From positions 3,782,001-3,846,000 of the forward strand of contig CM074762.1 of assembly GCA_037355855.1 (NCBI GenBank): a stretch of 64,000 nt of DNA. Reading direction: 5' to 3'. The DNA comes from Pseudo-nitzschia pungens (lineage: Eukaryota > Bacillariophyta > Bacillariophyceae > Bacillariales > Bacillariaceae). The translations under genes and the position numbers were made by a program. The notes below the pieces were generated by a model. The model was not told the origin of the DNA. It worked only from the letters and a program-made list of their open reading frames with translations, and did not search any database. How positions within the stretch are numbered: the first letter of the stretch is position 1; every line of letters starts with the position of its first letter. Shown in pieces: positions 1 to 64,000 of this stretch.

Positions 1-11
1 TCATAATACAG

Positions 12-835
12 TAAGGGTTTAGTCACTAATTCTGTCTGGTTTTTGTATACAGGTTATGAGCCAGAGCAACAGCAGAAGGTCCTCTGTTTTTGCTAACTGT
101 AATCATTCCAAGAGTACACCTTGGACACTAATTTATACCTGATGACAGAAATGGCAAGGTCACAAGCTGGCAAGGTCACGAGCGTGCAAACGGTACCCAA
201 CATGCCTTGTGTTGCGCACCTAACCTTTTCTTACATTGGGCCACAAAATTTGCTCGTAATTACGAAAAAAACTCCATTTCAACAACCACATCAACAAGGA
301 CCTGTCTCAACCCCCTATCTCCATAACCAACTGTGTTGTAATTATACCATTCTAGCTCAAGCATCTACACTATCAGAGGAAGAAGACTTGCAAGTTTCAA
401 ATTGATTGGAGTGTCTGCTTGGGAGCAGCGAACTGGCAAAGCAGCAGCAAAATTGGTTCTTTTTTTCGATTGAAAAACTACCCCGGTCCAAACTACGGCA
501 AAAATTAATATCTCTGTCCCCACTCCATCAATTCGGACCGGACCACTTGTGAGGAGTAGCGCGAGCACTTGTAGTTAATGTTGTTAGTGGTTTAAAGTGA
601 TTTATTTGTTACAGAGAGACATGCCTTTATTATTCTTTCTCGTTGCAAATACATGTTATCAGAGTAAAAAAAAGTGATCGGAACCTCTATTTCGAACCTC
701 TACTGGGTAGACTGACAGACGTTGAGACAGAAGGATTGTTTTTAGGTGTCTAGTGTTAAAGTCGTCTGCTGACGCACGTGTAGAAAATGTACTGTGTTCT
801 ACGGTGTCTCGACGAGGTCAGTGACTAAACCCTTA
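12..835. mobile_element. Putative non-autonomous DNA element with 16-bp terminal inverted repeats
   Basis: The 16-mer TAAGGGTTTAGTCACT at 12-27 recurs as an exact reverse complement at 820-835. Both copies point outward and enclose about 0.8 kb with no convincing coding region. A 16-bp perfect inverted match is not expected by chance in this window. If the outer TA is the target duplication, the termini would be AGGGTTTAGTCACT, as in Tc1/mariner-related MITEs. The family is inferred. No transposase, internal tandem repeat or second copy was seen in the window. The left end lies at the window edge, so a longer structure cannot be excluded. Confidence 0.5.
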
Positions 836-1799
836 TGAGTCCCATTAGGGATTTTTTTTGCTATGCCCACATCCATCAAAATGAATGAATCAAAAAAGAA
901 AGAATACGAAGTAGGGAATCTTACGGTAAGATTACAAGCACGAAGGAATGTAAGACAAACTGCAAAATTTCGTTTTGTGACTGTTTCAAAGCTCGCCCTA
1001 AATAACAGCACAAAAAACAGAGTACGAGACGCGCGCGCCTGGCGACTCAAAAAATGAAGAGGAAGTCGTACCACTACCGTAGTACGATGAATTACGGTAA
1101 GAAGTGCTAACATGATGTAATTTCTTCTACATGGATCAGGAGCAGATCTTCGTAGCAATTTGTAATCGTATTACCAGTAGTAATATCAGCCGTACGGAAC
1201 CCGTTTAAGGTACAATGGGTGACTCTCAAATGCACGTTTTATCCCGACGGCGTGAATTGATATTCATGATCGAATATGATATAAAAAGACATTGTTTTAG
1301 CTCCTTTCGTCGTTTGGCTAGCCGTTATCCTACTCAGTGAAAAAGTTTTACCGTGACATTGCATCCATAAATAAATAAATCGCACAACGGAAGCAAGCGT
1401 TAAAAAGGTTGAGCTTTTTCAAAACAACCATTTCAAACTCATCCGTCGCAGAAACAGATGTGAAAATCGCCAATTTTCTGCGAGTCTCCCAATCTCATGG
1501 TTTATTCCTTAGAACTAGGGATACAACGACAACGATCCAAACAACGGAGAGTAAAGGATTGGAGCAACCGTCAAGGAGTTTCGATACAGCTGTCTCGACT
1601 CACAATTTCTTGACCAGAGAAATAAACAGTATTACAGTTACCTTGACCTAACTGCAATCAACTGTCCATCACCGACCAATATCAAACAATAAATCAATTC
1701 GATCTATCATTTCATTGACGTTGTCCCTCTGGCAGTCATTCAAATTCTGTTGTTCCTGTTCATAACAAATCAATCCTTATTTTCGAATCAATTCACATC
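836..1799. other. Gene-free spacer upstream of cyclin B
   Basis: No gene is supported here. Short open frames at 863-1057 and 1409-1651 have no recognisable domain and no diatom-like coding bias. The last few hundred bases are AT-rich and probably hold the cyclin B promoter and 5' leader, but no specific element could be assigned. Confidence 0.4.
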
Positions 1800-3234
1800 A
1801 TGTTTCACCGTACAAGCAACAACGCACAGCCATCACAATCGAACGCAGGGAATTCTCGGCGTGGGGCTTTCAGAGTGAGTCTACGACACTGTTTGGAAGT
1901 TAATATGATGCAAATTTGAGCATTACACTGCAATCGAATACTTGATGCATCGAAATGGTGCAACAAACGGTAACTGACAACTCCTCTTCTGACACTTGCG
2001 TTTTTTCATAATCAAATTTCTCTAAAGGATTTGACAAATGCTAACCAGCACGAAAATAATGGCGGCAACAAGCCGGGTCAAAACATTCTGCCAGAGAAAC
2101 GTGGTGCTCGTTCCGATGCTTTCGTTCCAGTCAATCGACAACCCAGCTCTTATCAGTACAGTAGGCCACCAGTCTGTTGTCGTGGAGCAGCGCAACCCAG
2201 AAGAGGACCATCGGGAACTACAGACTCGACAGCGAGTAATGCAGAGAACTGTCTCGCAGACTGATAATCCTGTCATTTTTTCTAATCCGTCTAGTTATCA
2301 ATTTGGGACCAGCCGACAACATCGATGAACGGGATGCCGAAGATCCACTTTGTGCCACCGAATACGTCCAGGACATGTACGATCACTTCAGAGCGAAGGA
2401 AGCACTCACTTCTGTTCGCCCCCTGTACATGGAAAACCAGACTCATATCAACGAACGGATGAGGTCGATTCTTGTAGACTGGTTGGTTGAAGTTCACTTG
2501 AAATTCAAGCTTGTCCCCGAGACCTTGTACCTTACGATCAACTTGATTGACCGTTATCTTGAACGACAAGAAGTATCTCGGCCTAGACTTCAACTCGTGG
2601 GTGTAACTTCTCTGTTGATCGCTTCGAAGTATGAAGAGATCTACCCACCAGAACTTCGAGATTTGGTTTACATCTGCGACCGTGCCTACACTCGGAAAGA
2701 GGTACGTCGATGCGCACATAGTCTATGTCAAGTAAAAGCTATTTCTGCTTTGGTACCAACAAATCTCTAATTTTTTTCACTCACAACATATGTTTATTGT
2801 TTTTTCCGTCATGTACTCAGATCATCGAGATGGAAGAGCAAATTTTGAAGACCCTGGAGTACAATATCACTATTCCATCCGCCCATGCATTTTTGGTACG
2901 ATTCCTTAAAGCAGCTCATGCAGACAAGCGTATCGTCCAGCTCTCTTGTTACATCTTGGATGGTACCCTTCAAAGCTACAACTTGCTTCACTATCTTCCA
3001 AGTCAGCTTGCAGCAGCAGCTGTCTTCATTGCAAGGCGCACTGTAGGTCGGAACTCTTGGAGTCCAACACTATTGCGATACGCTATTTACCGCGAGGAAG
3101 AAATTGCTCCTGTCGCTAGAGCTGTCATGGCTGAAAAGTCATCTGCTGCTCAAGAACTCCGTGCCGTCAACAAAAAATATACTAGCAGTCGTTACGGTGG
3201 AGTCGCAAACTTGGCTTTGAGCGTTGACTTTTAA
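1800..3234 (+). CDS. CYCB: G2/mitotic-specific cyclin B
   Basis: B-type cyclin, the regulatory subunit of the mitotic CDK. Four exons fit: 1800-1874, 2028-2235, 2295-2701 and 2821-3234. All junctions are GT-AG and the phases agree (0, 1, 0), giving about 367 residues. The ATG at 1800 opens a short first exon of 25 codons. The N-terminal region is low complexity. The first cyclin fold starts near the IDERDAEDPL / TEYVQDMY segment and carries the cyclin-box signature MRSILVDWLVEVH, followed by YLTINLIDRYL and LIASKYEEIYPP. The second fold (exon 4) has IIEMEEQILKTLEYNIT and the Ala-rich AAAAVFIAR helix. No obvious RxxL destruction box was identified in the first exons, so degradation signals remain unassigned. 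Length and order match the family. Confidence 0.93.
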
Positions 3235-5225
3235 GTCAATTGATGTCCATGACGGATGGTGGTGCATCCGATCGAATACGGTTCGCTCAAAAGCCTATTG
3301 GCAACTTGCCAGATGACAAACCCAACACATATTCACAAAACTCTGTTTCGCCGACTCTTTGGAAGGGCAGCGCTAGCATCGAGAAAACAACAACTTGCAG
3401 TCCCAGGATGGTTGTGAAATGAACGTCCGGTCCGATTTAAACTCTGTGGGGGATCGATGAATGGAACGCACCGAGACTATTTGTCGAATATATTCCATGA
3501 CAACCAAAGCCATCTGAGGGGAAAGATTGCAACTAGCAATACAAGAACTTATACATCCGAGTGAGAAGTCAATTGACGCAACTGACATCCACAAGGCATA
3601 CAGTATATTCATAACTATAATAATTATAATAATATGTGAAGAAACTTGTATCCGATTCGTGTAGTTTAGAGCATTTCCGGTCAGCGATGCCCGACGCTGA
3701 ATGGAATACGTCAATTTTCTTCTATTTTAAGCCGTACCGGTACATAAAAATATTTCGGCCGTAGATGCATGCATTTTTCATTGATGCAAAATTCGTGGTC
3801 AAAAATGGTAATAGTATCCCTGAAATAGGACGCCCATCATTCAAAACACAACCGTTCACTTTGCCCTTAAAGCAGCAGAAATACGTTGAAAATGGATAAA
3901 AAGCAACTAAGAACAGTGTCTATACCGGTAGAGACGTTTGAAAGGTCAGAACAGGATCGTTGAGAGGGCATTGGCGAGAACAAAGAGGTTGTGGATTGTC
4001 TGAATAAATCACATGTTCTTGAAAACAAATCGCTATCATTCTTTGCATAGAAGTAGTTTTACTGTCACTGACCAAATCCAAGGTCTGGTCGAAACCACAC
4101 TTTTGAAAAGTGCGAATATACACTTTTTTACCTTTGCTACTAGTAATACTACTAGTACTTACACTTCTTCTACTAGTACCCACGGAAACTACCAACAACA
4201 ACCCAACAACCCAACAATCCCAACCCAAACAACAACAACCCCAACCCCAACAGTGTTAAGAGTGGTGCGGTCGAGGTGCAAGTGTTTCGGTGATTCGATT
4301 GCTGGAGAAGAAGAAGAACATGGGTAATGTATGTACGGTACTGGTAGTTTAAAAAAGTGTGGGTAAAAAGTGTGGATTAGACCTAAAATAAGTGTGTTAA
4401 CGAACGGGTAATTAGCTTCACCATTATTTTTTTGGACGTCTTTTTCTATCGAAACCCGAGAAAACACACCTCCGAGTAACTTACGAGTAAGTTACGAGTA
4501 ACCTTAATTACGTACTTTTTGACAGACCAATCGCACTGCTACGTTGGTATGTTTTTTGAACCTTATTAGGGCTACCGGTAGACGTAAGATACCGGTACAA
4601 TGCTACTTTCCGAAAATCTTTGGAACACTCCTGAACACTTTCAAAAATATCATCAAGAGTAAAATTGTGAACGCGAACACTTGAGATACTTGAAAACAAT
4701 AGATCATTTATTTTTAGGAACTCCCTGTTGACACTTAGAAATAAGAGTGCCTTCCTAATCCTGGAATCTTGGAACGTCTCACACAATTTTTTGTCGGTTA
4801 GCAATTCTTCCGTTTTCATCTCTACGACTAAATATTACGACCACAACAGATGGGAACTTATGCCCAGACACCATCGAAACAATTGAAAGCACTTGATATG
4901 ACGGACAAGGAATGACTTCGGTTAACTTCAAGACCACTTGGCAAAGCATTGGAAACAGTTATTGTATTAAAAAGACGGTGAACAGAGAAGTTGAACGAGC
5001 TATTCGTTCATTCAAGCGTACAACCAAAGTTGAGTCCACCCTATCACAATTCCTGGACGAAGCAGAAACAAACTAGAAACAAAAGCTAGAAACTCACATC
5101 CATACAACCTCAACATCAGAACATATAGCGAATCAATCACAGCTTTTGAATCAAAATCACCCACACATATCACAAACGAACCCGCCCAAAAAAAAAAAAG
5201 ATAAAAAACTGAACACTCCCTGAAA
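3235..5225. other. Gene-free spacer with CTAGTA-type simple repeats
   Basis: No gene is supported. Around 4138-4182 there are runs of ACTAGTA/CTTCTACTAGTA simple sequence. The frame at 4013-4327 is a Thr/Pro/Gln low-complexity translation of repeats and was rejected. Near 4470-4515 the sequence is a string of acttacgagtaag-type GTA/TAC motifs, the first clear instance of the spacer motif seen throughout the window. Confidence 0.4.
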
Positions 5226-8200
5226 ATGATCTTGACAGCAACCCGTCTTGTTGCTTTTTTCGCTGTAGCCACTATCGGTGGACATATGGTTCCGACTGCC
5301 ATTGCTGAACCAATCTCGTCGGTTGACTGCATTGATGATCCAAAATTTATGTTCAAAAAAGACCCGAAGAAGGACTGTAACTGGGTCGGCCGTGCCGCCA
5401 AGAACCGTTGTACTAAAAAGTGGAAAGGACTGAGAATCCATGCATACTGTCCTGATGCTTGTAATGCATGTCCTGGCAGTAATGAGGATGACAACGAATC
5501 GTGTGTCGACGATCCTAAGTTCAGATTCAACAACGAGAAAAAGAAGAACTGCGATTGGGTTGGCCTGAAACCCGATCCACGATGTTCAAGAAGTTGGAAG
5601 GGACTAGAGCTCAGTGCATACTGTCCCAAAGTGTGCAAAAGCTGCTCCCCAGAAGAAGATTCAAATGAATGCGAGGATGATAAGAATCTTCAATACAGGA
5701 ACAATCCAAAGCGTGACTGCGGATGGGTAGCAGCAAAGACGAAGGAGCGTTGCAAAGAAACATGGAAAGGAAAGAAATTGAAGAAACACTGCCCTGTCAC
5801 TTGCGATGCCTGTCCTACAAGTGGCCCCGATGCTGGAGATAATTCGGAAGGAGAGGGTTGTTGTTCTTTGAATTTTAAACAATGTATCAATTGGTGTGGT
5901 CCGACCAAAGATTCTTGCTTGAATTGCAACCATCACGATGGCGTGGGGTGGCTCGAAAACGGACCACCTCAAGATGCTTGCAAGAGCCGTTGGAAGGGAT
6001 GCGCGAAGAGTCCCGATAGCTGTTGCCCTGGTCTCACCTGCCGCGAAGATGCCAATGATTACTTGATGTGTCTACCTATTTTACCACCGACTACGACACC
6101 GACAGCATCTCCCACTAGATCTCCCTCGACTTCGCCAACGGTCTTTCCAACGGCTACTCCCACGTCATCAGCTACGGCGGTCGAGACTTCAAATAGCAGT
6201 ACTCCCAGTTCGAAGCCAACTGGAGTTCCCACCAATTTTCCGTCAAGCCTACCATCTGCAAGTTCAACTGGACAGCCATCAGATAAGCCATCAGATTTGC
6301 CAAGTATCAATCCTCCCCCTTCTGACCCGTGCTGTTCGTTGGATTACAAAACTTGCATCAATTGGTGCGGTGCAGATTACAACTCATGTGCCAATTGTAA
6401 CCATCATGATGGTGTCTTTTGGCTTGAGAATGGACCGCCAAAAAACGCACAATGTCTAAGCCGCTGGACAGGTTGCGAGAATAACTTCGACGGATGCTGC
6501 GATGGACTGACCTGTCGACCCGATGACAACAACTACTTGATGTGCTTGCCTTTAGAACCACCCTTTACGAAGCCTCCTACAAATTTGCCTACACCATCAC
6601 CTACAGCTTCACAGAGCTCTAACCCGACTGATGCTCCGCAGGCTCAAGCTTCTGCCTCCCCTTCTGTTTCGCCTACACTATCACCTACAGCTTCACAGAG
6701 CTCTAACCCGACTGATGCTCCGCAGGCTCAAGCTTCTGCCTCCCCTTCTGTTTCGCCTACACTATCACCTACAGCTTCACAGAGCTCTAACCCGACTGAT
6801 GCTCCGCAGGCTCAAGCTTCTGCCTCCCCTTCTGTTTCGCCTACACTACCACCTACAGCTTCACAGAGCTCTAACCCGACTGATGCTCCGCAGACTCAAG
6901 CTTCTGCCTCCCCTTCTGTTTCGCCTACACTATCACCTACAGCTTCACAGAGCTCTAACCCGACTGATGCTCCGCAGGCTCAAGCTTCTGCCTCCCCTTC
7001 TGTTTCGCCTACACTATCACCTACAGCTTCACAGAGCTCTAACCCAACCAACATTCCACAGCAAAACAACAATGGATGTTGTTCGCTCAACTACAAGAAT
7101 TGCATTGATTGGTGCGGCTCGGACTATGACTCATGTATGAATTGCGTAAATACCGACGTGGGCTGGCTTCCAAATGGAGCTCCATCAGATTCTCAGTGCG
7201 GTGAGCGTTGGACCGGGTGCAACGAGAACAATGATACTGGTCACAGTGGTTGTTGCGCTGGTTTGACTTGTCAGATGCGAACGGGGTACGGCTATTTTGC
7301 ATGTCTACCAAACCTGGACCCCACTTCATCTCCTGTTCCACCTCCTCCCACAGATGCTCCAACCGGCGCACCGTCCATACCAAAAGAGCCCACTATTTCT
7401 CCTGCACCTACCCCGCAGTCATCTTTGCTCAGCACAGATAAGGCAATGAACGCGTGGGATGTGTACCTCGGCCTCGACTACATTACCCACAAGAATTCTG
7501 CCAATCCTCCTAACTATGCGTTGGTTGCATCGTAAGTATACTCTAATTTTATCTGCTATTGGGTATGGAATTTTTCCAATTGGATTCATCTCATCGCACT
7601 TTTCTTTCCATTTGTGCATTGTTCTTTATAGTGGTGGGGCTGCGGGTTCTGGAAATTTGGTAGGTAAGCGAAAGTCAAGCCTATGGACTTTTGATCACTG
7701 GAACCGTGCTTGCAAGCTGGAATACCCATGCAGGAAAGGTGCCGAATTCCAAACGGTCCGATGTTCTGAAGTCCTTTGAGGGTTATTTCAATTTTTGGGT
7801 AGATATGTCCAAGAATTCATCCAACAAAGGATCGAACTGCCAACCGGGTGGCAATTATTGTGAGTCTTCGTCTGGATCAAAATACGTCTGCCTTCCTGAC
7901 TGGAGACACTACAAGACCGGTGGTTCCGAATCTACGGGGCCAGCTCCTGATGCCGATGAGGACGCAATTGTAGGGATTATTTTGGCAGTGAAGGCTGTAG
8001 AAAATGATACAAATAAACCGAGTTGGTACGAAACGGCAAGGAAATGGGCCGATGCTTCAGCAACCGCATTCTTTGAGTTTGAAGGTAGACAAATCCAAGA
8101 TTAACCACCGTCTGGTAAAGTTAGGGTCCTGCTGGGGTGGATGGGAAGGTGATGGAAACAACCCTAGCTATCACTCACCGGGATCATTTCGTGTCATGAG

Positions 8201-8846
8201 AGACTATCAAAAATCATTTCCGGACAACGACCGCAATGGCTACAGTGCAATTCCCGAAGAAGAATGGAACAAGTTGATCAGCACCTCTCATGAAGTTCTA
8301 CGCGCTGTCCAGTGCTCAAACGATGGAGCTCTCGTCCCCAACTGGGCGACAATCGGACTTGACGGTAATGGCAATATTGTTCACACGGGTGGTGGGTTCT
8401 CAGGTAGTGGGACACCCCAATATGAGTATGGAGCCGAAGCTGCCAGAACGACGTTCCGTGTTGCCTTAGATGCTGCATTGTACCCGCAGATGTCTGGCGA
8501 CTGGTCTCCGTACTTGAGCCAGTTCAATTGGCGATTGGATGGTAACTTTCAAAACGGCTCCTTTTCATCTTCCAGCTTCCCCAGTTGCCGTGGTCCAAAC
8601 ACTAACCAAAACATTAACATGTTTGGTGGTTGGCAGTCAAACGCATTCATTTTTGGACCGACTTATTCGTCTTTGATTGCGGCATCATCTGACATCGGGA
8701 ATGCTGAGGCAATGATTGATGCCGCAGGAGAGATCTTGGGAGCTACTCCGCTGCCTTCGAGCTATTATCCTCGATCTTGGGCAATGATTTCCAACTTGAT
8801 GCTGAATGGAGCAATGGAAAGTGCCGGCAATACTCTAATGAATTGA
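5226..8846 (+). CDS. Secreted modular glycoside hydrolase, family 8-like, with Cys-rich modules; two frameshifts
   Basis: The protein starts with a signal peptide (residues 1-28, ending near AIA) and is predicted to be extracellular. Three ShK-like modules follow (about 5328-5466, 5500-5643, 5668-5815). Each has six Cys and the shared core WVG...RC...WKG...YCP..C. Next come three copies of a second Cys-rich module beginning CCSL(N/D)(F/Y)K.CI.WCG (5856-6085, 6331-6558, 7075-7305), separated by Pro/Ser/Thr linkers. The C-terminal domain (from about 7440) matches GH8. It has SESQAYGLLITG with the catalytic Glu, PDADEDAIVGIILAVKA with the conserved Asp pair, and YEYGAEAARTTFRVALDA. A GT-AG intron fits at 7532-7631. 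Two breaks follow: an extra 1 or 4 bases at 7660-7667, where GGTA is tandemly duplicated next to the catalytic Glu, and another at 8084-8088. The domain is homologous on both sides of each break, so this is either a recent pseudogene or a consensus error. The substrate is not shown; GH8 enzymes act on beta-1,4-glucans, chitosan or xylan. Confidence 0.7.
6600..7046 (+). repeat. 84-bp coding minisatellite (5 full copies plus a partial)
   Basis: Copies start at 6600, 6684, 6768, 6852 and 6936, with a 27-base partial copy at 7020. The unit is 84 bp and encodes a 28-residue Pro/Thr/Ser/Ala linker that includes SSNPTDAPQAQASASPSVSP. Copies are nearly identical at the nucleotide level, with only a handful of substitutions (for example CAGACT for CAGGCT in copy 4). 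This implies recent expansion or homogenisation. The unit length keeps the frame, so copy-number change only alters linker length between the second and third Cys-rich modules. Confidence 0.95.
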
Positions 8847-10437
8847 AGAGCAAGAACCAATAGAATCGAAAAAATACAGTACACGTAAAGAAATATATAG
8901 ATAAAGTAGAATTGAATTTGTCAAAGAGAAGAAACATCCACTGCAGTTTGAAAATGCATACAGTTTCTTGCCCCATTGAATGCACCAGATTGTGGCACAA
9001 TTTTTTGTCAATATGAATCCATTAGATCACAACTACTAGTAGTAGTAGGTTCATAGTTTTTACTGAGCAACAATGAATTTGCAGACGGGTGACGGTTGCT
9101 ATCTGCTGGTGGTGGTGTTTTGTTGTGACGAGGGGGGTGGTCCTGATTGTCCTCCTCCTTTCCGTCTTGTTCATAAGCAGACGACACCACCTATTCCAAA
9201 CCAAAATCTTGAGAGGCTAAGAAGGCTTCATGGGTGAATATGACAGATCACCTATGTTTCTAAAAATGTTTCTAAAAATGTTTCTGAAAATGTTTCTGAA
9301 AAAATGTATTTTCTATTCTTTTGATGAAACAAGAAAAAAAAAAAATTACAAGAAAGCACGTCACGGTGACAACCCTTCAGATCCCATCAACTGGTGATAG
9401 CATTTTGACGTTTCGTTCAATGTTTTCCTGTGTACGAGTAATGTGCGTAAGATTAACCTTACAAGTACCTGGTGCTCGTAATTACCAGCATGTTTTTTAA
9501 TAAAAAAATGAAAGTAACTCACTTGTACCGTAACCCATACCGGTTAAGATCTTAACACGCACTACCGTAGACCAAAAGAGCTACAACGGTACGTATTCAT
9601 ATGTATGTTATTGATGTACACGTACGAAGCATGATGAAGAAAATATTGTAAGTAATTTGCGTCCTACCGGGAATTACGTACCGGTACCGGTACAGAAAGA
9701 CCGTGCCATTTTTTGTGGTACGTACTGGCACTTGTCGATGTACTTGTACTACGTAACACCCCGTGCGTATTACTTAGTGCATACAGTAACTTTTAATATT
9801 ACATGTAGTGATGAGGAGACTCCGATTGCTGCATTAGATTGAAAACGCTTTCTCCGAACAACACACTCTTATTCCGTTGTATGTTTGTCGGCACATGTGG
9901 TGTAGCATGTACCAGTACGTACAGTAGGAGTACGGTACGTACGGGCTCTTCCTTCATACCGTATGAAAAAAAACGATTTGGTTGTATCGTAACCTTACCG
10001 TAAAGTATGGATAAGTGCCCTTTCTCAGTCACGCAGACATCGTGAATCACTTTGACAACAATGCGCGTGAACTGCAGTGAGGATGCGGGACGTGAAACAA
10101 TACTTTTGAGATGAATCTGCGAAAGCTGGCATGATTTTTGTTTTTTTAGACAACTTTTTGTAGCAATGAGAGCAATTAATAGCATTGACCGATATCACAT
10201 TGATGCACGGCACATTGCTCTGTCGAGCTATCAGAAAGAACGGATTCGATCAACTTCCCTGTGCAATAGAGATAGCTCAAGTTTCTACCTCGATCACCTC
10301 TTTCAAGTCGTTGCATTTCTGATTTTGCTATACGGTACTGATCTTCGGAGAGCGACTCGATTCAGGATCATCGACGTTGACATCGACAGGAAAGTGCTAC
10401 CATTCTTTCACTGAAGGCATTCGTTACATAAATTAGA
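8847..10437. other. Gene-free spacer, GTA/TAC-rich in its second half
   Basis: No gene is supported. The stretch 9020-9050 has CTAGTAGTAG simple sequence and 9330-9345 is poly-A. From about 9440 to 10010 the sequence is dense in GTAC, ACCGGTACCGGTAC (9664-9692) and one exact GTAACCTTAC (9989-9998). The frame at 9657-9842 consists largely of these motifs and was rejected as a gene. Confidence 0.4.
9254..9301. repeat. 12-bp tandem repeat, four copies
   Basis: ATGTTTCTAAAA occurs twice, followed by two copies of the variant ATGTTTCTGAAA, head to tail. It lies in the spacer downstream of the GH8-like gene and shows no coding role. Confidence 0.9.
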
Positions 10438-12695
10438 ATGCCGGCGGCCGATGGAGGTCTGGGAACCGCCCTTGTTGGCGAAAAAATTACCATGGGAAAT
10501 CTCCATTTGAGCATATCAAAATTGCTCGGAGAAGGTAAGTGATGTAATTTTATCATTATTGAATCACGGCGTCGGTTGGAGAACAAATCGGTAGAATCTA
10601 ACAACTGCGAAACAATGACGATGGTGCCAAACAGGTGGCTTCTCATATGTGTATCTAGTAAAGGACAGCGACGGAGGAGGTTTACTTGGATCATCACAAA
10701 ACAGTGGAAGGGCTTTGTCGCCCAATCGTGGCGGTTCAAATGCGACATCGAATGATGAAATCCCGAAGGGACCGTTGGTGTTGAAGGTAACATCAATCCA
10801 CTCAAGATCTCAGCGTGATATTGCAGAAAAGGAAGCAAAGTTGTTATCGAGACTATCGCATCCTTCTATCATCAAAATGTACAGTGCCTGTTACCGAACA
10901 CTTGCGAACCAGAATCACGGAAAACGCGGAAAAGAGGCAACAAATAGTGGAAAGGAAAGACCACAGCACTGTATTTTGATGGAGTATTGCGAGGGAGGGC
11001 ACGCTCTTGACGTATGCAACAAACTGGCAGCAGCGGGTGAACGCTTTGATCTCAGCACGTTGATCATTGCTTTTGGACAGATATGCAATGCTGTTAGTTA
11101 TCTACACGCCCAAAGACCGCCGATAGTGCATCGCGATTTGAAGCCAGTAAATTTTTTGGTAAAAAATGGTGCCTACAAACTTTGTGATTTTGGTTCTGCC
11201 GTGTTCGGTCACGTCGACTTACGAACTCCTCAGGCCCGTGCCGAAGCCGAAGAAGTCGTTCAAAAAACGACTACACAAATGTTTCGAGCTCCTGAAATGG
11301 TTGATTTGTACGTAGCTAAGAAATTGACCCAATCGTAAGTACCGTGTATTTGAAATAGCTTGAATGTTGGGTTCGTAAGATGTTTTCTTCAGCGTATTGG
11401 TATGCATGATGCTCGATGAGTGGCTTTCTAACAGTACGAATGTTTTTGCTACAGAACCGACGTTTGGGCCTTGGGGTGCTGTTTGTATTCGTTAGCGTTC
11501 TTGAGAAATTGTTTCGAGGAAGGTTCCAACCTGGCAATATTATCGAGAAACTACACAATTCCTGACGACAATCCGTACGGCGATGGTTTAGTTGAGCTTA
11601 TAGATCGAATGTTGACCGTTGACTACAAAACCCGTGCAGATATGACGGAAGTTATTTTGTGTCTCTCAGCTGTGTATTCGGGACGACCATTGCCACCTAG
11701 AAAAAAGTCATCTCGATCTTCTAAATCGGAGGAGAAAGAGCAAGCTAAGAAGCCTGTAGAAAACGTAAAGAAAGAGAGCCAAAACGATGCTCGGATAGGG
11801 AAATTTCGTACAGATTCTCAAGGTTATCGCGATGAGAATATCTACGACCCAACGAAAGCTACGGAAGGAAAGAAATTGGCTTCCAATTCGGTAGCAGCCC
11901 GTCGCAAGCGAGCCGCTGCGTCATCGGCTGCCGCCTCTTCTTCTGGCCCTTCATCCTCCACTCCATCGCATGATCCACTGACTTTTAGTTCTATTCAAGA
12001 ATCAGGGGAGGAAACTGCTACAGATATTGCCTTTTCTTCCTTTGGGGCTTTGAATCGTAAGTTACGATTTCTTCTTTCCGACAGTTATTTTCGAAGATTT
12101 GTGGTGGGAACAAGTGTTGTGTCTCACCAATCTTCTTTGATTTATTTCGTCACAAGATCCAGGTTTCGAAAATAGCAAGGCTGATAGTGACTTTTTCGAA
12201 GCTTTTGATAACGTTAAAGCGCAACAAGAGTCCAGTGCGAATGATGGATTTGATACCGACGCATTTGGGATAGGTTGGGGCGAAAACGTTCATGACAACA
12301 CAGAGAACTTCCAAAAGATGAAGTTGGATGATTTCGATGGCAATGAAGAAAGGGCGAAAAAAGATGACTCTCATCGCTTAAAATCACGGAAGAAACGGGA
12401 AGGAGGAGGAAGGTCTCGAACACCTCGTGATGCCGAACCCAGAACAGAATATGAAAACACAGGCACTGGTGGCGACAAAAAAGATAGGCGATCGAGGAAG
12501 GATCCAGCTAGAGTTGAGGATGAGAGACAGCGTAGGAGATCGCTGAGTCGCACGAAAAGAAAGAATCGATCTCAGCGGCAAGGCAGCAACAGAGCCTTGG
12601 ACGAAAAAGGGAGCCCCACTGTCGATGCTGAAAATAAATCGTCGAAACAAGGCAGTTTCCGGAATATGTTCAACCGAAAACAAGGGAGCGAGTAA
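10438..12695 (+). CDS. AAK1/GAK-type (NAK family) Ser/Thr protein kinase
   Basis: NAK-family kinases phosphorylate clathrin adaptors and act in endocytosis. Exons 10438-10534, 10635-11334, 11455-12056 and 12163-12695 fit, with GT-AG junctions in consistent phase, giving about 643 residues. The kinase domain opens with LLGEGGFSYVYLVKD, which spans the first junction. The Lys is in VLKVTS, the Glu in EKEAKLL, the catalytic loop is IVHRDLKPVNFLV, the metal motif is LCDFGSAV and the activation loop ends MFRAPEMVDLY. Exon 3 continues with TDVWALGCCLYSLAF. The C-terminal tail (exons 3 end and 4) is charged and disordered. It carries several DxF-like motifs (DFFEAF, DTDAFG, DDFDG) of the kind that bind the AP-2 ear, which supports an endocytic role by inference. 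No catalytic residue is missing. Confidence 0.88.
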
Positions 12696-14467
12696 CCGAA
12701 AGATAATCGAGGGATATAATAATATGTTGATACAGAAAAATATAAGTTTACATATTTCCGTCGATGACTTGAATCGCCTGGTGCAAAACATAGCTTCTAC
12801 TGTCTATTCAAGAGGTGCTTGCAATTGTACATACCCCATACCACTTCATCCAAAACATCACTAATGCATGCTACGAACAAACAAATCGAACTTTGTAGGA
12901 ACGATCCTACCTGATCTTGGAGGCAGGCTGAAAATTGGGGCCGTGGCAGCGGTACGCATCGTGGATTTTGACAATGCTAGTGTGCTTTTTTTCGACGCAT
13001 GTGAGAACCAATGAAAAAATTAATAATACTACTTATTGCTTTTAGCCACATGTCAGCTGCAATCTGAAATAATATGAAATAATAATGACGAAATTAAGGT
13101 TACAAAGCATCGAACCATACAATAAACATAGGGACAAATCGAGATTGAAAATATCATTGGCTAGAAAGTGTTTCATTCAACTATTAGAGGGGTTTTTACA
13201 AATTTAGAGAAAAGAAACAAATTGATCTTGGTAGAGTATGACTTGACAAATAAAGTACCACTAGTAGGATGGAGTCAAGCGTTGTTACAGAAGAAAATAG
13301 CACATGAGGAAAGATTTTTAGCAAAAGAAATTTGAAAAATCACCATCTAAACCTAGATTTTCTAAAGGTACCAGTAGATCTATCTCGAAGAGTGTGTTGT
13401 TTTTGTGCCACAACCCATATTTTTGACAATACAGACAAACACCTCATGCCCCTGCAATGCTTTCCAAGGCGTTCATAGCACACGATGTCAGAGGTTGACC
13501 TGTGTTATACTAGTACTATTGTTTACGTAGTACTTCGTATTTCATGTTTAATATTGTCAGAGTTGGAAGTTCTTTCAGGTGCTGATATTTTTTGCTAACA
13601 TTAAAATTACTATGCAAACCATCTTCTGATTCTCTTATTATTTTGTTCGAGAATGGTCCTACTATGCCTCGGAACATTCCTCAAGTTCGGGAAATGATCA
13701 ATCAATTAATACGTAAGTTACGTAAGGTTACTCGAACGGAGAAAATAATGTCCAACATCTTCCAAACGCAAGCACAATAAAAAAGCATGCACCATGCTCT
13801 ATCGGCAATCAGCACATTCTTTGTCTGCTGCACCACACAATTTCTTTCCGTTCTTATCTGCTTCCGGACAATTTTAGCCGTTCACAATCGCTCGTTATTT
13901 ATGTTTTTGTTTTCGCCGAAACACTTAACCTAATTACTATTCCGTACGGTGTCTCTAGGATACCCGTAGAGAATCTAAAATGGATTACTGCGAAGTTTTT
14001 GTACGTAGTTTTGTTCATACCGTAGTTGTCCGGATTGTTACGATAAGGTTACTTGTACAAACTGATGCGTACGAGTAACCCGTAATCGCGGTACATAGTA
14101 GTTTTTGCGCAATACGAATTTGCACGATAATCAATCAATACCGTTCGTGTACGTACTTAAGTGTTTTTTGTATTGGTTTCTGTCAATGTCACGACTGCAG
14201 AATTTACCTATGTAAACGGAATTCACATGCACTGGGCATGTCGCTCATTTCAAAAATAATTCGAAAGGAGCACAAAATCGGATTCAGAACCAATCACTGA
14301 CATCCGAGCGAGTCCATGAATGCAAGATTAATTCGCCATAGGCCATCCGACAGTTGAAAGACGCTTCTCCCTCCAAGTTTATGATCTCGAAAAGATCATT
14401 CGCATGAAGTCAAACCCTACATAACACTAGTCCCACACTAAAACCAACATTCGTATTTATTTCAGAT
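12696..14467. other. AT-rich gene-free spacer
   Basis: No gene is supported. The first half is AT-rich without clear structure. From 13700 to 14160 it is rich in GTA/TAC motifs, including an exact GTAAGGTTAC at 13722-13731. Just before 14468 the sequence ends TTTATTTCAG, a good splice acceptor, so a short upstream exon of the next gene is possible but was not found. Confidence 0.4.
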
Positions 14468-16103
14468 ATGAGAATGAGCGGCGAGACCGAGGAAATGACA
14501 GAAGACGGAAATTCTGTCGAGTCAGGGCTAATCTGGACAGACAATCCTGAATTGGCGTATTTTAGGTCGATGATGACGAACCGAAAAGATGAAAGAATAC
14601 GAGCCGGTTTAAATGCAGATGATAGTCTTATTGGAGGATCTATCATTCGCGACATGCTCAAAGATGATGATGACGACGAACGGGATGCAACTGGAAATGG
14701 GGTGCTTCCCCCGCACCGACCAAGAGATACATCTGGACTCAGCGATGTCGAGAACGACACGGTTGACAATATCTACATGGAAGACGAATCGATTCTCATG
14801 GTCGATAAAAACGCAAACATGGCATTGCCCGAAGATGGGAGTAGACAATCTAGGGACAACAAGGAGGATATAGAGGAAACACAGATAAAACATCTTGAGC
14901 AGATCCCAAATTCTAACGAGCAATTTCAAAGCAAACCCAGCAACGGGGGAGATGGTCCTATCGTGCCTTTGTCGTTTCAGAGATATTCGGTTGGCGATGA
15001 TGTTGCTGTGACAAGATCATACCCGGGAAACATACCAGGAGTCATATTCGTAACTGATGGGCACTCATCTGTCATCGAAACTCACACAAACGACAAAGCG
15101 GACTTCAAGAACGACGACGAGGGATTATTTTGGAAGAAAGAAAGAGCGGCGATTTCAAAGAAAGATGATAGTCTTTGTTGCCGTGCTTCTCATGGCAGTT
15201 GCTGTCATCGTTGGAATATTGATTGCCCGAAAACAACTCGACGCATTTTCATCAAATTCATCATCTTCGGCGTTGTCGGGATCATCGGTCCCAACCTCAA
15301 CGCCTACGAAGTTTGCCTCATCCGGTTTGAGACCCAACAGTCAGCCTACTATGCCGACTACCGAGGGACCCACTCGAGATCCTGTTGCCATGGATTTGGA
15401 AGAACCGGCGCCCGAAGTCTCCGAGCCAGGCTCTGGTCGAGAGACTCGGATTCCGACATACCACCCAACACGCTTCTTATCCCCGGTTCCGAGTCGGACA
15501 GTGATACCTGCCTCGATTGCTTCACCCACAGCATCACCCTCGTTATCTTTGATTGAACAAGAAGTGGACATTCCAACTGAATCATCAACCCCGTCACCAT
15601 CCATTGTGCCTACATCTTCTCCAGAGGAAGCTGGCAACTCCCTGAACAATACGTTGGAACCATCATCGATCACAGATGGAACACAGGTGCCAACGTTTTT
15701 CTCCACGAGTTTTACCAGTCAGGGTGCTACGATAATGAAATCGGATGCGCCGGAGGATCCCGCGGATTGCGTATCATCGATTTCAACTGACAAAACTTGT
15801 TATGAAAACGGTGAAACGATGGTAATCACTTTCAAAAACTGCGGTGCCACTGCCGAAGATTGGATCGGTGTTTTCCCCGCCCAAATAGCTGTGGAAGACC
15901 TTCGCAATCCTTTAGATTGGATTTGGGCTTGTGGCACTCGGTTTTGCAACACTGCTGTTGCCAGTGGTGAAGCAGTGCTTCGCCGTTTGCAAGGCTCGGG
16001 AGACTTTAGAATATATTTGTTGAGAGATGACGGCGCGAGCAATTGGGGATTCTCGGCGTCTTCTATTGGAAACGAATTCTCTGTATCGACGAGTTGCAAT
16101 TAG
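14468..16103 (+). CDS. Single-pass membrane protein with extracellular DW(I/V)G-type domain (cluster member 1); frame break
   Basis: Predicted type II membrane protein. The acidic cytoplasmic N-terminus has a motif at residues 31-63, Y-F-R-x-M-M ... R-I-x-x-G ... D-D-S-L-I-G-G, that is shared with the LRR gene at 29152. A membrane span (MIVFVAVLLMAVAVIVGIL, about 15165-15227) is preceded by a basic RKKERRFQRK stretch. A Pro/Thr/Ser stalk follows, then a C-terminal domain with DWIGVFP, WIWACGTRFC and FRIYLLRDD motifs. The N-terminal part reads in one frame up to about 15049; span, stalk and domain read one base later. Either 1 or 4 extra bases (GTAA at 15050-15053 fits exactly) or a 91-base GT-AG intron at 15050-15140 explains this. 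The ligand is unknown. The domain resembles SKICH-like Ig folds only in the DWIG motif. Confidence 0.7.
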
Positions 16104-17681
16104 TGGAAAAGAAACAACGGAATCCCTCTCCACCAACACCACGTTCATCGACAAGTAATCCAGATTACAACATTGTCTTACTCAACTTGTATCAATAACT
16201 TAGCAAATTGATGATTATTTACATATTATAGCATCGAGTCGTGATGCACCGCCAACTATTTTGGTTAGTTGCCACTTGCTGTCAGGTCATATTGCTGTTT
16301 GAGAGTGGAGACTTAGAAAAATCACACGGTCTGGAAACAGATTCTTTGCATTGTTGCAGTTACTTGAAAAAACATGGGAAATGCCCAGTAACATTTTTAT
16401 CTGTTCACATAATACTAAGTTTTGGCATTTGTGTTCATGTTCCCTTTTTGTGTTCACATACTTGGAATATCCTCTTGTTGTGATGAGCTCAGAATAATCA
16501 CGATTTCTCTGTGTTTGCAGATCTACTGCCCAGTGATGCCCAGCATGGCTTGGGCGTTGTTGATCAGGAGGGCAAGCACTCAGCATCATGAAGTCCAATA
16601 CAGCGGTGAAAGTGGCTACAAAGAGGAATGCTAGTTTCTGTCATTCAGTAGTGCCTTTTTTGTTTCAATGCTCCTAAAGCTTAGGTATGAAACCTGAATG
16701 CAATACAACAGTTTAACTATTTTAAATTTCAATTTCAACAAGGGGGCTACAGCCAGTGCTAGTACTGTCTTTTTGAAATTCCCAGCAATGATTTGCTTGC
16801 TTGTTGATAATTCTAGTACAATACATAAATGGCTATGATATTAAAATAACTATTCATAATATTTTCTTTTCTTTCACATTCTTGGAATCATCCTTTCATT
16901 TTTTTTTGTTTTTATGTGTTTATTCCGGTCGTGCCATGTTCAGCAGGATAGATTGGGCGTTGTTCACGACAAGATTAGATTAGATTAGATTAGATAGTAA
17001 GGTTACCTGGTACCTGTATTGAATGATAGCACCACTATTGAAGGATAGTATTGTTGTTACTCCGTATTCAAATATGACCGGTACCGGTACGTGTACGATC
17101 TGTATTGGAAATCAAAGGAAAAATTGTGACCCCATCTTTTGTTGACAAGATAGTAAGGCTTACGTTTTTTCATTGGAAGTCTTTGAAACGGAAATCCCTT
17201 CAATATGCATTCTCTCGATTTTGAGAAGCTGTCCGTGACCCACTCTCGTAGTTCTGAACTTCTGTGCCAACCAACAAACCACGTGCTACTACGTGCTACC
17301 GCCCAAAGCTCATACTAAATTTGTTGGGAACTAGGTTGATCCAAATGCCAGAACAAAAATTACGCGTGTTGCATCCGGTATCACTGTGATACAGTCGTGC
17401 GCCGTCCGCCTAAATTGTGCCGATAACCGTTAAAAAATGCTCGTTCACTACTTTTTTCATCCTTATTCAATAAGTTAATCGGCAGAAGTCATGTCAGCCA
17501 ATTTTCATACGACCGGACATCCAATTCACGGGTATCTAATTTTTCTCGCATGTAAATTCCGTGACTCGAAGAATTATTAGTTTAGGAAGCGTAGCCTTAC
17601 ACATGATCTCTGGCGTCTGATTGATTTGACGGAATCACCACTCCTCAACTTAATAAAAAAATTGAAGGAAGAATAATCAAG
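16104..17681. other. Gene-free spacer with two diverged repeats and a GATTA run
   Basis: Two stretches about 410 bases apart, near 16455-16570 and 16875-16965, look like diverged copies. Both have an ACAT(A/T)CTTGGAAT(A/C)ATCC-like start followed, 60-100 bases later, by TTGGGCGTTGTT. They may be remnants of a decayed repeat. A (GATTA)n run lies at 16972-16995, directly followed by an exact GTAAGGTTAC at 16997-17006. No coding region is supported. Confidence 0.4.
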
Positions 17682-18603
17682 ATGGTTTTCGGAAGAAAGA
17701 AGAAAGAAAAGGAACCAGAGGTAGAGCAGGAGAACGACCTAGCCCTGGCCTATGGAGCTCCCGAAGTGGATAGTGACAATGACGATGCAGAATCCGTTCC
17801 TCCACCACCTCCGGACGCCGACGAGGGCGAGGTATCAAAAGATGGGCAAGAGGAAAGCCTCACCGATGACGGCGAGTCGATTGAAGTCAACGAATACACG
17901 GCCGGTGACGAAAAGGTGGAAGACGCACACGGGCGCAAGAAACTCGCCGTGATTGCCTGCTGCGTCCTTAGTTTCATTATCTTCTTGAGTCTGGCCATCA
18001 AGTTAGGGGTGATGCGCAAACAATCGAAAAACGTAGCTTCTCTGTCGCAAGCGAATAGCCAGGAAAACGGATCTGTTGAATCGCCGATTGCCGAGGTCAC
18101 AAAACCTCCTACAAAGTTGGAGGACGAATTCCCCCTAGAACCTAGCCTTGAAGGCACCTTAGATCCTACCCTAGATCCCACCCTTGATCTCAACGGGGAT
18201 ATTGCAGTTGTCGATGTAGAACCGCCCTCTGGAACAGTCGTACCATCTGACGTTGAAACTCAAGGATTCACCCCCGAGGACTCCGAGTGGGCAACCTCTG
18301 ATATTGATGTCTCTTGCCCCGGTGGCGATGTGATTTCCATTACCTCCAGCTGTCAGAATGGAGCTGGATTGGCAGAGTTGACGTTCTGCTCGTCCATCGA
18401 CACTCAGTTTTGGGAATGGGTCGACTTTCCCGAGACGTATACTCCTCCCGGAAGAGGTTGGGGATGGGTGACAGAAATCCCAACAAGACTATTCGCTGAT
18501 CTTCCTAACGGCTTCGTACTCAATGACTGTGTTTGGCAACGGAGACCAAGACTTGGCACAATACCCCCCAGTTTCGTCTGCTGAATTCACCATCAGTTGT
18601 TAA
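17682..18603 (+). CDS. Single-pass membrane protein (cluster member 2); C-terminal frame break
   Basis: The N-terminus begins MVFGRKKKEKEPE and is acidic and Pro-rich, about 85 residues. A span LAVIACCVLSFIIFLSLAIK (near 17940-18000) follows, then a Pro/Thr/Leu-Asp stalk with a short ldPT repeat and a C-terminal domain of roughly 100 residues. In the plain frame the protein would end at 18584 with an unrelated tail. Moving +1 at 18516-18519 (GTAC) gives an ending SMTVFGNGDQDLAQ ... SSAEFTISC that stops at 18601-18603. That ending aligns with the C-terminus of the next gene (YIMSLVRD ... ISFEFTVPDC). The shifted reading is therefore the ancestral one. The domain is the second subtype of the cluster: it has Trp-rich motifs but lacks the CG.R.C motif. 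Function unknown. Confidence 0.65.
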
Positions 18604-19872
18604 CTTGAGAAGAACAAAGAAGCCTTGAAATCGAAGAAAGCCGATCAGATCATTCCTTTCACCACTTTTTTCGATTTCGCATCTCCATCGATCATCCATG
18701 TATTCCATTTCATTAGTAATCCATAGCAACAAACTATGTTTTATTGTATAAAATAATATTCATTTTATTAAAATATTTTACTTCTTTAATGACGACCAAT
18801 CCGGTGCTGGAAATGACTTTCATTTTTCACTTGCAACTTAACACATTTACCAGCTCACCATTGCTGATTATGCAACTAGGTGGTGTATGCAGTTCAAGAA
18901 ATGTCCTCTCAGTGAGAAAGAAACACACACTTTCCACTTTAGATATGGAGTGTACCATCTGTACTTTCGGAACAGAAACTTCAACAAACTAAAAAATGTC
19001 TTTGGTGATGTACTCATGGAGGAGACTGAAATCCTTCTCAGAGATAATCTTGTCTTCAATCTAGTAGTAGTAGTCCCAGCCGAGTTACCCGGTTTTGACT
19101 CCTTTGTGATTACCTGATGACCATTTTTTACGCAGCGCTGAAAAGTGATAACCTGGTACACAATCAACAAACGCTTTTTCTGTTTCAACTGCTGTCATCA
19201 CGAATGTGTTCATCCTAACCACCCATTCAGTCACACCTACTACTACTACTGCTACTAGTATTAAACATAAAATTGTCACAACATGAGAACGCCACCATTT
19301 GTAGTATATAGTTCGACGTCAGTTGGTACTATTTATTCGATAGACAAGAGGGGGGCGGGAGTTTGAATGTGTATAAGTAGTATGTTCATCAATACGAGTT
19401 TCAGTAGGTTACCATATCAATAATGATTATCATCTACCGTATCATGTGATTACCGGAACTGGTACCGGTATGAATACTTTGTACTTCGTACTTGTAGTTC
19501 ACAGAATTGATAATGAGCTTCGACATTCCGAATACAGTATTCGTATCGAGAGTTTCTGTTGAAGCAAACAAAAAATTGTCCCCCCTCGCGAGTTGGTCGC
19601 GCTCAAAATTTTGCGCCTGACAGGTTTGGTCGTGGAACATTTTTTGTCTTTCACTATGGAAGAATTCAAGCATGCCCAATCCGGGCGTGACGTACTGCAT
19701 TGCCCCCTTCCGATGATTGGAATCACCGATCGTCTGCACAGCCGCCTTCAAAATACAAATTTGGCAACCCATAGGGTAAGTCCACAAAAAATTACCACAC
19801 TACCCTTTGATCTAGAGCTTAAAGAGGTTGTGCGACCCCTCTCTCTTCCAACCCAAGCTCCGAGAATTCAAA
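18604..19872. other. Gene-free spacer
   Basis: No gene is supported. It holds CTAGTAGTAGTA and CTACTACTACTGCTACTAG simple sequence (19060-19260). Around 19430-19500 it is GTA/TAC-rich, including GGTACCGGTATG. The final 150 bases probably contain the promoter and leader of the gene starting at 19873. Confidence 0.35.
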
Positions 19873-20907
19873 ATGCCAGTCCGAAACGAAGAGCAGTCGG
19901 AATCGGGTCAAGATGGTGCCTCTAATGCTTCCTCGTCCGGCGAGCCTTCTGCTGCCGCTGAGACTCTCGCTACGGAGAAGGATTCCGATGATGCGGGCTC
20001 TTTGTCGGTGACACATAAGTATCTAACCAATCTACGGTTCGACAACGCGAGCGTGAGCAATGAAACCGAGAACACTCAAGAAGGCATCGAAGTAGAAGCT
20101 GTTGAGTTCAGCAAGAAGAGCCAAAGCAGACGAGTCTTGGATATCATCGAGGATGGGAACTTCTATATTCCCAGGAGACCTTTGTTGTTGATTGTTGCCT
20201 TTTTTGTGACCATGACTACAAGTGCAATCGCCGGTTTCGTGGTTCTCGGACAAAAGAAGTCCGCTGCGAAGAATGCTACTGCTTCCTCCGCACTGATTAT
20301 CGAGGTTAATGGAACGAGAAACGAAATTGAGCTAACGGATCCACCAGAAACAGCGGAACCAACGAAGTCACCAACAGAGGCACCCACAGAGTTACCCACA
20401 GAGGTACCCACAGAGTTACCGACAAAGTCGCCAACGGAACCGCCAACGAAATCACCAACGGAATCCCCAACCTCGTCATCGACATCATGGCCAACGCTCG
20501 CTCCAGTAACACCCGAACCTACTGTGGTCGCAACTGAACAGATTACGACAGGACTTACTCCAGGAGCAACCCCGGGCAACGGAGGCTTTTCTTGGTCGGA
20601 TCACGATCTTTCCGTAACTTCTTCGTGTGTGCAAGGCTCCGATATTGCCGTTTCGATGGCAGCCTTTCGTTTTGGTTCCAAACGCGATGGTGATTGGTAT
20701 TGGGTTCGAGGCGTGAACGATGTCAATAGTCCGACTAGAGATTATGATTCTTGGGACTATACAGAGCAGACCGAGGGACAAATGGCGCTATCGGGACTGA
20801 CCAGTGGAAACTATATCATGTCGTTGGTCCGCGATAGCATGCAACCTTACGATCAGATCATCTCGTTTGAATTCACGGTTCCGGACTGCGCCGCAAACCC
20901 TACTTAG
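19873..20907 (+). CDS. Single-pass membrane protein (cluster member 3)
   Basis: Intact single-exon gene of 344 residues. The ATG at 19873 is the first in frame. A Ser/Ala/Glu-rich cytoplasmic part of about 100 residues precedes a span LLLIVAFFVTMTTSAIAGFV (near 20178-20245). The stalk contains repeated PTKSPTE/PTELPTE units. The C-terminal domain has a Cys near 20625 and a final Cys before the end, with motifs DGDWYWVRG, YDSWDYTE, NYIMSLVRD and FEFTVPDC. It is most like cluster member 2 and lacks the CG.R.C motif of members 1, 4 and 5. Extracellular location is inferred from the positively charged RR before the span and the stalk composition. No enzymatic motif was recognised. Confidence 0.8.
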   Translation: MPVRNEEQSESGQDGASNASSSGEPSAAAETLATEKDSDDAGSLSVTHKYLTNLRFDNASVSNETENTQEGIEVEAVEFSKKSQSRRVLDIIEDGNFYIPRRPLLLIVAFFVTMTTSAIAGFVVLGQKKSAAKNATASSALIIEVNGTRNEIELTDPPETAEPTKSPTEAPTELPTEVPTELPTKSPTEPPTKSPTESPTSSSTSWPTLAPVTPEPTVVATEQITTGLTPGATPGNGGFSWSDHDLSVTSSCVQGSDIAVSMAAFRFGSKRDGDWYWVRGVNDVNSPTRDYDSWDYTEQTEGQMALSGLTSGNYIMSLVRDSMQPYDQIISFEFTVPDCAANPT

Positions 20908-21547
20908 CTAGCACCATGCGAGAATCCTGCTTGTCGCAACTATGGCACAAAAGTGGGGGACAACTATTTTTGAAATGCTTCTCCCTCACTAAGTTATGAA
21001 TGCCAAGAACTGTACCGAAAGTCTTGATGATCGAACGTATTTTTAATGTCCAGTATCCCATTTCTTGTCGATTAGAAGCCCACGTCTTCCTCAAAACACC
21101 ACACAAAATAATTACACTAGTAATAGAATTCTCTTACTTGTAGCATGATTCCAAAAGTGTCGATAAGGGCACGTCATATTATGCGTCGGCGTTGGCAACC
21201 TTTGAGCCAATCACGTAGGTCTCAGTTAGAACGCAAAGACATCATCATGACAATCGTTGTCAGCATTAATAATGTGTTTCATCTTAGTAAAAAATAAAGG
21301 TGAATATGCACCATAGTATCCTACGAGTGCGGCATCAATTACTACGTACTTTGTATCCATCCAGAAAAGGGAAAGCAATTAGTTCAGTTCTTTCAATCGA
21401 AAGCTGAAGATACAAGATAGTAAAGCTTACTGCACTAGGGTAATGAGCAAGACCTTAGTGAACACACCCTCGTGCTTGTGCTTCGTATCGTACCGTTACA
21501 GTCGTGTTTGTTTTGATTGAGGATTCCGCTAAAAAGGACGATACCGC
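20908..21547. other. Gene-free spacer
   Basis: No gene is supported between cluster member 3 and the tRNA gene. The sequence is of mixed composition, with a few GTAC motifs near 21340 and 21490. Confidence 0.35.
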
Positions 21548-21552
21548 AAAAA
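21548..21552 (-). terminator. Pol III T5 terminator of the permuted tRNA gene
   Basis: Five consecutive T on the minus strand start six bases after the last base of the tRNA 5' half (21559). In the gene order 3' half then 5' half, this is exactly where an RNA polymerase III terminator should be. Confidence 0.75.
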
Positions 21553-21558
21553 GTGTAC

Positions 21559-21635
21559 TCGTAGTCAGACGCCTTACCGTTGGGCCAAAGGGTCGAATGA
21601 AACCCTCCCGGGAATCGAACCCGGAATCTTCTGAT
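21559..21635 (-). tRNA. tRNA-Arg(ACG): Circularly permuted tRNA-Arg(ACG) gene
   Basis: On the minus strand the 3' half comes first (21635-21601): base 38, anticodon-stem strand TCAGA, variable AGATT, a perfect 5-bp T stem CCGGG/CCCGG around TTCGATT, and acceptor strand GAGGGTT. After 6 bases (TCATTC) the 5' half follows (21594-21559): acceptor GACCCTT, TG, D arm GCCCAACGGTAAGGC, anticodon-stem strand TCTGA and loop bases CTACGA. Joined 5' half to 3' half, the acceptor pairs over 7 bp (two G-U), the D stem over 3 bp and the anticodon stem TCTGA/TCAGA over 5 bp. The loop is CTACGAA with anticodon ACG. The result closely resembles known eukaryotic tRNA-Arg(ACG). The break is at 37/38, the canonical intron site. 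The leader AGAAAGT and trailer ACTTTTT can pair, giving a bulge-helix-like splice structure. Processing via a circular intermediate is inferred from red and green algal cases. The discriminator would be U, which is unusual. Confidence 0.88.
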
Positions 21636-21672
21636 ATGCTACTTTCTTGCCATGACGACCCATATTTTGTAA

Positions 21673-21678
21673 TATATA
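21673..21678 (-). promoter_or_regulatory. TATA-like box upstream of the permuted tRNA
   Basis: TATATA on the minus strand (within AGTATATATTAC) lies about 38 bases before the 3' half. In a permuted gene the A and B boxes are in reversed order, so an upstream AT-rich element is a plausible promoter. This is inference from position only. Confidence 0.4.
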
Positions 21679-21679
21679 C

Positions 21680-22169
21680 TGACTAAATTATGTATTTTGT
21701 GAAACCCTATCTCAATACTGAAAGCAATGAGACCAGATGTGGTGAAACAGACCAAAAATAATAATAAAACCGTATGAGAAGACTTCTAATCCGGAATAAT
21801 AGTAATATACGTAGTATTGCAGTACTGAAGTATGTAATAACACAGACGACTCAGTGCCTTCAGGATAAAAGTTACAATACCTAAAAGTATTCAACAAAGT
21901 ACAGTACAATGCCAACGATTATTTTGGTGAAAACAGAACTGAAGAAGTCGGACATCAATTGGTGAATCCTGATCATCAATATTCATGACCATTATCATTA
22001 TAATAAGTAGAGGGACAATTATTTATACGACGACTTCTGGAAATAAGAAAAGGGAAAAAGTTGCAAATCGGAAAAGCCACAAATAATAATAATATCCATA
22101 GAAGCCTCGTTCATATGAAATACGCAGTAGTAGATGTGGTTGGATTGCTCTACCATCAGAGCTGGTGGT
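21680..22169. other. AT-rich spacer
   Basis: No gene is supported. It contains AT-rich sequence with several (TAA)n-like stretches. It lies downstream of the minus-strand gene at 22170-23729 and so likely includes its 3' untranslated region. Confidence 0.35.
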
Positions 22170-23729
22170 TTACTTGCTTGGACAACTCGCGCCATCGTCG
22201 GCTACGACCGTAAATTCCTTACTCGTCGCAATCGCCGAATACGAGGGACCTTCGGTTTCACGCAGCAGGTGCGCTCTGTACATTCCCGGCCCGGCTCTGT
22301 CTATCGCCCTTGTGAACGACAATACCTCCTTCGGAACGGGTTCGGCGCAGAATCGGTCGCCGCATGTGTAGAGCCATCCAACGGCATCCGAATCCAGGAG
22401 GTTTCGAGAGTCTTCCCCAGCGTCATAAATTGCGACCCAGTCGCCGGCCTGTGGTACACAAGATTCGAAAAAGACCAAAACTTCCGAACCAACTCCAAAG
22501 CAATTCAGGCTCAATTCGAGCGAATCGACGCAGGGTGTAGGTGCTGGAGATGGCTCACTGGTTTGCTCTACAACCGTCGTTGGTGAAACAGGATCGGCCT
22601 CAACCTCAGTAGTTTCTTCCGAAATGTCAAGTTCCTCGTTGCTTTTAGGGGGCTCTATGGTGTTGCTCGCATCATTGGAATCCTTTTCTACCGGTTTGAC
22701 CTCTAATGATTCCGTGCCGGGAAGTCCCGTAAAAGTGTCAGGCTCAGTAAACAGAGTTTCGGATGTTAAGATATCAGCAGTCGTTGTTGTTTCATCCTGT
22801 GATTCAAGCGACGCTGACGTCTGTAAACCTGTTTCGTAATTCAATTTGTCCTCAGTCTTGACAAAAGCAATGATCATCCCAATGAGAACAATGTGCAACA
22901 AACAGCAAACAATCATGGTCCAGCGAAAACGTCGACTACTTCGAAAGTAAGTCATCAATCCGATGTTTCTTTCTTTCGAGACATAGCTCGGAGGAAGATC
23001 GTTCTCAATGACAGAGCTCTGGTATAACGAATCTTCCACGTCCATCAATGCCGGCGATCCCCTCGCTTCTTGAAGATTTTTGTTGTGATAATACTCGTCG
23101 TCGAATCCCTCCGGGAGCTGCATGTTGCTCATGATATATTTGTTTTCGGAAGCAACAGAATCGTTCGGGTTCGGGTTCGTTGTGAACGTCTTTGGACAGC
23201 AAAAGTCAAAGTTTGGATGGCAGTCGGTGTCTTTCGGGCTTGATTCGGGTGCGGGAGCATCGACTTGGACATCAGGTTCAGGTTCAGTTTCTTTCTTTTC
23301 TGGTATTATGATTCTAGGAGGCTGATCAGGATCGTCTTCCTCCCCGAAAGGACCTATTTCGTCCTCCTGACTAATGTCATTCGGTGATGAGCTGGGAGAA
23401 AAGGAAGCGTCGGCCAATGCGTCATTCACTATTTCTTCATGTCTATTGCTGCTTCTGCCATCAATGCTGCTGTTGTCGCGGTTGTTCATGGCTGCAGATG
23501 CCTTGTTCAAGAACTTTCGAAATCGAGGTGTCCCGCTTTTCCGAGCATCATCCGCCGAAATCTCGCGATCCAATACCGTTTCGAGAGATACGAGTGGGAG
23601 GTCGACACCTGCTTTCTCGTAGCTCTCCAAAATCATCTTCCGAGATTGCTCCTCCGTTTTGGGGCTAGTAGTTTGGCCAGGAAATTGGCCCTGAACCATG
23701 TTCGTATTGTCGCTGCTGTTATCCGCCAT
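22170..23729 (-). CDS. Single-pass membrane protein with DW(V)-type domain (cluster member 4)
   Basis: Intact gene of 519 residues on the minus strand. The cytoplasmic N-terminal region is long, about 265 residues, acidic and disordered. It is followed by a span MIVCCLLHIVLIGMIIAFV preceded by the basic stretch RSSRRFRW. A Ser/Thr/Glu stalk leads to a C-terminal domain with four clear motifs: DWVAIYDAGEDSRN, VGWLYTCGDRFC, YRAHLLRE and ATSKEFTV. The domain aligns with cluster members 1 and 5, sharing DW(I/V), W..(A/T)CG.R.C and the final F.V strand. It is the only cluster member on this strand. The N-terminal Y-F-x-x-M-M motif of members 1 and 5 is absent. No enzymatic function recognised. Confidence 0.8.
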   Translation of the reverse strand: MADNSSDNTNMVQGQFPGQTTSPKTEEQSRKMILESYEKAGVDLPLVSLETVLDREISADDARKSGTPRFRKFLNKASAAMNNRDNSSIDGRSSNRHEEIVNDALADASFSPSSSPNDISQEDEIGPFGEEDDPDQPPRIIIPEKKETEPEPDVQVDAPAPESSPKDTDCHPNFDFCCPKTFTTNPNPNDSVASENKYIMSNMQLPEGFDDEYYHNKNLQEARGSPALMDVEDSLYQSSVIENDLPPSYVSKERNIGLMTYFRSSRRFRWTMIVCCLLHIVLIGMIIAFVKTEDKLNYETGLQTSASLESQDETTTTADILTSETLFTEPDTFTGLPGTESLEVKPVEKDSNDASNTIEPPKSNEELDISEETTEVEADPVSPTTVVEQTSEPSPAPTPCVDSLELSLNCFGVGSEVLVFFESCVPQAGDWVAIYDAGEDSRNLLDSDAVGWLYTCGDRFCAEPVPKEVLSFTRAIDRAGPGMYRAHLLRETEGPSYSAIATSKEFTVVADDGASCPSK

Positions 23730-26420
23730 GCTTTCGACTCTTTTCGAACAGGAACGCCCGCTGTCACGCTATCTTAGAAATGGAAATTCGATGATACCGG
23801 TATCAATCAAGAACAAGAACTTTCAATTCGAAGGTCTTATTCTCCAATGCAGAGGGTACGGTAAGAGTAGTTCGTCTCTCGCGCTGCTGATCTCTGTAAC
23901 AGTAGATATTGGTAAGATTCTAGGTAAGTCTTACTTGTTGCGAAGCAAGGTCTAAAGATGAGAAGGTATTCCTTTCTTTCAATCTTGGTTCTTATCAGTC
24001 GCCTGACACTATTAGGACTCCTATTTTGTGGATGCAACAACGTTGAGAAACAATTTTCGTGTGCCCTTATTTAGAGGGCAACCGATCGCGGTCCAAGAAA
24101 ATCGGCGGGAAATAACGGCTTGCGTGACACATTCGTATGTGCAAATAATTTTTAAACTCCTGTCATTGCGCAATTGAAATGTCGGGTTGGAACCCATCCG
24201 ATTGTCCTTCCGATCTAGATATTTTTGCAGGGATTGCCAAAAATAAAGCCTACCAGCATTTAAGTCGCGACTATTAGAAAGATACCCACCGGAAATCATT
24301 CTAAACAGAGTTAAGTTACATTGTTTTGAACTTCATACGAATCACGAAGTAAAGTAAGGTTACTGTATTTTTTTGTTTTTGTTTGAACCCGGCAACGCAA
24401 CCTTGACTATGACCCCTGCCTAATTACGACTATCTTGATGTTGAAACGTTTCATACTCATGCATGTAATTACTCGTATGTACAACTAATCGTATTACTGA
24501 ATCATTATGAAGTAAACCTTACCGTACAGTTATTTTTTTCGTCCATCGGCCAGAAAACTTTCACTTTAAATTTTTGAAATTTTTTGAGAAGAAAGTTCAT
24601 TTACCGTAACCTTACGGAGTATTCTTTGTTTTTTGATAAAGAAGATGAGAACCAAAATCGCAAACGAGATTTGAAGACAGACTGTCAGCCCCTAAAGTAA
24701 AGCAGTGCTTTCCTTACGGTAGAGCACCATGTCTAGTCTGCAAGTGGCATATCCCACCCTAGTTGACCACTCATTAACAACGACCGTCAGATTCAATGCT
24801 TTCAACTACTATACTATTTCAAACATACAAATCCCTTTGTTTGGAGACAGTTTTCCCTGCACGCAGTCATGTTGCTGAGAAAGACAGTGCTTCAAAAGTG
24901 CTGCAATATCAAGGCATGATGGAAAGCTCTGCAAGCAAAAAGCAAAATAGATGTTCAGATGGTTGAATGGCCACATGCATAAATACTGCTGCCAGAGTTA
25001 TTGAGGAATTTCCCACTTCTCTTTACTCCATCTGAACCCATAAAAGATGAAAGATGAAATATTTGTTCCAATTAAAGTATGGATAGGATTTAATAGGAAG
25101 TATAGAAACAAGTTTGCCCCAGTTGGGTTATCTATTTTGAACAAGGTTATCCTTGGTGTATTGATCTGTCTTGGTTCTTGTATGGATTGGGTTCATAGGA
25201 AGTGATTGAGAAGATCTTATATTCTGATGGAATCACCCCCAATGGTAGTATTGGTACTAGTTTTGCTTTCTTGTGGCAAGTCACTGTAGCTAATACCTAA
25301 AATATGGCATTTGATTCATATGGAATCAAAGCTGGTTCAAATCAACATTCCACACATTATACAGTAACACTGCGAAACAACCTTTGATCCTTTACCACTA
25401 GAGCTTCATGACACAAAATATACCTAAGCAATTTTTATGGTTTGTATGTACACCCATAACACAGTGGGGAATCACCATCTGCTTTATCTCTTGTATTCAC
25501 TTTGTGTGGAGAAAATAACACTAATGGGTACTAATATCACTTTGACACCCAAATAGCTGGTCCACAGCAGAAAGCAATCATATCTGTCTGGTTATTGGAA
25601 GCCATACAATAACAGTAAGTGAATTCAACAGAGGAGACTGGTATTGCAAGTTCCAATTTTCTACATTCTAGCTTGACTTGCATGCAAGTCACTTATCACC
25701 AGGCTGTGGACTAAGAATGTTGACACCTTGTCTTAGCGCATTTTGCTGGATTAAATCAACAATGCACCGCTCCCAACAATCTATCTTCCTGGCAGATTGT
25801 TTCTTATTTCTCTGCCTCCTAGCTCCTGTCATTCTTCAGTATTTTCTCTTGCTCAAAAACAGCTCTCCTTCATTGCTCTCTTAATGTTGAAGTGCTTCTA
25901 CTAGTCAATACTCGTGTTTTTCTCATGAGAACTCTCTTTACTTCATTCATCCAACCCAACAAATGCTCTACCAGAACAGAGCTTCATCCAGGTACAAATG
26001 GGGTAGAATATTGCAAAAGCTCTCTCTTCGCATTTGTCCGAATCACCTCAGCTGTCGTCAAGTTTCTACTTTCCGTCTCACAATATTTTTCTCAATCACA
26101 AAACACAGCAACTGTCTATCGTTTACGACGGATGTACATTCACTTGTACGTGCAGCTTGATCATTCTTGCTACTACCTATATTCACGATTGAAAGGAAAG
26201 GAGCATTGCTTGGTTATCTGTTCATTAATCGGTTCTTAACGATTGCTACGTTGGTTGATTGATTCCTGGGAACACAAGCAATGGATGGAATTATGATTTT
26301 CACGAGAACTGGTCTTTAGCACTACCTTCATACCCCTATAATGGAAGCAAATGGTTCCGACTGCTCCTCGTGTGCGAAATTTCGGCGATGTACGGCTAGC
26401 CTAGCTTGGTGTGTCATTCA
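23730..26420. other. Long gene-free stretch; central part looks like CpG-depleted decayed repeat
   Basis: The first 1 kb is ordinary spacer with exact GTAAGGTTAC (24354-24363) and GTAACCTTAC (24606-24615). From about 24780 to 26260 the composition changes: CpG becomes rare and the sequence resembles coding-like text broken by many stops in every frame. It looks like an old, mutated mobile element or pseudogene, but no reverse transcriptase, integrase or transposase motif could be read. Short frames at 25678-25884 and 25892-26239 are unsupported. Confidence 0.35.
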
Positions 26421-27249
26421 TCACAGCGCGAAAAAGTCCTTTTGTTTTGCCTCTGTCTCTTTCGAATACGAAGGAAGCGAAAAGTCCATGGTTTCGAACT
26501 CTGCCTTTGTTGGTGCTTCTGCTCTCTCGGGCTTGGGTGCCTTTTCCTTCTTGGCTGGTTTTGGTTTTTTCGAGGGACCGCTCTTGTTCATGGAGGGTAG
26601 AACCGACGCCAGCATGCTATCGCCGCCGGAAGGCTCGCTCTTGATTTTTGCCTTTTTCTTTGATCCCTTGGCGGCGGGTTCCGGAGCACCCTCGACTCCC
26701 AGTGCCTTCTCGTCGGCTTTCAGTGTGTTGATCGAGTCGTAACTCGGCAGCGACAAATCGAACGTTTTGATTTCCTCCGCGAGGTATACGGACGAAGCTG
26801 CTCACGAAAATGCAAACAAGGAGCGAGCGGTTAGAACTCGGACTGCATGCTACCGTAAAACATCCCCTCGGATCCACCACCCACGGAATTGGTTCCGCGA
26901 TCCGCCTTTCGATCCAGAGACGCAACCCGAATTGTCTGTCTATCTGTCTGTCTATCTACCATCGATAATACTTACACGGATACAACAATGGAACCGTAGC
27001 GTGCGCGGGTTCGGCACTCGACACGACGGCGGAACCGGTCACGACCGTCCCCAGCAGAGCGAGAAAGTCGCTTCGCCGTTGCAACTTGTTCGCTTGGCCG
27101 TCCGACCGCTGCTGCTCGGAGTACAGAGCCGACGACGCCGAGATCCGTCCGCGGTTGGGTCTGGCCACCGGGCCGAACGCTCCGGCAGCCGCGATGCAGA
27201 GAAGAAAGAACGCGGCAGAAACTGCGAGTGGTGATCGGGCCTTCTCCAT
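26421..27249 (-). CDS. Predicted thylakoid-lumen protein, function unknown
   Basis: Two exons, 27249-26976 and 26797-26421, join at GT-AG with phase 1 to give about 216 residues. The N-terminus is a signal peptide ending AAAGAF, an ASAFAP-like plastid signal. A second, Tat-like signal follows, QRRSDFLALLG ... SSAEPAHA, with twin Arg and an A-x-A cleavage site. The protein is therefore predicted to cross the plastid membranes and be released in the thylakoid lumen. The mature part is short: VYLAEEIKTFDLSLPSYDSI, a disordered Lys/Pro/Ala region with KKKAKIK and KKPKPAKKEKAPK, and a second SLPSY copy (TMDFSLPSYSKET) near the C-terminus ending in DFFAL. The repeated (D)xSLPSY motif at both ends is distinctive. 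No enzyme family was recognised. Confidence 0.75.
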
Positions 27250-29151
27250 GATAGCAGATGGTTGGTTGGTTGGTTGGTAGAGTGAGTGAGCGGTGCGAGT
27301 GGTCGAGATGACACTACGGTATTAATATTCTGCGCAAACCGAAACTAAAAAGTGGTGATCAAATGAATGAAGTACGAGTATGAGTAAGGTATGAGTAACT
27401 TAAGGCTTACGAGCAGATTCATTCGATTCTCGTTATCATTATCGATGACAATGATAATATTCTTCGGTACAAGCAAGCCAATACCGGTAGCAACCGCAAT
27501 CGATGATCGATCGCTGAACAAATTGCGTTTGACACGGGGTGTCAAGCAGGGACCCACGTCCATCCGTACGGTAAATTACCGTACGATAGCGTGCTTGCGA
27601 TGTACCGGTATCTTTACTGATTACGTATTGGTCCATCGGTATCTTCTTCTGCGACAACATCCGAAGTTCAAGAAAACCAAGGCACGTACCATACTTTCCA
27701 TACCTTGTCCACGTAGGGTACGGGTGCACAATGATAGTTACACATTTTTTTGTTTCTCAAAATGATTATTACAAAGTAAGGTTATTAGATTTGTTACTTC
27801 AATTATTTTTGATTGAGATTCTCTGTTTTGTGCTTTTTTGATTGAGAAAAGCCAACCATCCTCTAAAAAATCACTTCTAGTAGCTCTACAAGGCTGCTGT
27901 TCATAGTAGAGACTACTGAAAAAGAGAAGGAAAATGACTCAAACAATTACTACTTTGTACATTTTTGTGCCTCCCAGTTTTCTTTGATTCATTGTTTCTT
28001 GTAATGAAACCAGGTTTTGGCAGCATTTTGTCCTCTGATTTCCTCTGTGACAATAACAACATTCCACAAGGCAAATTAGTACAAAGAAAGGAAAAGAAAA
28101 AATGGACAACACGGGAAAAGGGGGGATGTTTCTTCTTGTTTGTTCCGATGCTGTAAGGTGGAGCTTGAAGAATGCTGGAAACAATGCTGTTCTTGATGCA
28201 AACAATTTCTTCTTACCATTGTCAGAGATCAAGAACCAGCAACAACCACCGGCAAGCAACAAGCTCCTCCTCTTCCGAGCTATTCCTACTACTAAATCAA
28301 TCAAGAACTTTTGATTCAATTCAGAAAGAAACCAGTTGGATACCAATGGCATTTTTTCTATAATTCCTAGCATTGTAACAGTACGTGTTACTAGCTGGGC
28401 CTATAGTGATGAATTCGACTGCCGAAAACTAGCCAACGAAGAATTATTACTAACCTTACTTTCTCGTAATTATTATGAGTAAGTAATTAGTAGTAACGAC
28501 CTTACTTGTATGTTGTTGCGAGGACGTTGGAAGGAATTTTTGTCGGATTTTGCACGTTCGAATCCGCAACGAATGAGGCTGTCACGTAGGTGCGGCCGAA
28601 AACGACGCCGGGCGCGCCATGTTCCTTTACCATCCGAAAACCGAAACTCCCCAACCACAGATAAAACAGTAATTTACTTCGTACTAATTACGGTACGAAA
28701 AAATAATAATTAGCGGAAGCAACACTGTGGCACGCACTCACGATCCAAGGATTTCCCGCTCCGCTCGGGAGTTTGCACGACGAGACGCCCAAAAACCTAG
28801 CCGACCCGACCGGCATCGTATTGTTCTTCTGCGCCATGCTCGTACGGAACCACTATTTCTCCACTACAACCGCGCTCATCATTCGAAAAATCCCACGTCG
28901 AACAACGGCACATGCACCGATCCGAACAACCACAAGTCCCGCAACCAAAAGAAAATTACACGGAAGGATAGATCGACAACATCTGGCATCAATCCGGTAG
29001 TCATCGTTGTTGCTTGCGAATCGAAATTCCAGTGAACAACACAGCACAGCACAGCACAGCACAGCACACTCCAACAAACAAACACACTTCGGTACTCGAT
29101 CGAAGATCGCCAGCCAGCAACCAAACAAGCAAACACAAGCAACCAAGCACC
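27250..29151. other. Gene-free spacer between divergent genes
   Basis: This spacer separates the minus-strand lumen-protein gene from the plus-strand LRR gene. 27370-27420 and 27570-27620 are GTA/TAC-rich. 27780-28380 is AT-rich and CpG-poor. From about 28500 GC content rises sharply. The last 120 bases form the LRR gene leader, including an (ACAGC)n run at 29040-29066. No gene is supported. Confidence 0.4.
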
Positions 29152-29456
29152 ATGGACTCCGATTCCGTCAACACGGACGCGGAGAGCGCTTCCCCCGAAA
29201 CGAATTACTTCAAGATGATGATGGAAGAAAACGAAGCGGGCCGCATCCAGGACGGGATGGACGACAGCATCATTGGGGGCCAGACCCTCGCCAGCATGAT
29301 GAACGAGAGAAACAATGGCGGTGGCAGCGGACCGTTCCATGCCGGGGGCGCCGGGGAAAGCTACTCTTCTTCAAATGCTAACGCTAACGCTAATGCAAAC
29401 GCAAACGCAACGAACAACAACGCAGCCGCAAACAACCACAACATCGACATCGATAT

Positions 29457-29492
<36 letters not shown>

Positions 29493-32400
29493 CAACAGCA
29501 TCACCGCAAACAAGAAGGCAACCGAACCGGCCGAAACCCTTGCGATCATCGGCATCGAAGACGACGTCAGCACGATTGCCAACGACACGGTCAACGAGGC
29601 CACGAAAACCTTCTTTACCGGCCGGGGATCCCGGCGGGAATCCAAGCCCCGGATCCGCCTCTTTCAGGAATACATTACGCCCGAAAAGAAGAAGCAGAAG
29701 AAACACAAAGACAAAACCGAAACCGAAAAGGACTACCACAGCAGCGACGCAGACGACGACGCCACCGCTCCGGAAACCCCGCCGGGACTGATTCGCGTCC
29801 CCGCCGGAAGCCGATCGACGGGATCCCGCACCCGCAAGGATGCCGGAAGCCATTCCAACGGCAATGGCAATGGCAATGGCAATGGAATCATTTCCAACAG
29901 CAAGCTCTCGTTGATTCGATCGAGGCGCGTCTTTATCGTTGCCGGGGTGCTCGCCTTTATCTTGTTTGTTTCGATCATTGCCCTGTCGGTGGCACTCAAG
30001 GGAATGCGCAACACCGGAAGCCCCGCTTCGTCGTCGTCGTCGTCGTCCTCTTCCGCGCTGGGCGACGACGGCGAGAACCTCTTGGATTTGTGGCCCGACC
30101 TGGACGCGACGCTGGGCGGCGGCAACGAACCACCCTCGGGAGTGCCCGGCACCGCAAAACCACCGCCCGACAACGCACCACCCTCTCCCACGGAATCGAC
30201 ACCACCGCCGACGGTGAGCCCCTCGAATGAATTCAAACTAGACCTGACGCTGGATTTTTTGGACAATGCCGAGGCCCTTGCGTCGTCGCCCGAAGAGATC
30301 CGGGAAAATCCCGGTTCGGCCCAGTACCGCGCGGCGACCTGGCTCTCCCAGGATCCCGACTACTACAACTATTCCGAGGAACGCCTCGTTCAGCGCTGGA
30401 CGCTGGCCGTCCTCGCGTACTCGCTGGAGTTGTTCTCCACGCAAGTGGGTTCTTTCAACGTTAGACACCGACGAGAACGAAGTCTGATACGACATCTACA
30501 ACAACAACAACGACAACAACAACAACGACAACCACGGATCCTACAGGACGAGGCCGGGAGCGACGTCCTCCAGGGATGGCTCCGGTACACGGACGAGTGC
30601 ACCTGGTTTACCTCGAGCACCACTACTTCGCCCTGCGACAACAACGGAATGTACACGACCATCCACATCCAGGACATGATGCTCGGGGGGACTCTGCCGT
30701 CGGAACTCTCCCTGCTTTCCGATTCGTTGAGTGAGTCTTTCGTGTTTGGGTTTTGTAGTGTGACGCGACGTGACGCGACGTGATGCGATGTGACTTGACG
30801 TGACGTGACGTGATGCGATGCGATGCGATGCGACCGCTTTGACACGAAAGGATCGAATGGAAATGTTTGTGGTCTGTCTTGTCGTCTCTGGTGTGTCGAG
30901 AGGTTGATTCCACTCCACCCTTCTCACACTCGTGCAACTTGGTTCCCGATTCTTCTTTTCGGCTGTTTTCGGTTGCCATGTTGGTTGTTGTGATTCTTCT
31001 TCTTGTTATTGTTCTTATGATTCTGTGCACACAACATGGTGGTGCTTTGCAGAACACATTATTCTCGAGGGCAACGATCTAGTGGGAACCATCCCGGAAG
31101 AATTCGAAGGTCTTACCAATCTCGGTGAGTTGTTGGATTCCGTTCCTCGCTTGCCCGCTGTCTTGTTTGTTTGTTTGTTTGTTTGTTTGTTGGAACGTGA
31201 CACTGCCACCACCCGCCCGCATACCGTCGCACATCACCGAACAAAACGCTGTCGACAACGAACACTCATCCTGTTGTTTTGTTTTGTTTTGTTTTGTTTT
31301 GGTTTCTGTCTGCTCCCAATCAACAGTGACCTTGCGCCTCGGACGAAACAACCTCGAGGGCAGCTTGTCCATCGATTTGGAAGAACTCATGGATCTGAGT
31401 AAGCTTTTCTTGCATCGGTGGCGGTTTGTGTGTGTTTCTTTTTTTGGCGGAGGATTCGTTGCATTCGTTGCAAAGCAAGCTGGTATTGTATTCTACCGCA
31501 CACGTTGTATGCGCACCGCGATTTTGTTCTCATTTCGTTTCGTATTGCTCTTTGGTTGTGCAGAAATTTTGGACCTCGGAAACAACAAACTGACGGGGGT
31601 CATTCCGTACAACATTGTCAACATGAATATTCCGAGTAAGTTCACTCTGACAAGAACAAGCGGAAGTGCTGTACATGGTTTTGAGGAGGCTATTGTTTTG
31701 TTTTGTTTTGTTTTGTTTTTGCCGACAGCGTGTTTGTTTTCATCACCTGTTCTGACTTGAATCTTTCTTTTCCATGGATCGATTGCACGTTGACCCAGGC
31801 GAAATCCATTTGGATCACAACGACTTCTCCGGAGAAATCCCATGGGAAATCGGAAATTTGAACTCTCTGAGTAAGTTGTTGTAGTGGTTAGTGTGTTTCA
31901 TTGCAATTTACTCTTGCCTGGTGCTCACACCCAACATTTCTGTGCCACTCCACGTTTTAGCGAAATTGGTATTGAACGACAACAAACTTACTGGATGGGT
32001 CCCGGATGGTCTTGCCAATCTGAGGAACCTGGAGGTCTTGGAAATTGGAAACAACAACCTGAAGGGTGCACTGCCGAAGGATGTTTGCCGCTTCCGAAAC
32101 CTGGAGGTTCTGAGCCTCGACTGCGAGGCCCAGGGGTGCGAATGTTGCACGGAATGTGTCAGGACCTCGCAACCGACCCCGGCGCCAACGGGATCACCCA
32201 CCTCCTCACCCACCGAAGCACCCACCACCGTCCCCACCACCTCACCCACCGGCGTACCCACACCGCAGCCCGTTGTGACGGAAAGTCCCACCGACGGACC
32301 GGTCTCGCCCACGGCCGGTCCCACCAAATGCGTCAACGAAATCACGGTGTCCGACCCCTGTTTCGAAACCTCCGCCGACATTACGGTCTCGTTGTTCAAT

Positions 32401-32682
32401 TGCGTTCCGGACAGAGACGACTGGGTGGGTCTGTATCCCATGGACAGCACGTTCGATAGCAATAATCTGGCCAACCCCAATATTTGGTCGTGGGCCTGTG
32501 GAACCCGAAACTGCCGGGAGGAGACCCAGACAAAGGTGATTTCGCTCAACACGAATCACGCCGGAAACAACCAGTGGCCGTTGCGTTCGGGCACGTACAT
32601 TGCCATCATTGCGAGGAACTCGGCGCAGCCCTACACTGCATTTGCTACCAGCGAACCATTTGTTGTTGCCGACACTTGCTAG
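29152..32682 (+). CDS. LRR receptor-like single-pass membrane protein with DW(V)G-type domain (cluster member 5)
   Basis: Six exons fit: 29152-30730, 31053-31124, 31327-31398, 31564-31635, 31799-31870 and 31961-32682, about 862 residues. All introns are GT-AG and phase 1. The N-terminus has the cytoplasmic motif Y-F-K-x-M-M ... R-I-x-x-G ... D-D-S-I-I-G-G (residues 19-43), as in the gene at 14468. Poly-Asn/Ala and poly-Ser tracts and a basic RSRR precede the span VFIVAGVLAFILFVSIIALSV. The extracellular part has poly-Ser/Pro linkers, then an LRR N-cap-like region (CTWFTS ... PCDNNG) and six or seven 24-residue plant-type LRRs (L..N.L.G.IP). Each middle exon is exactly 72 bp, one repeat. After a Cys cluster and a PT-rich stalk, the C-terminal domain has DWVGLYPMD, WSWACGTRNC and YIAIIARN. 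No kinase domain exists. A surface recognition or adhesion role is inferred. Confidence 0.85.
30755..31725 (+). repeat. Simple-sequence tracts inside the LRR-gene introns
   Basis: Three of the short introns of the LRR gene contain different microsatellites. Intron 1 has GTGACGCGACGTGATGCGATG-type pentamers (30759-30833). Intron 2 has (GTTT)n at 31166-31192 and (GTTTT)n at 31273-31303. Intron 4 has (GTTTT)n near 31697-31722. The neighbouring 72-bp exons are free of them. Confidence 0.85.
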
Positions 32683-33896
32683 CGGAGCAGAAGCAAGTAT
32701 TGCAGTATTGGGTGGATGGATGGATTGATTGATTGATTGATTTTCATTGATTCGTATTGTGCTTGCGATTTTCTTCGACTCGAATATCATACGAAACTCC
32801 CCTCTGGTGTGTTGCTCTCATGTATAATACAAAATTAGTAGTAGCAAATAATCATAATATTACAAAAGAATTCTTTCGTAACTTGAGTGTCTCAAATCAC
32901 TTTCATTATTTCGAAACGATTAAAACAAAGTTTGAAATTGTCGACGCTTCGAAAGCTTTCAGTGACTTCAAATTCGGGACCCATCTTGCGCTCAACGTTC
33001 CCCACCACTGCATCACATAGGTTTTTCATTCATTGCTCCAACTCTTCTGTACCGTACCCGAACCCAATTTTCGAAACTCAACTCGAGCCGTGAATTACGC
33101 TGGTATGCTATGCAGCCTTTTCTTGTTCTTGTTCTTGTTCTAACTACTTCTACTACACGAACGGTACTAAACATGTTGCTGGTGGATCATTAGACTATTC
33201 CTAGTAGTGCAGTTCTCACGATGCACCTTCGTTCTTTGCTGTAATCAGAAAACACTGCAAAAGCGATTGTAGATACTGTTGTTTGCTTGGAGCTTTTTCC
33301 ATCTGCGAATCCTCTGAGATATCATTATCTATCTACCAATCTATCGTCTATCCTCTTTAAAATAATCGATGATCCATCTTCCTAGTACTTGCGGTCTAAA
33401 ATTCTTTCTGGGTACAAGGTAACCTTACGAACATACCGTAGTTGCAATTACAACTTACCATTCCGTCTTACGTACGACACGTACGAGTCCGTACTGGTAC
33501 GGGAGTTTACTCGTACCAGGTACACGTACCTGTAGCTATACCTGTACCGACAGCTTGCAACCTTTAGCGTGCATCTGAATCTATCTGGAGGCAGACAGAG
33601 CAAACGCGTGTGTGTTTTTTTTTTGTTGAGATTGATTTCATGGTGATGTTTTTGATGATGTTTGTTGTTTCTTCAGCTAAAAATCGGAAGTGATTTTTTG
33701 CTTGTTCAACTCTATCGTGATGTTGTGTTTGTCGATGCAAAGAACACACTCGTAGCAGACTCATTATTTGCTATTGTAACGCAAATACAAGTTGTACTAC
33801 TTTCTGTTGCAGGAAATAATTCCGTTTTCCACCGGTTCACTCTGCTCCGTCTAATCTCAACGATTGTTCTCTAGTATCCTAGTCGGCAGGTTCTTT
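32683..33896. other. Gene-free spacer
   Basis: It starts with a GGAT/GATT tetranucleotide run (32711-32752). 33410-33550 is a dense GTA/TAC block with an exact GTAACCTTAC at 33419-33428 and repeated TACGTAC/GGTAC. No gene is supported. Confidence 0.4.
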
Positions 33897-35488
33897 ATGA
33901 CAGATTCAACCATGGGACATCGTCGCATATCCGTTGGAATTACCGTTCAAATTTGTTGCTTTCTCTGTTGGTCGAGCATCCAAACCTTTACAAATGCATT
34001 CTCAATCAACGGACTCTTGGATCATTCTCTCAATCGGCTTAAAGTAAGGCCCACCAATGTCGGCGGCATAGTCTCTTCGAACTCGATGCTACAAATGGCA
34101 AAAACGGCAAAGAAGAAAAAGACGAAGAAAAAGGGAGGCAGCGGAAGCAGCAGTAGTGGTTTGAAAGGCTTTGGCTCTGTTGGAGCAACGAAGGGTGCAA
34201 AAGTTGAATTGGACCGTTCAAAAGAGGCCAGATTGTTTTACGACTTTATGGAAGCGGGAAGTGCCGGTGACAACTTGAGTCGATGTGCGATCGGAAGTTT
34301 CCCCATAAGCGATGATTTCAAACTTCGGGGTGTTGCGGCGTTGAAACCAGTGAAAAAAGGCGATGCAATCATTCGAATCCCCTACGAGCTGGCAGTGAAC
34401 CTGGGTCAGGAAGGGACTGATCCTACGGCTCCGGCTGTTGCATTCCTCAAAGACTACTGCGAGACACTTGCCTCCAACGATGCCCCCAACAAGGGAAGCA
34501 AAGCCGCGTACTACTCAATGCTCCCACCATTTGGAGGTGATGATTGTTTGGCGAGTACAGACTTCTTTTCTGAAGAAGCCTTGAACGCATTGCAAGCACC
34601 ATTGGTTCTCGAAGAAACCCAGAAACGAAAGCAGCGCACGAGTGCCAGGTTTGAATCCGACATCGTGCCGAACTTGGATAGCTTTCCCAAGTGGATGGAT
34701 GGATCAGAAGTCACAGAAGATCACTTGGCGTGGGCCGTCTGGTTGATTACGTCGCGCGTCCTGACGGTCCAGGGCGATGCGGAAGAAGGAAAATCGTATC
34801 GTTTGTTGATTCCATTTCTCGACATGTGCAATCACGACCGGGGATCGTCTCATATACTATCCGGCAGAGCAGTTCCAGGAGGTGAATTGAAGGTAGTTGC
34901 GGGTGCACCGGTCAAGGAAGGCGATCAAATCAATATCTGTTATGGAGGCGGTATGGTAGGCAACGATCGCTTTATCCAAGGTATGTGTTGTTTGACGTCA
35001 CGCCACGTAGCACGGCGCGTTGTCGTATCTATCACGATCGGAGTGACGATTATTGCAAGTCGTTTTGTTACTGTGGTTTCCTCTGCAGTTCCGGTGTTGT
35101 TTCTATCGCTTGAAAATTGAGCTTGTCGAGTCGTTACAAGGCGCTAGGTATTGATTTCTACAGATTTTTGTCTCTAACGTCGCGTCTCTTCTTGCTTTCT
35201 TTCTCTGTCCCAACAGACTACGGTTTTCTGGATTCTAGTGGCAATAACGTAGCATACGATATGGTGGCTCAACAACTATTGGGTAAGAGACGAATTGTCG
35301 AGGGTGTTGGTGCTGGACGATTCATGACAGAAACAGATCGAAAACAGACCTTGGAACAACTGAAGCAGACTACTGTTGCGGAAGACGAGAATCTGCTCCA
35401 GGGAGAAACAGATCCTTCCCTCGTTGCGGCATACAACTACAGGATAGGTGTCAAGAAAGCTCTGTCGAAATTTTCTTCCGATCATTAA
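33897..35488 (+). CDS. Plastid-targeted SET-domain protein (Rubisco LSMT/SETD3-like)
   Basis: Exons 33897-34980 and 35217-35488 join at GT-AG (phase 1) to give about 451 residues. The ATG at 33912 has a better context (ACCATGG) and may be the real start. The N-terminus is a signal peptide followed by TNAFSING, an ASAFAP-like plastid signal, then a Lys-rich stretch. The SET core shows DMCNHD (the NH(S/D) motif), INICYGGGMVGNDRF and, across the intron, QDYGFLD, corresponding to the NHS and Y-G motifs of the split SET domains in Rubisco large-subunit and actin-His methyltransferases. The C-terminal region resembles the substrate-binding helices of that family but is short. Protein-lysine or -histidine methylation in the plastid is inferred; the substrate is not shown. 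Confidence 0.8.
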
Positions 35489-35606
35489 GTTTACAAGACA
35501 GCGAAAATGAAAGTCTGGGCATTGTTGTCATATTTTATTCCAGAGTATATTATGGTTGTGTCTAGTGTATCGTTACATTGTTTTTCATTGGTGCATTGTT
35601 CAAAAA

Positions 35607-36008
35607 TTAGACAGACAGATCCAGATCGTCGTCGTCGTCCATGAAACCATCGTCGAACTTGTTGAGTCTGCTCGATGGGTCTTTCACGTTGAGGCCGGCA
35701 AATTTTGCGACGCCCAAAAGTTCAGCCATGGCATCGTTCTGAAGAGCTTCCTTCTCCTCCTCGATTTGCTTGATAAAGTCACCTTGTTCGTTCATTTTGT
35801 AACCGTCGAAGTATCTACGATCACCGCGAGCGTATTCTTCTGGTGTAATTTGTCGCTGGCCACCAATTCCCCAGCCTCCTGTACCGTTCCCATCGAAAAT
35901 CGCCGTTGACGACGGTCTGCTGTTGCTCCTGGTGGCACCGATGTTAGCGGAGAAAGCTTCGACGATACCAGGAATCAAAGCAAGCAACACTAATCCTATT
36001 AACTTCAT
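35607..36008 (-). CDS. Small predicted plastid protein, function unknown
   Basis: Single exon of 133 residues, convergent with the SET gene, which ends 118 bases away. The N-terminus MKLIGLVLLALIPGIVEAFS is a signal peptide with the Phe of an ASAFAP-like motif, so plastid import is predicted. The mature part has GGWGIGGQRQITPEEYARGDRRYFDGY, a helical EEEKEALQNDAMAELLGVAKFAGLNVKD segment and a very acidic tail (DDDDDLDL). There is no second hydrophobic signal and no membrane span, so a stromal location is more likely than lumenal. I do not recognise a functional family. Confidence 0.75.
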   Translation of the reverse strand: MKLIGLVLLALIPGIVEAFSANIGATRSNSRPSSTAIFDGNGTGGWGIGGQRQITPEEYARGDRRYFDGYKMNEQGDFIKQIEEEKEALQNDAMAELLGVAKFAGLNVKDPSSRLNKFDDGFMDDDDDLDLSV

Positions 36009-36929
36009 TTTCTTTTGATTTATTCGAACTGTCTCAATACAATGCGATTCGTCACCAATTATAGCACTTCGTCGAAAGTGATCACAACGGGGAATCTTGC
36101 CGTCTACACTTCTTTTTTCTCCTTCGATGTTTTCTCACAAAATTCAACCATTCGTGCCACCTTTTCTTGTTCGCTCGGATGGGAGGTGTAAGGTTACGGT
36201 AAACTTACCGTAGCATAATTCTCATTAGAAGATACAGGAACAACACACGACGACGTAAACCGTTTCTGAATAGACTTTTGACACGTATGCATAGGATGAT
36301 ACAACGGCAGCGTATCCCTTGTACGTATGATGCCATAAAGGGGTGCTACGCGAATTTGTTCATTTCTTCAAGCTCGTTTTCTGTCGGGTGTATCAGGTGA
36401 GTAAGGAACCGTACCTGGTACCGGCACTAATTCATCCGCAGAACCGAGAAGAATGTCAAATTGGGCGATCATCCGTCCTTCACTGCACTGCACAACCTGG
36501 GCAGTCTGGAAGACATAATGAGCGTTGAGTCGGTTTCACCGGTAGCTTACTTCTGGTAGATCTCAAAAAGCCTTCTTCTTGCCTATTGTACGCAGATGAT
36601 ACATGGGGTCGGTACAGTATTGAGAGATCATCAAGCCCATCAAATTCTTATCTTACGCAGTTGAAGGCTACTTGTAAGAAGCATCGACTGTGGCTAGTGG
36701 GATACACACTGATCTTTGCTTCGAAATAGGTTTGCTCTATCGTGGACAGAATCGAAGCCAAAAATTACCGTCGGAAGTGTTGCAATAGTTTCTAGTTTCG
36801 GAGGGTGGAAACCTTTTGTCGAGATTGCAGTTGTCTCTTTTTTTACGTGGGTGTCTTGGAGCAACGGACGTGGTTAAATTTGAGTGATCAAAGGCTACGT
36901 ATCGTTGATAATTCGGAACGAAGATATCC
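36009..36929. other. Gene-free spacer
   Basis: Spacer between divergent genes. It holds an exact GTAAGGTTAC at 36188-36197 followed directly by GGTAAACTTACCGTAGC, and GGTACCGG at 36419-36426. No gene is supported. Confidence 0.35.
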
Positions 36930-37906
36930 ATGGCTGATACACCTGCGAGTGACACTGCAGAAATGGTGCCTTCAATAAGCGAAGCAAAAGACACAATAGA
37001 GGAAGAGCCTCGCACCGAAACTGTGGAAAAGGTTGACGAAACAGCGGCAACTCCAGACGAAGCAACGGCTACATCCGCGGAGTCAGCAAAGAAGAAAAAG
37101 AAGAAAAAAAAGGATCCGTCGGGAGCTTCTGTATCGGAACCGCAAAACGCCGATGGTTCCGATGACAACGAGAACGGGACGGCCAAAAATAGTAACGATG
37201 AATCGAAGCATTCCTCACTGGAAGGAAATTCCGAGAAAGGGAAGAATGCAGTTCAAAATGATCCGAGCGCAGGACCCGTAGTTTCTGCTTCCAAGAGAAC
37301 ACGGCCTCCGTACAAGTACGACCCGGAAAAGGTGACACTCCGATTCTTGTTTGCAAACAGGGATGGGCTTACAGTAACGGTAGGAATGCAAGCCGGATGA
37401 TACCGTCGGAGAAGTGAAGGGTCAGCTTTTGTCTGTTTGGCCTGAAGGTAAGTCAGTCGCAATCAATTGCTTCCGTACGAAATGAGAGTTCCGAACTGTG
37501 TTCTTCGAAACTCTTGTAAAACTATTGTGTGTTTGTTTGTATACGCGTGTTGAGTTCTCGCCCTTTTAAACCTTGGAATTGAACCTGAACATATCAATCA
37601 TTACCCACGCGCTATGTATAATGATCGGCAGACCTTGATACTTGTTCGGGTGGTGATCAACTCCGTTTGATTTGCATGGGCAAGGGTGTCCTCATGCCCG
37701 ATACAAGAACGCTGAAGGACTGTGAAGTTCCCGTTTTCAAAACGCATCCAACTCCTGTCAATGTAGCGGTTCGCCCGAAAGCAAAAGTGGCAGAATATTC
37801 CAAAAGCGGCAAAGACGGTGGTTCTCGCGGAGGGGGCTCTTCTGGGGGCTCCGGCAACATGGGAACAGAACAAACTGGACAAGGATGTGGATGTGTCATC
37901 AGTTAG
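36930..37906 (+). CDS. UBL3: Prenylated membrane-anchored ubiquitin-fold protein (UBL3/MUB type); frame break in exon 1
   Basis: UBL3/MUB proteins are ubiquitin-fold proteins anchored to membranes by a C-terminal lipid. Here a disordered acidic N-terminal extension with a poly-Lys run (KKKKKKKK) precedes the ubiquitin-like fold: VTLRFLFANRDGLTVTV, then CKPDDTVGEVKGQLLSVWPE, the second exon's DLDTCSGGDQLRLICMGKG, and LKDCEVP ... THPTPVNVAV. The protein ends GCGCVIS, a CaaX box with an adjacent Cys for palmitoylation. Exons are 36930-37447 and 37632-37906 (GT-AG, phase 1). Within exon 1 the frame must move by +1 near GTAG at 37380-37383, otherwise translation stops after GMQAG. The fold continues cleanly across the break and the downstream splice phase only works with the shift, so the break is recent or an artefact. 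Confidence 0.8.
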
Positions 37907-38626
37907 TTTTGGTGCTGCACAGGCTGCTATAGCGTTTTGTGTTGTATCGATTTATCATTGTACACGATTGGACCCAAAATCAAAACGAATTGAATTCCCT
38001 GCTCATTCATTTCGTTTGTCTGTGATAGAGCCCCTTCCATTGTCAAATACAGCATGCTCAACATCCTCGAGAAGTTCCGACCAGACATCGAAATTCCATG
38101 CGCCACTAGCGACTCGGTAGAGCGTACACACGGCTGTATTGCGTCATGACAAAGATGGTGCAGGAAACCCATTTCATTGTCCCCAGTGAACTAATCAATA
38201 GTATGACGGAGGTTCTTCGTTGGGATAAGTTACTATTTATTTCTTCTATTATCCTTACTACATCTTTCGTCACCAGTTTGGGAATGCTACGTGTAACCAA
38301 GGTTGCCGACAACAACAATGAATTCTCATGCAGCATCTCAAAGAGTCATTATTCCCGGCTTGGAAGAGTTCGAATTTTCTGACTGTAGAGTGAACGAAGT
38401 ACGACGTTTCCAACTTCCCAATTCGATTTTATCAAAACGTGTTCCAATACTAAGCCGTGAACCGAAGATTCCACATCTGAGAAATTGATGATTATTATTC
38501 TTTACAACACATTCTTTCCTAGCATTGTTGCGACAGAGGTGAACATATCTTTTGGTACAATCGTACAGAATTTAAATAAGACACAGAGTTGTGTTGTTCT
38601 GAACGTGCGTTCAAGTATCAACTATT
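37907..38626. other. Gene-free spacer
   Basis: Spacer between convergent genes, presumably including both 3' untranslated regions. No motif or gene was recognised; GTA-type motifs are sparse here. Confidence 0.35.
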
Positions 38627-39996
38627 TTACTTGTCTACAGAACTAGTAATATCGATTGCATCTTCTTCGTCACTCTTGTCGAGAATAGATGCCGCAACCC
38701 CTCCTCCCAGCATTGAAACCACAACACCAAGAGACACTTCCGTTGAAATTTGGATTCCAAAGTATTCGGCGATTAGCTTGCCACCGATAAATCCCAACAC
38801 GACAGCTACGGCTTTATCGAGGTACTTTAGCTCCGACGCAGCCTTGGACAAGATTATGTACAGACTTCGCAATCCCATAATAGCGAACATGTTCGACGAA
38901 AAGACAACCAAAGGATCCTGAACCGTGCAAAACACCATGAAATGAATGAAACGATGGCAATGAGACCAATGTGGTGCTTCGAATCATACCTTGTTACAGT
39001 CTGCTACAAAACCTTGATACAATTGATCAATGCGATTGGGTATTGTTGTATCGCACAACGTTGTTGCAAGCTTCTTCGTGTGTGTCAAAGTCTTACCTCA
39101 GTGACTCCAAAAATAGCAGGAATGCTGTCCACTGCAAATACAACATCACTGATTTCGACAGCGATCATGCACAGTAACATTGGAGTTGCAGTTCGAATCC
39201 CATCGATTTCTGTAAAAAATCGATCACCGTCGAATTTGTCAGTCGACTTGAAGAGATTGTTGGCAAACTTAACGATTGCATTCTCGCTTAGGTCCTCTTC
39301 CTCTTCATCGTCTTCTCCTACAATAACCTTGAAAGAACTATACAGTAAAACACCGGCAAATACCAAGAGAACCTCCCGGACTTCTTTCAGGGCAACCGCT
39401 CCAGCTCCAATCATAGTTGCTCGCATTACAATGGCGCCAATAATTCCCCAGTCCAAAACTCTGTTCTGGTACTCCATGGGAACCTTGAAGTACTCAAACA
39501 GAAGAAGAAAAACCAGAAGATTGTCAATAGATAATGACTGTTCTAAGAGATAGCCCGCATAAAATTCACCCGACGTCTCTGGTCCCGCTACGAATATCAG
39601 TAGAAATCCATATCCAATAGCACCTGCCACCCAAAGCAAGGTTCGCCGAATTGCTGTTGCGTAAAGACCTCCGTCATCTGGATTGTCCCACAAAGTATTG
39701 GGTTTTATGACAGATGAAGATGCTACGTCATCAACCTCTGCTCCATCTCGGAGGGAAGTACTACTGCTCGACGGAGGAGAATGCCTTGTGACCTCAGTGT
39801 TTTTGTCAGCTTGCAGTCTTGGCACAATTGAACTGTACCGTCTTGGGTGCTCTTGACCATGTTGCAATGAATATCTTGTTACAGGGTTTGATGCAACGTT
39901 TCGCACATGGTTCGTAGGAACAAAGGCGTTAACGACGTGAATTGTTGCTGCAAATGCGGCCACGAATAGTGGTATTCTGATGATCGTTGATATCAT
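38627..39996 (-). CDS. Plastid TerC-family integral membrane protein
   Basis: Two exons, 39996-39097 and 38917-38627 (GT-AG, phase 0), give about 396 residues. The first ATG in frame is at 39996. The N-terminus has a signal peptide followed by VNAFVPTN, an ASAFAP-like plastid signal. The TerC domain contains LLEQSLSIDNLLVFLLLFEYF, VLDWGIIGAIVMRATMIGAG, a loop with a DEEEED acidic stretch, then AVEISDVVFAVDSIPAIFGVTE across the intron into DPLVVFSSNMFAIMGLRSLY. The Asp residues in SIDN and VFAVDS are the conserved membrane-embedded acidic residues of the family. Seven to eight spans are expected. Plant TerC is needed for thylakoid membrane protein insertion, and other members transport metal ions; which applies here is not shown. 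Confidence 0.87.
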
Positions 39997-41493
39997 AATA
40001 TTTTTCTTCGATTTCCTTTCCAATCACCAATACTCCGAACTTCACAATCAATGATTCGTTTTCCTTCGACTGCGACAACAATCCACTCCGTCGCTTCACT
40101 CGATTTGTATTCTCCTTTTACTTGTGAAGAAAGGCCAATGAAGTGTTCCAAGACGTTTTCGGTTCCTTTTTCGTTTATCGATGGAAAGCGAGGAAATACA
40201 GACTGAGCGAAAAACATTCGTAGTTTTTAATGGAGTGAATCTCAACATCATCCATCGTAGTAAACCTTATCGTTTACTGGCAATTACATGTACCGGTATG
40301 TTGGAACGACGAACCGACAGACCCTGAGACAATGTTCGCCATGAAAAATACAAGAAAAGTACGCACTGACTGATACACGACAAGCCGATGACAGATGGTG
40401 ATTACGTGTACATACTTCCCCTCAAACTCGAAGGCTGAATGAATTTTCCTTCTCTGACGCGGGTACACGCGTAGTAGATCAAATTCAATCGTGATTCAAT
40501 CGTGATTGATTTCATGTTTTGAGTCAGGGCTGTTTCGCGCAATGCTACTCCGTACGAAGTACACGCACGAGCAGGTTGGGGGTACAGGTAACCTTACGTA
40601 CAAGTAAGATTAACTTACTTCGAACTTCGCAAGATCTGTTGAAGGACTATTACGGTATTTTTTTGGGGTAGTTGGCTAACTTCAGAAATAACTACGACGA
40701 TCCACCTAGTCAAAGCGTTCAAGAAGCTGCATACCTAACGTCTTCCTCTAGTAATCTGCTAGCTATGAACTCTAGGTAACAGTCTCTTCTCTCAAGGTTC
40801 TAAGCATCATAGCAAGAACTCTTCGTACGAGGAACGCGAAAGATCTATGAGGAGCACATACGAAAGCAGAAGGTATGATGGAATAAGGAGAACTTTCCAG
40901 TCGAACGAACAAACAGCATATGCTCTGGTTAGAGTTGCTCAGTTCTAACGGTATGTTATAAATCAAGTACACGTACTACACTGTTGCCGAAACGAAACAT
41001 ACTGATCAAGCAGCAGAAGAAGGTAGAATCGACGAGGGTAGATTTAGACATCCTAAAGGATAGTTTAGGTTCTTTCGAGGAGGTTTGTTTTGGAACACTG
41101 AAGACGGAGAACAGCGAAGCCTAAGAACGAACAGCTTTGACTGAAATGAAAATCAGTTTCAACTAGGAAATTATAATCATCGAGATTGCATACTCGAGTA
41201 ATCTTGTAAAGTACTGTTTTATGAGCTTTTGATCTTGATGCGATCAAATTGTTTTTAATATTGTGTCGTTTATGTCCATTGTGGGTACCTGGTACACGTA
41301 TGTCTATTCATAGTGCTGCATTACTTGATGGCAATATTACTTTCGACCTCAACTTTTTCCTCACCTTTTCATTTGTAAAGCTATTCAGCGTTCAAACCGG
41401 TCGTAGCTTGTCCTGACCGCCATGGAAAGTTTGAAAACGAGACTTAGTCTAGCTACGAACTACTTTCTGGAGTGTATTTTCTGCTGGAGCTAG
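39997..41493. other. Gene-free spacer
   Basis: Contains ACCGGTA and GTAC motifs, an exact GTAACCTTAC (40588-40597) and a following ACGTACAAGTAAG. A 74-residue minus-strand frame at 39993-40217 overlaps the TerC leader and shows no domain. No gene is supported. Confidence 0.35.
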
Positions 41494-43712
41494 CTAGTAG
41501 CGACTACGACCGCCGTAGTTGCCACGTCCTCCACGATGATTTCCTCGTTGTTGCCCACCCCATGATCTCCCGCCACGGCCACCTCTGCTGTAACCAGCAC
41601 CACCTTTTCCGTAGGATCCTCGTCCTCCTCCGTCATTCCGATAATTTCCTCTTGCACCTCGATCCCATTGCTGTTGACCGTCTCTGCTACCTTCACCATC
41701 ATCACCCTCTCTACCTCTTTTGGTGCCGCGACTGCTGTCATCGTCCATGCCTTGGTGATCCTGGTGATCTCCATCAAATCTGTTGCTTCCTCGTCCTCTT
41801 CCACCACGACCTCTGCGGTCCTGGTGAAAGTTACCGTGTTTGCCACCTCCGCGCGGAGAATATCTCCCACCACCCCTTCCGCCTCTTTGATTATTGGTAT
41901 AGTCTTGACCATTGTTGTTACCGTGATAATTATTAGTATTATTTGACTGGTGATTTACTCGGGCACTGGCAACCGCTCCACCAGCTGGACCCATGGCGTA
42001 ACCAACCGGTGGACCGCGGCGGCGATGGAATCGCATGTGAGACGACGGCGGGGGTGGTGCAGGCTGGGGTGATTTTTGGACCTTTTCTTCACTAGTGGAA
42101 TGGGCATCAGTGGTAGCTGTTTTCACGGCATCACCCGTTTCATCATTTTGTTTGTTGGTAGCCCCGTTAGCACCGGACGAGTCAGCGTTTGCTAAATTAT
42201 TGCTGCCATTTGTATTGGCGTCTTTCGTTTGCTCACCGCTTGCTTTCTTCTCGTCTTCAGTTGATAGCTTTTCCTTGGAAATCGATGAATCTGTCATCGA
42301 TATGTCGGTGTTCTCTCCTTTCTTATCCGTTGTTTCTGCTTCCTCGCCTGTGCCATCTTTTGCGTCGACGGCAAAGACGTCTCCACCAAAATCATCATCT
42401 CCGCCGAACGGATCGTCGTCAGATTTCTTGCTTTTGGAAAGAGACATGCGTTTCGAAACAATCACACCCTTTTCCGCACCTTCGCCGTCCAACACATTCT
42501 TCTCGCTGGACTGAGCGGTGGTTTCCTCTATCGTATTTTCTGCTTCCTCCACTTGCTGTTGTTCGATCTCGTCCACTTTTTTCATCACATCATTGATGAA
42601 CATTTCTGCGGCCTTCCGCAGACCACCGTTCGGAATAAGGTCGTCGGGGCTGACACCGTCCATGCCAGTCAAGGGACAACGAAAACCATTTTGAGTTAAA
42701 GCATCACGAATACAAGATTCACAGACGGTTCTCCCTTCAGAGTCCCAGCGTAATAACATGGCATTTTTTACGATATTACTGCATATAGCGCATTGCAAAT
42801 GGTCTGGTACTGTTGTTGAAGTGAGCTTTAAGACGTAATCCAAATCTCGCCTTGTTCCTGCCGTGATTTCGCTCTGCCCTCCTCCACGACTCACAAGTTC
42901 TTTGAAACCCTGTTTGTTGGGCTGTAAAAGAGGAGTCTGTTGCTCGCCTTCTGCGCCTTCCTTGTTGCCGTCTGTTTGAGGAGGAGCCGAAAGATTCAAG
43001 AAAGTTCGAGGGATTCCGGTGGCGCGTTTTTTGGGCATGAGCTTCTTTTCTTGTTCCCGCAATTCCGGATCTGCATTGGGCCGAAAGTGGCTACTTCCGC
43101 CTGGTTTGCTGGTGCTGTTGATATTCTGATTGAAGCTAGGTTTTGGTGGCGGTCCTCCCATGCCAGCGGGTCGTGGCGGTCCTCCACGGCCTCCTCGAAT
43201 AGATCCCATCATGGCGGATTGACCCCCCTACCATGGTAGGCCCTTCGGCTTGCATGGAGGTCACCGCTTGCAGAGCGGCCAATTCCTTATCGTCATTGTT
43301 TTCGGTACTCTTTGTGCTCTCAACGAACTCTTCCTCTTCGTTTTCTCTTGTTCGATTGTCAATGGTATAGTATCCACTTGGGTGTTGCTGCTGTTGATGG
43401 TAGCCATTTCCTATCCCCCCTCCGTGTTCGTTGCGGGCCATGCGAGCCAAAAACCCCTGTCCTCGAGCAGTGGGAAGACGCTTGCACAACGATTCTGGCT
43501 CCTCTCGGCAGCAACATGCTTTCGTCTGCGTACTCTTCGTTGGTATCATGATTTCGAACCGCCAGATCGAATTCCATGCTTGACGTCGTATCGAGCTTGT
43601 TTGCCTTGACAATTGCTTTTTTGACGTCAAAGAGTCTAGCGGCAGAACCAGGCAACGGCAAAGCCTGAAAGGTCTTTGCAGCCTGAAATTTGTATAAAAT
43701 AGTAGATGACAT
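41494..43712 (-). CDS. RBBP6: RBBP6/Mpe1-type DWNN-RING protein with RGG tail; two frame breaks
   Basis: The family acts in mRNA 3'-end cleavage/polyadenylation and as an E3 ubiquitin ligase. The DWNN ubiquitin-like domain is at the start: MSSTILYKFQAAKTFQ ... LFDVKKAIVKANKL ... NEEYADESMLLPRGARIVVQ, continuing RLPTARGQGF one base out of phase (break near 43481). A second +1 break lies near GTAG at 43231-43228, before the MMGSIRGGRGGPP segment. Then come the family signature ATGIPRTFL and a RING/U-box-like domain, CAICSNIVKNAMLLRWDSEGRTVCESCIRDAL ... CPLTGMDGVSPDDLIPNGGLRKA. The zinc knuckle usually found between DWNN and GIPR(S/T)F was not seen. A long acidic/Ser region and an RGG-rich tail (RGGRGGGRY ... 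GGRSRY) follow. Both breaks join homologous sequence, so the gene is either freshly broken or mis-called. Confidence 0.82.
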
Positions 43713-45588
43713 TATCCTCGTTCTCTATTTATGAAAATTGAGTTTATCCTACAAAGATGATTTCGATGGTATCGTCTTCGTCAATGAGTTGAAATTGATT
43801 GTGTCTTTTGGCTTCGGAACCAACGTAAATTGAGCAGAAAAAGCTGGAGACCGTCTCCTGATCGAATTCCAGTATTGAAAATTGGTTCACCAAGAGCAAC
43901 ACCGCAATGTTGTATGTCTTCCTCGGATCCGATTGATCTCTTGCAAAGTTCTAACTGAAATTGAACTAATGTGTCGCATTCAATGGTGTTGAATTGAACT
44001 ATTGTTGTTGAATTGAACTATTGAACGGAGTGCCCTCAACCCGATCAGCACTCGGTCAATTCCTACGTCCCTGTAGTGTTGTTTTTACTCCGCGACAACG
44101 AGATAACAAGGAATACCACACCCTCGCCTCGTTTTCGATTGCCTTCTTTTCTTCGACCGAAATAACTTTCTTTTCCGGTAACTGTGGTGTTTCCAATGAT
44201 ATGAACCGCTACGAGGTAATCCCGATGTGTGCGGAATACAACGCTTTGATTGCCTTTTGTTGAAAGATGCCACCAAGTTCGGGAGGGTGAGTAACCTTGG
44301 ATGGCAGAGCCGAATTCGTTGTCACAGTGCCGTTAAAAAAGAGCAAAAAAATCTTATTTCGTCACTTTCCCACGCAAGAACGACCAACCATCTACCACGA
44401 ATGAGTGTCACAACCCTATCAAAAACAGGTTCTGGACGTCATCCGATTGATTTGATATTTTTCTGTAATGTTCTTTTTCCTTCCTCGTCGCGAACGACCC
44501 TTTTGATGGGTTTCGGATTTTAACAAAAGAGATTATGATTCTATTTGAGATAAGGTTAAGGTCGAAGGTGTTGTCACCTGCCACATACGAAGTAAGGTAT
44601 TGTATCATATGGTAAGGTTACGTACAAGTACCAGGTACGGTACCTGATAAAAACCATATTTCCTAACTGGTACACGTAAGGTTACCATTACCAGTATGAA
44701 AAAAATGTCAATCGACATTTTTGGCACATGTTTTTGGTGGAGATTGAACCCGCGCAAAGAGTACCGTGCATTCCTGTAGACCCAACATCAGTACGAGTAG
44801 TACGAAGTAAGATAGATTACTGTACTTCGTAAGTTTACCGTACTCGTACGTACGTAGTTTCCATTAGGATTGAACCCCCATCTCGTCTGATCGTGCAATC
44901 TGAAGGTTATTTTTTTATTCTCTTTGAAAACACAATACGGCACTGGCCGCCACAAGCAAGATCAGCGGTAAGGTTACGGGTAGACCTTACTGGTACGTAG
45001 ATCCACATGGATACCAGGATCCGACAGTGTCAATCCATATCAAACAAATATTCCTTTTCGTTTTCGAATTTTTGAAACATCATCATAAGGGTCAACATCA
45101 ACAACGGATGCCGGCAGTGTCAACCGCGCGCTCGATGCCATAATTATGGATTGGAGGCTTGTGAAACAGGCGTTCTTTTGAGAACAGGCGTGCTACATTC
45201 CTGGTAGCTCCGCTCGCCATATGAATGCGTAAACGCGCAAGAACGGAAAAACGATGTCTCGAAATGAAAATTAAAATTCTTTGCTCCGTTCCTACCGGTA
45301 GCTCACCTTGGACCGATACAATGTACAAATATGGTAAGATTACGGTACCCAGTAACCTTAGTTGTACCAAATAATAATATACGGTATGAGCTAAATCAAT
45401 AGAAACGCATTTGACGCTCAATTCCAATAAATATAATTCCAATAATTTATAACTGGTAGAAGATACCATCCCATGTTCATCACTGGAAGCAAACGCTAGC
45501 AACGAAAACTAGCAGCCATATAGAAAACCATTCTCTCTCCTTCTCACAACACTTGTCACAGTAACGGGCTCCAGATCTGTACCTCACT
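43713..45588. other. Gene-free spacer, strongly GTA/TAC-rich
   Basis: A tandem GTTGAATTGAACTATT pair lies near 43988-44023. From 44580 to 45370 it is one of the densest GTA/TAC blocks, with exact GTAAGGTTAC at 44612, 44676 and 44968. Two tRNA B-box-like GGTTCAATC sequences (minus strand, near 44745-44755 and 44870-44880) lack stems and were rejected as tRNA genes. Small open frames here show no domain. Confidence 0.4.
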
Positions 45589-47977
45589 ATGGGTTGCTGT
45601 GAGTCGGTTGCGGTAGATGCAACTGGAAATGGCGCGGGGGATTCGACGCTGACGAAGGCTCAGCGAGACGAAGCAGCTCTTCGAAAAGTTGATTGCAGCA
45701 AGGAGGCGAGAGAGATCATATGTGGTGGATTGCGACTCAAGTATGCCTATTTTAGTCAGAGGGGTTACTACCCCGACAATCCAAACAAGGCGAATCAAGA
45801 TTCCTATAGTGTGATCGAACGTTTTGGAGCACCCGATTCGAACGATGCTTTCTTTGCGGTCTTCGACGGCCATGGTTTAAACGGAGACCAATGCGCCCAG
45901 TATGCAAGAGATAAGTTGCCCGAATATCTCAAAAAACACATAGACAAAGCGAGAGCAAAGGCGGCGAAGAAGCTGGACGTAATGAAAGCTGTTCAACAAT
46001 CTTCAAGAAATATTCACAGCGAATACGATCCTCTCTCTCACATTGAACTGTCAAAGGATCAGATGCAAACAGCTTCCAATCGTGCCCACATAGATTGCAA
46101 CAACGCAATGCACCAGGATGTTGATGACAGCTTATCCGGAACAACCTCGATCTCAGCTTACATCCACGGGCGTAGAAACCGGATGACGATATCCAACGTT
46201 GGCGATAGCCGAGCCGTCCTTGGAAAGGCCACTCAAGGCGATAACTTCGGTCAAGGTCTAGCACTCAAGGCCTATCCTCTTTCACGTGACCAGACGCCAT
46301 ACCGCAAAGATGAACGCATACGCATTAGAAAAACAGGAGCCCGCATTCTCTCTCTGGATCAGCTGGAGGGGTTGCAGCCCATTCATAATAGAGATGACGA
46401 CTCGAATGCCGAATCGGGTGACATAGAACTTGGTGAAGAGATCGACGAAGGTGGTGACCCTCCTCGTGTATGGAGTCCCGATGGAGACTATCCCGGCACT
46501 GCGTTTACCAGGTCTTTAGGTGATTCGATGGCTGAGGAGCTCGGTGTATTTGCCGAGCCCGAAATGTTGACGCGGGAAATCAAACCGGACGATCGTGTAA
46601 TTGTTATCGCGAGTGACGGTATTTTTGAGTTTTTGACAAACCAGAGTGTAATCGACATCTGTGCCAAATTTACGGATCCCCTCAAAGCATGCCAAGCTGT
46701 AGTCGCAGAAAGTTACGAACTTTGGCTTCAGTACGAGCTTCGAACCGACGACATCACAATCATTTGTATGTTTGTGGAAGCTCTCACGCCACCGTCCGAG
46801 ATGGAAAGCGAATATGTAACGTCGGCCTCGTCCTCAACAAAGGGTGTTATCAAAATTGGAGAACGTGATGAGAAAGAGACGTTGGAAGCTGGTTCTGCCC
46901 GTCCAGTACGAAAGCGTTTGACAAAGGAAAAGGCCCAGGAAATTGAAAAAATGAAGCAGAATGCTGTTCTTGATGAAGCAGATCTGGCTATCTTGAGCCA
47001 AGAATATGATTTGGAAGCTTTGTACACTGAAAAAACTGCAGCAGAGAAAGCTCGGATTGCAGACGCAATCAAGACATCTGTCATGTTCAGGAATGTCACC
47101 GATGACCAACGCGAATTAATTTTTGGAGTGATGGAGCCAATCCGAGTGAAAAAAGGGGATTGGGTGATCAAGCAAGGGTCGGTAGGAGATCGGTTCTATA
47201 TTATTGATGAGGGTACTTTTGAGGTCCGTATCCTAGGAGAAGGAGAAGAAGACGATGGCAGCGGTGGCGTTCTCACCCACGTTTACGAGGGCTCTGCCTC
47301 GAAGCATTTGCATCCATGTTTTGGTGAATTGGCCCTTATGTATTCGGCTCCCAGATCTGCATCGATTATAGCCACGACAGATGGTACTTTGTGGGCTCTA
47401 CACCGCTCGGCCTTCCGCCAAGTCCTCGCGCAGTCACAAGGAACACGGAAGGAGTTGATGAAAACTCTTGCCAAGATCCCACTCTTCGAGGGACTGAATG
47501 AAGAGGAAATCACGAAGTTAGCTGTATCCTTTGATGAAATTGCATTCGGTCGTGGCGAGAACATTGTGGAACAGGGACACTTTGGAGAGTCGATGTTTGT
47601 GATTACTTCGGGCACTTGTGGTAAGTTCTGACAGGTGATGGATGCTTCCGCAAATGACAAAGATGGTCTTTGCGGACTTTCTTGCTTGCATCATTTCTCT
47701 GCCACTCTCGTTTCTCTTGAGCTCATGTAGCACATGTTATTGTTCCCTTTTCCTGACTTTTTTTTCAAACAATACCACAGAGCGTGTTCGTGTGACGAAA
47801 GGTGATCCTAAAAGTGTTACATTGAAAGCCGGACAGCACTTCGGTCATGAAGTTATTGTCGACCGACAGAAATATTCTGCAACCGTCGTATCACTGCAGA
47901 CAATCACGGGGTGGAAAATCAAGAGAGACGACTTGGTTAAAATGGTTCCGGTCGAGAAACTGAAAACAAATACTTGA
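45589..47977 (+). CDS. PP2C protein phosphatase fused to two cyclic-nucleotide-binding domains
   Basis: Exons 45589-47620 and 47781-47977 (GT-AG, phase 1) encode about 742 residues. The start MGCCES is a myristoylation plus palmitoylation signal, so membrane attachment is predicted. The PP2C domain has KANQDSYSV, FFAVFDGHGLNGD, NVGDSRAVLG, GTAFTRSLGD, VIVIASDGIFEFL and RTDDITIICMFV; the metal-binding Asp residues are all present. Two cNMP-binding domains follow. The first has FGELALMYSAPRSASI with the phosphate-binding Glu and Arg. The second, IPLFEGLNEEEI ... VEQGHFGESMFVITSGTC, ends with FGHEVIVDRQKYSATV, which lacks the canonical Glu/Arg pair and may not bind cyclic nucleotide. The arrangement recalls the PP2C-cNBD-kinase proteins of plants and protists, but no kinase domain is present. 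cAMP/cGMP-controlled dephosphorylation is inferred. Confidence 0.9.
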
Positions 47978-48348
47978 GGATAGAATGGAAGTTGCCAGCT
48001 CCCGTTGCTAGTCATTGTTTTTGGTTCATGTTTCTTGTGGCTATTGGAATACAGATGTGAGAGTAATAATTGCGCTAATGGGGTGTTTACTGTAAGACGA
48101 TTATTCAAAGTCCCCCACGAATCATACCTAATCATTAAGGCAATTCACGAGTGCAACAATGCTTGGAGATTCTTATTGATAGTTTCTACTCGTTATTCGT
48201 GGAATCATTTCTCATGGAATTTTTGCCGCTCACGAAGAAAGTTATCATGATGTGATACATGGTCGTTATCGCACAGATACGTGCAATGACTACGGTTAAG
48301 TGTAGTTAAAACTCATTGTTTGCTTATTGAGAATAATGATGTTTGAGC
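47978..48348. other. Short convergent spacer
   Basis: The 371 bases between the PP2C gene and the convergent CoA-binding gene hold only AT-rich sequence expected of two 3' untranslated regions. Confidence 0.35.
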
Positions 48349-48882
48349 TTATAATTGACTCGTCGTCGGAAGCGATGGTCCAGAAATACCAAGCCGAGGT
48401 ATTTCTATCTTTGGACATGCATCCATGACAACGTCGAGGCCTGCTTCCTTTGCTTTGTCTGCAGCAGCTTCATTGACAATCCCCGATTGCATCCATACAC
48501 ATTTCGCACCGATGGATATCGCCTCGTCCACGATCGGAGGAACTGCTTCGCTGTTCCGAAATATATCCACCATGTCGATGGGAACATCTTTTGGTATCTC
48601 GGACAAGCTGGGGTACACCATTTTCCCGTGAAGCTCTTTTCCTCCGAGCCCCGGGTTCACGGGGATCACGTTGTATCCGTTGTCGAGAAGAAACTTCATC
48701 ACATAGTTGGATGGTCTCACGCTTTTCGGGCTCGCCCCGACCAATGCAATGTTCCTCGAAGTTGTCAGGACTTTCCGGATTGTTTCTGGATTGTTGAATG
48801 ACATGCCGTGTGCGACGTAAAAAATCAATAGGAAGAAGAAAACGGCAATCGGGAAGAATAACGGTAATGGGGTGATTCGCAT
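48349..48882 (-). CDS. CoA-binding-domain (YccU-type Rossmann) protein with N-terminal membrane anchor
   Basis: Single exon of 177 residues. The N-terminus ([19 protein letters not shown]) is a hydrophobic signal or anchor; a second Met (GMSFNNP) could start a soluble form. The rest is a complete CoA_binding_2 domain of normal length: [36 protein letters not shown], then [63 protein letters not shown]. The GASP motif and the late D-x-C-P/K-x-E segment are typical. Bacterial members bind CoA, but their role is poorly defined, and the eukaryotic role is unknown. The hydrophobic N-terminus is not usual in the bacterial proteins. Confidence 0.85.
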
Positions 48883-49718
48883 TGTTGCTTCGAGTACCTA
48901 TTGTGCACCAGAACAACAATGTTGATATGCTATCGATGGCTGGTAAATGAAAGCGGTGAGGGAATATTGTTTCTTTGAGCCATGAGTAAGATTACTACCG
49001 TAACTGGCAACTTGCTGGCATGAAGTTGATAAAAGTTCTGAAAAGTTGCCAACGAAGAAATCCGTATCCTGTCAGTCCCCTGCAAGAATAATTCATTACC
49101 GGTACATAACCTTACCGATAATAAACTCTAACCCTTATTATCGACGATTATTCCAAAAATGTTTTTTTGGACAACGTACATGGTACAAGTGATACGTAAG
49201 ATTACATGTGCGTACGAGTACCCGTCTGTGAACTTCGAAATAATGATACGCTCGATGAATTGATGACATTCTCTGCTCTATTACAATAGCCCTTTTCAAT
49301 GGTACTGTACGAATTCCACCGCATTGTTGGTAAGTACTAAGTACTCTAGAGTTTAACGGGAAGCGATACGAGACGTAATCGGTGCAGTAGGTGGAAGACA
49401 TACCGGTACGACTACCTCGTACCATAGCCTTTTCTCGTTTCCGTCCCCTAGGTAAGTCGGTGGATAGTACGTAACCGCTCGAGGGGAAGGAAGTAACCTT
49501 ACCGGTACGAAAGCTCCAAAAACAAAAAAAATCTGGAGCTGTACATGCTGTGCCTTACAGTTCCAGTACGATAGTGGTAGGTGCGACTACCGGTAAGTCA
49601 CTCGTACGAAGTTCATAAAAAATAATAATATCGGTCTGTCGTGCGGCATTTCAAAAAAAAAAAAAAAAGTAAGGTTACTCGAAATAATTTTTCGTCATCA
49701 CCGATCAACTATCAACGG
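48883..49718. other. Gene-free spacer, GTA/TAC-rich
   Basis: Contains repeated CGTACGAGTAC/ACCGGTACG blocks, exact GTAACCTTAC at 49493-49502 and GTAAGGTTAC at 49669-49678, the latter directly after a 16-base poly-A run (49653-49668). No gene is supported. Confidence 0.35.
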
Positions 49719-52306
49719 ATGCCTCTAAAACGACGCAAGGGTCGTAGCAAAACAAGAGGAATCTTCTCCTTGTCGATGTACCAACAGCATTCGGGGTGCA
49801 TGAATCCGCACAACAACACAATGAATGGCAATTCCGGCACTTCCAATCCCTCAGGAAGCCTTCGGAATGCCAACTACGGCGCTCCGGTAGCTGCCCCCAC
49901 CAAGGGGAATTTCCCTGCCGTTGGTTCAACTCTTGGTCCCTACTTCAGTGTAGGGAGGCTGGGCTTCGGCACTTTTTGCAGTATTCACAAGTGCATCAAC
50001 TTGGACTACAACCACCGCAAGACAAAAAACAAAAGATCCAACCGCTGCAGGGCCAAAGACAAAAAGAAAGCCCTGCGGCTAGTGGCAGCCAAAGTGGAGA
50101 TTGGGGAATTCAAAAACTCTGGTGTTCTTGGAGGCGAGGCGTCTATTTTGCATTTTTTGGACGACGTCTTGCCTCCTCACTTCCGTACCCACGTATATGG
50201 GGCATTACGTTAGCACGGATAGGGATAGATACAACAAGAACGTGACATCGGCGATTGTCATGGAATATTTGACGGGACAAGACATGCACAAAATTCGAGA
50301 GTGGTCCAATCGGCATCAATTCAAGATTCAACAACAGCAGCAGCAACAAGAGCAGAAACTACAGAAAGAGCAACAGGAACCACAGTTCTCACCACAGCAT
50401 TACTCAAACGACCAAAACAGCACGGGCAACGAGGACGTCAGGATGAATTCGTTGAGCAGTTCCAAGGGCAGTAGCAAAGATTCCGATGCCCGCCCCAGGC
50501 GCCGAATCGCGGTGAACGATGCGGTGTATCTGACGGCGCATGTCATGCTTCCGCTCCTGCGAAAGATGCATTCCGTTGGGATCATTCACCGAGATGTCAA
50601 GCCCAGCAATGTCGTCAAACGGAGCGATTCGACGGAAAACTTGTTTTGCATGGTGGACTTTGGTCTATCGAAATCCATCGTCGTTCCACACAACTCCGAG
50701 TTGGCAAATCCAAAACAATCCTGGAAGGGATCAACCTGGATGGGTGATTTGCCTGGTTCCTCCGGATCTCGATTCGAACTCTTGTCACCGGATCGAGCAG
50801 CAAATGCGAGCGCTTGCGACAATAACAAGAATGCCCACGCTCAAAAACCATGTTACAGGGTCGAACGACGAACCGCCGACTTTCGAGGCACATCCATGTA
50901 CGCCAGTGTCCGAGTTCATCAATTGCGTGAATACTCCCCCCGCGATGACATTTGGTCCCTGTTGTATGTCTTTTGCGATCTAGCATCGGGAGGATTGCCG
51001 TGGATGTGTTATGCCGCCAATAGAGATAGGGCGGCCTGCAAACTCCTCAAGGAACGCATCCACGGCCTCGAGGCACAGGCCGACGGCAGGATAAGAAACG
51101 ATACGCGACGGTTGCTGATGGGAGACGAGTATCACAGGGCGCTGTTCAAGAAACGAAACGGAAAGGTCGACCCACCAATGGATCACGAAGAAGGTGCTCT
51201 GATCGAGGATGACATTGATCCGGACCTGCCACCGCCACTTGCCCTGTCGGAGGACGTACACAAGGTCGAAATGCTGACGAGGGCATTCGACCATTTGAAA
51301 GGGCTAGGGTATGCCGATATACCAGATTACGATTTGATCCAAAAGTGCCTGGAGAGTTTCCTCGAGAACGAAGCAGACCCCTTTAGCGGAGCAAACGCAA
51401 CAACAACAACAACAACAACAACAAACGACGGCGCGGGCGCGGAATCTTTCGTTCCCCGAATCGACTGGAAACTCTTGTCCGAATCCTTCCGGTGCGGCGG
51501 TGCGGACGGCGGCGGGGCGGCCAAACGCGGCGGCAGCAAGCGTTCGTCGGCGCCGACGTGGGAATTGACCGGCGACGACTCGGATCCGTTGGATTCTTCC
51601 GTCTTTGCCGAGGCGGAAGCGAGCATCGGCAGGGGGAACAACGGCGAGGAAGAAAGCGCTCCGCTGTACGGGGAAGCGGCCGACATGGCGCGGCTGCCGC
51701 TGGAGATGCGGTTTCGCATCGCCCAGATGGAGTACAATGCCTCGCACAACGCGACGATCGAACCGCACCTGGCCCTCAGCGATTGGCTCGCGGCCTGCCT
51801 GCCCCTGCTGCACGGATCCTGGAATTCGAGAAAGTACGAAAAGGGAGGGCATCGCTCCAACGACGACGGCTACCGCCGGGAGTTTTTCCTGAAAATCGTC
51901 AACAAGTGCCTGGAGTGCGCCTCCCGGTTCGGTTGGTTTCGCGACGCGAGGGTGATGTACGATGATGACGACGGCGGACGACGACGGCGATGACGACGAA
52001 ACGGAGGGCACCACCAAAGAAGAGAGCGGCAACGGCACCGGCACCGACGCAAACCGCGAACGACCTCTCAAAAAACGTCGCCGAATGCGACGGCGGAAGG
52101 TTCGCACCACCAATGCCCACGAACCACCGACCGCGATCGCGGCGGCGAGCGGCGGGGAACCACCGCCATTCGAAACCGGCGGGGGCAAAAACGGTGCCGT
52201 GGACCTCGTTCTCGTCTCGAGAGTCCTGTTCGAGTTGCGCATGGTGAAGAAGGCCGAGGAGAAACTCTCGCCGCCGCCTCCCATCCGGCTCTCGTTCCGG
52301 TCGTGA
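49719..52306 (+). CDS. CK1-like protein kinase with long insert and acidic/basic C-terminal extension; two frame breaks
   Basis: The first in-frame ATG is at 49719. The kinase domain starts LGPYFSVGRLGFGTFCSIHKC (Gly loop); the Lys is in VAAKVEIG and the Glu in GGEASILHFL. Then YMGHYVSTDRDRYNKN and IVMEYLTGQDMHKI are interrupted by a Gln-rich insert. The catalytic loop is GIIHRDVKPSNVV, the metal motif VDFGLSKS, and FRGTSMYASVRVH ... RDDIWSLLYVFCDLASGGLPW is the CK1/TTBK-type activation segment and F helix. Break one is at 50185-50190 (GTAC in CCGTACCC), moving +1 within the N-lobe. Break two is at 51957-51985 (GTAC at 51957), moving +1 into a DDDGDDDETEGTTKEES tail that contains KKRRRMRRRK, a possible nuclear signal, and stops at 52304-52306. 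The catalytic residues are intact. GC content rises markedly after about 51.4 kb within the same gene. Confidence 0.78.
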
Positions 52307-52500
52307 TGGCACGTTCCGCGTCCATCCATCCATCCGGACGGTGCGCGCGCGTGCGTACGCAGAGCAATGGGAACCGTGTGATACTAACAAAGAAGGAAAC
52401 GACGCCAAACGGCCGGTTGGAACCGCAAAGCCAACGACAGTATTCGACTGCACGCTCTGTAGTAGTAGAAGCATTAGAGTAGTCGTAGTAGCAAGAGTTG

Positions 52501-52503
52501 TGC

Positions 52504-52535
<32 letters not shown>

Positions 52536-52542
52536 GCGTGTG
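52501..52542. repeat. (GT)n microsatellite
   Basis: A GT-dinucleotide run with a few interruptions lies in the 274-base spacer between the convergent CK1-like kinase and aldo/keto reductase genes. Confidence 0.9.
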
Positions 52543-52580
52543 AATCGTTGTCATCGACGGCGTTCCGAACGCCGCCACTC

Positions 52581-53615
52581 CTAGCTCGTCTTTCTCTGGG
52601 CCTCCAGCGCGTCCCGCGCCGAGATGGCCTCGGGCGTCGTGATGGCGTCCAGCGCCTCCATCTCGTCGGCGGTCAGTCGGAACCTGAGGACGTCGCGGTT
52701 TTCCCTCATCCGCTCGAGGTTCGAGGTCTTGGCCAGGACGACGAAACCCTTTTGCAGGCTCCACCGCAGCAGCACCTGCGCCGGCGTGATCGTCGCATCA
52801 TCGGAAGCCTCCGATTTCGAAACGGCGATCTCCCGCGGAATCCCCTCCAGATTTTGGGCCCGGTGCAGCGCCTTGCTGGCCGCCACCAGCATGCCCCTCG
52901 CGTCCCGAAAATACGAAACGATCTCCGGCCGGTACAAAAAGGGCGAGACCTCGAACTGGTGGACGATCGGCGCCACGAATCGACCGGCCATCCCCCCCGC
53001 CAGCTCCTCGTAGTCCCGGATCGAAAAGTTGCTGATTCCGAGGTGCCGGATCTTGCCCTCGGCGCGCAGCGCCGTGAGCTCCTCGTAGGTCTCCACGAAG
53101 CGGCCGGGAACCGGCCAGTGGACGTAGCACAGATCCAGGTACTCCAGCCCCAGATCGGAGAGGCTCTTCAGGACGCTGGCCCGGACCGCGGCCCGGCCCC
53201 CGCGCTGGGCGTCGTTCCAGACCTTGGACGCCACAAAGAGTTCGGACCGGGGGACGAAACGGGCGGGTTTGCCATTGCCGTCGTCGTAATTGCCATTGCC
53301 ATTGCCATCATCGTCGCGTGCCATGACCAGCGCCAGTGCCCTTCCGACGGATTTCTCGTTTCCGTAAACGCTGGCCGAATCGAGGTGGCGGTACCCGGCT
53401 CGGAGAATTGCGTTGGCCACGATTTCGACTCCCTCGTCGCCGTCCGGAACCTTGTAGAGGCCAAAGGCGAGGGCGGGTATCGTCACGGTTGTGTTTGTGC
53501 TTGTATTTGTGCTTGTCGTTGTGGACGGCAACGCCGACGGCGAACGGATCGCAACGGAATAGGACGGATCCTCGCGTCGAACGTTGGATTCTGTGTTATT
53601 CACGACGCTAGTCAT
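52581..53615 (-). CDS. Aldo/keto reductase
   Basis: Single exon of 344 residues, GC-rich. NAD(P)H-dependent carbonyl reductase of the AKR superfamily. The TIM-barrel motifs appear in order: IPALAFGLYKV, YRHLDSASVYGNEKSVG with catalytic Asp and Tyr, LFVASKVWN with catalytic Lys, LDLCYVHWP with catalytic His, IRHLGISNFSI, and the late PAQVLLRWSLQKGFVVLAKTSNLERMREN cofactor loop. The N-terminal 45 residues are a Ser/Thr/Asn-rich extension without a clear targeting signal, and a Gly/Asn-rich insert (DDDGNGNGNYDDGNGK) lies between the Tyr and Lys motifs. The loop ending KTSN in place of the common KS(V/A/T) suggests an altered NADPH contact. The substrate cannot be inferred. Confidence 0.92.
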   Translation of the reverse strand: MTSVVNNTESNVRREDPSYSVAIRSPSALPSTTTSTNTSTNTTVTIPALAFGLYKVPDGDEGVEIVANAILRAGYRHLDSASVYGNEKSVGRALALVMARDDDGNGNGNYDDGNGKPARFVPRSELFVASKVWNDAQRGGRAAVRASVLKSLSDLGLEYLDLCYVHWPVPGRFVETYEELTALRAEGKIRHLGISNFSIRDYEELAGGMAGRFVAPIVHQFEVSPFLYRPEIVSYFRDARGMLVAASKALHRAQNLEGIPREIAVSKSEASDDATITPAQVLLRWSLQKGFVVLAKTSNLERMRENRDVLRFRLTADEMEALDAITTPEAISARDALEAQRKTS

Positions 53616-55325
53616 GGCCTTGGATCACGGAGAGGAATGGTATGTGCGTGCGGTTGGGCGTGGTGCGGAGTCGGAGTTCCGTGCGTAGTGCTCGTATTAT
53701 TATTTCTGTCGCGTTGTATATATCGGTATGTATGTTAGGACTGACTCTCCGTGTGTTGAATGCTCGTACCGTACGGTAACTCAATTACTTTTGAAGTAAG
53801 GTTAACGAAGCAAGGCTGTCATGGTCGAAAGATCGGGATGAGATGCTGGGAAAAGAGAAAAGATCGTCCTTTCGATTTTGATTGAATGATTCATTCATTT
53901 TTTGATTACCGGTACGAGTAAGTTACTACGGTAAATTACTCGTAGCTTACTTGTACAAATAAGTTTAAAAGCCTTACCTTAACTTTACTTCTACCCGAAG
54001 TAAGCCTTATTCAGTTTTATCGGTCTTGCCTCCTTTTGGTTCGTGACTGACCGACAACCCCCCCCGACTGACTGATCGACGGAAGGACTGACTCACTCGC
54101 TCGCTCACTCGCAGAATGACGACGCGCCGAATGAATGAATGAATCAATTCAATCAATCATCAAAATCAATCCATCGAATGAATGAATGAATGAATGAATG
54201 AATGAATCATCAATCCCGGCGAAGGCCTTGTTGAGATTGATGAATTGGATGCACGATGCTTCTACGTGTACAAGTACTGGTACTGGGTCTGGTACTGGTA
54301 ATCTTACTGATACCGCCAAACCCATACTCTCAGCCCGTGGCACGATTCCAAGTACCGGTAACTTAGGTAAGTTACCGGGTAAGATACCGGTAACCTTACT
54401 TACCTAGTACGTAGTAGTACCGTTTCCAGCACTTGTAAACGTAGAAGCATCGTACGACTACTACTGCCGTAAGACGTAATAGTACTTTTAGGTAGAAATA
54501 ATAGGGACGGAGTGCGCTCTTCGAAATTCTCGACGCTCTTCCATCTCGAGAGTGAGTGAGTGAGTCGCGGTCGTACGTACTCGTACGTAGAACTTGGTAC
54601 AATTTGTTCTTGTATCGGCTTTTCAAAAAGCCGGTTTGGCAGCAAGTTGAAAATGACCAAAGAACAGGAATTCGTGTCATCCTTCATCATTCATTCATTC
54701 CTCGTGCAATCCACAGTGCAATCTCATGGTCAATCAATCGATCGAATCAATCGAAATCAAAATCAAAATCAAATCAAAATCAAAAAGTCCGGCCTCGGAA
54801 TTGCAACTCTCAACTTCGAACCGGTGACGGTTCGTTCGTTCCGTACGATACGTTATTCGTACCGTAGCTACGACAATTCCTAGTAGTAAGTTACTCGAAG
54901 GGGGCTCCTCTCGCTTCTTTTGCTAACACTTATCGAACTTATCGAACACGAGCATTAAGTGTTTGGCCGGAGTATTCCGTTCCATTCCCTCACCATTGCC
55001 GTCCCGCAAACAAACAAACTCACACAGACAGACACGCATTCCCAACCGATCGCTCGGCCAAGGTAGTAAGGTTAGCTTAGCAATAATAGCAAGAGTAAGT
55101 TTACTAAGATTTACTACACGGCACATTTGCGATTCTCATTGTTTCGCTCGGTCCCCGGATCGCATACGGTACGGCAACACAACGATACCGTAGTATCCTC
55201 GCCAATTCGCATCCCCCGCGAGAGAGACTGAGTGGTGGCAACCGAAATTGGAGATCGACGCTCTCGAAACACGACACGACACAGCAAAAACAACTCAAAC
55301 AACAACAACAACAACAACGCACATC
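53616..55325. other. Gene-free spacer with GAAT and ATCAA simple repeats
   Basis: Spacer between divergent genes. 53760-54000 and 54260-54420 are GTA/TAC-rich, with exact GTAACCTTAC at 54390-54399. (GAAT)n runs lie at 54129-54144 and 54175-54207. 54735-54785 is an (AATCAAA)n-like tract. The final 60 bases before the next ATG hold an AACAAC-rich leader. No gene is supported. Confidence 0.4.
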
Positions 55326-56831
55326 ATGGCAACCGCAGCAACATCGTCCAACCACGACGGCGGCGGCGGCGGCGATCTTTCCTCTCCCTGGTGCATCGTG
55401 GTGAAGACCGTCGGGAAGGGCTTTGAACACCGGTTGTCCCCGGACAGCGCCAATGCCACTGCCAATGCCAACTCCAGCGATCACCGGGCAAGGGTCCCTT
55501 CGGTCGGAAGCGACGGAGCCCTCTCCTTTTCCGTCACGGTTTCCCCGGACGACAAGGTGGACTCCCTCCACGACGAAATCGAGGACGTGACGGGCGTCAA
55601 GGCCTCCCAGCAGCGCCTCATTTACCGGGGACGGTTGATCGGAACGGCGGACGTTGGAACGGGACACTCGAGGTGCCGCAGCAACAGCAACAGCAACAGC
55701 AACCATAGCAACGGAGTTGCCAACGAACACTTGCACGAAACGGAAACCAATGACCAGGACTCCAAGACCTGCTTGGACGACAGCGAAAGCGGAAACCAAC
55801 CCCAGGAGTACAAGATCCGGGACATTGTTGGACTCTGCGACGGACAAACCATACACCTCGTCAAGAAACGAGAGGATGACACCAAAAAACAGAAGAACGG
55901 CACGGAAGAAGCCGCCGCTTCGAGCGAGGGCAACGCCGGCGAAGACGATGCCAACAACAGCAACAACATCGCATCGGAAAGCGATCGAAGCGGAGGAGGA
56001 GGCGGCGGCGGTGGTGGTGCCCTTTTGGCGGCACTGCTGGGCCTGGGAAGTCTCGCGGAAGAGACCGGTGGTTTGGTGGGCATGGGTGGGCCCGAGGCGA
56101 TCGCCGCGGGGAGATTCGGCGGTTCTTCCATCAATAACAACACCAATACCAATAATAACAACAGCGACAACAACAACAACGGCGTCCAGGACTCCCCGCG
56201 GAGGTCTCCAAGGACCGCAAACGAAACCGCTGCCACCGCTTCGACGAGCGGCAGCGGCCGGACACCCAGACACGTCCGCCGACCAAACTATCGTCTCGTC
56301 GAGGAAGACCTGCGGGTTGCCGATCCGGGATCCATGGAATCCGTCAGGCAGGGACTCATGACGCTCAACACCATTCTCAATTCGGGGTTGTCTCAGCCCG
56401 GCGGTAGCAATGCCAACAACGCCGACGCCGACAACGCCAACAACCCGCAATCCTCGGGCGGGGCGCAGTCCCGGAATCACCGCCACCCACACCATCCGCT
56501 CCAGACCAACCGCGAATGGTACCGGGGACAGTGGCTCGACGCCAGGGACACGGTCAACCAGTGGCTGGAAGCCACCGTCGTGGACGTGGTCGATCCCTCG
56601 GACGTTCTAAGCGATGCCGTGGCCCTGCACACCCGGACCCCTCCCCACGTCCACGCCCGGCGGTACGGGACCCCCGAACAAAACCCGCCCCGCCAGCGAC
56701 GGGTGCCCAACGTCGACAACGATCCGGCCATCAGCGCCAACGATCTGGAGGGACGGCGGCGGCTCCTGCTGGAGGAATGCGAGCCGGGAGATCCGCGGGA
56801 GGTCGAGCTGACCCGGATCGACGGGGCATCG

Positions 56832-56863
<32 letters not shown>

Positions 56864-59171
56864 GCGATACGGACGGTCCTTTCGGCCGCGATCGAACAAT
56901 GACGGCGTCCAGTTGCTTCTCATCCACTACAACGGGTGGCCCCACCGGTGGGACGAATGGATCCGGAGCGATTCGGAGCGCCTGCGACCCTTTCGGACCC
57001 GAACCCGGCATCCCAGCACGGTGCGTGGAGGTGTTTTTTTGTTCTTTTGTTTTGGTTTTGGTTTTGATTTGGTTTTGTTTGGGACCGGGTCCTGTTTGGA
57101 TTTCTCGTCTCTTATCCGAGCGAGGGACTTTCGTGCTCACCATTGCCTCTTTTTTTCTCGATGCAACCCAACCTTGTCTTGTATTCATTCGATTCGATTC
57201 GATTCGATTTGATTTTCACTTGCTTTGGTTTGATTTTATTTGATTTTATTTTTATTGTTTTCCGCGTCCAGTCCGCTCTCGCATCACCAACTCCGCAGTC
57301 GATTCTCAACGAGGCACCGAGGACCAACATTGTTCACGACGGTGACGAGGAAGATGATCGATTGGCGGTGCTGCCCGAGTTGGATCTGGCACTTTCACGA
57401 GTGAGTGACCTGATCGGAGACCTGGTTCGCAGGGAGCGACAGCGTGATGTTGGCCACTGCGCCGAGAGCAGCAACAATGGCAATGGCAATGACAATGTCA
57501 ATGACAATGTCAATCTCAATGTCAATGACAATGACAATGACCAAAACAGTCACCGATGGAGCGATGCGCAACGCGACGAGGAGGAGGTGGAGATTGTGCA
57601 TCCACCCAACACCAGCACCAGCAATAATAATAGTAATTATAACAACAACGACAATAGCAGAATCAGAAACAACACGAGACGCCATCGGCGAGCGAAGGTC
57701 GATCTGCCGTGGATGGCGCGAGATTTGGGCAGCAGAAGCGGCCGAGACAATGATTTCGACCATTCGACCGGAACCGATAGCTCGGAACACGACGAAGAAC
57801 CACCGGCGTTAAGCCACTCCGATGCCTTGGACGCTACGGAGGGACGAGGACGAGGATGAGGACGAGGATGAGGATGAGGATCACTACTACGAAACAGATC
57901 AAACAGCGGACACGGATCAAGATAACGATGCCGCAATTTTGGAAGAAGGGCCGCTCGAAGCGGTCGACGAATGCGAGCTGGACAATCGCTGGTCGAGATC
58001 TACCACGTACACGCAAGCCGAGCTGCGGCAACTGGCGACACTCTTTGATCGTCTGGGGAGAACCCTCACCGACGCCGCACCCCACATTGCTTCCCTGGCA
58101 TCTTCGATCCCACCAACACCACCACCAGCGCCGGAGGAAACCAGCAACAGCAACACCAGCGGCAACGATCAATCGTCCCTTGGTGAGGCCGCCGATCACT
58201 GGAACAGCGGCTCGGACTTTGAAACATCCTCCTCGGCTCCGCTCGGAGGCCTCCTGTCGATGTGGTCTCGCGAGCGGAGGCGACAGGTTCCGGACCCGGA
58301 GACTGCTGCTGCTGCTGCTGCCACGCGGTCCACCACCGTTCTGGCACCCATCGTCGATCCCGATCACCTGGATTTTGCCAGCGGAGTCGTGAACACGACA
58401 CGGGGGGAGGTGAGAAACGGACCAAGGAGCCGGGCCGCGCACCAGGACGACGTTGCGAGTCTTCTGGGAACCTATCTGGCGGCGGCGAGTCTGGGCAGCA
58501 TCAGCGCGTCGAACGACGACAACGGCGAAAACAGCTCCGGATTCGCCCGGTTGCTGCAGCGGGGATCGGGCGGCGGGGGATCCGGCGACAACGGCATCGA
58601 CATCCACATCCACGCGATCGTCACGGCACCGGGGGTGTCGCCCGGTGGAATGGGCATCGCCGCGCCGATGGCGGCCCTCGGCGGGACCGCCCGGAACGTC
58701 TTTTCCTCGACGAGCCTGGGCGGTGCGCGGGCCCCCGCCGCAGCCGCCGGCGGAGGGGGCACCTCGCTGTCGGCCAACATTGTGGAACCAACGGACGACG
58801 AGGACTACTCGGATCTCTTTTCCGAGCTGTATTCCGAGAGTCCCACACCCATCGATCCGAACGGGTCCCCCGGTCGAGGGGGGACCGAGGGAAGCGCGGT
58901 TTCGACCCCGAACCGAGGCAGCGGCGACGATGCGTCGAACGCGAACACGAACCGTTCCTCCCCCGCCTCGGCCGGCCAGAATCCCGACGAGCAGGAATCC
59001 TCCTCGACCGGCGAGGCGGCATCGTCTCTGGTCACGCCGTCCAGCAGCAATCCGGCCACCCGATCCTCGCCCTCCCGGAGACAATCGTCGGAACGTCGCT
59101 CGGGTGTCTTTCGCCTCTTTCGGAGGCGCGGCACCCGACCGCAGGACGGCTCCGGCGGCGAGGGAACCTGA
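55326..59171 (+). CDS. Large ubiquitin-like protein with Tudor/chromo-barrel-like segment; one frame break
   Basis: Exons 55326-57020 and 57272-59171 (GT-AG, phase 0) give about 1,190 residues. The N-terminus is a ubiquitin-like domain (WCIVVKTVGKGFEHRL ... TVSPDDKVDSLHDEIEDVTGV ... QQRLIYRGRLI ... IVGLCDGQTIHLVKK) split by an Asn/Ser/His-rich insert. The middle is disordered. Near the intron, VQLLLIHYNGWPHRWDEWI is followed by RSDSERLRPFRTRTRH; this matches the chromo-barrel/Tudor-knot motif that binds methyl-lysine or RNA. Exon 2 is acidic, rich in Asn-Asp and Gly repeats, and ends with basic RSGVFRLFRRRGTRPQDG. A +1 break is needed in the window 57831-57846 (CTAC at 57834-57837, or one G of GGG) to enter the DEDEDED tract; without it the frame ends at 57859. 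BAG6/ubiquilin-like quality control or chromatin work are both possible; neither is shown. Confidence 0.65.
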
Positions 59172-59651
59172 GCCAAGCGAAGCGCGGAGAAGCGAACGAA
59201 GCGGAGTGGAGTGGAACGCAACGGAACGCAATGGAATGGAACGGATTCGTCGATGGAATCCATGGACCAACGAACGGACGAACGAATGAAAATGAAACGA
59301 ATTCACGCATTGTAGAAGACGTACACGCGATAAGACTTGCTATGGAACAGTACGATTTGGCCGGGAAACGATCTCGGGTCCTGCTCCGCTCCGGTCCGCT
59401 TCATTCATTCTCGACGACGATTCGGCGCATCCGATGGGCGGACAAACAAACCCTAACAAACAAACCGACGGAGGTTTTCTTTTCAAAACAAAGTCTAATG
59501 AGTTTTCTATTATTATTATTATTTTCATCATCATCATCATCATCATCACCATTCGATACACTTTCTTGTAGAATACAGTCCTCTACGCGATCCGTTCGGT
59601 TTTGTGCGGTTCATTTCGTTTCATTTCGTTTCCTGTTGTTGTTGCCGCGCT
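59172..59651. other. Short convergent spacer
   Basis: Spacer between two convergent genes. It contains (GGAACGGAATG)-like runs at 59205-59245, and (ATT)n and (ATC)n tracts at 59507-59550. No gene is supported. Confidence 0.35.
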
Positions 59652-62600
59652 CTAGTTTTCTCGTTGCTTCAGGCTCGGCAGCCACGACAGGATTTTCAGT
59701 TGCCGTTCCTGGAGGGCGTCCTCGATGACCTCCTGGGGAATCAGATTCTTCAGCACCTGCTTCATGAACGCCGCGTTGAACCCGGCGAGGCTCCCGTACA
59801 CGGCGTCCTTCCAGTACCTCCGCAGAAAATCGCGGTTGTTGTCGGGGTTCATGCCGCGCCGGATGAACATGTAGCTAAAGCCCCAGCAAAAGGAGGTCAC
59901 GAGCGATTCGTACACGGCGGTCCACAGCTTCTGGGGGGAGCTAAAGCCAAACAGAAAAATCCGCTTGGTGGCGGCCGACCGGCTCATCCAGAGAATCACC
60001 GAGGCGACGAGGCCCGCCATGTCGCCGTTCTCGACGCACTGGAAGAGGGACTCCTTGTCCTTGGAACAATCCTGGACGTTCATGAGCTGCTGCTCCATGG
60101 CCGCGTGCCAGCCCGGTGCCCGGGCCTGGATCTCGGCCGAGATGGCAATCAGCGACAAGAACAGGACGAAGTAGTTGGCCAGGACAAAGACGACCTGGCG
60201 CTTTTCCTGCAACCGTGGAACGTAGTGCGGCTTGGCGCGCTGCTGCTGCAATAGCAGGGTGGTGATCTCGCGGAGGCTCTTCTGGATCTGGTCTTCGGGG
60301 TGGAGGGACGCCACTTCCAGGCTGGACTCTTTCGAGTTGTTGTCGTCGTCGTCGTTGCTGGTGCTGCCGTTGTCGGTTCCCTGTTCCTCCTCCTCCGTCC
60401 TTGGAGCTCTTTTTCTCCGAGTGCGTTTTCTGTTTGATTGTCTTGGACGAGGAGGGCTGCGAAGTAGAGGACGAGGACGACGTCAACTTGCGTCCGTTCT
60501 TGGATTTCGACGACGACAGCAATTTGCCGCGGTTCTTGGAATCGGCTCCCTCCGACAGCGGCACCTGCAGGCTGTTGAGGCGGGTTCCCAGCAGCGCCAA
60601 TTGGTTCGCGTTCAGCCCCAGGCCGTTCAGATCCAGCGAGGTGGGACGCGGACTCGGAGCCGCCGAGGGCGAGTCGGGTGGCCCGCTGTCGTAGTCGGAG
60701 AATCTCGTGTATTTGGGTGGCGTCAGATAACCGCTGCCGTCGCTGGTGGCAAACCGAAGGGTGAGCCTCGATCCATCGGGAATGTACGGACTCAGAACAA
60801 TCTCTGAAAAGAGAAAAGAAAAGAAAAAGGAGAAAAGGAAGAAAAAAACCCGATTCATGAACGGAATGGTGAGCGGGGTATTGCTCCGAATAGGATTGAC
60901 AAACTCCATCGAACAATCCCATAGGATAGGAGACAAACAATTGAACGACCGAACGAACGAAACGAACAGCTCGGCCCCACAATCTCGCAACACTCTCATC
61001 CGACACGCGTGCGAACCGTACTATGAGTACCGTACGTACCTTCGGGCGGATTGAAGCTCTCGTCGAGGACCCGAAAATCCAGCAGCGTCGACGTGCTCGA
61101 GAGACCCAGTTTTCGGACCACGCTGTTCTGCACGTGCTCCTGGAGTTCCAGCGAGCTCGTGCCCTCGTACCACGATATCGTCAGGCTTCCCCGATTTGCC
61201 CAGTGATTGTTGTTGTTGTTGTCGCTGCTGTTGCTCCCGCCCAGGCCGCTCCCAAAGTCCGACAGGGGCGACGGCGACGACGATTCCATCGAATGCTTTC
61301 GGAGCTTTCCTTTTTTTCGCCGAAACGACAGAAAACTGCTCCTTGGGGGCGGCTGCTGCTGCTGCTGGCTCATGGACGAGCTCACATCTTCCCAGAGCTG
61401 CAGGTGGATCTTGCGCTTGCCTCCCGGCATGGTGGCAACCTGGTGCGGAATCGCCTGTTGCTGCTGTTGCTGTTGCTGCTGGTGGGAACCGAACGACGGC
61501 CGTGTCGGGAATGGCTTTGGGTAGCCGTTGTGATTGTGAGTGAAGTGAGAGTGGGACGGTTGGCTCAACAATCCCTGCATGGACGTCGACGTCGGCATCG
61601 GCATCGATGACATATTGCTGTTGTTGTTGTCGTACGAAGCATCGCTCCCCACTCGTGGCACGATGAGAGGGGGCAGGTGCGGAATGGGAGTCGAATTCGA
61701 ATTTGAGTCCTGATGATGATGATGATGATCGTCGAGGAAAAAATCCGAAGACATCGAGATGGGCGTCAGACGATGACTGGTGTCGGATGGAGGATGCGCC
61801 GCTTGCGAGGAATTGGACGAAACGATGTGGTTTTGGTTGGAGGTTCTTGCGTTCGTGTTTTGTTCCGAGTCGGCGGGGCGCTGTTTTCGTTTCGACGGCG
61901 TGGATTGAGAGCGTAGTTGTCTCTCACTGGTTGTCCCCGATTCGATGCAAGTCTTTGTCTCGGTCTGGGTCTGATTCAGTGTCAGTGTCGTCGGTTCCAT
62001 CGCCATCGCCATCGTCATCGTTGTTGTTGATGACGATGATTCCGTCGGTCGAGTCCTTGTCGGAACGGACCGGTGATGTAAGTGTGGAACGCGATCTCTG
62101 GCGCTTTGCGGGAGATCCCGGTGGTTCCTTTGGTTTCTTCCTCGACGTTGTCGTCGTCGTCTCTCCCGAAGCATCGTTTTTGTCCTGGTCCATCGTGCCG
62201 GTTGGTTCGAGATGGGGAATGAAAATGCGATTTTCTACGGTTTTCTCCACCGGGGTCGTTGTTTTCTGTTTCTGTTTTTGAATTCGTTTGTGTTGTGTTT
62301 CTGTTTGTGTCACCGTCGAAGCGCCGGTTGACGCTTCGGTTTCCGGCTCCTCTCCCGCCTCCGCCATCACCTTTTGAAGCATGTCGTCGCTGAATCTCCG
62401 ACTCGCATTCCCCCTCACGATTGGAGTGGCTCCCTCCGGTTCGAGACAACAAGCGGTAGAAGCTGCGGTTGTGTCCACCACGAGGGGACTCGCACGTGCC
62501 TCGTCGTCATCATCATCGTCATCGATGGAAGATTGGATCGCGGCGGATCCGACGTTTTCTGTTTCTTGGCCGAGCCGGGGTTTGCTTTGGGAACGCTGGA

Positions 62601-62883
62601 TGGAGGTTTCGTCAAAGGTGATCATCGAATGACGATTGCCTCCTTCTTCTTCGACCCTCTCGGTGGTGGTTGATGAAGTTGTTGTTGTTGTTGTTGCTGA
62701 TGTTATTACTGGCTCTGCTTCTGCTTCTGCTTCTGCTTCTGTGGTTTCGACCTTTTCGTCGAACAGAGTGGCTTGTGGTTCGGGCTCCTCCATTTCGTTT
62801 TCTTCTTCGGGCAGTTCTTGTTTTTTCTCTTCGCAAGGCAGCCCTTCGTTCTCTTGCAGAATCATATCGCTCTGCGGCGCCAT
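59652..62883 (-). CDS. Large poly-Gln protein with C-terminal multi-span membrane domain, function unknown; two frame breaks
   Basis: I do not recognise the family. Two exons, 62883-61040 and 60803-59652, join at GT-AG (phase 1). The N-terminal third is acidic and disordered, with EAEAEAEAEP, poly-Thr and poly-Asp tracts. The middle has HHHHH, QQQQQQQQQ and an ordered stretch, GKRKIHLQLWEDVSS ... RGSLTISWYEGTSSLELQEHV ... LLDFRVLDESFNPPEEIVLSPYIPDGSRLTLRF, compatible with a ubiquitin-like or PB1-like beta-grasp fold. The C-terminal 220 residues have a span VVFVLANYFVLFLSLIAISAEI, a second hydrophobic segment MAGLVASVILWMS, and SFCWGFSYMFI. Two +1 moves are needed: one between about 62170 and 61924, one between 60490 and 60395, before TEEEEQGTDNGS. 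It may be two genes, but the shared strand and splice phase favour one. Confidence 0.5.
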
Positions 62884-63962
62884 TCTCTAGTCTCGAGCGA
62901 TTGTTCGGAGGAAGAATCAATCAATCTATCTATCACTCTATCAATCGGTCGACACGGTCTTGTTTGTCAAATAACAATAATGATACTAATGGGGGAAACA
63001 ATACGTTACGGCAGGTCTATTGCACATCCATCCATCAAAACCCGTGACGGAGTCAATGAATCAATCGACACCTGACCACACGACACCACTCCGTATTTAT
63101 TTTTTTTGGTTACACGTTTACGTGCAGTTCACACCCAATCAACTACTCAGACACGCACGTCGTTCCTTTGTGATCCAAACGACAGATGTCAGCTTCAAAG
63201 TGGAAAAGGGAAATGGAATTTTGGACGACGGGAATTCGATGATTCACTCGTACGGAACCGTAAATTACGGTATTGTGATGTACTACGAACTACGCACTCA
63301 TACTTTTGGTACTGGTACTCACTGTAAAGGTATCCGTACGAAAGAAACGGTGGGCACGAATACGAATACGAATACAGTATGAACTACGTAGTGGTAATAC
63401 TACGAATACTTGTACAAACGATACCGTACGCTAAGGTTACCGTACGAGTACGTTACGTACCATGAAGAACGAGCATTTTTTCCGTTTCCCGATCAGGTCC
63501 CACGGCCATTGCAAATTACAGTTCCAACATTCCGTAATTGCAACAAGACTCAAAAATGCAACTACTATCGTGTTTCGAATGACACGCGGAATTTTCTCCC
63601 ATGACCCATAACCTATTGACAATGAGAAAGCCGTTCCGATTCGGACGTTCAACATCACACAAGTACCTATGATACATACTAAACATATTTATGGTGGTGG
63701 TGATGATGGATTGATTGAGATGATGGTTAACCTTACTAGTGCATGTAGGAACGAAGATTTACTTCTAGTAAGTGACTAGTAACTAACTGGTACTGTAGTA
63801 TTATTTTTTAAAAAAGAAATTACGAAGTAGCTGTAATAACAACGAAGAAATACAACAGTACAAAAACCGAGATCCCGTAGCTCCTCCAACCCAAGCAGTC
63901 GCACGGAACTCGAAAGTGCAACCTCGTGATCGACGACGATCCATCTCGCCAAGACCGGCACG
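62884..63962. other. Gene-free spacer, GTA/TAC-rich
   Basis: (ATCA/ATCTATC)n-like sequence lies at 62917-62948. 63240-63470 is dense in GTAC/TACG, with CTAAGGTTAC at 63431-63440. No gene is supported. Confidence 0.35.
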
Positions 63963-64000
63963 ATGGACGGGAGCGCAGTCTTCGACGGCATCCGCTGTTT
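63963..64000 (+). CDS. Possible start of a gene truncated by the window end
   Basis: ATG at 63963 is followed by 12 open codons (MDGSAVFDGIRC) to the edge, with a GC-rich, coding-like composition unlike the spacer before it. Too short to identify. Confidence 0.25.
   Translation, partial: MDGSAVFDGIRC

Follow-up and report, generated by a model that had tools for sequence, protein, structure and literature searches.

Putative circularly permuted tRNA-Arg(ACG) and tRNA-Cys(GCA) genes in the nuclear genome of the diatom Pseudo-nitzschia pungens

Does a tRNA gene whose 3′ half stands ahead of its 5′ half work in a diatom nucleus, or is it a rearranged leftover? The question is raised by a short piece of minus strand within a 64,000-nucleotide stretch of the Pseudo-nitzschia pungens genome (hereafter, the window), which an earlier note had described as a diatom nuclear, circularly permuted tRNA-Arg(ACG) gene. 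Judged by sequence alone, that description holds, and we set out here the evidence from the window and from the whole genome (66.88 Mb, 28 contigs). A protein encoded at 45589-47628 of the window shares 94% identity with a P. pungens transcript product (taxid 37318) and 80% with one from P. multistriata.

The window gene and its relatives

In the raw window, neither ARAGORN nor Rfam cmscan at gathering scores called a tRNA, as had been predicted for ordinary tRNA scans. When the two halves were rejoined into 72 nt, ARAGORN returned tRNA-Arg(ACG) and RNAfold drew a cloverleaf, recovering both the full fold and the anticodon claimed previously. The cloverleaf is complete and has the conserved eukaryotic tRNA positions, as judged from ARAGORN, RNAfold, and an alignment with plant, yeast, and human sequences. 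The gene is permuted at 37/38, and its order on the minus strand is 3′ half, spacer, 5′ half, with the following parts:

21672..21678, minus strand: TATA-like box TATATAT, −43 to −37 before the 3′ half; probably serves as an external promoter element for Pol III
21643..21647, minus strand: leader AGAAA (−12 to −8), a strand of the outer helix that can pair with the trailer T-run
21639..21642, minus strand: leader GTAG (−7 to −4), complement of anticodon-loop CTAC (32–35); putative central helix of the splice junction
21600..21635, minus strand: predicted tRNA-Arg(ACG) 3′ half, positions 38–73, ending in T73 and including the B box; would be transcribed first
21595..21599, minus strand: intervening sequence CATTC, 5 nt; would be the acceptor-end loop in the proposed circular intermediate
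21559..21594, minus strand: predicted tRNA-Arg(ACG) 5′ half, positions 1–37, including the A box and anticodon; would be transcribed second
21548..21552, minus strand: TTTTT (+7 to +11), Pol III-type terminator and possibly also the trailer strand of the outer helix

Reading the sequence bore out the coordinates given earlier for a minus-strand 3′ half ahead of the 5′ half, as well as the upstream TATA-like box (21678-21672) and the TTTTT that follows (21552-21548). The spacer needed correction: it had been put at 6 bases and consists of 5 nt plus T73 (6 if T73 is counted), the 3′ half being one base longer and reaching 21600. The 7-bp pairing of leader and trailer (AGAAAGT/ACTTTTT) that the note had pointed out is present in the window; since it shares two bases with the GTAG/CTAC pairing, the full forms of the two are mutually exclusive.

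A BLAST search of the genome with the rejoined tRNA yielded 16 half-matches, which pair into eight dispersed loci. Besides the window gene, these are the permuted Arg(ACG) loci at:

C9:725644-725722
C6:1919067-1919145
C5:2051229-2051308
C12:482746-482822
C10:1758242-1758318
C10:298639-298715
C7:883335-883412

All eight have the 3′ half first and are permuted in the same way, with no contiguous copy among the matches. This recurrence at eight loci is the strongest argument against a chance arrangement. Identity of the halves is 97–100% over all eight copies, and the spacer is 5 nt in each, with eight different sequences (AGTGT, CCAGC, AGACT, CACAC, AATAC, ATTAC, GTGAC, and CATTC). Beyond about 15 nt the flanks are unrelated, with the exception of one unrelated 42-base match: upstream of −15, the mean count of the commonest base was 3.67 of 8, versus 3.56 expected at random, and it reached 4.64 in the leader (−14 to −1) and 4.93 in the first 15 trailer bases. 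A37 and A38 occur in every copy while bases −1 and +1 vary, so the exon edges are set at 37/38 by the comparison itself, in agreement with the permutation point proposed earlier.

One alternative is that the permuted loci are relics, and that mature tRNA-Arg(ACG) comes from a conventional gene that was missed or is absent from the assembly. In favor of this, U73 and a G1.U72 wobble are found in all eight copies (in the window, U73 at 21600 and G1.U72 at 21594/21601). This unusual combination would count against a working tRNA-Arg(ACG), being odd for a tRNA-Arg, yet it is invariant in eight. A or G at position 73 is given as usual for arginine tRNA, and arginine identity in yeast as independent of base 73 (PMC9976931). 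Position 20 is U in six copies, C in one, and A in one; for nuclear diatom tRNA-Arg it is reported as U or C, with A also listed for two species in Table 2 of the same study (PMC8975779). Against the loci being relics, both halves are near-identical in eight copies while spacers and flanks differ, and constant exon edges would not be expected of relics. We consider this alternative very improbable.

Another is that the loci belong to a tRNA-derived, SINE-like mobile element, whose copy number would reflect transposition and not tRNA function. The copies are indeed scattered over several contigs, and dispersed repeats with a B box exist in this genome. However, the copies cease to resemble one another no more than about 15 nt beyond the halves, with no common body or tail seen, and their spacers differ while the exons are fixed, a pattern indicative of selection on the tRNA. 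To this explanation we give scarcely any weight.

A second permuted family and the search for conventional genes

Other permuted genes were sought with a rejoining scan, in which a B box followed by an A box within range was identified, the halves were rejoined, and the product was passed to ARAGORN. The scan was applied to DNA fetched for its tRNAs, in overlapping loci. A tRNA pattern had 550 places in the genome; among the 100 matches listed, the DNA of 80 was covered (62 on C1 and 18 on C2). The scan made 19 calls from 67 pairs in the fetched DNA of this genome, versus none from 12–22 pairs in each of five block-shuffled controls, which do not cover the main error of the scan, namely tandem conventional tRNAs. 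The eight Arg genes, in overlapping loci and the window, accounted for 17 calls; of the other two, one was a tRNA-Cys and one was a false positive: the permuted reading of a plastid-type tandem Tyr-Pro pair, which we rejected as arising from tandem conventional tRNAs. As the window lacks a conventional tRNA, this error does not apply to its gene. Varying the half lengths gave several ARAGORN anticodons per gene; the exact 72-nt sequences gave Arg(ACG) and Cys(GCA) alone.

The new gene, on C1, is predicted to encode tRNA-Cys(GCA); its U73 is the discriminator base expected for cysteine (PMC9976931). Because tandem conventional tRNAs give false calls, the case for it rests on the later comparison of copies. 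Genome BLAST with the rejoined Cys sequence, which ARAGORN reads in its exact 72-nt form only as Cys(GCA), found seven permuted loci:

C1:981711-981788, minus strand (L065)
C12:1705986-1706064
C12:1706160-1706238
C10:1903650-1903727
C7:1247780-1247861, spacer 8 nt
C10:74031-74108
C11:320299-320378, more diverged (95%), with a C5.U68 mismatch

Every one of the seven has the 3′ half first, at 95–100% identity, and the spacer is 6 nt in six copies and 8 nt in the copy on C7. G37 and T38 are present in 7/7 and the adjoining bases vary, so that this family too is permuted at 37/38. A second isoacceptor family showing the same pattern in all seven copies found is a further point against the loci being relics.

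Conventional counterparts were then considered for both families. For five Cys genes, ARAGORN was run on the stretch that contains them and called no conventional tRNA, and one BLAST search of the genome found no conventional nuclear-type Cys(GCA). A plastid-type conventional Cys(GCA) is present at C2:7.117-7.157 Mb (in L041 of the set L040–L042); this is a dense run of plastid-type tRNAs inside a nuclear contig, either a plastid insertion or a chimeric assembly.

For arginine, the earlier note had expected ordinary scans to leave a gap in the Arg set and had proposed searching the whole genome for a conventional tRNA-Arg(ACG). No contiguous Arg(ACG) was found by genome BLAST, which scores the best candidates alone, or in the places read for two sequence patterns, which cover close sequences only. 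The pattern GNCTACGRANCNNNAGATT, with 1 mismatch, had 16 places, none of which ARAGORN called as a tRNA, versus 13 places for its reversed control. The pattern TCTGACTACGRATCAGA, with 2 mismatches, had 23 places versus 8 for the control, with no tRNA in the 4 of 23 read; a 17-mer in two of those four recurs six times among the 23 and appears to lie in a dispersed repeat. These searches are non-exhaustive and the assembly may be incomplete, both of which favor a conventional source for the tRNA, with the permuted loci as relics. A conventional tRNA-Arg(TCG) is present and has A73. Of the 208 Arg codons in eight open frames of the window (ORFs rather than verified gene models), 73 are CGT or CGC; as these codons occur there, a tRNA that reads them is needed.

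We also considered viruses as a source of the permuted genes and rejected them, as the calls were mostly tandem conventional tRNAs and no good viral case emerged. A pattern scan of viral contigs gave 33 contigs, with two conventional tandem tRNAs in 25 and fewer in 8. Rejoining produced 42 calls from 273 pairs, 38 of which were two conventional tandem tRNAs. The remaining four, in IMG/VR contigs (L132, L140 at two places, and L141), have no two conventional tRNAs beside them and are probably scan noise. The specific junction pattern had no match in viral contigs, and the exact 27-mer had none in genome_contigs.

Several other tRNA-like features were observed in passing. One dispersed repeat combines a perfect B box with a TTTTGC tail; ARAGORN makes no tRNA call for it, and it may be a tRNA-derived SINE (L045, L073, L096–L099, L101, and L125). 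Two regions, C7:4.80-5.22 Mb and C5:5.86-5.98 Mb, hold many equal-score tRNA matches with mirrored-looking spacing, resembling concatenated organelle genomes at contig ends and perhaps representing assembly artefacts.

Transcription and splice-junction signals

A TATA-like box precedes seven of the eight Arg copies, starting between −34 and −44, versus 11 of 64 conventional nuclear tRNA genes sampled (start −52 to −24; Fisher p = 1.5e-4), and 10 of the 15 permuted genes overall (p = 3.3e-4 against the same 11/64); for Cys alone the excess is non-significant (p = 0.13), and as the permuted copies are related to each other, all p-values given here are a guide only. Such a box occurs at about 2.75% of random positions. 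The Arg copy at C12:482k has none. Among the Cys genes, a TATA-like box lies upstream of three, two stand behind a conventional tRNA-Leu(CAA), and two have neither. The intervals between Leu and Cys, 26 and 29 nt, contain no T-run, so that both genes may be transcribed from the Leu promoter. By eye, these Leu-Cys spacers (26–29 nt; L065 and L170) look hairpin-like, with differing stems and a common TCAA loop, as if pairing were kept.

At the other end, 7/8 Arg copies have a run of T4 or longer no further than 14 nt from the 5′ half, and the C7:883k copy has no T4 within 25 nt. Within 25 nt, such a run follows 14 of the 15 permuted genes (Cys 7/7), versus 45 of 64 conventional genes, a non-significant difference (Fisher p = 0.098).

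GTAG stands at −7 to −4 in six of eight Arg leaders, complementary to loop CTAC (32–35), with unrelated flank further out; the C12:482k leader has TAG one base nearer, and the C5:2051k leader makes two loop pairs only. The binomial probability of this recurrence is about 1e-13 if copies are independent, which the Arg copies are not. Retention of GTAG, TATA box, and terminator in most copies again speaks against relics. Cognate Arg leader/trailer duplexes averaged −4.0 kcal/mol, versus −2.9 kcal/mol over all re-pairings, and 1.2% of 40,320 pairings were as good.

Over both families, with two registers tried, at least three of the four leader-loop pairs (32–35) can form in 14 of 15 permuted genes (Cys 7/7) and all four in 9; random leaders reach at least three in 28% and four in 3.6%. 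On average, leaders make 3.53 pairs with their own loop, 2.93 with the loop of the other family, and 2.02 at random, a specificity shown by the Cys leaders only, because Arg leaders fit the Cys loop equally well or better through G-U pairs. A strict register with a 3-nt bulge is found in 2/8 Arg and 7/7 Cys genes, and in 6/8 Arg genes the central helix leaves a 4-nt bulge. The tRNA-Tyr genes of this genome have anticodon-loop introns of 12–13 nt, which ARAGORN calls at 35–36 and 37–38; our own reading places both at 37/38, and one of them can, by eye, pair with the loop in the register of the permuted genes.

Proposed maturation and place among permuted tRNAs

We read the window locus as one of eight nuclear tRNA-Arg(ACG) genes that are circularly permuted (type II, 37/38) and functional, with a transcript that would be processed via a circle; on the genomic evidence we put the probability of this at roughly 0.93. 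RNA polymerase III would synthesize leader, 3′ half, 5-nt spacer, 5′ half, and trailer, and stop at the T-run; with the A and B boxes in the wrong order, its recruitment would depend mainly on the upstream TATA-like element. The transcript would fold as a tRNA with an open anticodon loop, in which leader and trailer replace an intron and the complementary leader GTAG may pair with loop bases 32–35. After cleavage by splicing endonuclease at 37 and 38, the halves would be joined by a tRNA ligase into a circle, from which RNase P and tRNase Z would remove the 5-nt acceptor loop before CCA addition. From established tRNA biology, A34 would be converted to inosine, allowing the tRNA to read CGU, CGC, and CGA. 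tRNA-Cys(GCA) would be made by the same route. This order of events, from linear transcript to circle, opening by RNase P and tRNase Z, and CCA addition, is a pathway described as demonstrated in red and green algae (PMC3978253).

Candidate processing enzymes were sought in the genome. The splicing endonuclease model PF01974 matches clearly at C2:1561023, with 57.5 bits. A second, weak match at C3:1930714 scores 20.9 bits where the cut-off is 27, and its ORF has a KFG.DFLVY-like motif that we take to be typical. The Tpt1-type phosphotransferase PF01885 is clearly matched (184.7 bits). RtcB (PF01139) has no match in this genome, and its model matches in 9 of 14 control genomes, which makes a 5′-phosphate ligase acting with Tpt1 likelier than RtcB. 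The ligase models PF09511 and PF08303 have no match here; the former has none in any control either, and the latter falls below cut-off in one. The TFIIIC B-block model PF04182 also has no match in the genome, and as it may miss distant forms, we do not use this absence as evidence.

Because the proposed pathway passes through a circle, the loci might be transcribed mainly for a stable circular RNA or for regulatory tRNA halves, with the tRNA secondary, but this would require an extra assumption, the genes retain the hallmarks of a canonical tRNA, and the BLAST and pattern searches turned up no other source of Arg(ACG), making it a most unlikely account.

Returning to the reading of working permuted genes, a broader conclusion seems to us somewhat favored, though held with much less confidence: that Arg(ACG) and Cys(GCA) exist only in permuted form, in eight and seven copies, and that the reading of CGU, CGC (perhaps also CGA), and both Cys codons depends wholly on circularization. 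The genes would have multiplied as permuted genes, with the promoter switched to a TATA element or to read-through from tRNA-Leu, and the arrangement may be diatom-wide, overlooked because scanners are blind to it.

Permuted tRNA genes as a kind are known. Table 1 of PMC3978253 lists 34 in six algae and one archaeon, with at most 11 per genome. Among these, the genes of the prasinophytes Ostreococcus and Micromonas share with those of P. pungens the 37/38 position (all listed prasinophyte genes but one), a short spacer, a junction that may be hBH-like, and, mostly, the lack of an intron. Three of the four prasinophytes listed have a permuted Cys(GCA), as does P. pungens, whereas for arginine that table gives Arg(CCT) and Arg(TCT) and no Arg(ACG) (PMC3978253). 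Unlike the prasinophytes, P. pungens is a diatom (stramenopile) with dispersed, multi-copy families that are permuted in all copies found. The red alga C. merolae has in common with P. pungens the upstream TATA-like element and the T-run terminator; circular-RNA processing has been shown there and is proposed here from the genes. Its 11 genes are permuted at several positions, and only Gly(CCC) has two copies, whereas in P. pungens only 37/38 was seen, in 15 genes for two isoacceptors. The permuted tRNA-Ser of the Bigelowiella natans nucleomorph (PMC3978253) has the 37/38 position and 5-nt spacer of the Arg(ACG) genes. In chlorarachniophytes (B. natans, and Amorphochlora amoebiformis in PMC4494063), however, the permuted genes are for serine tRNAs and lie in a nucleomorph of green-algal origin, not in the host nucleus. 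In the green alga Auxenochlorella, permuted tRNAs came to light after an incomplete tRNAscan-SE set (PMC12636532), and the P. pungens window copy is likewise missed by ordinary scanning.

We found no published permuted tRNA in a diatom nucleus in the open-access literature, mainly at the level of titles and abstract openings. As far as could be seen, permuted tRNAs had not been described before from this lineage or for the isoacceptor Arg(ACG), nor as multi-copy families with all copies permuted. Annotation is affected, as scanners miss permuted tRNA genes: the published P. pungens genome was annotated with tRNAscan-SE 1.3.1 (PMC11499653), and a study of arginine tRNA identity in diatoms drew on NCBI annotation or on BLASTN with tRNAscan-SE for its tRNAs, the terms "permut" and "ACG" being absent from its main text (PMC8975779).

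These genes bring permuted tRNAs into the diatoms, which are ecologically dominant and have a secondary plastid of red origin, and they do so as multi-copy families found only in permuted form, where known cases are nearly all single-copy. The TATA contrast of 7/8 against 11/64 makes the reading of inverted A and B boxes by RNA polymerase III directly testable. In P. pungens, a tRNA that hardly changes is combined with leaders, spacers, and trailers that come in eight natural versions in one family and seven in the other, beside conventional genes of the same genome, which makes new tests of permuted tRNA genes possible.
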